Made by a program: the position numbers and the translations under genes. This document shows, piece after piece, positions 1 through 64,000 of a DNA stretch of 64,000 nucleotides (position 1 is the first letter of the stretch; every line of letters starts with the position of its first letter). The DNA lies in NCBI RefSeq assembly GCF_025602895.1, contig NW_026516356.1:30514-94513 (forward strand), in the 5' to 3' direction. A model generated the notes under the pieces. That model searched no databases and was not told where the DNA came from. It worked only from the letters and a program-made list of their open reading frames with translations. This stretch comes from Polychytrium aggregatum (taxonomy: Eukaryota; Chytridiomycota; Chytridiomycetes; Polychytriales).

Positions 1-1792
1 TTGCGGAGGTTTGCGTAGTCGCTGGTGCCGTCGTAAAAGAGGCAAGGTAAACCGAGGGTACTTGACTAGGCTGAGGAGCGGGTTGGAATGGATACCGCGA
101 CTGAGGTCCTGGCTGGGCTTGAGATTGAGATTGAGATTGGGATTGGGATTGGGATTGGAACTGCGTTTGGGCGATGAATTGATTAGGAGCCCACAGCTGA
201 GATGGAAGCGACTGTGACGGCGGTTGCGGCTGAGACGGCGATTGAAGTTGAGGCTGGACTGGTGCGACATTGGTTGCGTTGGTGGACATGAGCGTTTGTC
301 CCGACTTGGCCAGGCCGCTGGCTGCATACGGCTGCGCCGTGGTTGGCATGGGGAACTGGCTGCCACTTCCAGCCCACGCACCGTAACCACCCAGATCCTG
401 CTGCTGAGGTTGATATGGGGCAGTCGGCCGCTGAGGTGTGGCGTACAGGTCCTGCAGGAGCTGTCGTTGCCCAAACGATGTCTGCGGCTGGTTAACCGGG
501 ACAGCAGGGGCTTGCTGGTGAGGGGTCTCTTGAAGCCTGGCCGATTGGAAGGCCGGCGGCGGTGGCGGCAGCGGAATCAAGCGGGCCTCATCGTGAACCT
601 GCGATACCGTCTCCATGCTGGAGCGAGACATGTCGAGCGAAAGCGACGGGTTGCTCCAGGACGGAGGCACGCCGGATTTGTCTTCGCCATAAAGCTTGGG
701 TGGCAATGGCCCCATTGACATGGCGCTGTTTTTGCCCACGCTTGAGGGTGTGCGCTTCATGAAGCGGTATCCGCCAAAGATGGCCAGTCCGAGGAGCACG
801 ACGCCCCCAACCGCTCCCCCAGCAACGGCAGCGATGTTAACGCTACCGGTGTTGCTTGGAGTGTCAGGCGGTGAGGTTGGAGATGCTGTGGGAATCGTCG
901 GATTCACTGGAGGCGCTGTTGTCCCCGTCGGCACCACCACCTGCGATGTCCCGGTTACAACAGCCACGCCGCTAACGGGGACGACGAACGGGGCATCGGA
1001 TTTGGTCTTGCACGAGTCGGCGGTGAGACACAGTCGCAGCACATAGACCCCCGTGTGAATGTTGGACGGGATCGAGGCCGTGATGGTGTTCTGGATCATG
1101 GGTGAGGGGATGTTGGCAGGCAGGTTTCCACTGCCGATGGCGATGGCGTTCTGGCTCTGATCCTGTGTTCAAAGATCGCGCGTGCCAGTTTTGATTGTAC
1201 ATGGCCGTGCTGAGTTAGGGGATATGCCCGGCTCGTCTGTCCCCGCAAGGCTGCCTCGGCAGAGTAACCGTTCTCGCTGCATTCTCTGCTTTCGTCTCGA
1301 GGCCGTCCAGCACAGCCAGTCCTTATCGCAGCGACACTTACGATCAGACTAAGGGTGAAGGCACCGCCCAGAGCGGTTTGAGCAAAGAGATTGCCTGAGG
1401 GCATGCACGAGACATAGACATCGACTTGAGTGCCGGCACTCCACGTAGGGTCGCTTGCCTGTGAGGAGGATGCGAGGGTAGGGACAGGAGAAGGGCCAGC
1501 AGACAGGGCAGATGAGCAGCTTTTCAGGGGAAATAAAACGCTGGCTGGAAAGGCCAAATGCAAAAGGCGGCCACCGGATCCGAAAAGGGGGGGAGATAAA
1601 GTTTCTTTCTGTTTGCCGTTTGCCATTTTCCGTTTGTGGTGAGCGGTCGCGGACGCTGCACTGGCTCGGAGACCGCACCTTTTTCTGCAGATAGACGCTG
1701 AAAGCACTGGCCGTTGGCGCACAGAGCAACAGCACAACAGCCGCGAGCAGCAGCGCCGCCCGGTCGAGGCAGCAGGAGAGTGCTGAGGGCAT
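1..1792 (-). CDS. Kre9/Knh1-like Ser/Thr-rich single-pass membrane protein, copy 1 (3' end missing)
   Basis: Three exons read on the minus strand: 1792-1679, 1458-1342 and 1162 to the window edge, all joined in phase 0. Exon 1 is a signal peptide starting MPSALSCCLDRAALLLAAVV. Exon 2 carries a Trp-Ser-Ala-Gly-Thr segment typical of the Kre9/Knh1 N-terminal domain of fungal wall-associated proteins. Exon 3 holds a conserved LRLCLTADSC block, a Thr/Pro/Val linker, one hydrophobic helix (about 800-860, Ala/Gly/Val-rich) and a long Gln/Pro/Ser-rich cytoplasmic tail ending in Gln-Ser repeats (121-160). No stop is reached before position 1, so the C-terminus is absent. Exon 1 ends at an unusual GTGCGG donor. 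Copy 2 lies just upstream with the same intron positions, so the two are paralogues. A role as wall-surface protein or sensor is inferred. Confidence 0.72.
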
Positions 1793-3507
1793 AGCGATCC
1801 TGGGTCGCAGGAGCAAAGGCCAGAGGATGGAGGAGAGAGGGAGGGAGGCCAGGCTTGGATGGCGGGCGGGGTTTGCTGCGACGATGGCGACGTCGATGGG
1901 ATGGCTGGGTGGTCTTTTGGCGCTGAGCGAGGGGAGGGGAACGGTCGTCGACCAGCCGGGCGGCAAGGGCCTTTGTATGAAAGACGGCAAGGGCTTGTGG
2001 TGGGACGCGGATGCGCGGGCGCGTGCCACCCCACGGACACGACACGGGATCCGCTGTGCCGCCTGTGCGCAGACAGTCAGTTTCTTGGTGCCGAGCCAGC
2101 AGAATCCGATATGGACTCGATGCCGACCGGTCATGGACCATCATGGACCATCATGGACCGTCATGGACTCGGCGCTGGCGGGCTGGCGGGCTGGGTATCG
2201 ATGGTGCAGATCCGACATGGACTCGGTGTGTTCTGCATGGGCCCGTGAGCGCCCCTCGACCGATATCGCTGCAGCGGCCGGAGCCAGTCCCGTCCACCGC
2301 CAAAGCCACAGCCACAGCCGCGTGCGCCATGCATGTCGCACAGCTCGTCTTGCTGCCCTCTATGTGCACAGAGGACCGCCGTTCCTGTTGGCGTGGCTGT
2401 CGCGGATGCGCTGAGCCGACACACGCAGCGGCGCCAGCCCTCGATCCGATTCGGAATGCATCTTTTTCTTTCCCGTCGCATGCAATGTGTCAGCCAGAAT
2501 CGATAGCCGCTGACTGGACGCCATGCACCAGCCAGGAAAGCCAAAAGCCAACAGCCAAAAGGCCGCCGGGCGAGGCAGCGAGACATTCGCCGTAACACTG
2601 GAACAGGCCAAAATTATATCGACGCCATTACGAAGACCCCATACGCCAGAGCTACAAGATAGTGCTAATTACAACCCCATCCAAAACAACACCAAAAATG
2701 ACAACGCAAGCAGCAATTCATCCAAAGCGATATGGTACATGATTTACACTCTTCGAGGGGAGGGGGCCGAGAAATGGAGGGAGGAGGAAGCAAGAGGCGT
2801 TTGCGCCGTCTGCCTTGGGCCAGAGCAGGGAATCAGTCGCCGTTGGGGCGCCGATCGGACCATTCTTGACCCGGCGGGAGCGGAGACTCGGCTGCATCGT
2901 TCCTAGATATCCGCCGCCACAAACGCCATCGACGAGTCCTGCGATCTTCGGGCATGTTTCTTCTTGGAGCTGGCGCCACAGCTGAGGAATGGGTGCACCA
3001 CGAGCGAGAGAAAGAACGAGAGGGAAAGAGTGATTGTTTCGCAGAGCCAGGCAAGACCGACGATGCACGAACCGAGAAGGAGAAAGGCGGAGGAGGTGCA
3101 GAGCCCGCGGCGATGCGCGATTCACAGATTCGGAATGTATTGCATTTGATCATATGTTGAGCATAGCGCCCACGACGCGGGAACGACAGGCAAGTCGGGG
3201 GGCGGCGTGCGTAGCAAAGCGGACAGAGTGCCCGGGAGCGCCAAGGATGAGCGAGGGAATAGATGGCGGGAAGAAGAACAAGAAGAAAGAGGGGAACGAT
3301 GTGGTTTAGTAGAGCGGACATTGTGCTGGACATCACTGGCGTGTCCAGCATGTAAGTGATGATTCTTGAGTAATCGGCAGGCTGGCCGATGTCTGACTAT
3401 GGTGCTTCTATCTGGCAGCGGCTGTGTTGTACTGGGTGCACTGAGTGTACTGGCTGCAGCGTGCTCTGCTCGCTAGCCCGCGGCTATCAACTGGCGGCCG
3501 AACATAG
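1793..3507. other. intergenic region between two Kre9-like paralogues
   Basis: No supported gene. It contains a short imperfect tandem run of ATGGACCATC-like units at about 2131-2168. Open frames here are G/C-rich shadows with no recognisable domain. It should hold the promoter of copy 1 and the 3' end of copy 2. Confidence 0.5.
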
Positions 3508-4863
3508 TTAGCCATCCAGCAGCTGCTGGTGGGAGATATCTCCATGCTTCATGATCGATCTAGTTCTCCACCTTCTCCAGAAGTAGAAGCCGCCGCCTCC
3601 GAGCAGACACAGGAAGGCAACGCCGGCGACCGAGATGCCAATGATCGAGCCGGTGCTGGGCGGGGCAGGGGTGTTGGTGATGAGAGAATCGGGGTTGTTT
3701 GGGTTGATTGGGTTGTTGGAGCTGTGACCGCTGACGGGAACAACGAACGGGGACTCGGTGTTGGATCGGCAGTTGTCGGCGGTGAGACAGAGCCTCAGTT
3801 TGTAGGTGTTTGTGGCGAGATCGCCGGGGACCGTCACCGACACATTCGTGGAGACCAGGGACGAGTTGATGCTGCTTGGAAACGTGCCCGAGCCAATGAT
3901 TGCCAGCTGGCGCTCGGTGTTGTCCTGGATGCGAGTTGGAAATGACGGATCAGCCAGATGCGAGATGGGTTCTGGCAAACAGTCTCCCGAAGCGCAGCGA
4001 CAGAGGCGCCGCGATGGCGATGGCGATGGCGATGGTGATGGCGATGGCGATGGCGATGGCGATGGCGATGGCGATGGCGATGGCGATGGCGATGGGTTCC
4101 GGCTACTCGCGACATGGGCCGCAAGGCTCGAGGCCAGAAGCAGTCCATTCCCGCTCTAACCATACCCAGCGTGTCAGGCGGGCAGCAATCTCCCCCATGT
4201 CACCAGGGATCGGTCGCCCTACCCTACAGGCAACAGCGCAGCGAAGGAGCGGAGAGAAGGGAGAAACCTACCACAAACGAAATAGTGAAGCCGCCGCCGG
4301 CAGCCGAGTTGTTGAACCGGTTTCCGTCTTGGGTGCACATGACCTCGATGGCATATTGACTCCCGGCTTTCCAGATCACCTCATTAACCTATAGTTGGCA
4401 GCAGCAGCAAGGCCGTGGACAGCAAGACCACGGGCAGCAAGACCACGAGCAGCAACGCGGAGCATATACGAGCAGTGCGGCGGTAAGTGAAGGCTCGTGG
4501 AGTCAGAGGGCATGGAGGCGTGGGGACGATCGCCGCCACGATGATAGCCCCGGCCTGCTCTCCCCACTGCTTGGCATAGGGAGGCGCTTTGCCGAACCAG
4601 CTGCCCCATTTGCTATGCCTGTGTGTATGCTCGGTCGAGAGATCGGTGTGGAGACACCTCGGGAGACTTTGATGAAGCCCGTGGCGTATCCTTCCTGTCT
4701 GGTCTCGCTCCTCTTTGGCTGCTGCTTCAGCCACATATGCACCGCATGGCCAGACATCCTGCTTTGCAGCAAAACAGACGAGTACCTTGAGGTAGACGTT
4801 GAAGGCATCGGCCCAGGCTGCCGCGCAGGCAAGGAGCCACACGATCTTGAGCAAGAGCGACAT
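3508..4863 (-). CDS. Kre9/Knh1-like single-pass membrane protein, copy 2
   Basis: Three exons, 4863-4786, 4388-4272 and 3924-3508, all in phase 0, give 203 aa. A signal peptide (MSLLLKIVWLLACAAAWADA) is followed by an exon encoding a WKAGSQYAIEV segment like the Kre9/Knh1 domain, then GSGTFPSSIN and LRLCLTADNC blocks shared with copy 1, an Asn/Pro/Thr linker and one helix (about 3580-3640) with a short basic tail that includes RRWRTR. Exon 2 is 117 bp here and in copy 1, and intron phases match, so this is a tandem duplicate. Its tail is only about 25 residues, unlike the long Gln-rich tail of copy 1. Intron 2 (4271-3925) contains a long hexanucleotide array. Likely a plasma-membrane or wall-surface protein; substrate or partner unknown. 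Confidence 0.75.
4011..4095. repeat. (GGCGAT)n hexanucleotide array in intron 2 of copy 2
   Basis: About 14 units of GGCGAT with one GGTGAT variant, wholly inside the second intron of the Kre9-like copy 2 gene. Confidence 0.95.
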
Positions 4864-5854
4864 GGTGGTGGTGTGTAGATGCAAGTGTAGATGCAAGTGC
4901 AGGTGCGGTTCAGCGCCAGACTCGGAGGGGATGGGAGTGGGTTGCAGGCAGATGGAAGGCGAAAGAGAACAGATGGCTGACGGACAGACGGACGGACGAT
5001 GGACGGGTGGCAGACGGGCGCCTCAAAAGGTGTGGTGGCTCGTCGCCGTGGCCAGGCCGTGGCGGCGGCTGGTACGACTAGGCGCGTCGAGGGCCGTGCG
5101 CGTCGCCCGGGGCCAGCCTGACGCCACCACAGCACAGGACACACAGAAAACACAGGACTCAGTATGCGCAGCACCACAAACCCGTCCCGCCAGAAGGTTT
5201 TGAGTCTTTCTCGAATTGGAGCGCAGCCAGGCTTCACCGCCTGCACCGCCTGCGAGGGTTGGGTGGGGGAAGCAGGGATATGGCCTTTGTCTCGGAGGTG
5301 GCGGTGAGCGTCGCGGGGACCATGAGGGACAACAGCCACCGGCGTCTGGTTGGCGTGACCCATATCGAAGCTCCCGTCGCAGACCCGCTGGCAGGAACGA
5401 ACCAGTCCCAGCAACAGCGATGATGATGATGATGATGCATGTATTTCGGTAATCGAGGCGATGAGCGAGTGCCGCCCGTTCCATTTGGGACGGGCTGTAA
5501 AACAATGTATGCGCATATGGGGGGGGGAGTGACATGAGTGGGCGTGCAAGGCAGGGCAGTTGTGTGTGGGTCAAGAAAAGCAGGCTATCAGTTTCGAGAT
5601 CGCAGGTATCGGCAAGGCAAGACAAGGCAAGACAAGGCAAGGCAAGGCAAGGCAAGGCAAGACAAGGCAGAAGGGGGCAATGCAGAAAGGGCCAAGTAGT
5701 ATGGAAGGGCAAGTGTGCAAGATGGTCATGCAATACAGTTGTGCAAGGCGGCAGGCCGCGGGGAGATTCAGATCCAACACGGGCCAGGCGACAAAGCCAG
5801 GACCAAACGAGCAGCCTTTCGTGGGCTGCCATTCCCCAGCAAACAGCACTACCC
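4864..5854. other. intergenic region with a GGCAA/GACAA array
   Basis: No gene supported. A pentameric array of GGCAA and GACAA units runs from 5611 to 5670, and a short (GAT)n tract lies at about 5420-5435. Start-side sequence of copy 2 lies at the left edge and the 3' flank of the next gene at the right edge. Confidence 0.55.
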
Positions 5855-7417
5855 TCAGATCGGCGGCTGTTGGATAGCCTCCCGACCAGTTGGGGCGGGG
5901 CATCCGCGAGTTCCCGGGACACCGAAGCCGGACCCGTGCTTGGCTGCAAGATCGTCGATCGTCAACTCGGGGCCACAAATATCCAGGAACAGCTGGTTGA
6001 GTCTGCTGTCCAGCGCCGCCTCGAACCGGGGCGGTGCCTGGGGCTGCATTGGGGCTTGGCGTACTTGAGATGCGTGAGATGCCTGGGGTGCCCGAGATGT
6101 CTGGGGTGCCCGAGATACCTGCATCGCTTTGTTGCTGGCCTGGCCGGGTGCGCTCGCCGTGATTGCCGATGTGTCCGGATATGCGCCGTACGGCCTGCGT
6201 CCGTGCCAATTGCCGGGCAAGTGGTTGCGCTCAAACTCGTTCTTGCCCGAATATGCAGGGGTGTATTCCAGCACATGGCTGGGCTGGCGCCGAAGCGTCG
6301 CAGGGCCCTTATGCGAGGAAACCAGATGGGCCATGCGGCGGATGAGCCCACGACCCTTTCGAGAGGCCCGACTGCCGCTCCGGGTCACGGTGGCTGGAGA
6401 TGGAGCCAGGGCAGGACGTGCGGGCCTGGGCTCTGGTTCCGACTGTGCTCGACCGATTGCTGACGATTTATCGGGGCTCGCCCGACCGTAGATCGGTTCG
6501 GATAGCTGTGACAGACGGACGCTCGACAGGATCGAGACGCTCGAGATGGGGCGGTGCACCATTGTTGCGAGGGTGGACTCGGATGTCGGCCGGGCGCTGT
6601 CGTTACTGCAGCTGTTGCGGCGGTCGCTTTTGCGATCGCTGTCGTCGCTGTCGTCGCTACCATTGTCGTTGCTGACGTGGCTGTCGCTGCTGTTGTTACA
6701 ATCGTTGTCGCAAAGTGGGTCGTTAGTGGCTGATCCTGAGGGAGGCGACGCGTTTCGTCCCAACGTCGATGTGCCGGATGACTCCAGGTCCAAGTTTCCC
6801 GCAGCCAAGGACGGCGATGCTGTGATCGAGGACGAGATCAAGGGCGACGCCGGCGTGATCGGAAGCGAGAGAGTTGCGGGTGACCCCGGGCAAGGAAGAT
6901 GGCGGAATTGCGTCGTAAAGGAGAAGGGCCGGCGCGAAGGCGACCAGTTGGCGGGTGGGCACGGGTGTGGGTTGCAAAAGTCGTCGAGATAGACGACCTC
7001 GGAAGCATCGTCGTCGTGCAGGGTTGTGGTAGAGGAGTAGCGGTTGGGATCGGTGTCTTGGGTCCGGTCCAGGCTTTGGACAAGATGCCCGTCTTGGGCC
7101 AAGGCAGAGTCGATTTGTCGTCGCTGGCGGCCAGTCGGATACGGGCTCTGGTCTTCCGGGTCCGAATCCAGCTCTCCAAGACACCAGGAAAACGTGGGCT
7201 GCTTGCGGAGGGTGACTGTCGACTCACGGCGACCGGCCCGGGAGAAGCCCTTGATGAGGGATGCGAGCCGGGTGGAGGCCTTGCGGGTCAAGCCGGTCTT
7301 GAGCACAGCGATGGACTTCCACCTGCCGTCGAGCTGGCCGTCGAGCTGGCTGTTGAGTTGGCTCCCGAGAGTTTCTGCGGGTAACTGGGCGCGATCGGGA
7401 TGGCTGTCGCTCATGGC
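5855..7417 (-). CDS. Ser-rich hypothetical protein
   Basis: Single uninterrupted frame; the first convincing start is MSDSHPDRAQL at 7417, giving 520 aa. The frame is open upstream to 7807, so a longer N-terminus is possible, but that part is Pro/Arg-rich and unconvincing. The protein is largely low complexity (Ser, Asp, Asn and Pro runs). Near the N-terminus it has a basic segment, KASTRLASLIKGFSR, and toward the C-terminus another, SRASRKGRGLIRRMAHL. No transmembrane helix, signal peptide or known domain was recognised. The two basic/hydrophobic patches could be amphipathic or docking motifs (inference). Function unknown. Confidence 0.55.
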   Translation of the reverse strand, partial: AMSDSHPDRAQLPAETLGSQLNSQLDGQLDGRWKSIAVLKTGLTRKASTRLASLIKGFSRAGRRESTVTLRKQPTFSWCLGELDSDPEDQSPYPTGRQRRQIDSALAQDGHLVQSLDRTQDTDPNRYSSTTTLHDDDASEVVYLDDFCNPHPCPPANWSPSRRPFSFTTQFRHLPCPGSPATLSLPITPASPLISSSITASPSLAAGNLDLESSGTSTLGRNASPPSGSATNDPLCDNDCNNSSDSHVSNDNGSDDSDDSDRKSDRRNSCSNDSARPTSESTLATMVHRPISSVSILSSVRLSQLSEPIYGRASPDKSSAIGRAQSEPEPRPARPALAPSPATVTRSGSRASRKGRGLIRRMAHLVSSHKGPATLRRQPSHVLEYTPAYSGKNEFERNHLPGNWHGRRPYGAYPDTSAITASAPGQASNKAMQVSRAPQTSRAPQASHASQVRQAPMQPQAPPRFEAALDSRLNQLFLDICGPELTIDDLAAKHGSGFGVPGTRGCPAPTGREAIQQPPI

Positions 7418-9202
7418 TGCGTTAGAGCAGTCGATGGTTGGCTGTGGCGGAAATAAGGCTGTGGATGGATCTCGCTGACTCGAGGCAGCTGGCGAGACAA
7501 GTCTGCACCGGAGTACTATGCGCCGTGAGACCGTGCCGGACCAAGTGTTGCAGGGCGGCGTGGGAGGACCTTGGCCAGCTGGGCCAAAGCCGGGCGCCGG
7601 CCTTATAGCCCGGGCAGTACGGGCGGAGGAGCAGAGCGGGCGCCCTGGATCGATGCTTGCCAGTGGTGGAGGAGGTAGGGGAGTCGGCGTGCTTGTTGGT
7701 TCAGAAGGGTCCTCGTTGCGGACAGGATGGCGGGAGACCAATGTGAGGCCGGCTGGGCTTTGGGCGGCTGTGGATTCGGGCGCCGAACCACAGCACGAAG
7801 GCGACAACAGGGCAGTCCTGGCCGTTGGTGCTGACTGTCGAAGGGGAGTGGTGTTGTTTGTTGTGAGGGGTGGAAGCGCCGGCTGTTGGACGGTATCGAG
7901 CGGTATCGAGCGGTATCGAGCATCGTTGAGGGCTGTCCAGCGCCGTCGAAGGCTGTCGAGGGCTGTCGAGGGCTGTCGGTATCGGCACTGTTAAACCGCA
8001 GGGTCAATTGGCGGGTATCCCTTCAGCTCTGTCTAGTGTTGCTGTTGCTGCTGACAGTGTCCGAGGATGCAAAAACGGTATGTGTTGTTGCAGCGACGTC
8101 GTCCGGCGCATCCCACCCCCACTGAGCAGCGCAGTTCCCCAGCCCAGACCCTCGCAAAGGCGAAAGGAGACCAGAGAGACAGAGAAAGAAGGGAGAGGGG
8201 TCGATAGGCGGGCGGAGGTGGTTGGGCGACAGACGGCTGAGGATCGGCGAGTGGTTTCGCACGGTCGACCGGGGGATACACTCCGCGGGCGGACATATCT
8301 CCGCTGCAGAGCATGCTGCGCTGGCTTGGGTCTCGAGGGACAGTTTGTGTCGATGGCCGACCACTGGTGTGGCCTATCGATCACCAGAGCGGTGTGCCCG
8401 CTCGGCACCCAACGAACCGATCTGGCGGGAGTTGCGGACAACGACCCAGCCTGGCGCGCAAACATGGGGCGGGAAACGGAATTGCCGAACAAGCGATGCT
8501 GGACAGGCGCTGCTGGACAAGTGCTGCTGGACAGACTTGCCGGGCGAGTCGGCCCTGGATGGGATATGGCCATGTCCGCCCAGCAGGCATCGCTGCGCTG
8601 GTGGTCGTGGAGTCGTGCGCGACGGATGATGAGCGGATGCGCAAGCCGGCGGCAAACAGGCGGGCAAGCGGGCAAGCGGGCAAGCCGACGCACTGATACG
8701 GACGGAGTGGAAAGCGAAAAGCTGACGGCTCGACCAACTACTCCGTTTGTTTTCCGCCGCGCAGCGCTGATGTTTGGGCCCTGTGTCTGCATCCACTTGC
8801 ATCCACTTGCATCCACTTGCATCCACTTGCATCCACTTGCATCCACTTGCATCCGCTGCCGTCCGCTTGCATGGGCGGTATCGGTCAAGCGCTCTTGCGA
8901 TATTTGGCCCGCCAAGAGTAGGGGCCGGTCGTTTCTGCGGAGCCAGTGCGCCGTCTCCTGTCCGAACAAATGTGCCGCGGCAATCCCGGCTGGCACCGCA
9001 CTGCTCGCCCTGGTCCATGCTCAAGTCTCTCGTTAGTTATCGATCCGTCTTCTAAAGCAGATCCTTGGCTGCATTGCATGTCCCCTCTGCCCACAATCCA
9101 TTGCATGTCCCCTCTGCCACCACGATCCATTTTATGGCGTGCTATCGCTCGTTGCTGGAGGGCTGTATTGGCTGGTTTCCTGCTCTGGTGCTCGCCTCGC
9201 CA
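7418..9202. other. long intergenic region with several short tandem repeats
   Basis: Open frames of over 300 codons exist on both strands at 8004-9036 but overlap each other, lack domains and contain translated simple repeats, so none is called. Direct repeats include CGGTATCGAG (x3, about 7897-7926), GGCTGTCGA units at about 7940-7976 and the 10-mer array listed separately. Confidence 0.5.
8791..8850. repeat. 10-bp tandem repeat, ATCCACTTGC x6
   Basis: Six perfect head-to-tail copies, followed by a degenerate copy (ATCCGCTGCC). They lie in the gap downstream of the tyrosinase gene. Confidence 0.95.
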
Positions 9203-11223
9203 TCAGCTGGCTGCATTTGCAGTGTTGAATGCTTCGACAAATTGATTCGTTTGGGCCTCCAGCTGCCGAATGAATGTGACATTGATGTGCCCGGCTGGCC
9301 AGAAAGCCTGGATGGCGTCTTCCGTAAGTGCCTCGGGACTGGCCAGGACAGTCGGGATGTCACTCGCCAGCGACGATGGCGGTGGCTCGTAGCTGACACA
9401 CATTTGGTTGTAGCTGTCCATGGCGTCCGATACCTTGACTCCAAATATCGTCAAGGGATCCTGAAGCGTCGCTTGAGCGCCGGTAGGAGTATGCCCGCCG
9501 TAGTTGAATACATTCGACGTGTTGACTTGCTGCCAGTTGTTCCATAGTCGATCGATGTTTCTGTGTTCGGGACAAAGGGTTCGCATCGATACAGGATGGA
9601 GTGAGCACGATGCAATGCGGCAGGGCGCTGTATGCCCCAAGCCGGCACCACCCATGCAGAAGGCACAAAGCCATCACCATCACCATCGCCGGTTGTCCAG
9701 CGGTGGCCACCAATAGCCCCATCGCAAACATCCCCAGCAGTTGTGCTTACGAGTGGTGCAGGAAGAAGATTGGGTCGTTTGGGGAGTAGCGCGGATTTGT
9801 AAAGTCTCCGTTGAGCCCACCGGCATTGACTGTCCCCAGGCGAGATTCCATTCAGCAATAGATAGCTTTAACATCAATGCTCCTTGTCGGACGTTCATCG
9901 CCCTTAAATACCCCCCGCTCGAGTGCTGTCGACGATTCAAGCTAGATCGGAGCCTTCTGCTTGTCCACTCCAGACAAACCATCGCCATCAAGGGACAACT
10001 TACCATGCGGATATCCATGGAAGGCTTCCAGCGACGGTGCAAACTGGGCAAAGGAGGTGACGTTGTCGAGCTGGTCGATCACATTCTGAGGAGTGAAGGC
10101 GCTGATGGTTGTCGCTGTCGTCCATTGGCGCTTGATGCACTGCCCAGCAAGCTGTGTGGGATACATCTTGACCCAGGCTGCAGATGGCATGGCCATGTGA
10201 GTGAATGACTCGGTCGGTGGGCTGGAGAAGCTGCAGCGACGAGATATATATGCCTCGTTCTCCAGCTCACACCACACCATGAAGCGCTCGTCCATGCCGC
10301 ACAGGAAGCAGCTCATGGTGGCGGTCCGTTTGACGGCTACCCGAGTCGACTCATAGAGGAGCGGCTGAGACATACATGCAGCGATTCCGTCTTGAAGGCA
10401 GTTGTTGCCAATGTAGGTGTGTGTGCCCCAGTATGGCCCCCAGATCGAGGACAGCTGTGGCGACTGCGAAACCTTGAGATTACTCCAGTCCCAGTACGGC
10501 AGCGTGATGTTGCTGTTGATCCGCTGTAGATGTTCTTCGTAAATCTTGATGTATACTCGGTGCCAGGGCAAGAATGCAGCCTGCGGCGTGCAGATAAGCG
10601 TCGGAAATCAATATTGATTGCTGCAAGTTCTTGGTCAATCGCACCGTTTTCCACAGAGCGATACAGCTTTGGTGTGCCAGCCGCACTCCCAGGCAGCATG
10701 TCGCTTGGGCCAGCTCATAGAGCAGCAACTAGAGACCCCTGATACTGACCACCCCGTGTGCGTTCATGGCATCGGTGTAGTGGATGTTGACAAAGTCATC
10801 AAAGGTGAAGGTGTTGCCTGGAACCTTGGGGCCCTTCTTGAGTTGGTTGACAGCATTTGCAAACTGACTTTGCTCGGCATCCGACAAAGCGTCCCAACTC
10901 CGCCGCACACTGATTTTGGTGCATGTTGGCGACGGCGAGGATGACGTTGATGACACTGCAGGCACAGATGTTGATGCTGTGGGGTACAGAGGCAGGGAAG
11001 ACTGGGTCACCGGAGCTGTGCTCGCTGGTGAGCTTGAAATCGGAGCCACATACACCGGATTTGGAGCCGAGCTGCCTGGGGGACTCGCGGATGCCGACGG
11101 ATTGACGGCGGCAAAGCTCGAGGCGGATGCCTTCTGTGCTTCAACGGCCCGCCAGATGCCAATTGCAACACCTGCGGCGACGATGAGAACAATGACTGGA
11201 ATGATTACTCTTCGCTGGACCAT
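9203..11223 (-). CDS. tyrosinase / polyphenol oxidase, N-terminally membrane anchored
   Basis: Four exons, 11223-10750, 10580-10004, 9829-9751 and 9560-9203, give 495 aa. The start at 11223 precedes a signal-anchor helix (VIIPVIVLIVAAGVAIGIW), then a Ser/Pro/Thr stalk. CuA ligands are seen as His in NIHYTDAMNAH plus FLPWHR (exon 1/2 junction). CuB ligands are in AFHGYPH and DPIFFLHHSNIDRLW (exons 2-4). Splice phases join exactly through both copper motifs, which supports the model. The enzyme would oxidise phenols to quinones, as in melanin synthesis. Unlike cytosolic fungal tyrosinases, the N-terminal helix suggests the catalytic domain is outside the cell or in a secretory compartment (inference). 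Divergent from the cyclin gene at 12970. Confidence 0.88.
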
Positions 11224-12969
11224 CTGTGAGTGCCGGTCGTGTTTGTTGAGGCTCAAGGACTGGTTTGCTGAGCAGGGTTCGTGCGGCTCTGAGGCGAGAG
11301 GCGGAGACTGTGGGCTCGAGTTGGGATGCGAGTAGACGCTTGCCAGTCGGTCACGGCACAGCTCTTATACATCTCTCCAGAGGGGCAGCAGCAGCGGCGG
11401 CAGCAATCGGAGCGATGGACTTTTCGAGGACCAAGTGCTGAGTTTCAGGACTGATCGGTCAGACGACGCGTTCGAGTGGAGCCCAAGTCGGGCTCAAGGT
11501 TTGCTGATCGCGGGAGCGACATTCGGTCGGTCCTCGTTCGATCATTTGTTTACGGCGCTCCTCTCGACCAGGGGCATGCTCATTGGACTCGGCCACTGTG
11601 AATGAGCAGATCGGATGCTCAGAGTTTCGTGCCGGTCGGGTCCGACCAAGACGGCATCAGAATCCTCCTTGGTGACATTCGACCGGCGCCACGCTCGACC
11701 AGTCACGGACGCAACTGTGGCTGGATCCATATGCCGAGCGAGACGAACACCCAGCATAATTCTCTCGGCCGGGCATGGAACATCGTGCAGATAGGCAACT
11801 CTCGGGCTGTCGATTCCGCCAAGACACTTTGGACAAAGTTGGATTGCTCCGAGGCCCGCGATATAGCTCAGGGCGAGGCCGCGGGTGGGACTTTTGAGAG
11901 CTGTGGCTCCGACATCTCGGTGCTCAGAGTCTCTGCTGGTACGCACGGTTTGCTGATGTGTCGTAGCACGGATTCGAAGCGACGGCAGCACACCGGCCGA
12001 TGGAACCGACTCGCTGGAACGAGCGACCGGGCAACATCGAGACGAGAACAGGGCTCGAGTCGCGAGCGAGCGGCACCGGCACCGCGACGTTGCGTGGCTG
12101 CATGTCAGTGCCCGCAGAGCAGCCGCTGGTGATGCTGGTGATGCTGGCGATGCTCGCACACCGTGTCAAGGCTCGCACTGCAGGTCACACTCAGGGCAGA
12201 TCCTGGGTCACGCTGACAAGGCCGTGTGCCAGGAAGGTCGGTCGCGTGGACAGTATCGCGAGGCACAGCCCCTGTTGTTGTTGTGGAGCGAGGGGCCAGC
12301 GAGGGGCCAGCGAGAGCCAGGCGAGGACGGCCCCTGTTGTGGCAGCCCACAGATGCTGTGTGCAGTGCGCTCCTGCGGCTCCTCGCCCTGGTCTCGCCGA
12401 CTCAAAGTCCAGTCTGGTCTGCTTTTGGTCCGGCTTGCCTGCCTTCTCGGCGTTGCTCTCGCTTCCCCATCCAACCGGGCCGGTGAGTCGAATTCTATTC
12501 CATTGGGTGTTGTCCGGCAGAGATCGCCGACGGGGCTGATGCCACCTCCCGCATTGATGGCCCGAGCAGTCTCGGGTTCGCTGCCGTCTGCCTCTCCGTT
12601 TGTCCCCACCCTTTGTTTTGTTGGATCCTCGCGGTCTCGGCTTCAGTTCCGGCTCCAGCCTTGGCCTCAGTTACGGCTTTGGTTTGCAGGCTTCGGCTGT
12701 CCGCCCGTTCGCCCCTGCAAATCTGATTGTCCGTCGCCGTGTGCATCCAAGAGCAGCCGCGTGTATCCTTGGCATCGCATCCTTCTCGTGCAGCCACTGA
12801 CCAATGCGTCGTCTCGGTCTCGTTCTCCCGCGATTCATCTGTGTTTGCAGATCCTGCTTGCAACCCAGACGGATCTCGTTCCACCGCACCATTCCCAGAA
12901 TCGCTGCGGCTCCCACCACTCGCTGTCGGCGCCTTGCTCTCCGTCTCCTTTATCGTTTTTCCTCCACGC
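11224..12969. other. divergent intergenic region, tyrosinase / cyclin
   Basis: About 1.75 kb separating two divergent genes. Open frames at 11542-12159 (minus) and 11602-12132 (plus) oppose each other and show no domain. A GGTGATGCT-type triplicate lies at about 12128-12150. The stretch before 12970 stays open in frame with the cyclin but has no ATG, so it is treated as 5' leader. Confidence 0.5.
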
Positions 12970-15336
12970 ATGTCTCTCTTTTCCACCGGCGCCGAGCTCC
13001 CAGAGCAGGAGCGCCTGGAGTTTGTCCATGCACCGCACGCCTTCGAATCGGACCCTCGCCCGTTTCTGGCCTCACCCGATTCGCCCTTGACCGAATCTGT
13101 CGAATCGGGTAACGACGCCCTTTCCACGTCCCGGTACTCCCTGGCCAACCTGGTCCAGGCCTCGTCCTTTCTGAATGGCTCCTTCCGAGACGACCCCTGG
13201 CATCGAGCCTCGGACGAGCTGGGTCTCTCGTCTCCATCGTATTTTGCACGGAAACGCCTGGCTGGCCTGTCTTCGCCCTCGCCCAAGACTTCGACAAACC
13301 GCCAGGCCTCGCTGTCGCTTCCCTGGTCGCCGCAGCTCCCCTGGGCCGGCTCATCGCAAGGTGGTCGCTCGGCCGACAACATCGATTCATACGATCCCGT
13401 CAGCTCCTTTACGGCCCAGGCGCCTTCCGAGCTCGCTCCATGGCAGCGCAAGTCTTCCGTGTCGCTGGCCTTGCCCAACTATGGGCCCGTCTCCCCGCCC
13501 TCCTGCGACGGCAACGGCAACGGCAACGGCAATGGCAATGGCAATGGCAATGGCATTCCCATTCCCGTGCCCAACAATCTGCAGGCCCGTCGCCCGGCCA
13601 TGGCCTTCACCGCTCCCAACGCCCCCGCCGCCCCGAACATGTTCTACTCGAATTCGCGCGTCTGGGTTGCGCACTTTCGTCGCAGCCTGCCTCCGTATCT
13701 GCGCTACTTGTCGGAAACCCTGGCTCATCTGATGTGCTCGGGCACGCCGAGTCCAAGATCGTCCCACAGTTCCCATACCCAGCCGTCTCCTCCCGACCCT
13801 GCCCCGATATATGGCCTTCCAGACGAACCTCAGTCGATGCCAAAAACTGCTCGGGATATTCTGTCCGACACCAGCTTGTTCGATCCCATCAACGTCATCT
13901 CGGGCCTCTCGAGTCCCGCGAGTGGCGCTCGATCGGCTAACGATCCAAGAAGCCGCAGCGTTTCGATCGCCGCAGATGCTGCCCTTGTGTCGATGATGGC
14001 GGCAGTCGAGCCCGTCGATTTCACCATCCCACCGGCACTCATCACCATCTTCATCGCCTGTCTGCTCTACTCCACCGCCGTTCCCACGAACGTTGCGCTC
14101 CTGGCCGTGTATTATGTGCGGAAGCTGCGGAGCATCTGCGACAGCCGCGAGTTCATTTCCGGATGCGAATTTCGTCTGTTTCTGTAAGTCCCCCTCCCCT
14201 CCTCCTCCCCCTCCCACACATCAGCCCGGGAATGCTCGCATATTGGATGTGCTCTGATGGCTTTCCTGCTGCCCAATCTGCCGAAAAGCGTCTCGGCCAC
14301 TGACAGTCAGTTTGCACAATGTTGACCTCCAGAGTCGGCTTGATCTTGGCCAAGAAGTATCTCGACGACAGCGAGTACATGCGGAACTTTCGCTGGGCCA
14401 AGCTTATTGGGCTGAGTGTCGTCCTGGTGAATGTAAGTCGGGCCTGTGACGTTGGCGCGCTGTTTTCTGCGAGTCCAGGCGTCTTCACTGTGACGATGCC
14501 GATGGGGCGACGGAGCGGAGGCTGTTTCGCCGGCGGACTGGGAAGCATCAAAGTTGATCCACCCACTGCTTGGACAAAGATACCCTTTGTCTGTGCCAGA
14601 GTATATGCGGCTCTAACGCAGCTGCCCTGTCTGTTGCTAGAATATGGAGCGAGAGTTTCTCGCGACCCTGGCCTACGATCTCGGAATCAGCTTCGTCGAC
14701 GGCGCTGTCTTGAACTGGAAGAGTCTCTCGGACGAGTTTGAGGCTGTTGCCAAACAAATCACTCCCAACGGAAACTCCAAGAAATGGCTTGAGGAGTGGC
14801 AAACCTATGCCAACGAACACCGCCGGCCAATCCGTCCAAAGACCAAGGATGATGCTGACAGCCTCGAGGATATGCTCAGCCTCTCGGATGCTGACGAGCC
14901 CGAGCCGGAGCAGCGCAAGTCGCGAGCCGATCTACTGATGGACGAGCGGAAGCTGTCTCTGCGCCACCTGAGTTCATCCCGAAATCGCCGTCGACACCAC
15001 AGTGTCTCGACCGACGGCGGAGACGAGCACGCGCAGAACTCGGCCGACAGTCTCTCTGGGGCGCGACTGCTATCCACAAGCACCAGCAGGGTTGCTCCCA
15101 TCCCGATTCCAACCTCGGGTCTCGGCACCAGCTACACTGCCAATGCCGGCGGCATAGGCTCCTTTGGAAGCTACACTGGATCGGTCTCGTATTCGTACCA
15201 GCAGCCCGAGGAGCGGCGAGTCCGGCTGCAAAAGGGCACGCCATCAAACGTGTCTATCACCACTCTGGCGAGTTCGCTCCGGAAGCCCTCGAGCACACTG
15301 TCGATTCGACTCCAAGACTATTCCGAGTCGACCTGA
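12970..15336 (+). CDS. Pho80-type cyclin
   Basis: Three exons, 12970-14183, 14333-14432 and 14641-15336, give 669 aa. The long N-terminal half is Ser/Pro-rich with a Gly-Asn run (13510-13554). The cyclin fold starts around LITIFIACLLYSTAVPTN and continues through ECRLFL-type, GLILAKKYLDDSEYMRNFRW and NMEREFLATLAYDLGISFVD blocks, spanning both introns; these match fungal cyclins of the Pho80/PCL class that bind a Pho85-like kinase. The C-terminus is acidic then Ser-rich. Splice phases (2, then 0) fit exactly. Partner kinase and target are not evident here. PCL/Pho80 cyclins control phosphate or polarity programmes in yeasts; which applies here is unknown. Confidence 0.82.
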
Positions 15337-16059
15337 GTCGTGCACCAACCAGGCTCAGGCTCAGGCTTCACGGTAACTGCCCAGTTCACACCGTCACCTT
15401 CCCCCTCCCCAAGTCGCCGTCAAGCGTCTGGCTGCCGTCTTTTACGCTCTTTCGATCTGTGAGCCAGCAGAGACACTCCGCTGTGCCACCCTAATCTTTC
15501 CGTACCGCAAAACTATTCCCCTATTTATATGTGCCTCCCGCTTAATCTGGACGGCTACCACATGCTCTGTCCTGATTGGCTGTTGTTGTTGTCTGTCGAG
15601 TTGCCTGTCCGGCAGATTTGGTCATCTTGAATTATGCCTGCAATCATACCCATCATATTCTGTTGTATCGGCAACACCGCCAACCCCATCAGCACCCTAA
15701 AGCCGCCTGCGAATAGTGCTTTTAGGCACCGATTGCCGCCTTTGAACGGTCTGCTCGCAGTTTAATTCCTCCTGGATCTTCTGCACCCGAGCAGCCAATA
15801 TTGCACCCGTCTCCCCTCCTCATCGCCGATCCTGCTCATTTCCGGCTGGAGACACTGTATGACCGTGGACACCACCACCACCACCACCACCACCACTGCT
15901 CCATAGTCGCTTGGATTCTGATGTTCCCCTCCTGTATGTACTATTGTCTGGGCATTTTCTAAATGTATTCAGTCGCTGCCGTCGTCAATACATCTGTCGC
16001 CACACAGAGATTGTGGTGTAGGCGAGTGCTGGGTCGTGGCGATCATTCTGGAATGCCCA

Positions 16060-16101
<42 letters not shown>

Positions 16102-16166
16102 CGTGGTGCCCGGTGCCGGTAGCAACGACTCTCGGTATCGTCATCGTTGTTCCGGACGTATTTGCT
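15337..16166. other. convergent 3' intergenic region with (CAC)n and (GTTGCT)n
   Basis: Between the ends of the cyclin gene and the TM198-like gene. Contains (CAC)n at 15869-15896 and (GTTGCT)n at 16061-16100. No gene supported. Confidence 0.6.
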
Positions 16167-17710
16167 CTAGACCAGTGTATTGGCAGGAGGATTCACGAGC
16201 AGTGAGGTAATCGGCTTGCCGGTGATCCAGCTCGTGGGTGGCTGGCCTGGACGAGGAGCAAACCAGTAATACCACCAATGCGATGTTGGCACCGACACGG
16301 GCGGGCGAGTCTGCACGGCCACTCCGATAGCAGCCAGGATGCCAACCATCGACACGAATGCCCAGATGGCCCCTGGGTAGAATTGAGGCGACGGAAGCGG
16401 GCCCATCATGGCCATGCCCAGCAGCTCCAGGAATCCCGTTCGGGCAAAGACGTCCACTCCAACCGCAACCAGGAGCGAGCCCACAAAGGCGGAGCCACAG
16501 GCGACAATCAGTCGCTCGACCCAGAACATGACCACGATGCCAAGCATCGAGATCAAAAGCGTGTAGATGATGTGGCTGGTGTGGTCAAGGATGGAGCCGA
16601 CTCCGAGGATGAGGATATACTGGGCGAGGGCATACCCCGTCACCAGGCCGATCATGATGGTCCCAAAGGTCACATAGCGCATGAAGACCATGGCCCCCAG
16701 GAACCCTGCCAAATCGCATAGGATGATGTAGGCCCAGTCGCCGTTGGGCCCGAAGCTGAGGCGTTCCGAAATCGCATGGAGGATATGGAAGACGATGAGT
16801 CCTGGTTGGGCAGTGGAGGAAGAGAGAAAGGAAGGGACGGATGAGAGAAAGAGTGAAGGAGGAAGAGTAATGCGTGGCCATGAGTCAGTGTCGTGTCGTT
16901 CTCAGAGGCCTTTGGCGTGTGCTGGGGTGGACGCATTTGCCTGCAATGCATCCAAAGGCTTTGAGTATGGGAACCGCCACATGCCTCCGAAAAGGCTTCC
17001 GGCCACGAACAGCGTTGGGTTGTTGGATCTCAGGCCCCAAAAGCAGAAGGTAATGCCGGCAATCAGGAACAGAATCGATTCGATTGCCAGGGCAGCTGTC
17101 AGCGGACGGGTCGCTTCAGGGAAAACGCAGAGACAAGGACGGTGTGGAGCTTGAGCGGTCAGAGTCTACGGCACTAACAATGACGCAGTCCAACCATTCG
17201 CAGCGATTCTTGGAAGGACTCGACGGCGTCCATGTATCAGCATGAGGGGCGACAGCAGAGGCATCTCTGGAGGGGTGCAGCCAACCAGCCAGCCGCGTCG
17301 CGTTCTGATGCAAGGGGCTGCCAGCCGGACTGCCAGGGTCGGGAGAGCCACGGCGACAGCACCCCTGGATTGCAGCCCAGGCCCGAGCTCGCTATTCCAG
17401 GCAAGCAGCGGGCCGGTGAAGTGAGAGGTGAGGGAGGATGGATGGGTGGAGAGAGGCTCGCGGACTTACAGAATACGTAGACCGTCACGGACACAGCAGA
17501 CAAGCCCCAAGGATTGCTCATGCCGCCTGAGACGATATCTGGATTGCCGTCCGTCGAGTTGGTGATAGCGTCCCGGACGGCAAAGGCGGGGAGCGCATTC
17601 TTGGAGGACCTGCGAAGCGCGGCCGAGGTCGCGGGAAAGGCGCTGGCTGTGGTCGAGAGAAGGGCAACCAAGACAATGATGAGGAATGCACTCGCTCGAG
17701 AGCCGTTCAT
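16167..17710 (-). CDS. TM7SF3/TM198-like (DUF4203) multi-pass membrane protein
   Basis: Three exons, 17710-17470, 17095-16985 and 16801-16167, give 328 aa. A signal peptide (MNGSRASAFLIIVLVALLS) precedes a short lumenal segment and then at least seven hydrophobic helices. The block ILFLIAGITFCFWGLRS, FVAGSLFGG, then DLAGFLGAMVFMRYVTFG resembles the TM7SF3/TM198 family. The C-terminus is a short Pro-rich tail. The second intron only fits the frame if it uses a GC donor (GAG|GCATGT) with a normal CAG acceptor; the nearest GT donors give the wrong phase. Molecular function of the family in fungi is unclear; probable endomembrane or plasma-membrane protein. Confidence 0.68.
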
Positions 17711-18207
17711 TCTTTGGTCCCTTTCCGCGGCGCGATATGGGCTTTCTCCTGTCACGGAGGGGGAAGGCGTGGGATATATCGCAGCGTCGATGCAGTGTTC
17801 GGCGCTCTCTCGCGCCGAGCGAGACAGGCAGAGATATGGCTCCCGCCTTGCCCCCCTCGGTGGGTCGGCTGATCCACCGCAGCGGGAGGAGTAGCGGCTC
17901 AAACCTCGACGATGTGCGCTCTGGTGCATATGGGTCGGACAAATGTTCGGTGATAGTTTTTCTTTTGATATTCAGGAGCAAGCATGGCAAGATGACGATA
18001 ACCGAATGACACTTGTGAGGGTTATGCCATCTTAGGCAAGCAGCGAGAGAAGAGTCCGCCACAGATTCGCGAGCAGGGGGTTATGGCTTCTGCTACTCTC
18101 GACAAGCAGGGAAGCACAACTCTTGGAGTGGATTCGCTCTGGGATTCCAACGCTGAGGGATGGGTCTCCAATAGCGACGGACGGCTTCAAGGGGCCGGCC
18201 GAAAGCA
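17711..18207. other. intergenic region
   Basis: About 500 bp upstream of the TM198-like gene and downstream of the arrestin-like gene. Open frames that extend through here are continuations of neighbours into non-coding sequence. Nothing else recognised. Confidence 0.5.
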
Positions 18208-18882
18208 TCAGGCGTACGGGGGAGGAGGGGGGTTGGGGGTGTGTGGTCGCCAGTCGGAAGGAGGGGGACGGATATAGTCATCGTCGTCCCAGGCTGGAGG
18301 GGCGTCGATGTAGACGCCGTCGGGCGAGCCGAGGCCAACTCGGTGGACCGTGACCGGGCGGATGACCTCATAGTCTCGATCGGCGATGAGTTGGGCTCGC
18401 ACGAGATACTCGGTCAGACCCGGAATCGTGGCAGGCAGATGGCCCGGGAGCTTGAAAAAGAAGCGGAACGAGTTGGGTCCACGGGGAAGCCCAGTGCCAG
18501 TCCAGACCTCCCGCGAGTCCAGATACGAGTCGGAGAACTCGGAGACTTCGGTCAGAGCACCGAGCGAATGAGACGAGCCCTTGGCGATGAAGGATTCTCC
18601 ATCGGCGGCGAGACGATGGACGCCTTGGAGAACAACAATCAGACGCTTGGCCAACGGAAGGGACTCGAAGGCATCGAGGGTGATGGACCCACAGAGGTCA
18701 GTGCCGGCACAAGAGTCTTCGTCGCCGTTGAAGGTGGGCTCCTCATCGAGCTCGATGGTGAATTTTGAGATGAAAGTGGGGAGCGGGGTGGGCTGGCGCT
18801 TGGCAAGATCCCAAGCGTATGGAATGGGATAATCCGAGGAGGACGAGGCACCGGTGGCGACGAGAGGATGGCTGGACGACAT
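18208..18882 (-). CDS. small arrestin-like protein (N-domain only)
   Basis: Single exon; the start MSSSHPLVATG at 18882 is the first ATG in a frame that is open upstream through a hexamer repeat. 224 aa. The pattern of beta-strand blocks (SKFTIELDEEPTF, CGSITLDAF, KRLIVVLQGVHRL, SFRFFFKLPGHLPATIPGL, EYLVRAQLIAD, RPVTVHRVGL) resembles the arrestin N-terminal domain of fungal alpha-arrestins, including the PxTIxG-like turn. Full alpha-arrestins are much longer, with a C-domain and PY motifs. Here the protein ends in an acidic and Pro-rich tail (PPPSDW, PNPPPPPYA) that could supply a short proline-rich docking motif (inference). Possible membrane-cargo adaptor; assignment by fold-pattern only. 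Confidence 0.5.
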   Translation of the reverse strand: MSSSHPLVATGASSSSDYPIPYAWDLAKRQPTPLPTFISKFTIELDEEPTFNGDEDSCAGTDLCGSITLDAFESLPLAKRLIVVLQGVHRLAADGESFIAKGSSHSLGALTEVSEFSDSYLDSREVWTGTGLPRGPNSFRFFFKLPGHLPATIPGLTEYLVRAQLIADRDYEVIRPVTVHRVGLGSPDGVYIDAPPAWDDDDYIRPPPSDWRPHTPNPPPPPYA

Positions 18883-18940
18883 TGAGTGGGCTGATCCGAG
18901 GCAGGAAGGGTCGACTCGAGAGAAGGACAGACGGGCGGAC

Positions 18941-18993
18941 GGAGACGGAGATGGAGATGGAGATGGAGATGGAGATGGAGATGGAGATGGAGA
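18941..18993. repeat. (GGAGAT)n array upstream of the arrestin-like gene
   Basis: About eight GGAGAT units about 60-110 bp upstream of the start codon at 18882, so probably in the 5' leader or promoter. Confidence 0.95.
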
Positions 18994-19775
18994 CGAAGGC
19001 CAGTGTTGGGGCAAAGCCGGGGGCGATGAGGTGACCAATGGCTGCACAGTGTGTGTGTGTGGTGTCCTGGTCTCGCTTGGGTCTCGCTTAGGTCTCGCTT
19101 GGGTCTCGGCAATGGGAGTGGCAGTGTCGATGGCTTTCAGGAAACGGCAAACCCAATGGACAGAGTCGATGGACAGAGTCGATGGACAGAGTCGATGGAC
19201 AGGGTTGATGGTCCCATCGAGTCATCTGCAGGCAGCATCTGCGAGTATCATCTGCGAGTGTCATCTGCGAGTGTCATCTGCGAGTATCATCCTCCGCGAC
19301 TGCGATTTACTCGACTGCGGTCCCCTCCACTGGTCACCCGACGCAGCCGGACGGCACACCGAGGCAAGCCCCGGCCCAGAACAGACCCGAACAGACCCGA
19401 ACAGGACCAGCCCGGCCAGAACAGGTCTGCCCAGACGGCATCCACCTGGGTTTCCTCGCTGCGGCTGCCTCGCTGCGGCTGCCTCGCCAAGGGTGGCGAC
19501 GATCCACGTGTAGCCAATTCCAGCCAATGGCAGCCGGCGAGCGGTTTGTGCCGGAAGTGGTCCCGAACTGCTTCCAAAGTGGTCTGTCACAGGTCCGTCC
19601 GCAGGCTTGTTCCCCCTTGTCTGGTGCGCCACGCGCCGTCGCCACTGGCCCTCGTGGCATGACCAACCACAGCGCCGCCGACCAACAGTCGCCATGTCTG
19701 CAAAAAAAAATGAGGGGGGTGGATGCATCGCGAGCGGCTCTGACCCGGCCTGGCATGGCCGGCTGGAGACAGGGA

Positions 19776-19783
19776 TATAAATA
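19776..19783 (+). promoter_or_regulatory. TATA-like box of USP copy A
   Basis: TATAAATA in otherwise GC-rich sequence, 240 bp upstream of the USP start codon. An identical box is present in the other arm. Confidence 0.6.
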
Positions 19784-19903
19784 GACTCCCTCCCTGGCTC
19801 GTCTCTCGGCCTCCATCGACACCGCCTCGACACCACCTCGACTCGAAAGCATCACCGCCCACAGTGTGCAATCCAGTCTGCAATCTGCAATCTGCAATCT
19901 ATC

Positions 19904-20001
19904 ACCACCAACACCAGCACCAACACCAGCACCAGCACCAGCACCAGCACCAGCACCAGCACCAGCACCAGCACCAGCACCAGCACCAGCACCAGCACCA
20001 C
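19904..20001. repeat. (CACCAG)n-rich array in the USP 5' leader
   Basis: About 14 hexamer units of CACCAG with a few CACCAA variants, ending 14 bp before the USP ATG. The copy in the other arm is two units longer. Confidence 0.95.
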
Positions 20002-20015
20002 AGTCTGTCCTCAAA

Positions 20016-21037
20016 ATGGCCGCCAGCAACCTCGTTCTCATCCCCATCGACTCGATCTCTGAGCTCTCGCGAACCGTCATCCTCCACGCACTCAAGCACA
20101 GCGTGGTGGCCACCGACAATGTCGAGATTCTCCATATCATCAAGCCGTCGCTGTGTAAGTTGCGGGTCCCGGCGGTGCATGGAGTGTTGGTGCTGTGTGT
20201 GGCTTGTTGTTCTGTCGATCAGCGAGTCAGTCGGCCAGCCAGTCAGTCAGTCATCTAGTCAGTCATCTAGTCAGTCATCTAGTCAGTCATCTAGTCAGTC
20301 ATCTAGTCAGTCGGCCAGTCAGTCGGCCACCCGGCCAGTCCTTCAGTCGCACTCACATCCTTCGCATGTCCCGACGCTGCCCCGTTCCTCTGTGCTTCCG
20401 CTCGTTTCTGCTTGCCTCCAGTCTCTGCCATGCAATGTGCATACGAACACCGCGAGATCGTCGAGGTCACCCAGCGCCTCACCAAGTTTGTCCAGGAGAT
20501 TGTCCAAGCAAGCGGCGTCGCAAACAAGGTCTCGCTCAACGTGATCCATGGAGAGGCCAAGGGCCACATCATGATGGAGATCAGCGACCGCGCTCCGCGA
20601 CTGGTTGTCATGGGTGCCCACCCACATGGCCCCCTCGCTGGCACTGGTGAGTTGGTGTGTGGTGTCTGTCTGTCTTTGCGGTGTGCCATGCTGCTGCGGT
20701 GCAGTGTGGCCTGTTGATGCGGTGCAGTGTGGTTTCTCTCGATCGGCGACTCCAGGATCGCATCAGAGCAATGCCGAGACTGGCCAATGTCGGCCACCCA
20801 CTCCCACATCCACCCACAACCACTCCCACAACCACCCACTCACTGTGTCTGCTTCCATTGCCCGCACATCCCAACCGCCACCCCAACCACCCGTCTCGTC
20901 TCCCACAATCTGCAGGCAGCATCACCGGATATGTCTCACAGCGATCCCCGTGTCCCGTGCTGGTTCTGCCTCACTCCATCGCCAAGACTGCCGTCCCGAT
21001 GGAAGGCAGCAGCAGCAGCATCCCGATTGCTGCCTGA
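20016..21037 (+). CDS. universal stress protein (UspA fold), copy A
   Basis: Three exons, 20016-20154, 20422-20646 and 20916-21037, all phase 1, give 161 aa. The N-terminus, NLVLIPIDSISELSRTVILHAL, is the first beta-strand and helix of the UspA alpha/beta fold. The nucleotide-binding end is seen as RLVVMGAHPHGPLAGTGSI, interrupted by intron 2, followed by the family's CPVLVLP strand. Universal stress proteins bind ATP or other ligands and accumulate under starvation or stress. The Gly pattern is slightly atypical (G-x4-G rather than G-x2-G), so nucleotide binding is uncertain. Intron 1 carries a 12-bp minisatellite. The gene lies within the left arm of the inverted duplication; its predicted protein appears identical to copy B. 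Confidence 0.85.
20245..20304. repeat. 12-bp minisatellite (AGTCAGTCATCT x5) in USP intron 1
   Basis: Five perfect 12-bp units flanked by degenerate AGTC units. Mirrored at 39482-39541 in the other arm. Confidence 0.95.
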
Positions 21038-21500
21038 GCGAGCACCGTCCCCGCACCGTCTCCAGCACCTTCTCCACCACCGTCTGCAACTGCGTGACCC
21101 AGTCTCTCTTGTCTCGCTGCTGCACTCTGTCCCGTCTGGCCTCGTTGCTGCGCCTCGTTCTCTCCCAGCCGCAACCCGTCGCCCACCTGCTCCCTCCGCT
21201 TCCTGCGTGCGCCTCTATATCCCCGCTATGTTCCCGCTATGTTCCCGCTATATCCCCGCTATGCTCCATCATGTTCTCGATGTTTCATGCGTGTTTGTTC
21301 TCCTTATTTATTGGCCGGCGTTGGTCCTGGATCTGTCGCCTCTGGCGGCGATGCGATCCCGACCCCGCTGTTCCCGGCCTCCTGTGCGATGCCATTGTCA
21401 TTGATTGCCATGGGCTGTCTCTGCCGTCCCTGTCCCTCTGCCATTGGCTCGATCTGCTTGAATACACACATTCGCAACCAACCTCGTCTTCTGGCGATAC

Positions 21501-21944
21501 TCGTAAAGTATCGATCGGGTTGAATTGTTCCCCGCCTGAAACATCGTGGCCATGGGGCGCCGGTGCCATTGGACTCCCGAACAACCATGCCAGATCGGAG
21601 CCAGACGGTCGTGGACACAAATCGACTATTGTTCATCGATATAATAGGGCATGGACGGTCAGAGGTGACATCATCGATGCATATAGTTCGTCCAATCGAC
21701 GAGTGAATGCGGTCGAGATGGATTGGGTGTCCATCTTCGGCAGGGACGGATTTTGAACCGCACGATACCCTGCCTGGAGAGCACGTTTCTCCACTCGCTA
21801 TCCGTTGGCAAATCTGCCACCTTCCAATGGTCGAAATGAGTATATATATGCTGCAGCGGGCTTGCCGGTCACTTGCACCAGCGATTCCCACGCATTATTC
21901 GACGTCGCCAGGGCTGTTGTTATCATCAAGCTGAATTTGAACCC
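21501..21944 (+). promoter_or_regulatory. 5' region of the PstS-7TM receptor gene
   Basis: Unique sequence from the inverted-repeat inner edge to the receptor start. A TATATATA-like tract lies at about 21840-21849, 95-105 bp upstream of the ATG, a plausible core promoter. No other element was recognised. Confidence 0.45.
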
Positions 21945-24900
21945 ATGTCGAAACTTGCTTGGCTCTTACTAGCTGCGCTTGTTTGGGCTGGTATGGCCGT
22001 CGCTATCGAGCAGATCGCCTGTCCTGTGGACAGGGTTAATACAGAAGTATATGTTTTGGACATGGGGATGCGGCTCCGTTTGCGATGCTGACGCCCTTGC
22101 TACTTTCTATCACTCTTTGGCTGGATCTGCCATCGCAATCGCTATCGCGCTCGATTATGATATCGACGCTTCTCCTGCTTCCGGCCCATACAAGGCATTA
22201 TCGATGCAAACGTCCTCAGCTCGGGTGGGGCAACGTTCCCGTCGGTGGTGTACCAGAACTGGACGACCCAGTTCTCGTACAATGGAACGGCGATGATCTA
22301 CTCCCCAACTTCATCCGGTATCGGAGTCCAGTCGCTGATTTCCGACCCAACATTTGCCTTTGCCGGATCGGACACCATCCCAACGCATGCTGGAACGTAC
22401 GGACCAAACACCACTTCCTCGGGACTGGTTGGCATTCCGTCCGTGGTTGGGTGAGTTCCTTGGCAGCTGTTGGATCTTAGGATGAACGCAGATGAATGCT
22501 CGCCGCCAGGTTCGAGGTGTGTATCCATGCATAATCTGTTGGTAGCTATCTGATCCTCCATGATATCTATTTTCCGCGCCGCTTTCGGCCCTCGACAATA
22601 CAGAGCAATCGCAGTGGCCTACAACTTGGGCAATTCCAGCTATCCAAGCATGGTGCTTTCGAGACAGAATATGGTCGACATCTTCAGCGGCTCGCTCAGC
22701 CGATGGAACGACAGTCGGTTGACTGCTCTGAATCCATGGCTTTCAGCCATCTCAGCCAGCATCCAGGTCGTCATCCACTCGGGGACATCCGGCACAACAC
22801 GCAACCTCCTCAAGTCGCTCGCTTCCTTCAATAGCTCGTTTGGATCTGTCTCGACAACGTTCCCGCTCACCAATTGGCAGAACGGAGTCGCGACCGGGCC
22901 CCAGCCGATCATGTCACCAACCAACATGGCTCTTTGCAGCGTTATCCAAAGCGTACCATTTACAATAGGATATTTGGATGCCTCCGATGCTTTCACTACC
23001 ATCGAAACCTATGGATCGGCCTTGTCGTTCTCCTTGGCGTCGATCATCAACCGAAGCGGTGTGGTGACCAGTCTGAATATGACCAACATGAATGTAGGGC
23101 AGCGAATATAGCGAATTACGTTGTTCCGTGAGCGCTGAGCATCTGAGCCACTCGCTTGCGACAAGATCATCGGTTTCTCTGACCATTCCACTACTTCTGC
23201 TATGCTATTTGGCTGTGTGCTTTGCTTCTAGCTCGAGGTTGACAATATTGCGGTGCCTTCTGGACTCAACATGTACACCAACGACATTGAGCGCTATTTG
23301 GACTCGGTGCTGATCGACTCGAGCCGCTCGGGTGCTTATCCGCTCATGGCCGCAAGCTATTACATTGTACGCACCAACCTGTACACCGCTCTTACTCAAG
23401 ATCAAGTGCGATTCACTCTCAACTACCTGTGGTGGACACTCTCCAACAGCTCCGCAATTGTGAGTGCCCCGGTTGCTTGTGATTTTCGTAGCTGTTCGAA
23501 GGCTGGATGGTGATATCGCGACCCGAACACTCGGCTTTCTTGACTGCTGGTCTGCTGGTCTGCTGGTCTGCTGGTCTGCTGGTCTGCTGGTCTGCTGGTC
23601 TGCTGCCAGCACTACCAATTTGATGCCTGTCATTCAGTGACACTTGATATGAGGCGAATATCTGAAAATACTGGAAGGACAATGTGCTCTGTCGAAACCG
23701 CGACGGTAACCTCGGCTGCACGTACCCTCTCTCACCGTCTTTGTTGTCTCTAGGCTACCTGTGTCGACAACTTGTTCCTACCACTGCCCCCAAGCTTGCG
23801 ACATTACTCGTTTTCGGTTCTGCAAACGCTTTCGTACAATGGTCTGCCGCTCTACTCCAACACATCGGCCTGCAATCCTTCCTTTGACGGACTTTTGCTT
23901 ACCAAGCTTGATTCGTGCAGCCACGGCGTTTGTTTATTTGGGCCCTTCATGGATCCCAGTATCAACGCATGTGTGTGCTCGGTCGGATACCTCAACGTTA
24001 ACTCCCAGGATTGCTCCGAGGTTGCCGCACCACTGCAGATCGAGCCTGGCAGCAGAATGGCCGTCCGGATGATGGCACTCTCTGCCATTGTGCTACTGAT
24101 GGCGGCAAATGCTGCGATTCTGCTCGGCATACTATGGTATCGACACCATGAAATCATCAAGAGCATCAGCTGGATGTGCTGTACAGTGATCATGGTTGGC
24201 TGCTGTAAGTTTGTGTGTCCAGCTTGCGCAGTGCTTACTTGATGGCCGACAGTTGCATGGTCGCTCGGCTCTCATCTGTGATATTTTCGATGGGACGATC
24301 TGCTGAAGGAGCTTCGTTTTGAGATTATGAGCGGCGCTGCTGGCAGAGGAGGTCGCCAGTTGCGGAGATTGCCAGTCGTGGAGCTATGTCCTTGACAGAG
24401 ATACTGGGTCATGCACCATCGGTGCCGCCACGGACCGAGCCGCTACCGGAAGATCGCAGCTCGTTCACACCGATATCCAACTATTATCGTCATTAATGGG
24501 CTCCACCTTTCGGCCTTGTCTCAAGTTGGTGGCCAGTTCGCGGCGCTCATGTATCTGCTGGCTCCAACCACAACACTATGCACGACAAGAGTGATGCTTC
24601 CGGCAATGAGCTTCACGCTTGTATTCAGGTATGCGCTTCCGAGTTTTGTTTTGTCTGTTTCTTTGATCCCAAGCCTCCAGCCGCCGCTTGTAGTCCTCAT
24701 GCCCTCGATCCTGTGGCGGACATGGCCCCAATGCTACCCTCATTGGCGAGGATACGATGGACTAGGGAGCGGCTGAGACAATCCAATGATCATGATTTTG
24801 TGGGCGCATTCTGTGGATCTCGTCATATGGACCTCATTTAATGTGTCTCATTGCGTGCGCTCTCAGCGTCATTTTCTGGAAGTCGATTCGGCTGGTGTAC

Positions 24901-25968
24901 ATATTTGACGCCAGCCAGGGCAGTTCTTTCATACACTCGGACACCACCCTGATCGCACTTGCAATGATTGCTGTCGTGGCACAATTCATCCTGGGCATGA
25001 TATGGCGACAAGCCAATCGACCGACGGCCGTACTATTGATCGTGGATTCGGAGAGTTTCCTGGACTGTGGATATGTAAACCCGTTCGATGCATACCTGGC
25101 TATCATCTATACGTTGGCCGTGCTATTGATCCTGGCGTGCATGATCATGGCCACTCTCACCCGCACGACCCGGAAGAAGCTCAAAGAGTCAAGCGAGACC
25201 TGGAGAAGCGTGATCGTTGTTATGGTGGCTCTGCTGCTCGGAACGCTTGTCGTCTACGAGCTGTTGGTGTTGCCCAACTCCCGGACGATCACAATCACTC
25301 GCAACGTCGTTGTCGCCGTACTAATGGGACTGGCGTCGTTTGGCGTGCCCGTGGCTCTATATGCCAAGCGACTGGCTTTGATCATGTTGCAGACCACGAC
25401 CGGCAGCGAATTTGAAGCCGGGTACACCGGAACGGCCGTGCCAGATCTCAAGTTCGAAGCGCCTCAAGACAACATTCAGCTGTCTGAAGTACACACGTTC
25501 GATACACGACTGCGGCTGTTGAACTCGACCGGCATCGAGGCCACGCGATATCTTCTCTTTGTCTTCCCAGAGGTTGACCGGCTGGTGATGGCCGACGTCC
25601 AGGAGATCTCGGTTCAGGAGCCTGCAATAGTGAAGCTGTCGAGCTGCGACATTGTCAAAGGAGGCCAGATTCGCAAGAGCACCTCCAACTTCTCGAACGA
25701 GCCTTTGCCCACGACATCCGCGCAGGTCTCAAGCTCGTTCCTGGTACCGCTCAAGCAGGTGGCGGCGACGGCGACGGCGACGGCGATTCCCAAAGCGACT
25801 CTGCTGATCCGCAGTGGGGTATTTTCGTACGAAATCGAGTTTGAAAAGCGGGCACATCTCAATCAGTTTTTTGAGCTCTACGAGCAGGCACGAAGGCGAT
25901 TTATGTGCCATGTTCACGGCTCGGACAAGGACGGCCGCTCGACCGAATCAAGCAGTCTGAACGAGTGA
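21945..25968 (+). CDS. receptor-like protein: PstS-like phosphate-binding domain + EGF-like knot + class-C-like 7TM domain
   Basis: Modelled exons: 21945-about 22046, about 22195-22450, 22604-23093, 23232-23459, 23754-24204, 24526-24628 and 24867-25968, about 910 aa. All junctions from exon 2 onward are phase-consistent; the exon 1/2 join is unresolved. Order: signal peptide (MSKLAWLLLAALVWAGMAVA); a PstS-type periplasmic-binding domain (GGATFPSVVYQNW, AIAVAYNLG, DIFSGSLSRWND, VVIHSGTSGTTRNLLKSL, IGYLDASDAF); a Cys-rich EGF-like stretch (CSHGVC...CVCSVGY); seven helices with class C marks (LCTTRV in TM3, FWKSIRLVYIFD after it); then a cytoplasmic tail of about 190 aa that may be PH-like (FSYEIEFEKRAHLNQFFELY). 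Expected at the plasma membrane. Phosphate or phosphorylated-ligand sensing is inferred from the fold only; no G-protein coupling is shown. Confidence 0.78.
23544..23599. repeat. 8-bp tandem repeat (CTGCTGGT x7) in a receptor intron
   Basis: Seven perfect units inside the intron between 23459 and 23754 of the PstS-7TM gene. Confidence 0.95.
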
Positions 25969-26635
25969 CGGACAGCGGCGTCGCCGGGAACACGATCGGG
26001 GAGTGTTGAGGGTGCATTCTTGACAACGAAACCGGGTACATTTTTTCCTTACTTTCACGATTCGGATGTTGTTCCTGGACACCTGTCTATCGGTCCAAAA
26101 CACGGTGGTTGATTGACCACATCGCGAATGGCGATGGCAGGGGTTGTCCAAGCAACACGGGCGAGGGCAGGCAGACAGGCAGACAGTCTGGTGGCTGCAA
26201 TCACGAACCATCACGGTGGGTATGGGTTCAGGACAGGCTTCAGGTCTCTCGGTAAGGAGAGGAAAGAGAGAAAGAGGAAATCAAGGCAATACCTGTTTCC
26301 CTTGGAAGCAGAAGCATACTCGGTCTGGCCATAATGTTTGATCAGAAGCAGTGCCGCATCCACGCCGATGCGCTGAGGGCCTCGTGCTGCACGATCATGC
26401 CCGGGAAGCATCAACTTTGGCACCGCTGCAGGGTAGCGTGCCGCCGATGTGATGAATGAGTATGTATGTATGTATTCAACAGCCAAAAAAATGACCACTG
26501 GCCTCAGAATCGGGTGTCTCCTTCCATTTCGCACAGGCATTGATGGCCAGGGCACTCCTCCTTGATAACAGGCGAGTATCTGGGACGCTGCTCGCAGACG
26601 CGCTTGTAGCGCCCGGCCACCTCTGGGTATGCCGC
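25969..26635. other. convergent 3' intergenic region
   Basis: Between the stop codons of the receptor gene (plus) and the Alr4036-like gene (minus). Open frames reaching into it are shadows. No gene or RNA recognised. Confidence 0.6.
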
Positions 26636-27953
26636 TTAAGGGTTGACGTCGTCAATAACCCAGGAGCCCTCCTTTGTGCAGGTGTAAACGGTACGGGTTG
26701 GGGGACCGGAGTTGTTCGAAGCGCAGGCCGTGTGGTCGACACGGGTGACCTTGAAGATGATGAGGCAAAAGTTGTCAAAAGCAGCGTTGTGCACACACTG
26801 GTCCTCCTCCTCCTTTGTCATCTTGGCTCGGCGCTCCAGAGTCGAGTGGTTGTTGATGGTGGCGTTCTGGAACTTGGCGAGCAAGCTGGGAGACAGTGGC
26901 GGGGTCTGTCCGTTGAACTCGCTACCGACAACGTCCAGACGGGTGTATCGGAAACCGGTTCCAAGCGACACGGGCGACGACACCTTGATTTGGTTCTGGT
27001 CGCGATAGACGGACCACGACTCGTTGGGATTCGGGGTCCTGACCTCGCCCGAGCTCGGCCAGGTGAAGGAGGCCCGATAGAATGGGGAAATCTTGTGCCA
27101 CAAGCGAATGCGCTCGGTTTCCCAGAACTCTTCCGGATTGAGGGCCGCCTGCGAGCCCTCGTCGCCGACGATGACCTTTCTGGGAGCCGAGCCGAATCGG
27201 CCCGACAGGGTGGAGGCACAGACAATGTAGAGACGGCTGGAGGAGGAGAGGACAAAGGTCTCCTTGGTCTTGGGCATGGACCTGAAGGGGTGGCGATGGA
27301 ATGGGTGTGAGACGATTGCCTGGCTGGTCTCGCCAGCAGGCGGAAGGACGGTGTATCAAGCCAGCGCAGGGCAAAGTACATCAGGCAACCCGTCTGCGCG
27401 CTGGGATACAGGCTACGCCGCCAGCGGCTGGGTCTCGACGTACCAGTAAATCTCGTGGGATTGGCCGGATTTGACGACACTCATGAGCTCGGGGTTGCTG
27501 GTTGCGGCCGAGAACACAAGGATGCGGGGATCAGCGGCCAAAAAGTCCTGGAAGACCAGCGGCTGGATCTTTGGGGTGCCATTAGACTTGACCGAGGCAA
27601 GTTGGACGACGACTGACGGCACGATCGGCGACGGAGGAGCAGAGTTGTTAGCAGCGTTGTCAGCAGAGCGGTGGGCAAGCAGGACAGACCAAAGCCCTGC
27701 AAATTGCCGATGGCGCCTGCGGGAGAGCCGGTGCCAACAGGCCGCGCGAAAGTACCGATTGCGGCCAATAGGAGGGTGGGCAAGGACCCAGCGAAGCCGA
27801 GCGTAGCCTACCGGGATCGGGCGGGGTCTGGCTCGAGCTGGAGAACGGATTAACGGTGGATAATCCGGACTGGGCCGCGTTGGGGAAATTGGCCCTGAAG
27901 GCCTGCTGCAGGGCGTTGGCCCATGGGACTTGCTGTTGCTGAGCGGCAGCCAT
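26636..27953 (-). CDS. pyridoxamine-phosphate-oxidase-like FMN-binding protein, Alr4036 type
   Basis: Three exons, 27953-27812, 27612-27444 and 27281-26636, phases 1 and 2, give 318 aa. The N-terminal PWANALQQAFRANFP is followed by VVVQLASVKSNGTPKIQPLVF, then IYWSMPKTKETFVLSSSSRLYIV (exon 2/3 junction), RIRLWHKISPFYRASFTWPSSG, and a C-terminal FDNFCLIIFKVTRVDH ending WVIDDVNP. This order matches the Alr4036-type FMN-binding split-barrel family (the PNPOx-like group). These proteins bind FMN; the reaction is not established for most members and should not be assumed to be pyridoxal-phosphate synthesis. No signal peptide, so probably cytosolic. Lies between the arms of the inverted duplication. 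Confidence 0.72.
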
Positions 27954-29061
27954 TTCAGATGCAGGCAGAGAGTGGATGCAGCGGATGCGACCGAGCAGGC
28001 GAGGGGACGGGCGACAGGAGATCGGTTGGGATGCCTCGAGCGGGCCGATGGCGAAAGAAGAGGAAGAGCAACACGGACGAGGGTCGAGAAAGAAAGGAGC
28101 TGTTTGGGCGAAGGCCAAGGGGCAAAGGAGGCCGCGCTATTGTGGACTGTGCCGTTGGCGCGGCGTTGTGCACAGGGGAGCACTGTGCTGTTGATGGATG
28201 TGAGCTTGATTGTGCACACAGTCGGGGCTGTTGCGGTACCGCCGTGCCCAAAAAAAGACACGCACAGAGCCGCGTCACCGCGCGCCCAGCTATTTCTGTC
28301 AGTGCGCAGCAGCCGCGTCTGCCTTTCTGGACCTGTCCAAGACGCGCACAGGCGCACCGTGTGCGCGACCAAAGTGACACAGGCTGTCGAGCCCGCTGCG
28401 CACACACGCGCTGTTGTTGTGCCTGTCCCGCATCTGTCCGAGCCGTTCCGGGTCTGTCCGAGTCCTGCCACCGGCAGTGACACAATCCAGCGTCGCCACA
28501 CACGTCCTGCTGTGTCACTACGACGGCGCCTTGTCTGGGGCACCGCGCCACTGAGACTGCTGTCCGACCACATGTAGGCTGCTGAAGAATTAAGGGAGGC
28601 GCAAGGCCCCACACAGCGCAACAGCGACAATGCGACGGTCCGCAACAGCCAACATCACACCAATGAGCATCATCGACAGCGGTCATCATAATCAACATCA
28701 GCATCAACATCAACATCAACATCAACATCAACATCAACATCAACATCAACATCAACATCAACATCAACATCAACATCAACATCAACATCAACATCAACAT
28801 CAGCATCAGCATCAGCATCAGCATCAGCATCAGCATCAGCATCAGCATCAACATCGTAATCAGAACCACATTCCCTGTGTGCGGCTCTCCCCACAAGGAG
28901 CAGCGCTCCGTGTGCCCTCTGTTTCACACCGGTCCCACACCGGTCTCACATCGGTCCACGCTCCCCCCCCCGCGCCGTCGCCGTCCTTCGCCGTTTTCCT
29001 CGTCCGCATCCCCGTCAGCCCTCTGGCCTTCTTTGCGCATCCATCTTCGCCTGCCTGCGAC
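27954..29061. other. divergent intergenic region with a long CATCAA array
   Basis: Separates the Alr4036-like gene (minus) from the Kre9/SH3 gene (plus). Long open frames here, for example 27413-28645 minus and 28630-29316 plus, arise from translated repeats and G/C bias. No gene supported. Confidence 0.55.
28692..28855. repeat. (CATCAA)n / (CATCAG)n hexanucleotide array
   Basis: About 27 hexamers: mostly CATCAA, switching to CATCAG toward the right end, then one CATCAA. The clean switch suggests two rounds of local expansion. Confidence 0.95.
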
Positions 29062-30706
29062 ATGCTCTGGGAGAAAACCGCCGTCCTGGGCACCGTGTCG
29101 CTCGTGCTGTCGGCTCAGGCCGCCGCTGCCGCCTCCTTCGGTCTCTCCGTCAACGTATGCTCCGTCGGGTGGCAGCCTTGCCGCCCTGCACTGTCTTGCA
29201 CCGGTGTCCGTGCCAACTTTCGCTCGCGCCGTCTGCTCACGCCAACCTCCCTGCATTTGACACCCAGACCAACCCTGCGCCCATCGCGCCAAGCGACCCG
29301 CTGCAGTTCACTCTGACCTGGTCCACTTCGGGTGCCTTTGATGATGCCACCGCCCGCTCGCTGTCCATCTATCTAGTGGTAGGTCGCCCTGGCCCGCTGG
29401 CATTGCTCGCGGCCTCGTTGTCCGCAGCCCAGCGCCGGCACAGATCCTGTCTCGAAGCGAGCATGTTCCCGTCAGCATGTGGCCCTAGCTCGTATTTGCC
29501 ACCTTACCCATCCTGCCGTCTTGCCCACCAATACCAATGCTTCCCCGGCGACCTTTCTTCCAGAACGCTGCCACAGGCAGCCGCGACTATCTGCTCGTCA
29601 GCACCCCGTTCCCAAAGACCATCGTCAATGGAAAGATAACCTACTTCAACCTCAAGACCCACGAGGCCTTTGCTGACGGAAGCTACTTCGTCGAGGCCTG
29701 CGATGCTACCGACTGCACGGGCCAGAGCAGCCAATCACCCTCCCCACTCTCTGTTCAGGGATCTGCTTCCCGTGTTGTCAACTTTGCTGCCTTGGCTGGT
29801 GCTGGCAACTCCTCGGCCAGTCCGAGCGCTGCTGCAACCTCGGCTGCCCCAGAGACCACCCAGCAGACCAACTCGCCTGCGCCCACAACCCAGGCTTCTC
29901 CTTCTGCGTCTCCATCGCCTCCTCCTCCTTCTCCGCCGCCGCCGCCGCCGCCGCCTCCGACCCGAAAGTCGACTGATCAGCCTCAGTCCACCACGACCAC
30001 TACAACCACTACGGTCACCACCACCACCACTACCACAACCGCAGCAAACCCGCCGCCGGCAACCACAAATCCGGCCCAAAGCACCGTCATCCAAACAAGC
30101 CTGAATCCAGTCACCCAGAACACACAGGTCATTCCTGCACCGGCCTCCGTCGTGGCTCCGTCGATCCAGCCGATCGTCGCCAGACCCAACACAGCCACGG
30201 TCCCGGTTGCCACCCCAACCGGTACGATCACCGGCACGGCCACAACCACCGATTCCGGAAGCCACACGGGCGTCATCATCGGAATCGTGGTTGCCGCCAT
30301 CTGCATCCCGATTGTCTTGACTGGATCGGCCTACTTCCTCTACCGCCGACGCTACGCTGAACAGTACAAACAGACCAGAACGCTGTCGGCACAGAACATG
30401 GCCTACGTGGGTGACGATATGTATGCTCCATCGCCTTTGCCTCCGCCCCACGGCCTCCCTTCGCCTGCGGGCTCCTACGGCGAGGTTCCCGCCGTTGAGG
30501 GCTTGCGCCCAACCTCTCCTCCACTTGGCCGATATCACCGTGTCCGCATTGGCCGCATCCCTCAGCGTCCGGATGAGCTTCCTCTACAGCCTGGCGAAGT
30601 TGTTCAAGTCACCGAAACCTACGAGGACGGCTGGGGCATGGGCATCAACGAAGGCGGCCTCATGGGCGTGGTTCCTCTCAACTTTTTGGAGGACCAGCCG
30701 CTGTAA
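29062..30706 (+). CDS. Kre9-like surface protein with one TM helix and a cytoplasmic SH3 domain
   Basis: Three exons, 29062-29154, 29268-29378 and 29564-30706, all phase 0, give 448 aa. Signal peptide MLWEKTAVLGTVSLVLSAQ; exon 2 holds LQFTLTWSTSGAF, in the place of the Kre9/Knh1 domain of the paralogues at 1-4863; exon 3 continues the ectodomain (DGSYFVEACDATDC), then a long Pro/Thr/Ser stalk with poly-Pro and poly-Thr runs, a helix at about 30265-30330 (GVIIGIVVAAICIPIVLTG), a basic stop-transfer RRRY and a C-terminal SH3 domain (PDELPLQPGEVVQV, EDGWGMGINEGGLMGVVPLNF). The layout resembles an O-mannosylated wall or osmosensor joined to an SH3 adaptor, a Msb2/Sho1-like logic in one chain (inference). 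Intron phases match the Kre9-like copies 1 and 2. Confidence 0.82.
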
Positions 30707-31256
30707 ACCACATGCGCCATTAATATCGCCCCTCTATTCCGCTATTCGCTAGCCTCCGTGGATGGGCTGTTCCTCTGCTCCCCTGTCCCGAGCGTCGTAG
30801 TATCCACCAGGCGCCATTGTCTGCCGCTGGCAGTAGTTTCTATTCTATCCATCGTATGATCCCGTTTTATTCTGCACTGGTATCGATCACTTCCGAGCAG
30901 TCGAAGCGAATGTTGTTTCGGCTCTCTCTCTCTTGGGTGCCCTTTTCCCTGGCCACTTCTGCCGTCGCCGCCCATTCATGATTCTCATAGATGCCAAATA
31001 CAGTTGGTCCAGAAAGCAACGGGACTCTGCTTTTCACTGGCCTGCTGAGCTTCTGTGGATCTGGTGCGATTGTTCCCAGCCTGGCTCGATCCAGCGCATG
31101 CGCAGTTGTCCAGTCACGCCGATGTCACCTGTTTCGTCCACGTGGTGCTCCGCACAAGCCTCAGAGTCCAACGGCGGCTTTCTGGACCAGCCAGCACCGT
31201 CCTCCTGCTCATCCTGTTGCTGCTGCTGCTGTTGCTGCTGCTGCTGCCGTCACCAA
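30707..31256. other. intergenic region with a CTG-rich tract
   Basis: Between the SH3 protein and SMC6. A (CTG)n/(TTG) tract runs at about 31216-31250, ending a few bases before the SMC6 start codon. The open frame upstream of the start translates this tract to poly-Cys and is not coding. Confidence 0.6.
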
Positions 31257-34200
31257 ATGAAAGAGGATCTCGCACGACAAAACTCAAGGAAGCAGCGGCT
31301 CCTGTCGCCCCGCTCGCAGCAGAGCCCGCTGTCTTCTCCTCCTCCAATGTCCCAACAGCCACTGGTCGATCCTCCCGATCTGCGACTCGCTGCCTCGGCC
31401 CTTGTTGACGAGGAGGATGCTTCGCAGAACAATCCCGTTTCAGACTCGCAGACCGACATCCTCTCTGGATCCCGAAAGCGCAAGTCCGAAGATGCCGGCC
31501 ACTTCCGGTCGTCCAAGAAGCACTGCGAGGTGCGGATTCTGTTGCTATCGCATCGGCGAGGGCCATCGTAGATCCTTGGAATCTCGTCCCCAAGCGAGTG
31601 CCGCTGAAGGATGGACAAGGCTGCAGCAGCCCGCACCGCTGCCTGTGATCCACGGCGATCTTCAATCTTTGAACGATATTTGCATGCCTCCCCCTCTATC
31701 GGTATACCGATGCTTGATCCGTCCAATTGACACTGCCGCGGATCATGACCACCCGTGTCAAACGGCGTCGTCATTCTTCCTTGCAACCAACGCAGGACGA
31801 TGAGAGCTACTGTGGCACCGTCGAGCGCATCGAGCTGGTCAACTTCATGTGCCACAAATATCTGGTTGTGGACTTCAACCCAAAGATCAACTTTGTCATC
31901 GGCCACAACGGCAGTGAGTGTCCAGCCGCCAGACCACACCCCGTATGATTTGGACAGGCCTTGGTCCTCTTCGCACCAGCACATCGCCACAGAACCGCAT
32001 TACTTGAGCCTCGGATCTGATTCGACTCGCTGTGCTTCGCCTCCTGAAGGTGGAAAGAGCGCCATCCTCACCGGCCTGATGATCTGCCTTGGAGGCAAGG
32101 CGAGTTTCACCAATCGTGGCCAGAATCTGAAGAATTTCATCAAGGAAGGAGAGAGGTACCACAGAATCTGGTTGCCCACAGCATATCCGGATCAAACGAT
32201 CGAGGCGCACAGATCCATTCTTGGAAGTGATGAGACAGCTCGTAATCGACGCCATCTGTTGCATTGCCGCCCTTGGCTCTGCCCCTCCTTACAGTTCCGC
32301 TGAGATCACTGTCCGGATTCGAAACACTGGCGAGGACGCTTTCGAGCCAGGCACATATGGCGACTTCATCGAGATCACTCGCAGACTCACCGCCGACAGC
32401 GGCAAGCCACACACCTACAAAATCATGTCCAGTAACAGTAAGACCAGAGCAGCATACCCTCTCCCGCCTTGAGCCATACTGCCGTCCAGCCAAGATTTAT
32501 TGCCTCGACATGCAAGCACCCAACTTACACTGATATCATCACACACCACGTCTCAGAAACCCTCGTCTCCACCAAGAAGGAGGACCTCGTAGCAATCTGC
32601 GACCACTTCCAGATTCAGGTCGAGAACCCGCTCGCCATCCTGACGCAAGATACAGCGCGCATGTTCCTGGGCAACAGCACACCTCAGGAAAAGTATCAGG
32701 TTCGTCTACATCCCAACGCCATTCTGGACACTGTCGACCCATTTCCAGGTCGAGAGGGGAAGTTCCATCTTTACCCTCCTTTCCAGCAATCTATGACTTT
32801 TTTTTCTCCGGGCGTTGGAATCACAATTTGGCCCGACCAACGATCGTCAACTAAAAAATGCGGTTTCTGTCGCAGGCTTTCTTGAAAGGCACACAGCTCA
32901 GCCAGCTCCACGATGACTACAGCATTATCAAGCAGAACCTGCAAAAGATGCGCGAAAGCACCCAGGTCCAGGTCAAGGTATATTGTCCCGCAGCTGCTTG
33001 TCGAGAAACACATCAGCTCTGGCCACAAGCCAACATAGGCCTGTTGATCAAGACTTGTGCATGCACAAGCCGAATCCAACAGCAACATCGGGGATGCTGT
33101 GCTCACCATCGTCAACTTATCTTCGACAGAGAATCCTTGAGCTCAAGGATGACATCGTAAAACTCAAGGAGCGGATGAAGGTGGGATCATTGCTTTATCC
33201 TCATCTGTTGCAGCAGGCATATTGGTGCCACGGGGCCCAGTACGCAGCGGTGTGGTTGACCATGACTCTCCGACAGGATCTTGAGCAAATGGAGGACTAC
33301 CAGGACACCATCCACTCCTTGAAGAACGAGCTGATCTGGGCGACCATTGTCGATCAAGAGCAGGTACGCACGCATACACCGACATATGTCGGTGCGTGAA
33401 CACTGCCCTTTGTCCAAGAGGGTAGTATGACGTTGTGGTGTCAGACGATGCAGCTGACCGCTCGCTACCACAGGCTTTGAAGAAGCAGCACGACGCTATC
33501 GAATCGCGACAGCGTAAGATCAACCGACGAGAAGAGCACGTCAGTCAGAACAATGTAAGTAACAACAGACAGGATTATTGCGTGTTGTGTGCTGCAGCAT
33601 TGCTCTCGCGTCGTCGCCTCCGATCGGAATCTATCGCTCCCCCGCCCACTGTCACACTCCAACGACCACCAGGGGCTGCAAGCGGCAGCCTGCACTTTGG
33701 CCGATAAACTCTCTAATTTATCTTCGACTTCCATGCGTACAAGGCCGAGCTAGAGCGGCTGAACGAGGACATTGAGCGCTGTCGGGAAAAGATCGAGTCT
33801 CTGTCGTCACCAGTGTTCACCAGCCGCCTTCAAGAGCTGCAGAACGAGCGCGTCCAAATCAAGGACGAGCTGCGCGAGTGTTTGTCTCAGAACGAAGAAG
33901 TGCAGGAAGAGATCCGCAAGCTGACGGCTGAAAAGAACAAGATCACAGCCAAGTTCGCGGCCGAGAAGAAGCGTCTGGGAGCCAGGTACGGATGGACCCT
34001 GAGCCGTTCGTCATCGAACAAAGGGGGAGGCATATGTGAATGCGCTGGTCGCGGTGATGTGGTATCGCATCCTCCGCGCCCTCATCGCTCACCCATCGTG
34101 CCGATGTCTCTAGCGGTAACCGCGCTGAGCGGGAGCAAGAGCTGGAGGATATGAAGGAACGCCGGTCGGAAATCACTACCAAGCTCGAAGAGGTGAGAGG

Positions 34201-37200
34201 TTGCAAACGGCAATTGCTTTGTCGGACAGCAGTTTTGAATCGTCGCGGTGCGTCAGGCGAATGGCGTTTGTGGGCAATATATTGCTCCAGCATCAGCACG
34301 ACCTTCGGCCTATCTTGACGGACACCTCGCCTCAAAATCCACCCAGATGGCTGCCCAGCGTGATGAGATCGATCAAGAGCTCGAGCGGTTCACCCAAGAG
34401 CGACAAGACGCCCGCGCCGATCAAGGCGGGCTGAGTCGAAAGGTTGAAGACATCCGCAAGCGCATCGAAACGATGCAGCAACAGACTCAGAACAGCGTGC
34501 TCGTCTATGGCAATGCCATGCCCAAGATTCTTGAAGAAATCGATCGACTCGACAGGGCTGGTCGATGGGTTGGATCCAAGCCGGTTGGTCCACTCGGTGG
34601 GTATTGTGCTCCGGCGATGACATCCGGATGCCTTCGCCACCAATACTGCTCTCGTCCGGCATGACTTTTGTTGCCGCACAACGATTTGCTTACCAAATGC
34701 TTGCACCTACTCTGAGTTGACACCGCTTTGTCAATTGTTGCGTCGTCAGGATTGTTCGTCAAGCTGCGAGATGCACGATACGGCGAGGTGATCGAGTCCT
34801 GCCTCGGCCGAACGCTGAACGGATTTGCCATCAGCTCCAACAGAGATATCTCGACTCTCCAGGGCGTCCTCAGAAAGTTCAGGAGGTAGGCTCTGGCTAT
34901 TGCAGCCATATCTGGTCACTGCATTGTCCAGCACTACCGACGCTGCGCCACTCCCCGAGTTTAGTGTGCTGGGCACATCTGCCGTCTGCATCCCTTGTTC
35001 ACCAGGTATCTCCGTTGCATTGGCGCGTTGCTTTGAGCAGCGATAATCCGATCATTCGATACACCAACGCGAGGAACTTTGACTTTTCCTCTGGAGAGCC
35101 TGAGGAGAAATTTGTGACGATCTATCGAATGCTCGAGGTCAGTATATACAGCAGCACGAGCACAAGCATGGACTGCGCCTGATTGCCATCGAGACCCGGG
35201 TCGCTCCCAGCCAGCGAATGCCGTTATGAACCAGCCGGATGCCGAGATGTTCGCCAGGCTCTTGTCCACGGCGTGGCTGTGCCCTTGCATTCTGCCCGAG
35301 TCTGCCGCTCAGGCCGCCGCCCACTGAAGCGTCCCACCCCTTTCCGAAACAACAGATTACCAATCCGGTTGTACTCATGTGTCTAGTGGTCAACCACAAT
35401 ATCGAGAGTATCGCGCTGGTCAACTCCCGTGTCGAGGGCTTGGACATGATTGCGCACTTTAACGGCATGCCTCACAACGTCCGGAGGATCTACGATCGAC
35501 GCGACCTGTACGAGTGTGGTCAGAAGGGCATGGAGGGCTCATTTGCCCTCAACCGATGGAGAGGGGCCAAGCGGCTTGTTACAAACATCGAGTCTGATAT
35601 TCGGTGAGTCCCTATCCCGGGCCGCGAGAATCGGCATCGCTTGTACCAAGAATTCTACAACCCAGCGTGAATCGCGCTGATTTGATCCACCGTACCGTAG
35701 TGCCGAGCAGGATGCCCTCAAAGAGAGCGCAGACCGGCTCGAGACCCTCAACATGGATATCACTGCGCTCTCGGTGAAGATTGATGACCGCCAGAAGAAG
35801 CGGCAGAAGCTCGAGGTTCGTTCCGGGTCCATTCTCATGGTCAAAGCCATGATCATTCAAGTTCTAGTCTTGCCACGACCATTTGCTGACGTGCGCCTTT
35901 GTTTAAAGACCAACAGTCACCAGCTGAGGCGTGAAAGTACAAACTTGCATCGGCGAATCGACGATCTTCAGACGGAACTCTCTGAAGACTCCAACCGTGG
36001 AACAATCCATGTCCTCCAGAACACACTGGATGTGAGTAGCACTGCTGTGCTTTCGATCCCAAGATGCGGCGACAGCATTGGCTGCGTATGTTGGCTTCAC
36101 GGCTGCCACGGGGTTGTCGTTGTAACTGTCGCTTCTGCTATGTGTGGCTGTGGGACGATGGAATCGGCCCTGATTCGTGATGCAGCTAGCTAACATGTCC
36201 TTATAATATGCCGTATTTGGCGTCCCAGAGCCTGGAGGCAAAGCTCGATGAGTCCCAGGAAAAACTCACGATCGTCGAGCGCCAGCGGCTGGACCTGGTC
36301 GCAAAGGACACACCAATCAAGCAGCGAATCGAGCAGCTGAACGCCGAGAACAGGATGCATCACGAGCAGGTCAACAAGCTCAAGGTGGGTGCCGCAAACG
36401 AGTGAATGACACAGGTCGCACTGGTCATCAGCCCCCAAACGATCGCTTCACCGATAGCCCTCCCCCACCGCTATGCTGCAAGGACTACATGTGCGGGGCT
36501 GACATTTAATGCCATCCACACAGCGAGAGTTGAACGCCTACCTCGAGAGCCAAGATCAGATACAGGGAACCATTGCCACGGTCAAGGAGCAGATCGAGGA
36601 CTTTTCCCGCGAGCTCGAAAATCTGAAGAGCGAATACGACAAACAGTCGAGTGAGATCGACGAGGCTGTGGAGACTGCTCTTGAAATCACCCAGAAGCGA
36701 ATCACTACGCACAAAACCATCGAGGTTCTCCAAAAGGAAATCTCGCGAGTAGCAGCCCTTGCTACTGAGCAGGCCAAGCGGTGAGTTGTCGGGATGCCTT
36801 GCGCGGGATCTGTTGCCGTCGCCCCACCACCACTCAGGTTCAGCATTTTCGGGTAGTATCCTTGTCGCAACTAACAACAAGTCACCACGCACCTATGCTG
36901 CCTATCCAGGCACGGCGACAAGGAGGCTGTGTCGAAGCAGTATGAAGCCAAGGTGACCCAGTACAACCGCATCAAGAAGCAGATCAAGGACTTCAAAGGA
37001 CTCCAGGATAAGATTGAGTCTGCTGTCGAAATCCGTGCCTCTTCGCTCGTTGCCTTCCGCGAATTCATCATCATGCGCGCCAAACTGCTGTTCCAAGAAA
37101 TCATGAAGAAGCGCGGATACGACGGCAAGCTGGAATTCCGGGATGGTGGACTGTTTTTGCGGGTATGCGGCGCGAATGGGTGCTGCTGGTTAACTATCGC

Positions 37201-37936
37201 TCCACCGAGCTTAGCATCGCGGTGCATAAACAACATCTCGGCGGCATGGAAAGCCAACCTAGCGTTGCTGACTGCCTGCTGTGTTGCTCTACCCATCTAG
37301 GTGTCGGTCGAAGACCAAGCCAAAGCCCAGAGCCTATATTCCGAGACACAAAGCAACAAGTCATCAACATCCAAAGATCCCAAGTCACTCTCTGGAGGAG
37401 AAAAGAGCTTCTCGACCATCTGCTTGCTTCTCTCCATATGGGACGGCATGGCCAATCCGTTCCGGTGCCTGGACGAGTTCGATGTTTTCATGGTGCGTCA
37501 TTCCTCCGGGTTGTGGAGGCATATCCAGAGCCCACACTGCCGATCGCATTCAGTGGGCTTGGATCCTGCAATCCATTCGTCTCGTTCTAAATATGCTACG
37601 CTTGTCCTCCCTTCAGGATGCCGTCAACCGTCGTATAAGCATGAAGTTCTTGATCGACTATGCCCGTAGCCGCGAGAAGCAACACTGCCAGTACATACTG
37701 ATTACCCCCCAAGATATGAGGTTGGTACCAGGGCGGTGTGTGAGGAGTGGGTGTTCAGCATGATGCGCGGCATTCTTTGCCAATAGAAATGCTGACACCA
37801 TTCTCACGGTTACCCGTGCATCTATAAAAGCTACATCAAAGGCATTGATAGTGGCGATGTCAAAGTCAGCCGGCTCGAGGACCCAAGTCGAAACGGCGGC
37901 TATCGGCAGCGGACGCTGGATGAGTTTACCGTGTGA
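31257..37936 (+). CDS. SMC6: SMC6, ATPase subunit of the SMC5/6 complex
   Basis: Twenty-three exons: 31257-31529, 31796-31913, 32050-32155, 32295-32437, 32557-32699, 32876-32977, 33130-33180, 33277-33363, 33474-33554, 33744-33985, 34114-34192, 34347-34596, 34750-34885, 35041-35137, 35356-35603, 35701-35815, 35909-36031, 36229-36384, 36524-36780, 36910-37162, 37301-37492, 37617-37720, 37831-37936. Joined they keep frame throughout: 1153 aa, normal for the family. Walker A is GHNGSGKSAIL, split by intron 2. Long coiled coils flank a hinge ([12 protein letters not shown]). The signature motif [19 protein letters not shown] and Walker [13 protein letters not shown] are of SMC6, not SMC5, type. 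A basic NLS-like RKRKSED lies near the N-terminus. It acts in the nucleus in DNA repair and recombination control. NSE4 of the same complex is at 56908-59107. The exon 14 acceptor has a nearby alternative. Confidence 0.93.
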
Positions 37937-38285
37937 GCGGGCGTACACAGCGATCCATTCCTGAACGGACGTCACAAACGTGCCCATTTTCACTCCACAT
38001 CGTCGGAAGAGTGGCGAGCGATCAAAGCGAGAATAGCTCGCTGGAACATGCAGGTCTCTCCGCGATAACTGGATGGCTAAATCTGTCGATCGCCAAAGCG
38101 CATGTACTGGCATGAACGACTCGCTGTCCTGTCCATGTGCGTGGGCACCTCCCCCAGACTAGATGTCTTGTTGTCAATGGAGTATCTGTCTATTTGAGAG
38201 TATTGAGTGCGGACTGAACAAGGCAAGGATCCAAGTCTGTCAGTTGCCTTGAATTGCGAGCCAAATGGACTCGGACCACCATCCG
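37937..38285. other. unique spacer between SMC6 and the right inverted-repeat arm
   Basis: About 350 bp of single-copy sequence. No gene recognised; it forms the 3' flank of both SMC6 and the convergent USP copy B. Confidence 0.6.
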
Positions 38286-38748
38286 ATATCGCCGGAAGAC
38301 GAGGTTGGTTGCGAATGTGTGTATTCAAGCAGATCGAGCCAATGGCAGAGGGACAGGGACGGCAGAGACAGCCCATGGCAATCAATGGCAATGGTATCGC
38401 ACAGGAGGCCGGGAACAGCGGGGTCGGGATCGCATCGCCGCCAGAGGCGACAGATCCAGGACCAACGCCGGCCAATAAATAAGGAGAACAAACACGCATG
38501 AAACATCGAGAACATGATGGAGCATAGCGGGGATATAGCGGGAACATAGCGGGAACATAGCGGGGATATAGAGGCGCACGCAGGAAGCGGAGGGAGCAGG
38601 TGGGCGACGGGTTGCGGCTGGGAGAGAACGAGGCGCAGCAACGAGGCCAGACGGGACAGAGTGCAGCAGCGAGACAAGAGAGACTGGGTCACGCAGTTGC
38701 AGACGGTGGTGGAGAAGGTGCTGGAGACGGTGCGGGGACGGTGCTCGC

Positions 38749-39770
38749 TCAGGCAGCAATCGGGATGCTGCTGCTGCTGCCTTCCATCGGGACGGCAGTC
38801 TTGGCGATGGAGTGAGGCAGAACCAGCACGGGACACGGGGATCGCTGTGAGACATATCCGGTGATGCTGCCTGCAGATTGTGGGAGACGAGACGGGTGGT
38901 TGGGGTGGCGGTTGGGATGTGCGGGCAATGGAAGCAGACACAGTGAGTGGGTGGTTGTGGGAGTGGTTGTGGGTGGATGTGGGAGTGGGTGGCCGACATT
39001 GGCCAGTCTCGGCATTGCTCTGATGCGATCCTGGAGTCGCCGATCGAGAGAAACCACACTGCACCGCATCAACAGGCCACACTGCACCGCAGCAGCATGG
39101 CACACCGCAAAGACAGACAGACACCACACACCAACTCACCAGTGCCAGCGAGGGGGCCATGTGGGTGGGCACCCATGACAACCAGTCGCGGAGCGCGGTC
39201 GCTGATCTCCATCATGATGTGGCCCTTGGCCTCTCCATGGATCACGTTGAGCGAGACCTTGTTTGCGACGCCGCTTGCTTGGACAATCTCCTGGACAAAC
39301 TTGGTGAGGCGCTGGGTGACCTCGACGATCTCGCGGTGTTCGTATGCACATTGCATGGCAGAGACTGGAGGCAAGCAGAAACGAGCGGAAGCACAGAGGA
39401 ACGGGGCAGCGTCGGGACATGCGAAGGATGTGAGTGCGACTGAAGGACTGGCCGGGTGGCCGACTGACTGGCCGACTGACTAGATGACTGACTAGATGAC
39501 TGACTAGATGACTGACTAGATGACTGACTAGATGACTGACTGACTGGCTGGCCGACTGACTCGCTGATCGACAGAACAACAAGCCACACACAGCACCAAC
39601 ACTCCATGCACCGCCGGGACCCGCAACTTACACAGCGACGGCTTGATGATATGGAGAATCTCGACATTGTCGGTGGCCACCACGCTGTGCTTGAGTGCGT
39701 GGAGGATGACGGTTCGCGAGAGCTCAGAGATCGAGTCGATGGGGATGAGAACGAGGTTGCTGGCGGCCAT
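38749..39770 (-). CDS. universal stress protein (UspA fold), copy B
   Basis: Three exons, 39770-39632, 39364-39140 and 38870-38749, phase 1 throughout, give 161 aa. The protein appears identical to copy A (20016-21037), including the GAHPHGPLAGTGSI ligand-binding end and the CPVLVLP strand. Introns, the 12-bp minisatellite (39482-39541) and the TATA box are duplicated too, so the second copy should be expressed from its own full promoter. It is divergent from the ArsC-like gene at 40829. Absence of coding divergence points to recent duplication or ongoing gene conversion. Confidence 0.85.
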
Positions 39771-40014
39771 TTTGAGGACAGACTGTGGTGCTGGTGCTGG
39801 TGCTGGTGCTGGTGCTGGTGCTGGTGCTGGTGCTGGTGCTGGTGCTGGTGCTGGTGCTGGTGCTGGTGCTGGTGTTGGTGCTGGTGTTGGTGGTGATAGA
39901 TTGCAGATTGCAGATTGCAGACTGGATTGCACACTGTGGGCGGTGATGCTTTCGAGTCGAGGTGGTGTCGAGGCGGTGTCGATGGAGGCCGAGAGACGAG
40001 CCAGGGAGGGAGTC

Positions 40015-40022
40015 TATTTATA
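40015..40022 (-). promoter_or_regulatory. TATA-like box of USP copy B
   Basis: TATAAATA on the minus strand, the mirror of 19776-19783, upstream of the start at 39770. Confidence 0.6.
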
Positions 40023-40828
40023 TCCCTGTCTCCAGCCGGCCATGCCAGGCCGGGTCAGAGCCGCTCGCGATGCATCCACCCCCCTCATTTTTTTTTGCAG
40101 ACATGGCGACTGTTGGTCGGCGGCGCTGTGGTTGGTCATGTCACGAGGGCCAGTGGCGGCGGCGCGTGGCGCACCAGACAAGGGGGAACAAGCCTGCGGA
40201 CGGACCTGTGACAGACCACTTTGGAAGCAGTTCGGGACCACTTCCGGCACAAACCGCTCGCCGGCTGCCATTGGCTGGAATTGGCTACACGTGGATCGTC
40301 GCCACCCTTGGCGAGGCAGCCGCAGCGAGGCAGCCGCAGCGAGGAAACCCAGGTGGATGCCGTCTGGGCAGACCTGTTCTGGCCGGGCTGGTCCTGTTCG
40401 GGTCTGTTCGGGTCTGTTCTGGGCCGGGGCTTGCCTCGGTGTGCCGTCCGGCTGCGTCGGGTGACCAGTGGAGGGGACCGCAGTCGAGTAAATCGCAGTC
40501 GCGGAGGATGATACTCGCAGATGACACTCGCAGATGACACTCGCAGATGATACTCGCAGATGCTGCCTGCAGATGACTCGATGGGACCATCAACCCTGTC
40601 CATCGACTCTGTCCATCGACTCTGTCAATCGACCCTGTCCATTGAGTTTGCCGTCCGTTGATCCCCCTGCCTTCGTTGGGGTGATGACCCCGGCCACGCG
40701 CCCTCGCCAATGTCAGCCCGACAGATGTCAGCGCGTCATCGAGACGCATTTCCTGTGGGATCCCGCTTGGCTTCTGGATGAGACCGTCGTTCATCTCGCT
40801 GCTGCCTGCGATCTGCACCTCCCGCACA

Positions 40829-41215
40829 ATGTCTACTGCCAGATACACCTATTACCACCACCCCACCTGCTCCAAAGCAGCGGGATGTTCATCGTATCTG
40901 CAGAAAACCATTCCCGGTCGGTTTGTCCTGATCAACTATGTGGAAACCCCCGTCGATCGCCAGACCCTCAGAGCCGTCCTTTCGCAGATGGACATTGACG
41001 ATCTCCGTCTTGCGATCCGTACCGAGAACCTCGCTCCCGAAGCCAAACTGCAGGTTGAGAACGCCACCCTGGATTCCGTCGATGCTTTCTTGGCGCTTCT
41101 GGATGAAGATCCTGCTCGCCTCCAACGGCCGATCGTCGTTGATCACGAACTCAAGAAGGCCGTCGTGGGCAGACCTCTCGACCGAATCGTGTCCCTTATC
41201 GAAGGGCACAAGTGA
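40829..41215 (+). CDS. ArsC-like thioredoxin-fold protein (arsenate reductase family)
   Basis: Intronless, 128 aa, start MSTARYTYYHHPTCSKAAGC. The N-terminal strand followed by the HPTCSK loop matches the catalytic Cys loop (NPxCSK) of bacterial ArsC/Spx-like proteins. YVETPVDRQTLRAVLSQMDI and the C-terminal LQRPIVV...VVGRPLDR match the family's cis-Pro strand and closing motif. Length is near the 110-140 aa norm. Such proteins use glutathione/glutaredoxin to reduce arsenate, or act as redox regulators. A second Cys lies six residues after the first, so the exact chemistry is open. The start lies only 175 bp from the edge of the right inverted-repeat arm. Bacterial-type family and lack of introns among intron-bearing neighbours are compatible with transfer (inference). 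Confidence 0.75.
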   Translation: MSTARYTYYHHPTCSKAAGCSSYLQKTIPGRFVLINYVETPVDRQTLRAVLSQMDIDDLRLAIRTENLAPEAKLQVENATLDSVDAFLALLDEDPARLQRPIVVDHELKKAVVGRPLDRIVSLIEGHK

Positions 41216-41536
41216 GGTGCAACTGGGATGGAATGTCCCTGATCAAGTGCTCGCTGCCCATTTGTCGGTGCGGCTCATCGAGGGCCGTTATTGAGCGTGC
41301 GAGGGAGGCCCTTTCTGACGTTTAGCAGTCAATCCAATAAAAAACGGGACACCCATGATTTTGACGATTGATTAAATATTTTGCTACCCAATACAATCGC
41401 GCGCTGGCCATGACCATTCTGTGATTTGAATCAAGGACGCCATTGTGAGCATCTGCCAGCCCAAAATGCGCTGGTTTTGAGGAGACTCACTCTTCCCCAA
41501 GGGCAGAACCAGCCATCGTCGCTATTTTCTCGCCAG
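41216..41536. other. intergenic region, relatively AT-rich
   Basis: About 320 bp downstream of the ArsC-like gene, with an AT-richer patch at 41335-41400 that contrasts with the GC-rich surroundings. No gene seen. Confidence 0.5.
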
Positions 41537-42024
41537 ATGGCTCCCAAGAGAAAGACACCCCCCGACCCCGACCCAGGATCACCCAGTGACTCTCCTGTGG
41601 CCAAGAAACCAACCATCAAATCATGTCCCTCCTGTGGATTGACCAACCACGTCAGACCCTTCACCAAGAAGTGCACAGCCAAGAGTCGACAGCAGCCCTG
41701 CCTCTGGCTCTGCCTCGGTCGCTGAAATGGTCAGTCAAGCACCCCCTCTAGACGAGTCCAGTGACGACACTGCCTTCCCAGCCCCCGTGGTCGAGATTCC
41801 CGCACTGTGCAAGCTGCCATACGCTGTGGGATCGAGACATCAATGCCTCAAGGAATATGATCTCGGTATGCCAGTCGATCATCACCCATGGAGATCGACC
41901 GAGTGTATTCAAGACCATGCTTCCCAAACCAACCAAAACCACTCGATTGCCAACCAGGACGGGAAACAATCTCACGGCTTGCTCACTGGGGCCTACGGAA
42001 GTTCGGCAGGCTTCAGATAGCTGA
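41537..42024 (+). pseudogene. frameshifted remnant of a Fanzor/TnpB-like element ORF
   Basis: A basic Pro-rich start (MAPKRKTPPDPDPG) leads to a zinc-finger-like CPSCGLTNHVRPFTKKC, then the frame breaks near 41690. Sequence continues in a second frame as acidic Ser/Asp-rich protein, and from about 41800 in a third frame as CASCHTLWDRDINASRNM followed by HGDRPSVFKTMLPKP. A CxxC followed by W-x-RD-x-NA-x-RN resembles the zinc ribbon and third RuvC motif at the C-terminus of TnpB/Fanzor nucleases. Only about 490 bp separates the N-terminal-like finger from the C-terminal-like motif, so the first two RuvC motifs and most of the protein are missing. It cannot encode an active nuclease. Family assignment rests on one short motif and is tentative. 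Confidence 0.42.
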
Positions 42025-42748
42025 GGCCAGAAAGTGACTGTCCCGTTTCTTTCTGGACCGACTGTAGCAGGCTTTGCTTCAACGTAGTCCACATTGTGTT
42101 TTTTTCGAACGACATGGGGAAATATCATCAGCGGTTTCCCACAATTCGATGCTGCTTGTCGTTGCTTTGGGTGAGCATGGTCTTGAGATTCGATATCCAT
42201 TGGATCATCCGGACAGCTCTGTGGTTTCTTGGCATCAGGGCAGTCGAGCCGAGCGAGTCGATCGTCGTATGATCGGGTCCTTAGCATCTGGTGGTGGCGG
42301 GATTGTTTAAGATGTTTGGCGAGCCCAAGCCTTTGTGGGCTCGATGGGTATTCCTCTTTGCTTCCAAGAGGCATTCAAAGGCAACCACACTATCCTTGGA
42401 CACTGCTTGGTCATGGTGGATGACTGAGCATTCAAGATCCAGAAACGAACGACAACCCCGGTTCAAAGATACGATGTCTCGTTTCGCTTCGTGGACGCTG
42501 TGCGATGGAGACCTTAGACCATCCCGCTACCGCAGTCCTGTCGTTCTTCACAGGCGGTATGTACTTCCATCGGAAGCTCCAGCATACAGTGTTCAACTGA
42601 CCATGCTGCTTCGAGCAACGTCTGGAATCCGTCATACACTTCAAAGCAGGCATGTTGCGCACAGTCGTCACTATATTCGATACGGAACTTTGATCCATCT
42701 CTAGAGTCTGAGCAGTGCACTCCAGGCGTTATAGCACGAAAGCAACGA
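42025..42748. other. gene-poor stretch, possible further element remnant
   Basis: No intact gene. Several interrupted frames on both strands have less G/C-biased codon use than the neighbours, which fits decayed mobile-element sequence, but nothing is identifiable. Confidence 0.4.
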
Positions 42749-43764
42749 CTAGCTGCGATGACTATCCCGCGAGCGATCTCGACGGTCCCGGTCATGTTTG
42801 GGCGATCTGCTAGCGCTGGAAACGCTGCGAGAGCTCGAGCTACCAATGCTACTTTGGCTGGAGCTTCTTGTATTCTTGTTCCTACCCCTGCTTCTGCTTC
42901 TGCTTCTGCTTTGGCTGCTGCTTTGGTTTCGCTGGCCAGGGCCGCTGCGTCCGCGATGCTGATCGGCGATGCTGGCACGACGATTTTCGTGCTGCGTTGG
43001 TTCTCGATCACGGCTGGCTATTCGCTCGACTTTTCGGCCGCCATCGTCCGCTCGGGCAGCGTTGCGTCCATCAGAGCGACTCGGTCGTTCTTGTGAGGGG
43101 GACCGACTGCGGCTACTTTTGCTGGACTTGCTGCTGTTGCTCGATCCTTGGCTGGACCGACTAGATCGGCTATCGGATCGACTGGATCTGCTGCTACCGC
43201 TGCTGGATCTGCTGGATCTACTGCTCGATCGACTTGAGCTGCTCGAGCTGCTCGAGCTGCTGGCACTGCTGCTATCGCTCTCGTCGCCAGAGTCAGTGCT
43301 CTCCTCAGCCTTGAGCCTTTTGCGGCGCTGCTCGTTCCTCGATATGATTTCGTCGGCTACCCCTCGCCTCTGTGCTTGCTGCACGATCCGCTCTGAGGGC
43401 AGCGGGAGAGGTTTTGATAACTGCTTGGTGCGTGAGGCTCGCTGCACATATGCCCGCTCGGAGGTGCACTGGTAGGACCAATGTCCAACGCCTATCAAAG
43501 ACGATCAAGGCCAACAGAGTTAGTCGTGGGCGATTATTTCTGAATTGGCTAAGCCGCCGCTGGATTGCCGCTTGCTAGCCGTGTTGGAGAGGCCCATGAT
43601 GTGCACGATCGAGGACAGATCAGGACCGCCTTCGACAACATACCAAGGCACTTCTGGCATTGTGCTGCTCTTGCGGACGAGGACGACCGACGGAACCCGG
43701 CGCTGCGGATCTGAGAGAGGCTCGTAACGGGGACGTGGTGCGAGCTAAAGCCCAGCGGGTTCAT
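42749..43764 (-). CDS. ZCCHC10-like zinc-knuckle protein with Ser/Arg-rich tail
   Basis: Two exons, 43764-43644 and 43491-42749, phase 1, give 287 aa. The intron splits a CCHC knuckle, CQKCLG|VGHWSYQC, followed by RASRTKQL, as in the ZCCHC10 family. The rest is a basic linker (ISRNEQRRKRLKAEE), a long poly-Ser run and repeated SR/RS dipeptides ending RDRRDRSRDSHRS. SR-type tails are typical of nuclear RNA-processing factors, so a nuclear RNA-binding role is likely but inferred. The exon junction completing the knuckle strongly supports the model. Confidence 0.78.
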
Positions 43765-44177
43765 TTTGCTTGATTGCGACGCAGCCCGACAGTCGGTCAA
43801 TGGCTGGGATGCAACCCGACAGAGACGACGCCTGTCCTTCGAGGGTTGTGGTGGAGAGCCTGGGCTCTCGCTTCTTCCCGCTCCTTCTCTCGGCTGCTCT
43901 CGGCTGCTCTCGCTCTCTGGATCCATCCAGGCTGACTGTGGCTTGCCGGGACGGCTCTCGCCTGATCGACGGTGTGTTCTGTCCAAAAGAATGGTGCGTC
44001 CCATTCTCACTTCAACATGTTGTACATCCGTGCTCGTCCAGCGTTCCCAGACATCACCAGCTACAAAGCGCATACGAGTGATGGAGCCAGACTACCACCC
44101 ACGCTCATAGACTCTGGTCGCGCTCCATATATCGGCGCAAGCTTGTACAATCCACGTGCTATATTCTCCTCGAGTCT
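43765..44177. other. intergenic region
   Basis: About 410 bp upstream of the zinc-knuckle gene and downstream of the cNMP-domain gene. Frames extending here are shadows. A GGCTGCTCTC direct duplication occurs at about 43892-43912. Confidence 0.5.
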
Positions 44178-46685
44178 CTACTTTGGAGCAGTGAAGGTTT
44201 TGACGGGCGGCAGTCCAAGCTTGGACGCAGCCGCTCTGTAGTCCAAATTTCGAATCGGCATTCCCGTGGATCCGACTTCCTTTGCGTTCAGCATCGGAAT
44301 GCCGTCTGCATTCGTAAAGGTTCTCAGGTAGGCCTCCTGCATCGCCAGGATCGGAATGCGCAGGGCTTCGGTTGCCTGCACGACCGTCGAGACCTGTTCG
44401 TTAGTGGCCAACTTGAGAAAGTCGATGATCGAAAAGATGACGCATTCGACCTTGGAGTTTGCAATCGCAGAGACATACGCCGGCGGCATGTTGTTGAGCA
44501 GGGTCTCTGCCTTTTCGTCCTCGATTCCACGGCCCAGGAAATCGGCTTTGGGAAGCCTTGTGGGATCGATCTGCAAGTCTACCGGAAGAACCATTTCGGG
44601 GAACCACTGCCCCGGGCTCAAGTCCATGATTACGAGCTCCTCGGGGAGAACCTCATCGCCGCGCTTGATGTGCGTCCCTGGCAGCCACGGCACCACCGCA
44701 TGAGGTCGCTCGCTTGGTCGCTTTCCAACCGGGGGCCCAAAGTACTTCTTCATAAACCGCACCATTTTGGAGATTCGCACGCTCCCCTTCACGATAAAGT
44801 ACAGGTGCGTGTTGGCCGTGTCTTCGTAGACAATCTTGGTGTTGGCATCAAACTTTTGCACTCGGGAGGCTTGGACAGCCTTCTGAAGGATAACTTCCGA
44901 GCTGCGCTTGAAGATTGACAGGCTGTTGATCAGCATCACCCGCAAATCGACGTCGCTTCCGTCGTGTCCGTATGCGACCCGAAGAAACTCGTCTGGTCGG
45001 TGTAAACACGGATCCGGAGAGATGAGTTGGGCGGCATCTAGTCCGGCGACCTGGCTGCTGTCCCGTTCGTCGGGTTGCTGCTCCTCACGTTCCAGTGCTC
45101 CCGTTCCAGCGCTCCCGTTCCAGCGCTCCCGTACAACTCGCAGACCACCTTACCAACATTCACCCGAACAAAGTCGCATTGTGTCATGCACTCTGCGTTG
45201 TACGCCCTTGGCGGGATCGTGCCGGACATCAATTCGTTCGGCATGACTTCGCCGAAATGCTCGCCGACCTCAAGCTGCTGGAGCTTTATCCTGGTGTTGC
45301 CTCGCATCGTTTTGAAGAGCTGCACCTGGCCGTTCAGAATAAAGTACACGCTCTCGGCCGGGTTTCCTGTCTTGATCATCATGGTCCCCCGCTTTGCGGA
45401 TTGGAAGGTCATATAGTTGTAGAGCTGCCGCCGCTGATCGATGCTAAGACGCTTGCTGAACACTTGCATGGTCCGGGTTAGCACACGGTCCAGATTGGCA
45501 AGGTCCTGCGCTGTCCGAGAGCCATTGGGCTTCTTCAGGATCGACTCGATCTGCTCAGAGCAGAGGGCCAAGGGGGCGACAAGGACCCAAGAAGAGTAAG
45601 CGAACCACGGCAGCAAACACCATGGTTGTGCGCTGTCATGAATGGACACTCAGCAGTACGACTAACTCGATTGTCATGGACACATGTGCGGCATTGTCCA
45701 CTCTCACTGCCGGTGCCCAACCTCGCTGAAACGTGCGCGATTGGTAATTTCATACATGTCTACTAGCTCCTGCACCAATCGCATCGCTCGACCTTACCTT
45801 TGCTGCCGAGAGCATATCGGCCTTACCCTTGATCGCTCTCATGCCGTCTGCGCTGAGGTCGAGCTGCGCCGCCATACCGATGATATTCGCACCGGCAGCA
45901 TCCCTGGTTCGAGGCCTGAACTTTTTGCTGTCACTGACGGTCGTCGCCTTGTTGCGAAGCAGCCGAAGGACACTCTGGATGGCAACGTGCCAGTGCTGTC
46001 TCGCCTTCAGGCGTTTGTCCAGGCCGGCTTCGGCCACGATTTCGGAGACGTCGAGCATGGACTCGTCCAGTGGCCGCAGTGGCGACCTTTGCTTTGAACT
46101 CTGATTGCTGGGCACGTTCTCCATGAGGTTGTCGATGGAGGTCTTTCGGCAGTCCTCCTCCTTGACAAGACCAATCACCCCGAGAGACGTCAGGTCTCGG
46201 CCGCTGGGGATGCTATCGTCTACGCCGTCGAGCGGCGTGCCCATCCGGCTGGCCTGTGCGAGTCGCTCGAGTCTGGCCGAGATAGCTCCCTTGACAACCC
46301 GCTCGTCCCCGGTCTTGGCCCGGCGCTGTGTGCGGCCCTCGACGATCGATGTGAACGATTCCTTGTAGATCCGGCTGCCGAGGAGGTCGGGCCTGCTGGC
46401 CTGCCCGCTGTCCATTTGCATTGGGGCCGTGGTCAGTCGGGCTTGTGGATTCGCAAAAGCACCGCTGGGCTTTCGCAGCGCCGGAAGCGGATTCGTCCCA
46501 GAAGTAGCCACATATCGACTGGATCCGGCTCGGCCCGGGCTCGGCTTTACCGTGGCGGGCCGCGATGTCGTGGTGGAAGCAGCAGCGGGAGAGGTTCCTG
46601 AGAGGGGCTCTGGAGGATTGGCCAAGGCCGTGCTCGCACTTTTCTTGGAGAGCCCCGGATACTTTGAATCGGCCGCGGTGGTCAT
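44178..46685 (-). CDS. protein with two cyclic-nucleotide-binding-like domains
   Basis: Three exons, 46685-45798, 45550-45154 and 44992-44178, phases 0 and 1, give 699 aa. The first about 220 aa are Ser/Pro/Ala-rich and disordered, followed by basic helical sequence (RQHWHVAIQSVLRLLRNK). Domain 1 spans exon 2: FQSAKRGTMMIKTGNPAESVYFILNG, then a phosphate-cassette-like FGE...PPRAYNAEC that keeps FGE and the downstream Arg, so ligand binding is possible. Domain 2 in exon 3 has YFIVKGSVRISKMV but WFPEMVLP replaces FGE, with a roughly 60-aa insert, so it probably does not bind. No kinase or channel segment is present, so this is neither PKA catalytic nor a channel; it resembles CNBD-only proteins of flagellated eukaryotes. 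A zoospore or signalling role is speculation. Confidence 0.75.
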
Positions 46686-48612
46686 TTCGGCGTATTCCCT
46701 GGGCGTTGATGTAGCTTTTGGGTCAAGGCGGGTATCTGGTGGTAATGCAGAGTGACTTGTTTCAGCATCCCATAGCAGCCGCAGCACCCCGGAGAGAGAC
46801 TGTGTGCTTCAATTTGGGAGGGGGTTGGGATGTGCCCTCGTTATCGATGCAGATGCACACTGGCTGGGCACCATCCACACAAATACCAGTTGCCTTGACA
46901 GATATTTACTCCCACACTGCAGTTGCGTAGCGGATGACCTGCAGCCGGTTTTGAGCACGCTGGAGGCCCGGTATCTGCACAGGAAGAGTCGCCCCATGGG
47001 AACGCCAGAGATGAGTTGTGTGCATACTCGACCGACGCTGATAGCAACATGCCCCAGTATGGCAGTCACTCTGCTGCGAGTTCGTGTGGGAAGGCACCGT
47101 CGCTGGGATGCTACCTTGGAAGTGTTGTCCGATTGCCTCTTGTTATTGCTCGTTGCTTATCGTCGCAGGGGCCGTGAGAACGCAGGGGTTGGTCGCCGAT
47201 GGTCCCAAAACTAGTTGCGCGGGTGCGGAGACAACAACAACAGCAACGACAGTAGCAGCAGCAATAACAGCAACTAAAACGGCGACAGCGAGCAGTGGCA
47301 ACTGCAGCAGTCTCTCCAGTCTGGTGGCTATTTTTGGGCGGGGAGGGGCGACCGAGATGCTCTTTCGTCCACTGAACCACCACCCCCTCTCCAGCAGGAT
47401 CGAAGAATGGCCGCTGCAGAGCGGAGTGCCCCTGGTCCAGCCGCCGACCCCAGCGGGCAAACCCAAACCGATTTCTCAATGGAAGCCGCCGTCTCGAACA
47501 AAAACGCGTGACTTTGTGTGGGCGGATGATGCATTGTTGGTGATTGAGGATGGCCCGTCCACCGCCCCAGCGTTGTGTTGGAGTAACAGAGTGCCTATGT
47601 TGAAATGGGGCACTTCAGCATGCGGATGGCTTGTGTGGGCTGGATGATGTGGATCGGCGCTCGTACCGTCGTGATGGGCTCGGCTGACGATATTGGACTG
47701 AATTCGTGAGACAGACTTGCTCCATGGCGCGGACTGGCTCCACGCATTCACTGCTCGCTCACGATACCCAGGGATATGACTTTACCCACTCGGTCGTTGC
47801 TGGCCGGGTGTGATATGATTCGACTGCGGCGTTTCTTTGTTCGAACGAGACGATGTGCCCCATTGTCTATTCAACGCCCCATGAAGTCTCTGAAATCGAT
47901 CCTTCTTGGCTCTCCCTTTGCTGCATCGCTCAGAGATTCGCGAACCCCCGCTATTCCCTCGGCACCACTGCCAGTCGGTTCAGGCGGCCACCACTTTGGC
48001 ACCATTCCAGTCGCACACTCCGTGAGGATCACGCACACTCGCGGCTCGGTTTTCTTTTGTGAATTTATTGTATTGATAGCATTTCAAGTCTGTAGAAAAT
48101 ATGCCGCTTTCAAAAAAGCAGTCCCCCCATCCACCGAAACACAGCAACAAACTTGAGGGTCCCCCACGTTTATTACCGCATCTACCCACGATCTTTTCGC
48201 AAATCAAACACCTCTCCCCCATTAGTGCCTATGGTCCAAATAGACAGCAATAGGACTTGAACAAAACGTCGCAAATGCAAGGCAAGTGCAGGTCGAGAAG
48301 AACAGAAGAAAGAAAGAAAAAGGCAGTTTGATCAGAAAGGGCAAAAACACCACCGAACGAGCGGAGAAGAACCGGAAACGAAAGAGAAAACCCCGGGCAA
48401 AGACTGAATAAATACCAATCCTTCTCCAAAGTAACCGCCAAGGACAAACGCGTGCAAGTAGGCTTATTGTACTGAATGTGACCGCCAGGAGAGGATGCCC
48501 TCGTAAGGGAAAAGAAATGTCCAGCAAAACTTGATCGTTCCCACTTGACACTGCCTTTGTTTTGATAGCCATGCGTGCAGCTTTGCCGCCATAGCCAAAG
48601 AAGGAGAAAATC

Positions 48613-48643
<31 letters not shown>

Positions 48644-48838
48644 AGAGAGAAATTACCGTCTAGCCAAGCCAATTTTGCAAGAGACCCATTGGTATCGCCG
48701 TGTTGATGGAACCGTTGCCTCCAAGACAGTGTCGAGCGTGAGTGAGGTGAGGTGAGGTGATGTGAGGTGAGGTGAGGGTGGTGTGATGGAGTTCTCAAGA
48801 GGCCTTGAGAAGGGACGGTTCATCGGGACCCGAGACGG
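46686..48838. other. long intergenic region
   Basis: About 2.15 kb with no supported gene. Contains a CAACAG/CAGCAA-rich tract at 47228-47285 and (GAAA)n at 48615-48643, plus a GTGAG pentamer run at 48743-48778. The AT-richer part at 48050-48700 is the likely 3' flank of casein kinase I. Confidence 0.5.
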
Positions 48839-51428
48839 TTAGTAGCCCCTGGAGGGTCCGGGGGTGGTGTTTCGGCCAGGGACGCCAGGGGCGGGGGTCG
48901 ATCCTTGCATGCTGACAGCAGCAGTAGCGACTCGAGAGCTGCTTCGTGTGACGCCGTTGTCGCCGTAGGCAGCCTGTGGCTGTATCGGAGCACCCTGGAC
49001 GTTCAGGGCGCCCTGGCTGCCGCTTTGGTAGTAGTTGTTGTAGCCGTAGCCCTGGGGCTGGCCACCCATCGCAGGACCGGCGGCGGCGCCATACGAGGCT
49101 TGAGGATAGTTGGCGGCGGGGCGCGACGCCGCGGGGAGGCCGGGGGTGTTTGCAGACGCAATACGGGGCACGGCGGCGGCAGAAGGGCCGGCAGGAGCTA
49201 CGGCGCGATTGCCCTGTCTGGAGGTCCGAGAGACTGAGAATCAGCAAAGCAATCCACGCAATATCCATCGTTCGTAGCGACGGCAGACATCGGGCTGGTG
49301 CAAGTGCATGCAACCTACGCTTCCTCTTCATTGCCCTCCTGGCCGTTCTGGGCGATCAGGTTGCCAGAGCGATCTCGTCCTTCTTGCTGGAAGCCACCAA
49401 ACATGGCAATGTACAGCCCGAGTGTCAGAAGTGCCGGTTATGAGTGCACTCATTCGGCGATCCCCAGAGCCGATATACCCGCAATCGGCGCACCAATCCA
49501 TGAGAGCTGCGGCAGAGAGCAATAGACACCCACCAAGTACCGCTGGACGGTCCAGTCAAAGACATAGTCGTAGTGGTAGCTCTCGCGGATGAACAGGTCG
49601 CGGAAGAGCTTGCGGAGGTACGAGTAATCGGGCTTGTCATCGAAGCGGAGGGACCGGGTGTAGTTCAGATAAACGGCGAATTCGTTCGGGAAACCTCTGC
49701 AGCGATCGAATGGAGTAGCCGATATTAGGTTTTGAGGCAAGAGCAGGATCACCTGCACAGCGCGGATACGCTCTACATGCGCCAACTCCATGGCCGCATC
49801 GAGGACTGGATGGGCTCGAGATACACACCGGCACAGGGCTTCGGTCGGGGTGGTCATCTTCTTCTCCATGATACGGTCGTACTTTTGCTTCTTGGTCGCA
49901 GCCTTGAGTCCCTGCCAGGGCAGAGAGCCGCGGCAGAAGTACATCAGGACATATCCAAGCGACTCGAGATCGTCACGGCGCGACTGCTCTGATGAGGGTG
50001 GGCGAAATTGTGCCGAAAGAGATCCAATGGAGATCCCATATGGGTTTGGATGCGGCGTGCACGTGTCGGAGGCGATAAGGGAGGTCGCCGAGCGATGAAA
50101 GATCAGGGTGGTTAGAGATATTGGTCCGGTAGCGAGCGCGGATGCGGCTTCGATTGTCAAGGATCGTTGTGGACCGTAAATGGCAGAAGAACACTGTCTG
50201 CTTCGACAGAGCCACAACCTCAATCGCGACGGGATGCACCCCGAGCCATAGCCGACTGCCCCCAGAATTCGGATACCACGGCTGCAGTGCTGCTCTGGTG
50301 GTGGCAGCGGCACCCGGTTCGCACATTAGCACGGACACTTACCGACACCAAGATGGGTGTTGATACTGGCATATCGAGCCGTGCCAGTCAGGTTCTTGTT
50401 TTCCTTGTAGGGAATGTGGAGATGGGTTTTGGGATCGCGGTACTTCTTGGCAAGTCCAAAGTCGATGACGTTGACCTGGTTGCCGCGTTTGGCCAGACCC
50501 ATCAGGAAGTTGTCGGGCTTGATATCACGGTGCAGGAAGTTCTTGGAATGGATGTACTCGACTCGGGAAATCTGTGGTGCCGACAGAGAAGCCATTAGGC
50601 GGTGTTTCGTATTTGCAGATAGCACTGGGAACAGGCAAGCGCGAGGAGCTGGCAGCGCTGACGATGATCAGCACCGAGAGTATGCGGGTAGAACCACAGC
50701 AGGGTGACTCACCAGCTGGTCGGCAAGAAGCAGAACGGTCTTCAAGCTGAATTTACGGCTGCAAAAGTTGAAGAGATCCTCCAAGCTCGGGCCGAGCAGA
50801 TCGAGCACCATGCAGTTGTAGTCGCATTCTGTGCCAAACCAGCGAACGAAGGGAATACCGACTGACAGGACGAAACGCAGACACATGCAAGCCGGGCCCA
50901 GTTAGCTGAGAGCACATATGCATGTGACGGGTGGCAGTCTTGACCGCGACATATCCATGGCATTTACCTCCACCGGCGAGAGACTTGTAGACACGCGCTT
51001 CGTACTCCAGCTGCGGGTGCTTGGCCTTGATCGACTCTAGCTTGAGCGCAACTTCTTCGCCGTTGACGATGTTGGTACCTGGGCGTCAGAAGCACACAGG
51101 CCAAGAGGAGGAAAAGCAATCGGCCAGAGCAGCAGGGCATCAATAGAGCAGCAAACACAGCGATCAGTCTCGATAACACAGCAAAATAGCGGCAATATGG
51201 ATGCCGATAGCAACGATCATGACAATCACAGCAATGGCCGACACTCGAGACAGCTTCTGGGATCGGCAGCAGCGGCGCTGGATGACGCATCCGTGACTCA
51301 CCCAGATAGATGTCGCCGAAACTTCCGCTACCGATTTTTCGTCCGATCTTGTACTTGTTTCCAACTCGCAGATCGAGCAGAGAACTCGGTGGTCCCTGGG
51401 ATGACGACGATTGTGGGTTGTTTTGCAT
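48839..51428 (-). CDS. casein kinase I (CK1) family Ser/Thr kinase
   Basis: Eight exons: 51428-51302, 51078-50968, 50861-50713, 50571-50343, 49988-49829, 49696-49534, 49386-49319 and 49217-48839, 461 aa. Kinase landmarks appear in order: [52 protein letters not shown], and the CK1-specific [20 protein letters not shown] where SIN replaces the usual APE. The kinase domain ends at about residue 300 (DWTVQRY). The tail is Gly/Gln/Asn/Ser/Ala-rich ([10 protein letters not shown]) without an obvious C-terminal prenyl-Cys motif, so it resembles the delta/epsilon/Hrr25 type more than palmitoylated yeast Yck1/2. It phosphorylates primed or acidic Ser/Thr sites. All seven introns keep frame, including a 68-bp exon 7. 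Confidence 0.92.
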
Positions 51429-53509
51429 GGTGACGATGGGGAGTGGGGGGGGGATAAAATACAACTGAGGCTCTAGCTGCAGGTGGTGACGGTGGTGAGG
51501 TCGAAAATGAAGTCAGCATCGCATTTGCTGTCGCTTGTCCATTTGCGCTGGCGAGCAAAGAGTTGAGACGGGATAGAGGGTAGCGCCGATATCCAGGTCG
51601 CGTTGGGGTCGGGGCGAGTGCGGATAATTACATGTGGATGTGCTGAGGAGGCCGGTTCGAAGACGGGTGAAGGCCTCAGCTCAAGAGTCTGGGATCGGTT
51701 GCGACGGGCAACAGACGATAAGCGCAAGGACCACCAGGGCGTATCGTTCAAGAGGCGCGAGTAAAAGGTCGGAGAGCAATTCGCGAGCGATTGCAGCGGC
51801 CGGACCACAGGTCGATAGATTTGCAGGCGACGGCCAACGGCGTTGGGATGGACGCCGAGCGAGGAGGGAGGCGAAGCAGATGTCAACGACAAGGCAGACA
51901 CGCGATGAGGGCAACCCGACAGGGCAAGGCTTGAGCGGCGACGAGAACGACACGAATTCGCTGATGCGAGCCGGTGCAAAAAACGCCAGCAGAGAGGGGA
52001 TGTCCTTCCGGTCCGGCAGGAGAGAATCCCGGCGCGTACCTTATTTTGCGTTCGGGAGGAGCTGGTGTGGGCCAGCAGCAAAGCAATGCGACAGACCAAG
52101 AGCAGAGACAGAGGGGTATAGACCGGCGACTGGGGTCAATCGAAAGCCGCAGAGAAGCGATATCGACGGACAATGCACCTCACGGAAGGACCTGACATAT
52201 AGGTCCACCTGCCAAAAGGCAAAACCCCTCCTCACGCCCCGAAGCGCTATTGTGCTTGGCCCGCAATGCCACAGGGCGAGCGCTTTGCGGGTTGATTGGG
52301 GGAGAGCCGCTGTGCCGTGGCTGCTGATGCTGCTTGCTGCTGCTGATGTTGCTGTTGTTGCTGATGCCACACAATGCGAACATGTGGTCGAATCGGTATC
52401 GCAGAGGGGCAACAGCTCTGCTTTGTCTCTTTTCAGGCAGACAGGCAGACAGACAGACAGGCAGACAGACAGACAGCAGCTAACGCATCCAGAACACAGC
52501 CGCCATCCGTCGCTCCCTCCGTCAATTACAACCAGGACAAAGCTGACGACACCAAAACAGCTTCACAGCACGATGCTCACCTCTGCAGCTACAGAAGGAG
52601 GCGGAGATATTTTTGGTGGTCCGGTACGTATGAGACCCAGCAGTGGCGGTGTGACCAGAAGAGGCGAGATGGGCAAGGTCAGAGATTCCGAGTTTTTGTT
52701 TGGAGGCGGGGGTGTGCTCGCAAAACGCAGGACAGCGAGGCCAGAGAGCGCGGCGAGAGCGCCGCCAACGGGAGCGAGGACGCGGCGAGAGCACAGCGAG
52801 GCCCCGGCGAGGCCTGCTGGAATAGGGATCTCGGGTCTGTGACACGGAGAAGGCAGCCGAGGCCCATCGGGGCAGAGCGACTCTCGCCTGCTGGTCTGAT
52901 GATGGCCTGGAGCCGACAAACAGGGAGACACCAGCGCCGGAACGAAACAGAACAGAACGGCAGCAAGCAGGGCCTTTTCCGTCGCCGGCAAGTCGTCGGG
53001 CAGACGGGTGCCCTCTTGCCTACCTGGGTGCCCAGCAGGAAAGCCGGCGGCCGGTCGGGAGCAGAGATGGGGGAGAAAGGACAGGGGCACCACAGCAGCG
53101 ACGCCAGACCCTCCTCTTGGCTGCTGCTGCTGCTGCTGCTGCTGCGGTGGTGGGGCGCTCCCGCCATGTCCAGAACAGCCGGCTGCACACACACACACAT
53201 TAACGCCAGACACTGCCTGTGGCAGCGCTGCTTTGTCGAGCCGTTGTGGCGAACGCATTGGCCGTTGGAGGAACGGAAAGGAAGGAAGGGGGGCACTGAT
53301 GATTACCAACATAGATGTACATATCAACATATAATGCATCGTCTAACAATTGTCGCGCTTCTCTATCTCGTCCTGGCCAGCAGCAGACTCAGCACCATCG
53401 TATCAGGATCGTCGGACAACACGCCAGCCGGCTCCTCGGACAAGCAATCCAGCCCCGGCAGTCGGACAGGGCACCCGTTGCCCAGGCGGCATGGCATTTG
53501 CCGGGCTGG
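51429..53509. other. intergenic region with CAGA, CTG and CA tracts
   Basis: About 2.1 kb upstream of CK1 and downstream of the bHLH gene. Simple repeats: CAGACAGG/CAGA at 52435-52478, (CTG)n at 53121-53145, (CA)n near 53188-53200. Several open frames over 250 codons overlap on both strands with no domain; none is called. Confidence 0.5.
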
Positions 53510-55642
53510 CTACAGCGTCGAGTGAATCCATGACTTTTCGCCGGAGACCGGGATATCCATGCTGCCAAAGGCCGGCAGAGTCGAGACCATCCCGTCGAAG
53601 CCTTGTGGGGCAAGCGCACCTCCGACCCGGCCAAACTGGGGCGCTGCCAAGCTGGAGCGGAAGCGGTTGAGCTGGAGCTGGTTCTGCAGCGTGTGCAGGG
53701 TCTTGAGCAGCTCCATGTTCTCTGTCTCGAGCTCCTTGGTGAACTCGACCGTGCGGTTCAGAATGGTGCTCTTGCTGCTGCCTTCCTTCAGGCCCGGAAC
53801 GATCTGGTTCAGAGTCTCGAAGCCTTCGCGAATCAAGTTTCGTCGCCGCTGTTCCGACATGATGTGGTTGAACTTTTTCTCCTGCTCGGTGAGGAGCTCC
53901 CGCCGCTTGCGCGAGGCTCCGTCCTTCTTCTTCAGACCGTCATCCAGGAAATCTGCGGCTCCGTCGACAGACTCGGGCTTGACAGCCGTGCCGTCCGGAG
54001 TCTCGGGCAGCGATGACTCGGTCTCGGAGAGCTTGTCGCCGTTGTCGTTTGATGATGATGCCGGCGGCGAGACCGACTTGAGCCTCTTGGTCGTCTTGGC
54101 TTGCGGATCGGTGACTTTCCGCTTGACATATGTCCGTCGCGGGGGCTGTGGCTGGGACATTTGCAGGGCAGACGACGAATGCGGGCTGGATGCGGAAGGC
54201 AGCACAGATGACAGAGAGTCTTGGCTGCCCTTGAGGGTGTTGATGTGGTCCAGCAGCGGTTGCAGTGGACTGGGATCTTGCGGAGATTGCGGGACAAGGT
54301 ATAGTGATTGAGACGAGTTCATGGAGGACGAGGTGCCCGAATGGGACATGTCCGAGCCAAAGGCCGAAACCAGCGACGAGATGCCGGAGGATACGTCGCC
54401 CGAGTAGGGCTTATCCCCAGCAACGCCAAAGCCCATGCCAGGACCCAGCGACGGGTTCTGGGCTGGCTGGTGGATCGAGCTGCTGAGACCCTGGAAAGCA
54501 TCGGTCATGAGTGAGGGAGTCTGGACCTGCGGCGCAAGCTGCTGGGCAAAGTGGTTGAGGCGCTGCTGGAACGACTTGAAGGGGTCCGGCTGGAACATGT
54601 GTTGCTTCATGGATTCGTACGGTTGGGTGAGGGTAATGGAGTCGAGGTGGGCATTGGAGCGAGACTGGGCAAGCGACATGGGATTGGATGCATTGGGCTG
54701 GCCAGAGAATGTGGAGTTGTCTGGCAGCATCGGCCACGGGGCTGTCGGTGTCTGGGCGTTCCAGGCAAGTTGCGAAGACTTTGAGACGAGACCAGGGCCT
54801 GACGGTGCAAACGGCACTGGCAGCGAGCCAGATGTTTTGAGCGGGGTCGAGAAAGGCGCCGAGCCGTCGGTGGCCATGACTTGGCTGATATGGGCAGGAT
54901 CGAGGAAGCTGTTGGACAGAACCGGGGTGGTATTGGCCGAGTTGGCAGAGCCGATCAGGTCCAGAAACTCGCTGAAGAGCTCGTATTCTTCCCGACAGAG
55001 GATCTGCGAGTCCGAGGTGACATTGATATCCTGCAAGGTCAGCAGCGACGGCGACATGGGACACGGGATCGAGATGCTCTCAAAGTCTGGGTGGTGCCGC
55101 ACAGCGGAGAGAGATAGGGAGCAGAGTCAGAGGGTGGTTGCGGTTGCGGTTGCGGTGGCCGAAGCGATAGGTGCTCGGGTCGGGGCCCGGTGTCGACGGC
55201 TGCAAGTGCATGAGGAGTTGCAACAGTGTGGTGCGGTTCCGTATCGGAAGCAGCGGGACTGGAAAGCAATGGTCAAGCCCCAATCGGGACCCGGCCGCAG
55301 ATAGCAGCGCTTACCGCCAGGCGGGCCGAGCTCGGGCTTTGTGGCCATGACGGAGCCAGCGTCAAGCGAAAGCTCAGGCATGGCCATGCCGTTTTCTCGG
55401 ACACCAAAGAAACGAGCCGACAGGGGATCGACGGGTGTGTTGAGCAGTGGCGAATGCAAGAGGAAGGACGGCTGCAGCTTTGGCGAGATGGGTCGTTGGA
55501 GCTTTGGCGAGATGGGCGGCTGGAGCATGCCGAGGGAGGACGACACCAGGTGATGGGCCGGGGTGGGAGATGATCCAGGCAGCGTGAAGAACTGCGGTGG
55601 TTTGGCCGCGGCATCGGAGAGGAAGGCAGAGGACGAGTCCAT
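53510..55642 (-). CDS. bHLH transcription factor
   Basis: Two exons, 55642-55315 and 55086-53510, phase 1, give 634 aa. The N-terminal half is Ser/Pro/Gln-rich with repeated SPKLQ units (PPISPKLQRPISPKLQPSF), typical of activation or MAPK-docking segments. A basic bipartite region (KRKVTDPQAKTTKRLK) is followed by an acidic linker, then the bHLH: NHIMSEQRRRNLIREGFETL, loop, VPGLKEGSSKSTILNRTVEF and a helix extending into a short Leu-rich coiled coil (LETENMELLKTL). His, Glu and Arg at basic positions fit E-box (CANNTG) binding. The C-terminus is about 45 aa. Target genes cannot be told; among fungal bHLHs it looks nearer to the Ino4/Tye7-like type than to SREBP (no TM segments). Confidence 0.88.
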
Positions 55643-56907
55643 TGGTGCGTGGATGGACAGATGCGAGCGGGTGACGGAAAGGAAAGGAAAGGAAAGCAGC
55701 GGAAAGAAACGGCAGAGCGAGCCAGACGATGTGCGATCGGGAATGCCGTTGGTTCAGCCAAACGGAGGGGGTGTCAAGTGAGATGCCGCCAAGGGGATGC
55801 AGTCAAACAGATGGAGCCAAACAGATGCAATGGATGGAGATGTCGATGAGAGACAGTCCAGATACGATGTCGCCAAGCGGACGCAGTCGGATCGGCGGAC
55901 GGAGGGATGAGTGAGTGAATGAATGGGTGGATGGACGCAGCCCAATGGATATTGTTGATGGATGCTATCGATGGATGTTGTCGATGGATGCTGTCAATGG
56001 AAGGAATCAACGGGAGTGCAGTCGACTGGATGCTATCGGACGCAATCAGATGCGGGTCGGCCGGGGTGATAACATGAATCGCTTTCAGATGCAAACGAGG
56101 CGGGGAGGTGACGTCCACCAGTGGCAGCCAAGGCGATCGCTCGCTGCGTGCGCTCGTTGGTGCGCTGGTTTTGTGCGCTCTCGCTGGTGCTGCCGTTGCT
56201 TGTCTGGCCGCGGTGTCCCCGTGCCCGGCGCCGTTTTTGGCCGCCCGCCCGTCTCGGCCCTCTCGCCCCGCCTCGCTGGCGGACGGCCTCTGTCACATGC
56301 AATCGGCATATGCCAGCGCCCGGAAGTGTGTCGGTTTTGCCTGTTGGGCCGGCCTTGTGCCGCTGCACAGCGCGGGCGCCCTGCCTCTGTGGGGGCTGTG
56401 TCGCCCTTGCGTGTGTGTGTGTGTGCGCAGGTCACCTGCCCGCCGCCCGCCCAGTCTCGCCCGATCTCGCCCGGTCTCGCCGGGCCTCGGTCGTGCTGTG
56501 TGGGCCACCAGGCCAAACAGAGCGGTCTGCTGGTGGGCCGCCAGACCGGGAGATTCGTTTCAGCCCCTGGACGCCTGGCCAAAACGGACGGGCTGCTGCG
56601 CTGCTGCTGCCCTGCTGTTGATGTACCCGTACACTCGCACGGTTGCGGTCTCGATGGGCCGCGATCGGCTGGCAGCCAACATCGTTCCCAGGCTGCATTC
56701 AAATGGCCATCGCACCAAGTTGTCCCGCAGGAATATCGTATCCGCCATGCAATGCCATGCAGCCCGATAGAGTGCAATGTAATGTGATTCTGGATCTGCA
56801 ACAGAGGCACCAATGCCTTCAAAAAACAGCACGACCCGCTTCATTGCGCTTGTTGTCTGCTGTTGCGCAAAGGCACCTTCGCCGTGGCCGTGTTGCCGCC
56901 TTGCGTG
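55643..56907. other. intergenic region with GGATG-rich short repeats
   Basis: About 1.26 kb. From 55820 to 56030 there are many interspersed ATGGATG / GATGCTATCGATGG words but no clean array. Open frames on both strands lack domains. Upstream region of the bHLH gene; 3' flank of NSE4. Confidence 0.5.
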
Positions 56908-59107
56908 TCAGCCATACCACTTGCCGGTCGAGGCTGCGTCCACAGTCGACTCACGTGTCGGCAATATCGATGGCGGGCGGATGTCGTACACCTCCTTGAG
57001 CGTCTGGGTGGCCGGGGCGGAAGAATGGTTAGTTTGCCCTGTGATGCTTTGCCGGCCAGAGCCACCAGTGTCTGAGGATCCTGCTCACGATGTGGCGGCC
57101 CTGGGTGGTCTCGAGACCATACGGCGGCCCCTCCTCTTGCCACCAGGACCAGCAGCAGCGCCGTATCTGCATGCCGCGTCGCTCGTCGATGCAGCATCTC
57201 CAGCAGCCCGGTGATACTTGCGCGCAGGTTCCGGTCTGCGCCCAGACGGCATTCCCACGCAAATTTGCCTCGCCAGATGCACGTTCCATCAACGCTATCG
57301 AAGGCTCATGGCCGGTGCCTCTCCCGGCCAGCGCTTATCGCATGCTCGCAGTTGGTGCCCATGGCGGCTACTCACATCCCAAGTGTCCTGGTCGAACTGC
57401 AGAATCAGCTGCTTCTTGGTCAGTCCATCGTCGTAGTTCTCCTGTGTCGGTGGCCGCTCTGTCTGCAGCATGGGCTCGCCAGTCTCCTCGTCGTCAAAGA
57501 TGCTTGCTCGGCCGTCGCGGATCAGAAACGACAGGTAAAACAGATTCTCGACCGATTGCGAGAACGAGTCCGGGTTGATGATGAACCGGAACACGTTGAT
57601 GCGCCCGCATTCGTGTAGCTTCGCAGCAATCATCGATACCATTCCGGTTGTGCCGTGGTCGTGTCGCTGGATATCTTGTTCTCGAAGCTGTGGAGCAAAA
57701 TCGACGGCCACAGTGATGAGACGAGACACGCGGCCTTCTGAACTTCTGGAACGACATGGCTCGCTCCGCTGCGTCCGCGCATTGTGCGGGCGGCTGTCAT
57801 AGCGCTTTCCCTTGGCATGGTCTTGGATCGTCCAGGTGGTGCCGAGCCCCCTGTAGCCAAGTTACATACACGAGGGGCCAGCGGCGGACAGCGCTAGACA
57901 AGCAGTCTTGACCATTCTTCCTCACCTCCTGCGGCTTCACCAGGTCTCGCTGGTCTTTGACAAGCTTGGCCGACCGCTTTGGCACGGCGCGCACTTTCTC
58001 CTCGATCGTCAGCGGCCCAAACCTGCGGAATACAAGCCCCGTAGCTCTGTCAGCTGTCACCTCCACAATTGTATCTGGACGGACGAGGTTGTGTATCGAT
58101 CCTGGACTCTGACCGCCCTCGGCTGTGCAGACCACTTGGTTATGTGAGGCACATTCGTCATCGTGCGCTTGACGCCTCTGACTCACATGAAGCCCACGGT
58201 CGGTGCCTTGGCGAGATGACGGGCAGTGATCCGCTCCATGTCCTTGAGCCCCTTGGTCAAATCGTTCTGCACTTGGCCGTCGTTCTCAAAGTGGCCGTAC
58301 AGCCGTGTTCCGATGGATCGGATCAGCTGATTGATGTCAAAGCCAGCGCCGTCGACTCGGATCTTCTTGACTCGCTCCAGCCCAAAGCCCGTGGTCATCA
58401 CGAGCAGTTTGGAGTCAAGCACAGCTTCGTTTGTTGATTGAACTGCGTGCCAAATCCGAGGCCGGTTGTGAGTCTCTTGCAGATCTATTCGGCCGTAGCC
58501 ATATACACAGCCCGAGCAGCGTCGGGACTGGCGGCACCGGCGCCAAGATGATAGGCTCGACCTACCTTGCGAAAACAGTTCGGACTGTCCATCCATAACC
58601 TCGTCGAGCGTCTTGTTGCTGGGATCCATGAGCTTGTGGCGATATTCTGTCTCGGAGAGTGTCATATAGATCCGGGAGCACAGTGAGCGGCCGGCACAGA
58701 GCTGATCAGCAACATCCCAGCCAAGTAATGGGCGGAGTCGAAGGGGGAGTCGCCGAGGTGAAGCTACACACCAACAGTGCGCAATGTGCCAACAGGCCCC
58801 ATAATCGGCCTGCAATCGGTGTGCCCTCGTCCACAAAACCAGAGATCTGCATCCGCATCCGCCGTTCTCGGGCGACATATCCGCACCCGTGCCATCAGTC
58901 CAAAGACCCAGACACTCCCATGTGTCGAAGCATACCGGGATCCTCGGCCTGCGAAAGCATATCCCGATAGCGCCGCTTCAGTTTCCGGGCCTCGTCCTTG
59001 GACTGGTTGCCAAAGACCCGATCATTGATTTGGATGAGGTGGGAGCCAGACGAATCAATCTGGCTGCCGGCCTCCGCCGCATGGCGGCTCCCGTTGGGCT
59101 GCGACAT
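56908..59107 (-). CDS. NSE4: NSE4, kleisin subunit of the SMC5/6 complex
   Basis: Six exons: 59107-58936, 58646-58566, 58442-58187, 58022-57926, 57687-57376 and 57003-56908, 337 aa, the usual size. Start MSQPNGSRHAAEAG. N-terminal kleisin helices: RRYRDMLSQ, DEVMDGQSELFSQ, NEAVLDSKLL. The mid-part has KPQE immediately before intron 4, and the conserved C-terminal winged-helix block reads LHECGRINVFRFIINPDSFSQSVENLFYLSFLIRDGRA, one of the clearest family marks. The end is VYDIRPPSILPTRE. In other species NSE4 bridges the SMC5 and SMC6 heads and binds NSE1/NSE3. The last exon has a possible further donor at ACAC|GTGAGT, so the C-terminus is provisional. Divergent from the bZIP gene, 294 bp away. 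Confidence 0.88.
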
Positions 59108-59401
59108 ATGCTGTGTGCTTTGCGGCTTGTGATATGATTTGTGATTGTGATTTGTGATTTGTGGCTCGGTGTGCTTCTTGTGGTGACGTCTGCGGTAGCG
59201 CCGGGTTGTTGATCCAGGCAAAGTCGTCGATCCGGGCGGGCGATCCTGGGGTCGTGCAAGCCAGCCAGCAGCGCCCCAGCCGGGATCGATGTGCACGTGG
59301 TTGCCTGCTATGAATTTCATTTCGGGCCAGCACCAACTTTCGGGCCTCTTTGGCGGCTCTCCTCGCTCTCCGGGCTTGGTCCTGATCGCCTCTCCGGCAC
59401 C
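59108..59401. promoter_or_regulatory. bidirectional promoter region, NSE4 / bZIP
   Basis: 294 bp between the start codons of two divergent genes. It holds a TGTGATTTGTGATT-type direct repeat (about 59122-59160) and a TGACGTCT motif at 59193-59200, close to the CRE/bZIP site TGACGTCA. Confidence 0.5.
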
Positions 59402-60739
59402 ATGTCAACCGCTCCCACCGGCCCAGACCCGCCGCCGCTCGGCAAGAAGCGCAAGCATCCCGACACGTCTGCGGACACCATCCAGCCGCATATATCGCCG
59501 AGCTGCACCGCCGACCGCATCGACTCGCCGCCACTGCCAGCACCGCTCGGGATTACTGGAAATGCCCTCGATGGCGACCGAGGCGGCGCGCTCGTCGACA
59601 CTCCTGCAGATCCTCAAGCCGCAATCACCGACGGGCCCCTGCCGAATGAAGCCCCATCGGCTATAGCTCCTGCTCTCCCTGATGTAGCAGGCAGCGGCCT
59701 GATCTCGCCATCGATATCCAACGGCGCTCCATCTGGCTCTGTGCCGGGGCTGATCCACAATCTGCCTCAGACCGCACCCATACCTTTGCGACCCCTCGAA
59801 TCATTACTTCAGACAAGCACATTAAACGCAGCTTCCATCCACTCCGCTCCCAGCTCGATAGACGGACACTCGCCAGCTACTTTAAAGTCCACAGCCTCCC
59901 CCGCGCCCGCCAGCTCGTCTCTGGCTGCTCTCCCTTCGCTGGTGCACTTGTACCTCAACGGCTTGATTCCCCCGGCCTCGCTTGAAGAATACGATCGCAG
60001 GGCCGTTGCGTTCGTAGCTGCGGCACATCATGCGTCTGCGCTACAGACTGCCTCCACGAGCGCTGCCATGCTCAGCCCAGAAAGCCAGCCGCAGCAGATT
60101 TCGTCGATGCTGGCGGCGATCTTGGCAATGGGCATGCCCATGAACTACCTGCCCACGAAGCCGGCAGCCACATCGTCGTCGTCCGCTCATGCGGATGCAG
60201 CCTCGTCAGCCTCGAACGCCCCGGGCACGCATCCACCAATAACACCGATGGTTGCCCCTCACCCGTCCACCTCGTCCGTATCGTCGATATCGGGCGACGA
60301 TGATGATGTTGGCCTGGAAGTAGCCGGTGGCCGCCCGTCCCATCCGAGAATCAGCCGTCCGCTCTCCGAAGAAGAGCGCAAAGAGCGGCGGCTCCGACAG
60401 AATCGTCTCGCCGCCAGAGGATCCCGACAGAAAAAGAAGCAGTACATCGAGGAGCTGGAGCAGCGTATCCGACGCCTTGAAGAAGAAAACAGCCGGCTAC
60501 GTGCTGCGAATCGACAGGCCGCGGCGGAAACCAAGCGAATCTCGGCTGACCGTCCGAAGCCTCGGCCGTCGGATCCGTCCACCCTCCCACATACCCACCA
60601 TCACGCTCCTGCATCTGAAGCTGACCGAAGCTTGGCTGATGGGTGCTCCGCTGCCCCAGCGATCTGCAGTCCCGTCGAAGCCATATCGCCGGCTCCAAAA
60701 CCAAGTCGTTTTGGCGCTGTCCATACGGACGCAGCTTGA
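59402..60739 (+). CDS. bZIP transcription factor
   Basis: Single exon, start MSTAPTGPDPPPLGKKRKHP at 59402, 445 aa. N-terminal two-thirds Ala/Ser/Pro-rich, likely activation region, with a possible NLS (KKRKHP). The bZIP lies at about residues 320-375: basic region RRLRQNRLAARGSRQKKK with the N-x2-AA-x2-SR core, then heptad leucines through YIEELEQRIRRLEEENSRL. The tail is His/Pro/Ala-rich. The core NRLAARGSR is closest to ATF/CREB-like fungal bZIPs, which prefer TGACGTCA-type sites; a near-match sits in its own upstream region, allowing autoregulation or co-control of NSE4 (inference). Confidence 0.87.
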   Translation: MSTAPTGPDPPPLGKKRKHPDTSADTIQPHISPSCTADRIDSPPLPAPLGITGNALDGDRGGALVDTPADPQAAITDGPLPNEAPSAIAPALPDVAGSGLISPSISNGAPSGSVPGLIHNLPQTAPIPLRPLESLLQTSTLNAASIHSAPSSIDGHSPATLKSTASPAPASSSLAALPSLVHLYLNGLIPPASLEEYDRRAVAFVAAAHHASALQTASTSAAMLSPESQPQQISSMLAAILAMGMPMNYLPTKPAATSSSSAHADAASSASNAPGTHPPITPMVAPHPSTSSVSSISGDDDDVGLEVAGGRPSHPRISRPLSEEERKERRLRQNRLAARGSRQKKKQYIEELEQRIRRLEEENSRLRAANRQAAAETKRISADRPKPRPSDPSTLPHTHHHAPASEADRSLADGCSAAPAICSPVEAISPAPKPSRFGAVHTDAA

Positions 60740-61239
60740 ATCCGCACCCGCTCTGGTACAATCCCAACTGCGGTCTGTACAAGCAGCAAGCCAATGCACA
60801 TGCACTTACAACCCCAGTGGCTGGCCACGTTTTCCTGACTCCCAATATATGCATGCGTCTTCGTCTTTACAACATTCGCCAATCTGTGTGCTGCGAATTC
60901 GCAATTCCATGGCTTCACGTGCGGCCCTCATAGGCCCGGTTTCTATTCTGCATGTCCAAGAGCACCGTCGACGGTCCAGTAACTCCACATGCATCTGGCC
61001 ACACACGCTAACATCGGTACTTATGCTGATCAGAATGCGGCCCCAGTCGGTCGTCCTCGCAACGACCAACCAAGGAGCATCCGAAACGTCATCTTGATCG
61101 CTCTGTTGAAAGCGAGGACCCCAAGTATCTCGACAAGCCGAGACCATTCAATCGACTGCCTGTGGGTATGCTTTCAGGCAAAGTACAGATGAACACCTTT
61201 CCTTCCTTCCGGACTCACTGAGGAGCAATCAGGCCCTGT
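60740..61239. other. convergent 3' intergenic region
   Basis: 500 bp between the bZIP stop and the end of the 7TM copy A. No gene recognised. Confidence 0.6.
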
Positions 61240-62631
61240 TTAAACCGCGGTGTCTCGGTTGGCTGTCGTGTCTCGGGCCGTTACGCTGACAGTGCCAGGC
61301 TGTCCTCCTTGACTCGAGGTGGATGAGCCATCGGTCGTCGCCGCGGCATCGACAACGCTCAGAACCAAGATAAATGGGCTTCACGTCACAGGCGTAAGGA
61401 TGAGGGTGTCGTTAGAGCCCAACCACACTTGCCACGGGGGCTGACGCTCAAGCAAAGCCATGGCAGGCAGTCCTCATGACGAGGCGATATGGCCCAAGCA
61501 CACTTTCCAAGGACTCATGATGCCATTATCTTCCCATGCTTCTGTCACGCCGACATCTTCGCGCTGGAGCCACCGCCAACTCTGACTTACATATGCACAT
61601 GATCGATCCCCTGAGATACAGTACTTTGGGTCTGCAGCACAAACTCTGCGATTGCGCACGAGCTAGTGATCGTGCCCAGCAGCGCCGCCCAGCAGATTCT
61701 CCAGATTTCTCGCGAAAGAACTCTGGCAATCATCGTCTGCTTGCCGGCCTTTTGGCTGACTTTGATTGTGCTCATTTTCTTGATGTGTCCTCGCAGGAAC
61801 GTGATCATGCAGGTCGCCGTGAAGGCATCGATCGAGAGCCAGTAGAGATAGAGCACGATCTGGACCACCTGAAATGCTTGGGGATGTGAGAGCCCCTGGC
61901 AATCGCCTGACCGAGTTGCATCGAGTTAATCGATCGTACATATCCGTGGACAAGAAACGTGCAGCCCAAGCCGGGACCGGGACAGACTCAGGACAGACTC
62001 GGGACAGACTCGGGACAGACTCGGGACAGACTCGGGACGGAATCAAACATACCCACAAAGTTGTAGGAGGTCCAGATAAAGGCGTGGTACAGCGCAAATG
62101 AGATCAAAATGGCGGTCCAGACAGTCACATGGATGTATTGGCGAGGGATATAGCCGGTAACGGCGACAGTCTTCCAGATTAGATAGCCGCATCGAAGGCC
62201 GTCCTTTGTGGCGACGAAGGCGGGTAAGTATATGGATCTCGCCCTTTCTCCTCTCTACCCTTCGCTCAGAGCAAACTCTCTCCTGCGGGTTTGACAGCGT
62301 TTCGACAGGCCAGAATCGAGTTCAGCTGCAGTAACCAACCTGATAACGAACAGAAGATCTCCCGCCAGCCACATCCAGTTTGATTGGCACACCGTCATGT
62401 CGACAAAGAACGGCGTAATCCAGTTGAGGAACAGGCCGGTGGCATCAAAGTAGACCATCACGGGAATCAAGGATTTGTAGTCATGTCGGACCTTCCACTT
62501 GCCCAGCACGATGATGACCAGCAGGGCGCAAAATGTCGGGTTAGGCCGCCGTAGTTTTCTGTATCCGAAAGGACCGCCAGAGGCCCTGGGAATCCTGCGC
62601 TCACTTGAACGGTTGCGTTCTGGCTCGACAT
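61240..62631 (-). pseudogene. 7TM membrane protein copy A, probably broken paralogue of copy B
   Basis: Exon-like blocks by similarity to copy B: 62558-62340, 62203-62053, 61906-61591 and 61378-61240, with a possible first exon from the ATG at 62631 (MSSQNATVQ). Together they encode about seven helices (TFCALLVIIVLGKW; YFDATGLFLNWITPFF; YLIWKTVAVTG; AILISFALYHAFIW; VVQIVLYLYWL; IWRICWAALLG; PFILVLSVVD) and a basic loop KKMSTIKVSQKAGKQ before helix 6. Two joins fail: the block at 62558 needs a phase-2 first exon that is not found, and the block ending at 62340 lacks one base relative to copy B, so its normal donor shifts frame onto a stop. A weak donor (GTTATC) just upstream could rescue the second. 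Either a pseudogene or an altered splice form. Family unknown. Confidence 0.5.
61981..62038. repeat. 11-bp tandem repeat (GACAGACTCGG) in an intron of 7TM copy A
   Basis: About five units, the first degenerate, within the intron between 62053 and 61906. Confidence 0.9.
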
Positions 62632-62961
62632 TGCTGCTGAATGCAACGAGTAGAGGGCGTTGGAGATGTGGAATACCTTACGGCGGGCGCAATCCACCGG
62701 TACGGGGTCAACCTCGAGCAAGGACTTATTATACTCGAGACATGGTCCGGGGGTCTCTCACCACGGGGGGGGAACATATGTCGCCAACTCATATGTACCA
62801 TGTCTGTATTGTGCAAAACTCATATGAAAGGGCCAATCAGCCCTGTCGCAGACCAGGACAATGTACATCGGTCTGATTCGCAACTGCATGTGAAATAGTA
62901 GCCCAGAGATATGTCAGACTCGACAGCGCGCTGTACCGAGCTTAATCGGTGGTAGTGGTGG

Positions 62962-64000
62962 TCAGATACTGGGTCGGCACCGTGGACTCCTTGCGGGCGC
63001 TTCTCGCTGCGGTGTTGGGAGAACCAGGAGCCGACGATAAGCCGCGCCAGCACCTTGGCCATGTGCGCTGGACGATAAATCGTCCTCGCCGCGAGAGTCG
63101 ATTGTGCTGAGGACAAGGATGAAATGGGCTGCCAGGGACACCCACAGTCAGCCAGAGTCGAGCGGCAGAGACGTGTGCATATGTGAACAGAGCAAGCACT
63201 CCGCTGCCACCGTCGATCCCACCGCCATCTCGCTGTAGAAGCAACTTACATATGCACATGATCGACCCACGAAGATAGAAAACCTTCGTCTGCAGCACAA
63301 ACTCTGCGATGGCGCATGAACTGGTGACGAGACCAAGGCAGGCCGCCCAGCAGACTCTCCAAATCTCGCGCGAGAGCACCTTGGCCACCAGGGTCTCCTT
63401 CTTTGACTTTGTGTTGATCTTGAGCTCCTCCATCTTCTTGAGATGGTTTCGCAAGAAAAAAATTAGACACCCTGCTGTGAAAACGTCAACCAAGAGCCAG
63501 TAGAGGTACAATACGATCTGGACGGCTTGAAAGGCCGTGGGATAGGCGATGGCTTGGCAGTTGCCTGTCGACCATTTGGACGGTGAGTTTCCTGGTGTCA
63601 GGAACATGGCCGCGGTGCAAATGACGATACAGAAACGACCCGTACCTGTGAAGCTGTAGGAAGTCCAGATGAAGGCGTGGTAGAGGGCCACCGAGACGAG
63701 AAAGGCCCCGGCAACGGCATGATACACATATATGCGATCGATAATGCCGGTGACCATCACGGTCTTCCATATCAAGTAGGCACATCGGAGACCATCCTGC
63801 GGGGATAGGCCAGGGTATCGTGAGCCGCTGGTGGCCATGCTGCACCTCAGCCCATGCATCGCTTTGCCAGCGAGACCGGCAGTCATGAACAGAAGAGAAT
63901 TCGGAGCTGGAACTACTGGTATCACAGACCAACCTTGACGGCAAAGAGGATATCCGCAGTCAAAGATATGTTGTTGAGCTGACAGGGTGTGAGCTCGATG
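62962..64000 (-). CDS. 7TM membrane protein copy B (5' end beyond window)
   Basis: Exons: 64000 (continuing) to 63934, 63796-63646, 63591-63250 and 63128-62962; phases 0, 1 and 1 join without break. The window covers helices 3 to 7: ISLTADILFAVK, CAYLIWKTVMVTGI, VAGAFLVSVALYHAFIWTSY, AVQIVLYLYWLLVDVFTAGCLIFFL, EIWRVCWAACLGLVTSSCAIAEFVL and HFILVLS, with a basic loop KKMEELKINTKSKKE before helix 6. The 151-bp exon is the same size as in copy A, confirming tandem duplication. The last exon's tail is low complexity and its acceptor choice is uncertain. The seven-helix layout with a basic third inner loop is receptor-like, but no known GPCR class was recognised. Confidence 0.65.

Follow-up and report, generated by a model that had tools for sequence, protein, structure and literature searches.

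Introduction

The class C receptors listed by Krishnan et al. (2012, PMC3251606) include SPPG_06488 of Spizellomyces punctatus, which combines PBP_like_2 with 7tm_3. The same source mentions fungal class C members with PBP domains other than the type I flytrap, and describes NCD3G as absent from the novel non-metazoan members. Like the gene analysed here, SPPG_06488 is a 7tm_3 receptor of the glutamate family from a chytrid, with PBP_like_2 at its N-terminus; it is one protein named in a list, and the comparison is by description only. In Plasmodiophora brassicae, a prokaryotic PBP_like_2 domain is reported fused to a eukaryotic 7tm3 domain, with phosphate predicted for four proteins, and the text calls these fusions transporters, unique to Plasmodiophora and absent from other eukaryotic genomes (Rolfe et al. 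2016, PMC4815078). The domain pair is common to those proteins and to the family described here, again compared by description only. Plasmodiophora brassicae is a rhizarian, not a fungus.

Type II solute-binding domains are also described in almost half of the class C receptors of gut fungi, as similar to sugar-binding proteins (PMC5168858). These receptors resemble the present family in that a type II domain replaces the ANF flytrap and that a few carry an EGF-like domain, but the stated similarity to sugar-binding proteins sets their type II domains apart. A 2025 survey reports Blastocladiomycota and Chytridiomycota as enriched in glutamate-class receptors, and a survey of social amoebae has PBP_like_2 among its abbreviations. 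Animal mGlu, CaSR and mGlyR have, like the gene studied here, a 7tm_3 bundle and a cysteine-rich linker, but the ectodomain of animal class C receptors is of the type I ANF or the Cache kind, and the linker of mGlu and CaSR is NCD3G and not EGF. For mGlyR and GPR179, a Cache domain with an EGF-like domain is described (PMC12716839), and for CaSR, non-competitive inhibition by phosphate at an anion site, through R62 of the flytrap (PMC6795806). A functional test of a PBP_like_2/7tm_3 receptor was not found among the literature matches listed, a scope that lay mostly outside subscription journals and preprints.

The initial annotation of this locus presented its architecture as one worth defining; that it still needed to be discovered is not supported, because the combination of PBP_like_2 and 7tm_3 was already published in 2012 and 2016. 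What we add here is the size of the family, a site-by-site residue case for phosphate, a clade that has lost the site, and a tail that hints weakly at a PH-like domain.

Results

A single gene encodes the fused protein

The DNA analysed is a stretch of 64,000 nucleotides (the window) from Polychytrium aggregatum, a chytrid fungus with an assembly of 64.7 Mb. Since most loci come in pairs, the assembly looks like two haplotypes. By joining the spliced frames of the window we obtained a single gene on the + strand, spanning 21945-25968, with seven exons, 891 aa and one terminal stop (TGA, 25966-25968). It encodes, in order, a signal peptide, a PstS-type domain, a six-cysteine EGF-like linker, a class C 7TM bundle and a conserved tail (Table 1). 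All six introns are of the GT...AG type, and the phases match at all six junctions. Four neighbouring frames gave no Pfam match at E 0.01.

Table 1. Features of the receptor gene, in positions of the window
Feature	Position	Strand	Content
Exon 1	21945..21990	+	Start codon and signal peptide (MSKLAWLLLAALVWAG, completed by exon 2); the allele model P0004 opens with the same residues joined to IIDANV
Intron 1	21991-22194	+	GT...AG, phase 1
Exon 2	22195..22450	+	PstS-type domain, first part; T10 (22233), F11 (22236), S38 (22314), D56 (22371)
Exon 3	22604..23093	+	PstS-type domain, middle; R135 = His (22776), D137 = Gly (22782), S139/G140/T141 kept (22788-22796), N177 kept (22923)
Exon 4	23232..23459	+	PstS-type domain, end (YPLMAASYY...LWWTL); block conserved in paralog C365
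Exon 5	23754..24204	+	Linker, EGF-like knot (Cys codons first to sixth, 23871-24014), TM1 and most of TM2; EGF and TM1 within one exon
Exon 6	24526..24628	+	103 bp; end of TM2, LCTTRV, start of TM3
Exon 7	24867..25968	+	Rest of TM3 (FWKSIRL), TM4-TM7, cytoplasmic tail, stop codon; frame alone matches 7tm_3 at 4.4e-10
Conserved C-terminal domain, possibly PH/EVH1-like	25477..25905	+	Alignment of family tails

The joined protein is 31% identical over most of its length to that of the paralog C365, and the two align without gaps across the introns at 24205-24525 and 24629-24866; the first of these had been proposed in the initial annotation, and it agrees with the spliced model. When a purpose-written splicing aligner was guided by the C365 protein, it placed the inner exon boundaries of the allele (contig C375) as in our model. 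An exon of 103 bp occurs at the place of exon 6 in at least 14 of 19 spliced loci; it is 118 bp long in L025 and L026, and L021 and L022 are not split in this way. Over 4.5 kb, the window gene and its allele differ by seven single-base changes and, in an intronic repeat, by 16 bases of length; the coding part has two silent differences and one F/V replacement.

The public model of the allele (P0004, BJ171DRAFT_636050, 790 aa) confirms exon 1 and the fusion, and it rules out the donors downstream of 21991 that we had considered for exon 1. Three blocks of our model are absent from it: AIAVAYNLG, the EGF segment and, in TM3, VIFWKSIRLVYIF. Because P0001 and the splices of most paralogs contain matching blocks, we take these omissions as prediction errors. 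What speaks against this is that public models also drop part of the EGF region in P0002 and P0026 and part of TM3 in P0024.

The ectodomain is of the PstS type

We searched the spliced protein, without its signal peptide, against Pfam and found PBP_like_2 (4.3e-13) and 7tm_3 (6.5e-24, at 85.4 bits against a cut-off of 33.5). Exon 3 alone matches PBP_like_2 at 1e-5, where its 25.9 bits are slightly below the cut-off of 27. In an NCBIfam profile search, the ectodomain by itself matches TIGR00975 PstS at 1.2e-33, and the same profile is the best name for all seven public paralog proteins given (3.2e-25 to 5.2e-37); all of these scores lie below the NCBI equivalog cut-off, which is 205 bits compared with 116.5 for the window domain. 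Against PDB, the window domain gives 22 matches to E 1, with PstS at 1.2e-17, and all 19 matches with E below 0.001 are named phosphate-binding or phosphate-transport. A profile of the whole family matches PstS 8ods (5.2e-31) as well as the 7TM of mGlu4 (6.1e-26).

An LIVBP/ANF ectodomain was the other candidate, and we rejected it since PBP_like_2 and 7tm_3 were the only Pfam matches in the spliced protein. Across the genome, ANF_receptor has two matches (on C323 and C46) and SBP_bac_1 also has two, and none of the four is close to a listed 7tm_3 match. As judged by its sequence family, then, the ectodomain is of the PstS type, which belongs to the type II periplasmic binding proteins, and a class C 7TM bundle is fused to it. 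The initial annotation had read it the same way, and its signal peptide, cysteine-rich linker, seven helices and tail can likewise be seen in the sequence where it placed them. A scan of prokaryotic genomes returned four bacterial loci at 27-28% identity, too few for placing a donor lineage.

The fusion recurs throughout a gene family

The genome was scanned by a six-frame exon search in which the best candidates were scored. This search lists 28 matches to PBP_like_2, 25 of them above the Pfam cut-off, and every one of the 28 has a 7tm_3 match downstream on the same strand, at a distance of 424 to 1966 bases; this pairing drew on 28 of the 58 listed 7tm_3 matches. No PBP_like_2 match apart from a receptor domain was found among the 28. 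In the paralog C365, PBP_like_2, EGF and 7tm_3 lie in one uninterrupted open frame of 1089 codons, and the signal peptide is supplied by an upstream exon of P0001. At least eight public proteins carry both domains (P0001, P0002, P0004 and P0024-P0028), and all eight are from P. aggregatum. The homologue searches were made by exact words, two of them covering the best 8000 candidates and the third 646 candidates; the third returned five P. aggregatum and three bacterial proteins. As the first two were saturated, a lack of further matches carries no weight, and the spread of the architecture beyond P. aggregatum rests on the published papers.

From these observations we conclude that the PBP-7TM fusion is genuine. 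The omission of three segments from P0004 does mean that gene prediction is shaky here, which would suit two adjacent genes or a mis-assembly in place of one protein, but that explanation is exceedingly improbable given the single frame of C365, the invariable order of the two domains at 28 of 28 places, their joint presence in the eight public proteins found, the same order on the allele contig C375 and the fitting phases at all six introns. The single-frame paralog in particular makes it very unlikely that the exons of the two domains are transcribed into separate mRNAs, an outcome that would have counted against the initial annotation.

An EGF-like linker, a class C-like bundle and a conserved tail

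Counting on the sequence gives six cysteines with EGF-like spacing in the linker. Of three proteins scanned, P0001 exceeded the cut-off of the Pfam EGF family (2.4e-5), whereas P0002 and the window protein did not; the nine-cysteine NCD3G linker had no match at E 0.01 in the window protein. Hydropathy shows seven segments after the ectodomain, where windows over the threshold were merged by eye. The same plot also flags the signal peptide and, weakly, one stretch within the ectodomain.

When the EGF and 7TM part was searched alone, it matched mGlu2 at 2.2e-5. In the phmmer alignment, the Lys (codon 24880) and Arg of TM3 and the Glu before TM6 (codon 25186) stand opposite identical residues in mGlu2, and we take these to be functionally relevant class C residues. 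This bears on the alternative of a phosphate transporter or transceptor, which was proposed for the similar Plasmodiophora proteins by authors who, on the evidence of their transcriptome, state that the coding regions are single (Rolfe et al. 2016, PMC4815078). The binding-domain family is indeed named after ABC importers, but the membrane part here is a class C bundle with the mGlu2-type residues and not an ABC permease, and a binding protein on a 7TM bundle would be without an evident energy-coupling part. We consider a transporter very unlikely and keep to the receptor reading.

After TM7 there is a tail of about 200 aa. It is conserved in eight family members, whose tails are 14-27% identical to that of the window gene. 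PH_29 matches one of the eight tails at 0.0017, where its 18.3 bits compare with a cut-off of 27; no PH family matched the window tail, and none of the eight tails exceeded the Pfam cut-off. EVH1 chains match the tail profile at 0.04. The tail is thus possibly PH/EVH1-like, the hints of a PH-type fold being weak.

Most paralog groups examined keep the PstS phosphate ligands

We scored nine positions (T/S10, F11, S38, D56, R135, S139, G140, T141 and N177), a list that we take to be the phosphate ligands of E. coli PstS with Asn177 added. X. citri PhoX, for which seven residues are printed, agrees at seven of the nine once a constant offset of 24 is allowed for, and it has Ser (Ser34) at position 10 (PMC5439949). 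The site table comprises 20 of the 28 loci as regions together with the window gene, merged into 12 groups (rows more than 95% alike), and seven loci lie outside it. Some spliced loci in the table (e.g., L019, L020, L023 and L025) contain spurious last exons past the tail, which were left untrimmed, and two splices have an extra intron, within the 7TM in L023 (C35a) and within the EGF part in L029 (C35b), so in both copies this part may be broken or wrongly read.

The ligand site is kept in eight of the 12 groups, six with all nine positions and two with Ser for Thr at position 10 as the only change; counted by rows, six of the 13 fungal rows have all nine and two more have only the Ser at position 10. 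Because the ligands are kept in eight of the 12 groups, the family is, on sequence grounds, probably a set of phosphate (oxyanion) receptors. The bacterial comparison is small, with 20 rows, many of them near-copies of each other, and 17 of these have all nine ligands, while P0029, P0030 and P0031 have six, two and five. Bacterial PstS (TIGR00975) and the fungal family have in common a binding-domain family and most of the phosphate ligands, but they differ at position 137: all 20 bacterial rows have Asp or Glu there, and all 13 fungal rows have Gly. The PDB entry that the window domain matches best, 1qui, also has Gly at 137 and is presumably a D137 mutant of E. coli PstS, in which D137 forms a salt link.

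Three paralog groups have lost the site, with four to six of the nine positions gone. C39 is a site-lost copy, and C2 and C16 are copies with the site intact. The public proteins P0027 and P0028 are of this kind, and they still match TIGR00975 (4.2e-29 and 3.2e-25), so a match to the PstS family does not show phosphate binding. We built a tree of 15 rows from the first 860 residues, with seven near-copies omitted and no bacterial rows; in it, the six site-lost rows form one group (support 100/99), which is a clade unless the root falls inside it.

The window gene has histidine for the ligand arginine at position 135

In the window gene, eight of the nine positions are as in the bacterial majority, and R135 is His, in the gene and its allele alike. 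A match at eight of nine positions compares with an overall match of 25.8% (binomial 1.4e-4, in a test that ignores that the motif columns are also conserved for folding). Given the His at 135, the affinity, the pH dependence or the ligand may differ from those of the site-intact paralogs.

The window copy could accordingly have the same architecture and no longer bind phosphate, responding to another anion or a phosphorylated metabolite, or acting as a ligand-silent partner of a site-intact receptor. GABA-B receptor subunits pair. We regard this as possible, though on the unlikely side. The His stands on both haplotypes and the window gene has the longest branch of the tree (2.04, the next being 1.23), the site-lost paralogs show that loss is tolerated in the family, and the divergent bacterial row P0030 has His at 135 too, along with further site changes; the other eight positions are kept, however, which is not favoured under relaxed selection. 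The long branch and the altered ligand residue might also be read as signs of a functionless, decaying copy, but its 891 codons are open and its two haplotypes differ in coding sequence only as given above, and we judge decay highly improbable.

Phosphate as the ligand of the site-intact paralogs is a likely prediction from these residues. That the receptor senses phosphate, as the initial annotation proposed, is a reasonable hypothesis. For the window gene phosphate is less sure, because of the His in place of the ligand Arg135 and because a PstS family match is also seen in site-lost paralogs, and here we would put a phosphate ligand at slightly short of an even chance.

Discussion

The sequence shows that a domain matching the PstS family is fused to a 7TM bundle with class C features, that most of the phosphate site is kept and that the same genome has G-alpha genes (80 matches, counting exons and both haplotypes). 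The reading that we favour, with some reserve, is a class C-like GPCR in which a PstS-type (type II) head replaces the usual type I flytrap and is gated by phosphate or a related oxyanion. In such a receptor, phosphate or a closely related oxyanion would bind between the two PstS lobes, the lobes would close on the ligand, and their closure would be relayed to the 7TM bundle by way of the EGF-like linker, and the bundle would then activate one of the G-alpha proteins of the fungus inside the cell. The biological role may be nutrient sensing, perhaps by zoospores. Bacterial PstS serves as a subunit of an ABC importer.

A more elaborate picture is speculative and, in our estimate, rather improbable as a whole. 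Polychytrium would have a dedicated phosphate-gated class C receptor system in which intact subunits bind through a captured bacterial PstS head, the site-lost clade, of single origin, provides obligate GABA-B-like signalling partners, the window gene, with His for the phosphate-clamping Arg, acts as a pH-tuned or retargeted sensor, and the possibly PH-like tail links the receptors to membrane lipids or scaffolds.

With intact, single-substitution and site-lost paralogs within one genome, the family amounts to a natural experiment, and it illustrates that class C receptors can bear a type II binding protein as the head on an unchanged type of 7TM bundle. If the site-intact members bind phosphate, a chytrid surface GPCR would read phosphate through an orthosteric site of the bacterial type, unlike CaSR.

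Binding domains joined to the 7TM domain

Among the three binding-protein families that we searched for in the genome (PBP_like_2, ANF_receptor and SBP_bac_1), PBP_like_2, the PstS-type domain, is the only one that adjoins 7tm_3. ANF_receptor has only two matches in the genome, at position 166166 of contig C323 and position 302702 of contig C46, and neither lies near any 7tm_3 match among those listed.

Conserved tail and gene structure

The receptors also share a conserved C-terminal domain, found in the window gene and in the tails of its paralogs, which gave no family match above the cut-off in either and which is perhaps PH/EVH1-like. The public model of the window gene's allele on the other haplotype, P0004 (BJ171DRAFT_636050), lacks two pieces that are present in P0001, the public protein of a paralog: the EGF segment and a portion of TM3. 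The omission is likely a prediction error. The other haplotype carries 16 extra bases at the start of the CTGCTGGT octamer repeat.

Features of the window gene, its surroundings and two paralog loci
Feature	Location	Copies	Context
Conserved C-terminal domain	25477-25905		window gene
Octamer repeat CTGCTGGT	23544-23605	7.8	within intron 23460-23753 of the window gene
Hexamer repeat CACCAG	19906-20000	15.8	flanks the window gene on one side
Hexamer repeat ATCAAC	28691-28855	27.5	flanks the window gene on the opposite side
Paralog locus L032	C113, 502500-508500		
Paralog locus L023	C35, 249500-255800		

Paralogs of the receptor

The splice reading of L032 contains an in-frame stop codon close to the EGF part; at that place the frame of its near-twin C35c is open. 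The 7tm_3 match of L023 is split in two, whereas that of the C380 copy, identical in other respects, is a single piece; perhaps the reading frame is broken in L023 or the assembly is wrong there.

In six paralogs (L030, L031, L032, L033, L034 and L036) the PstS phosphate site is lost but the PstS-type domain and the 7TM domain remain, and these six cluster together in the tree.
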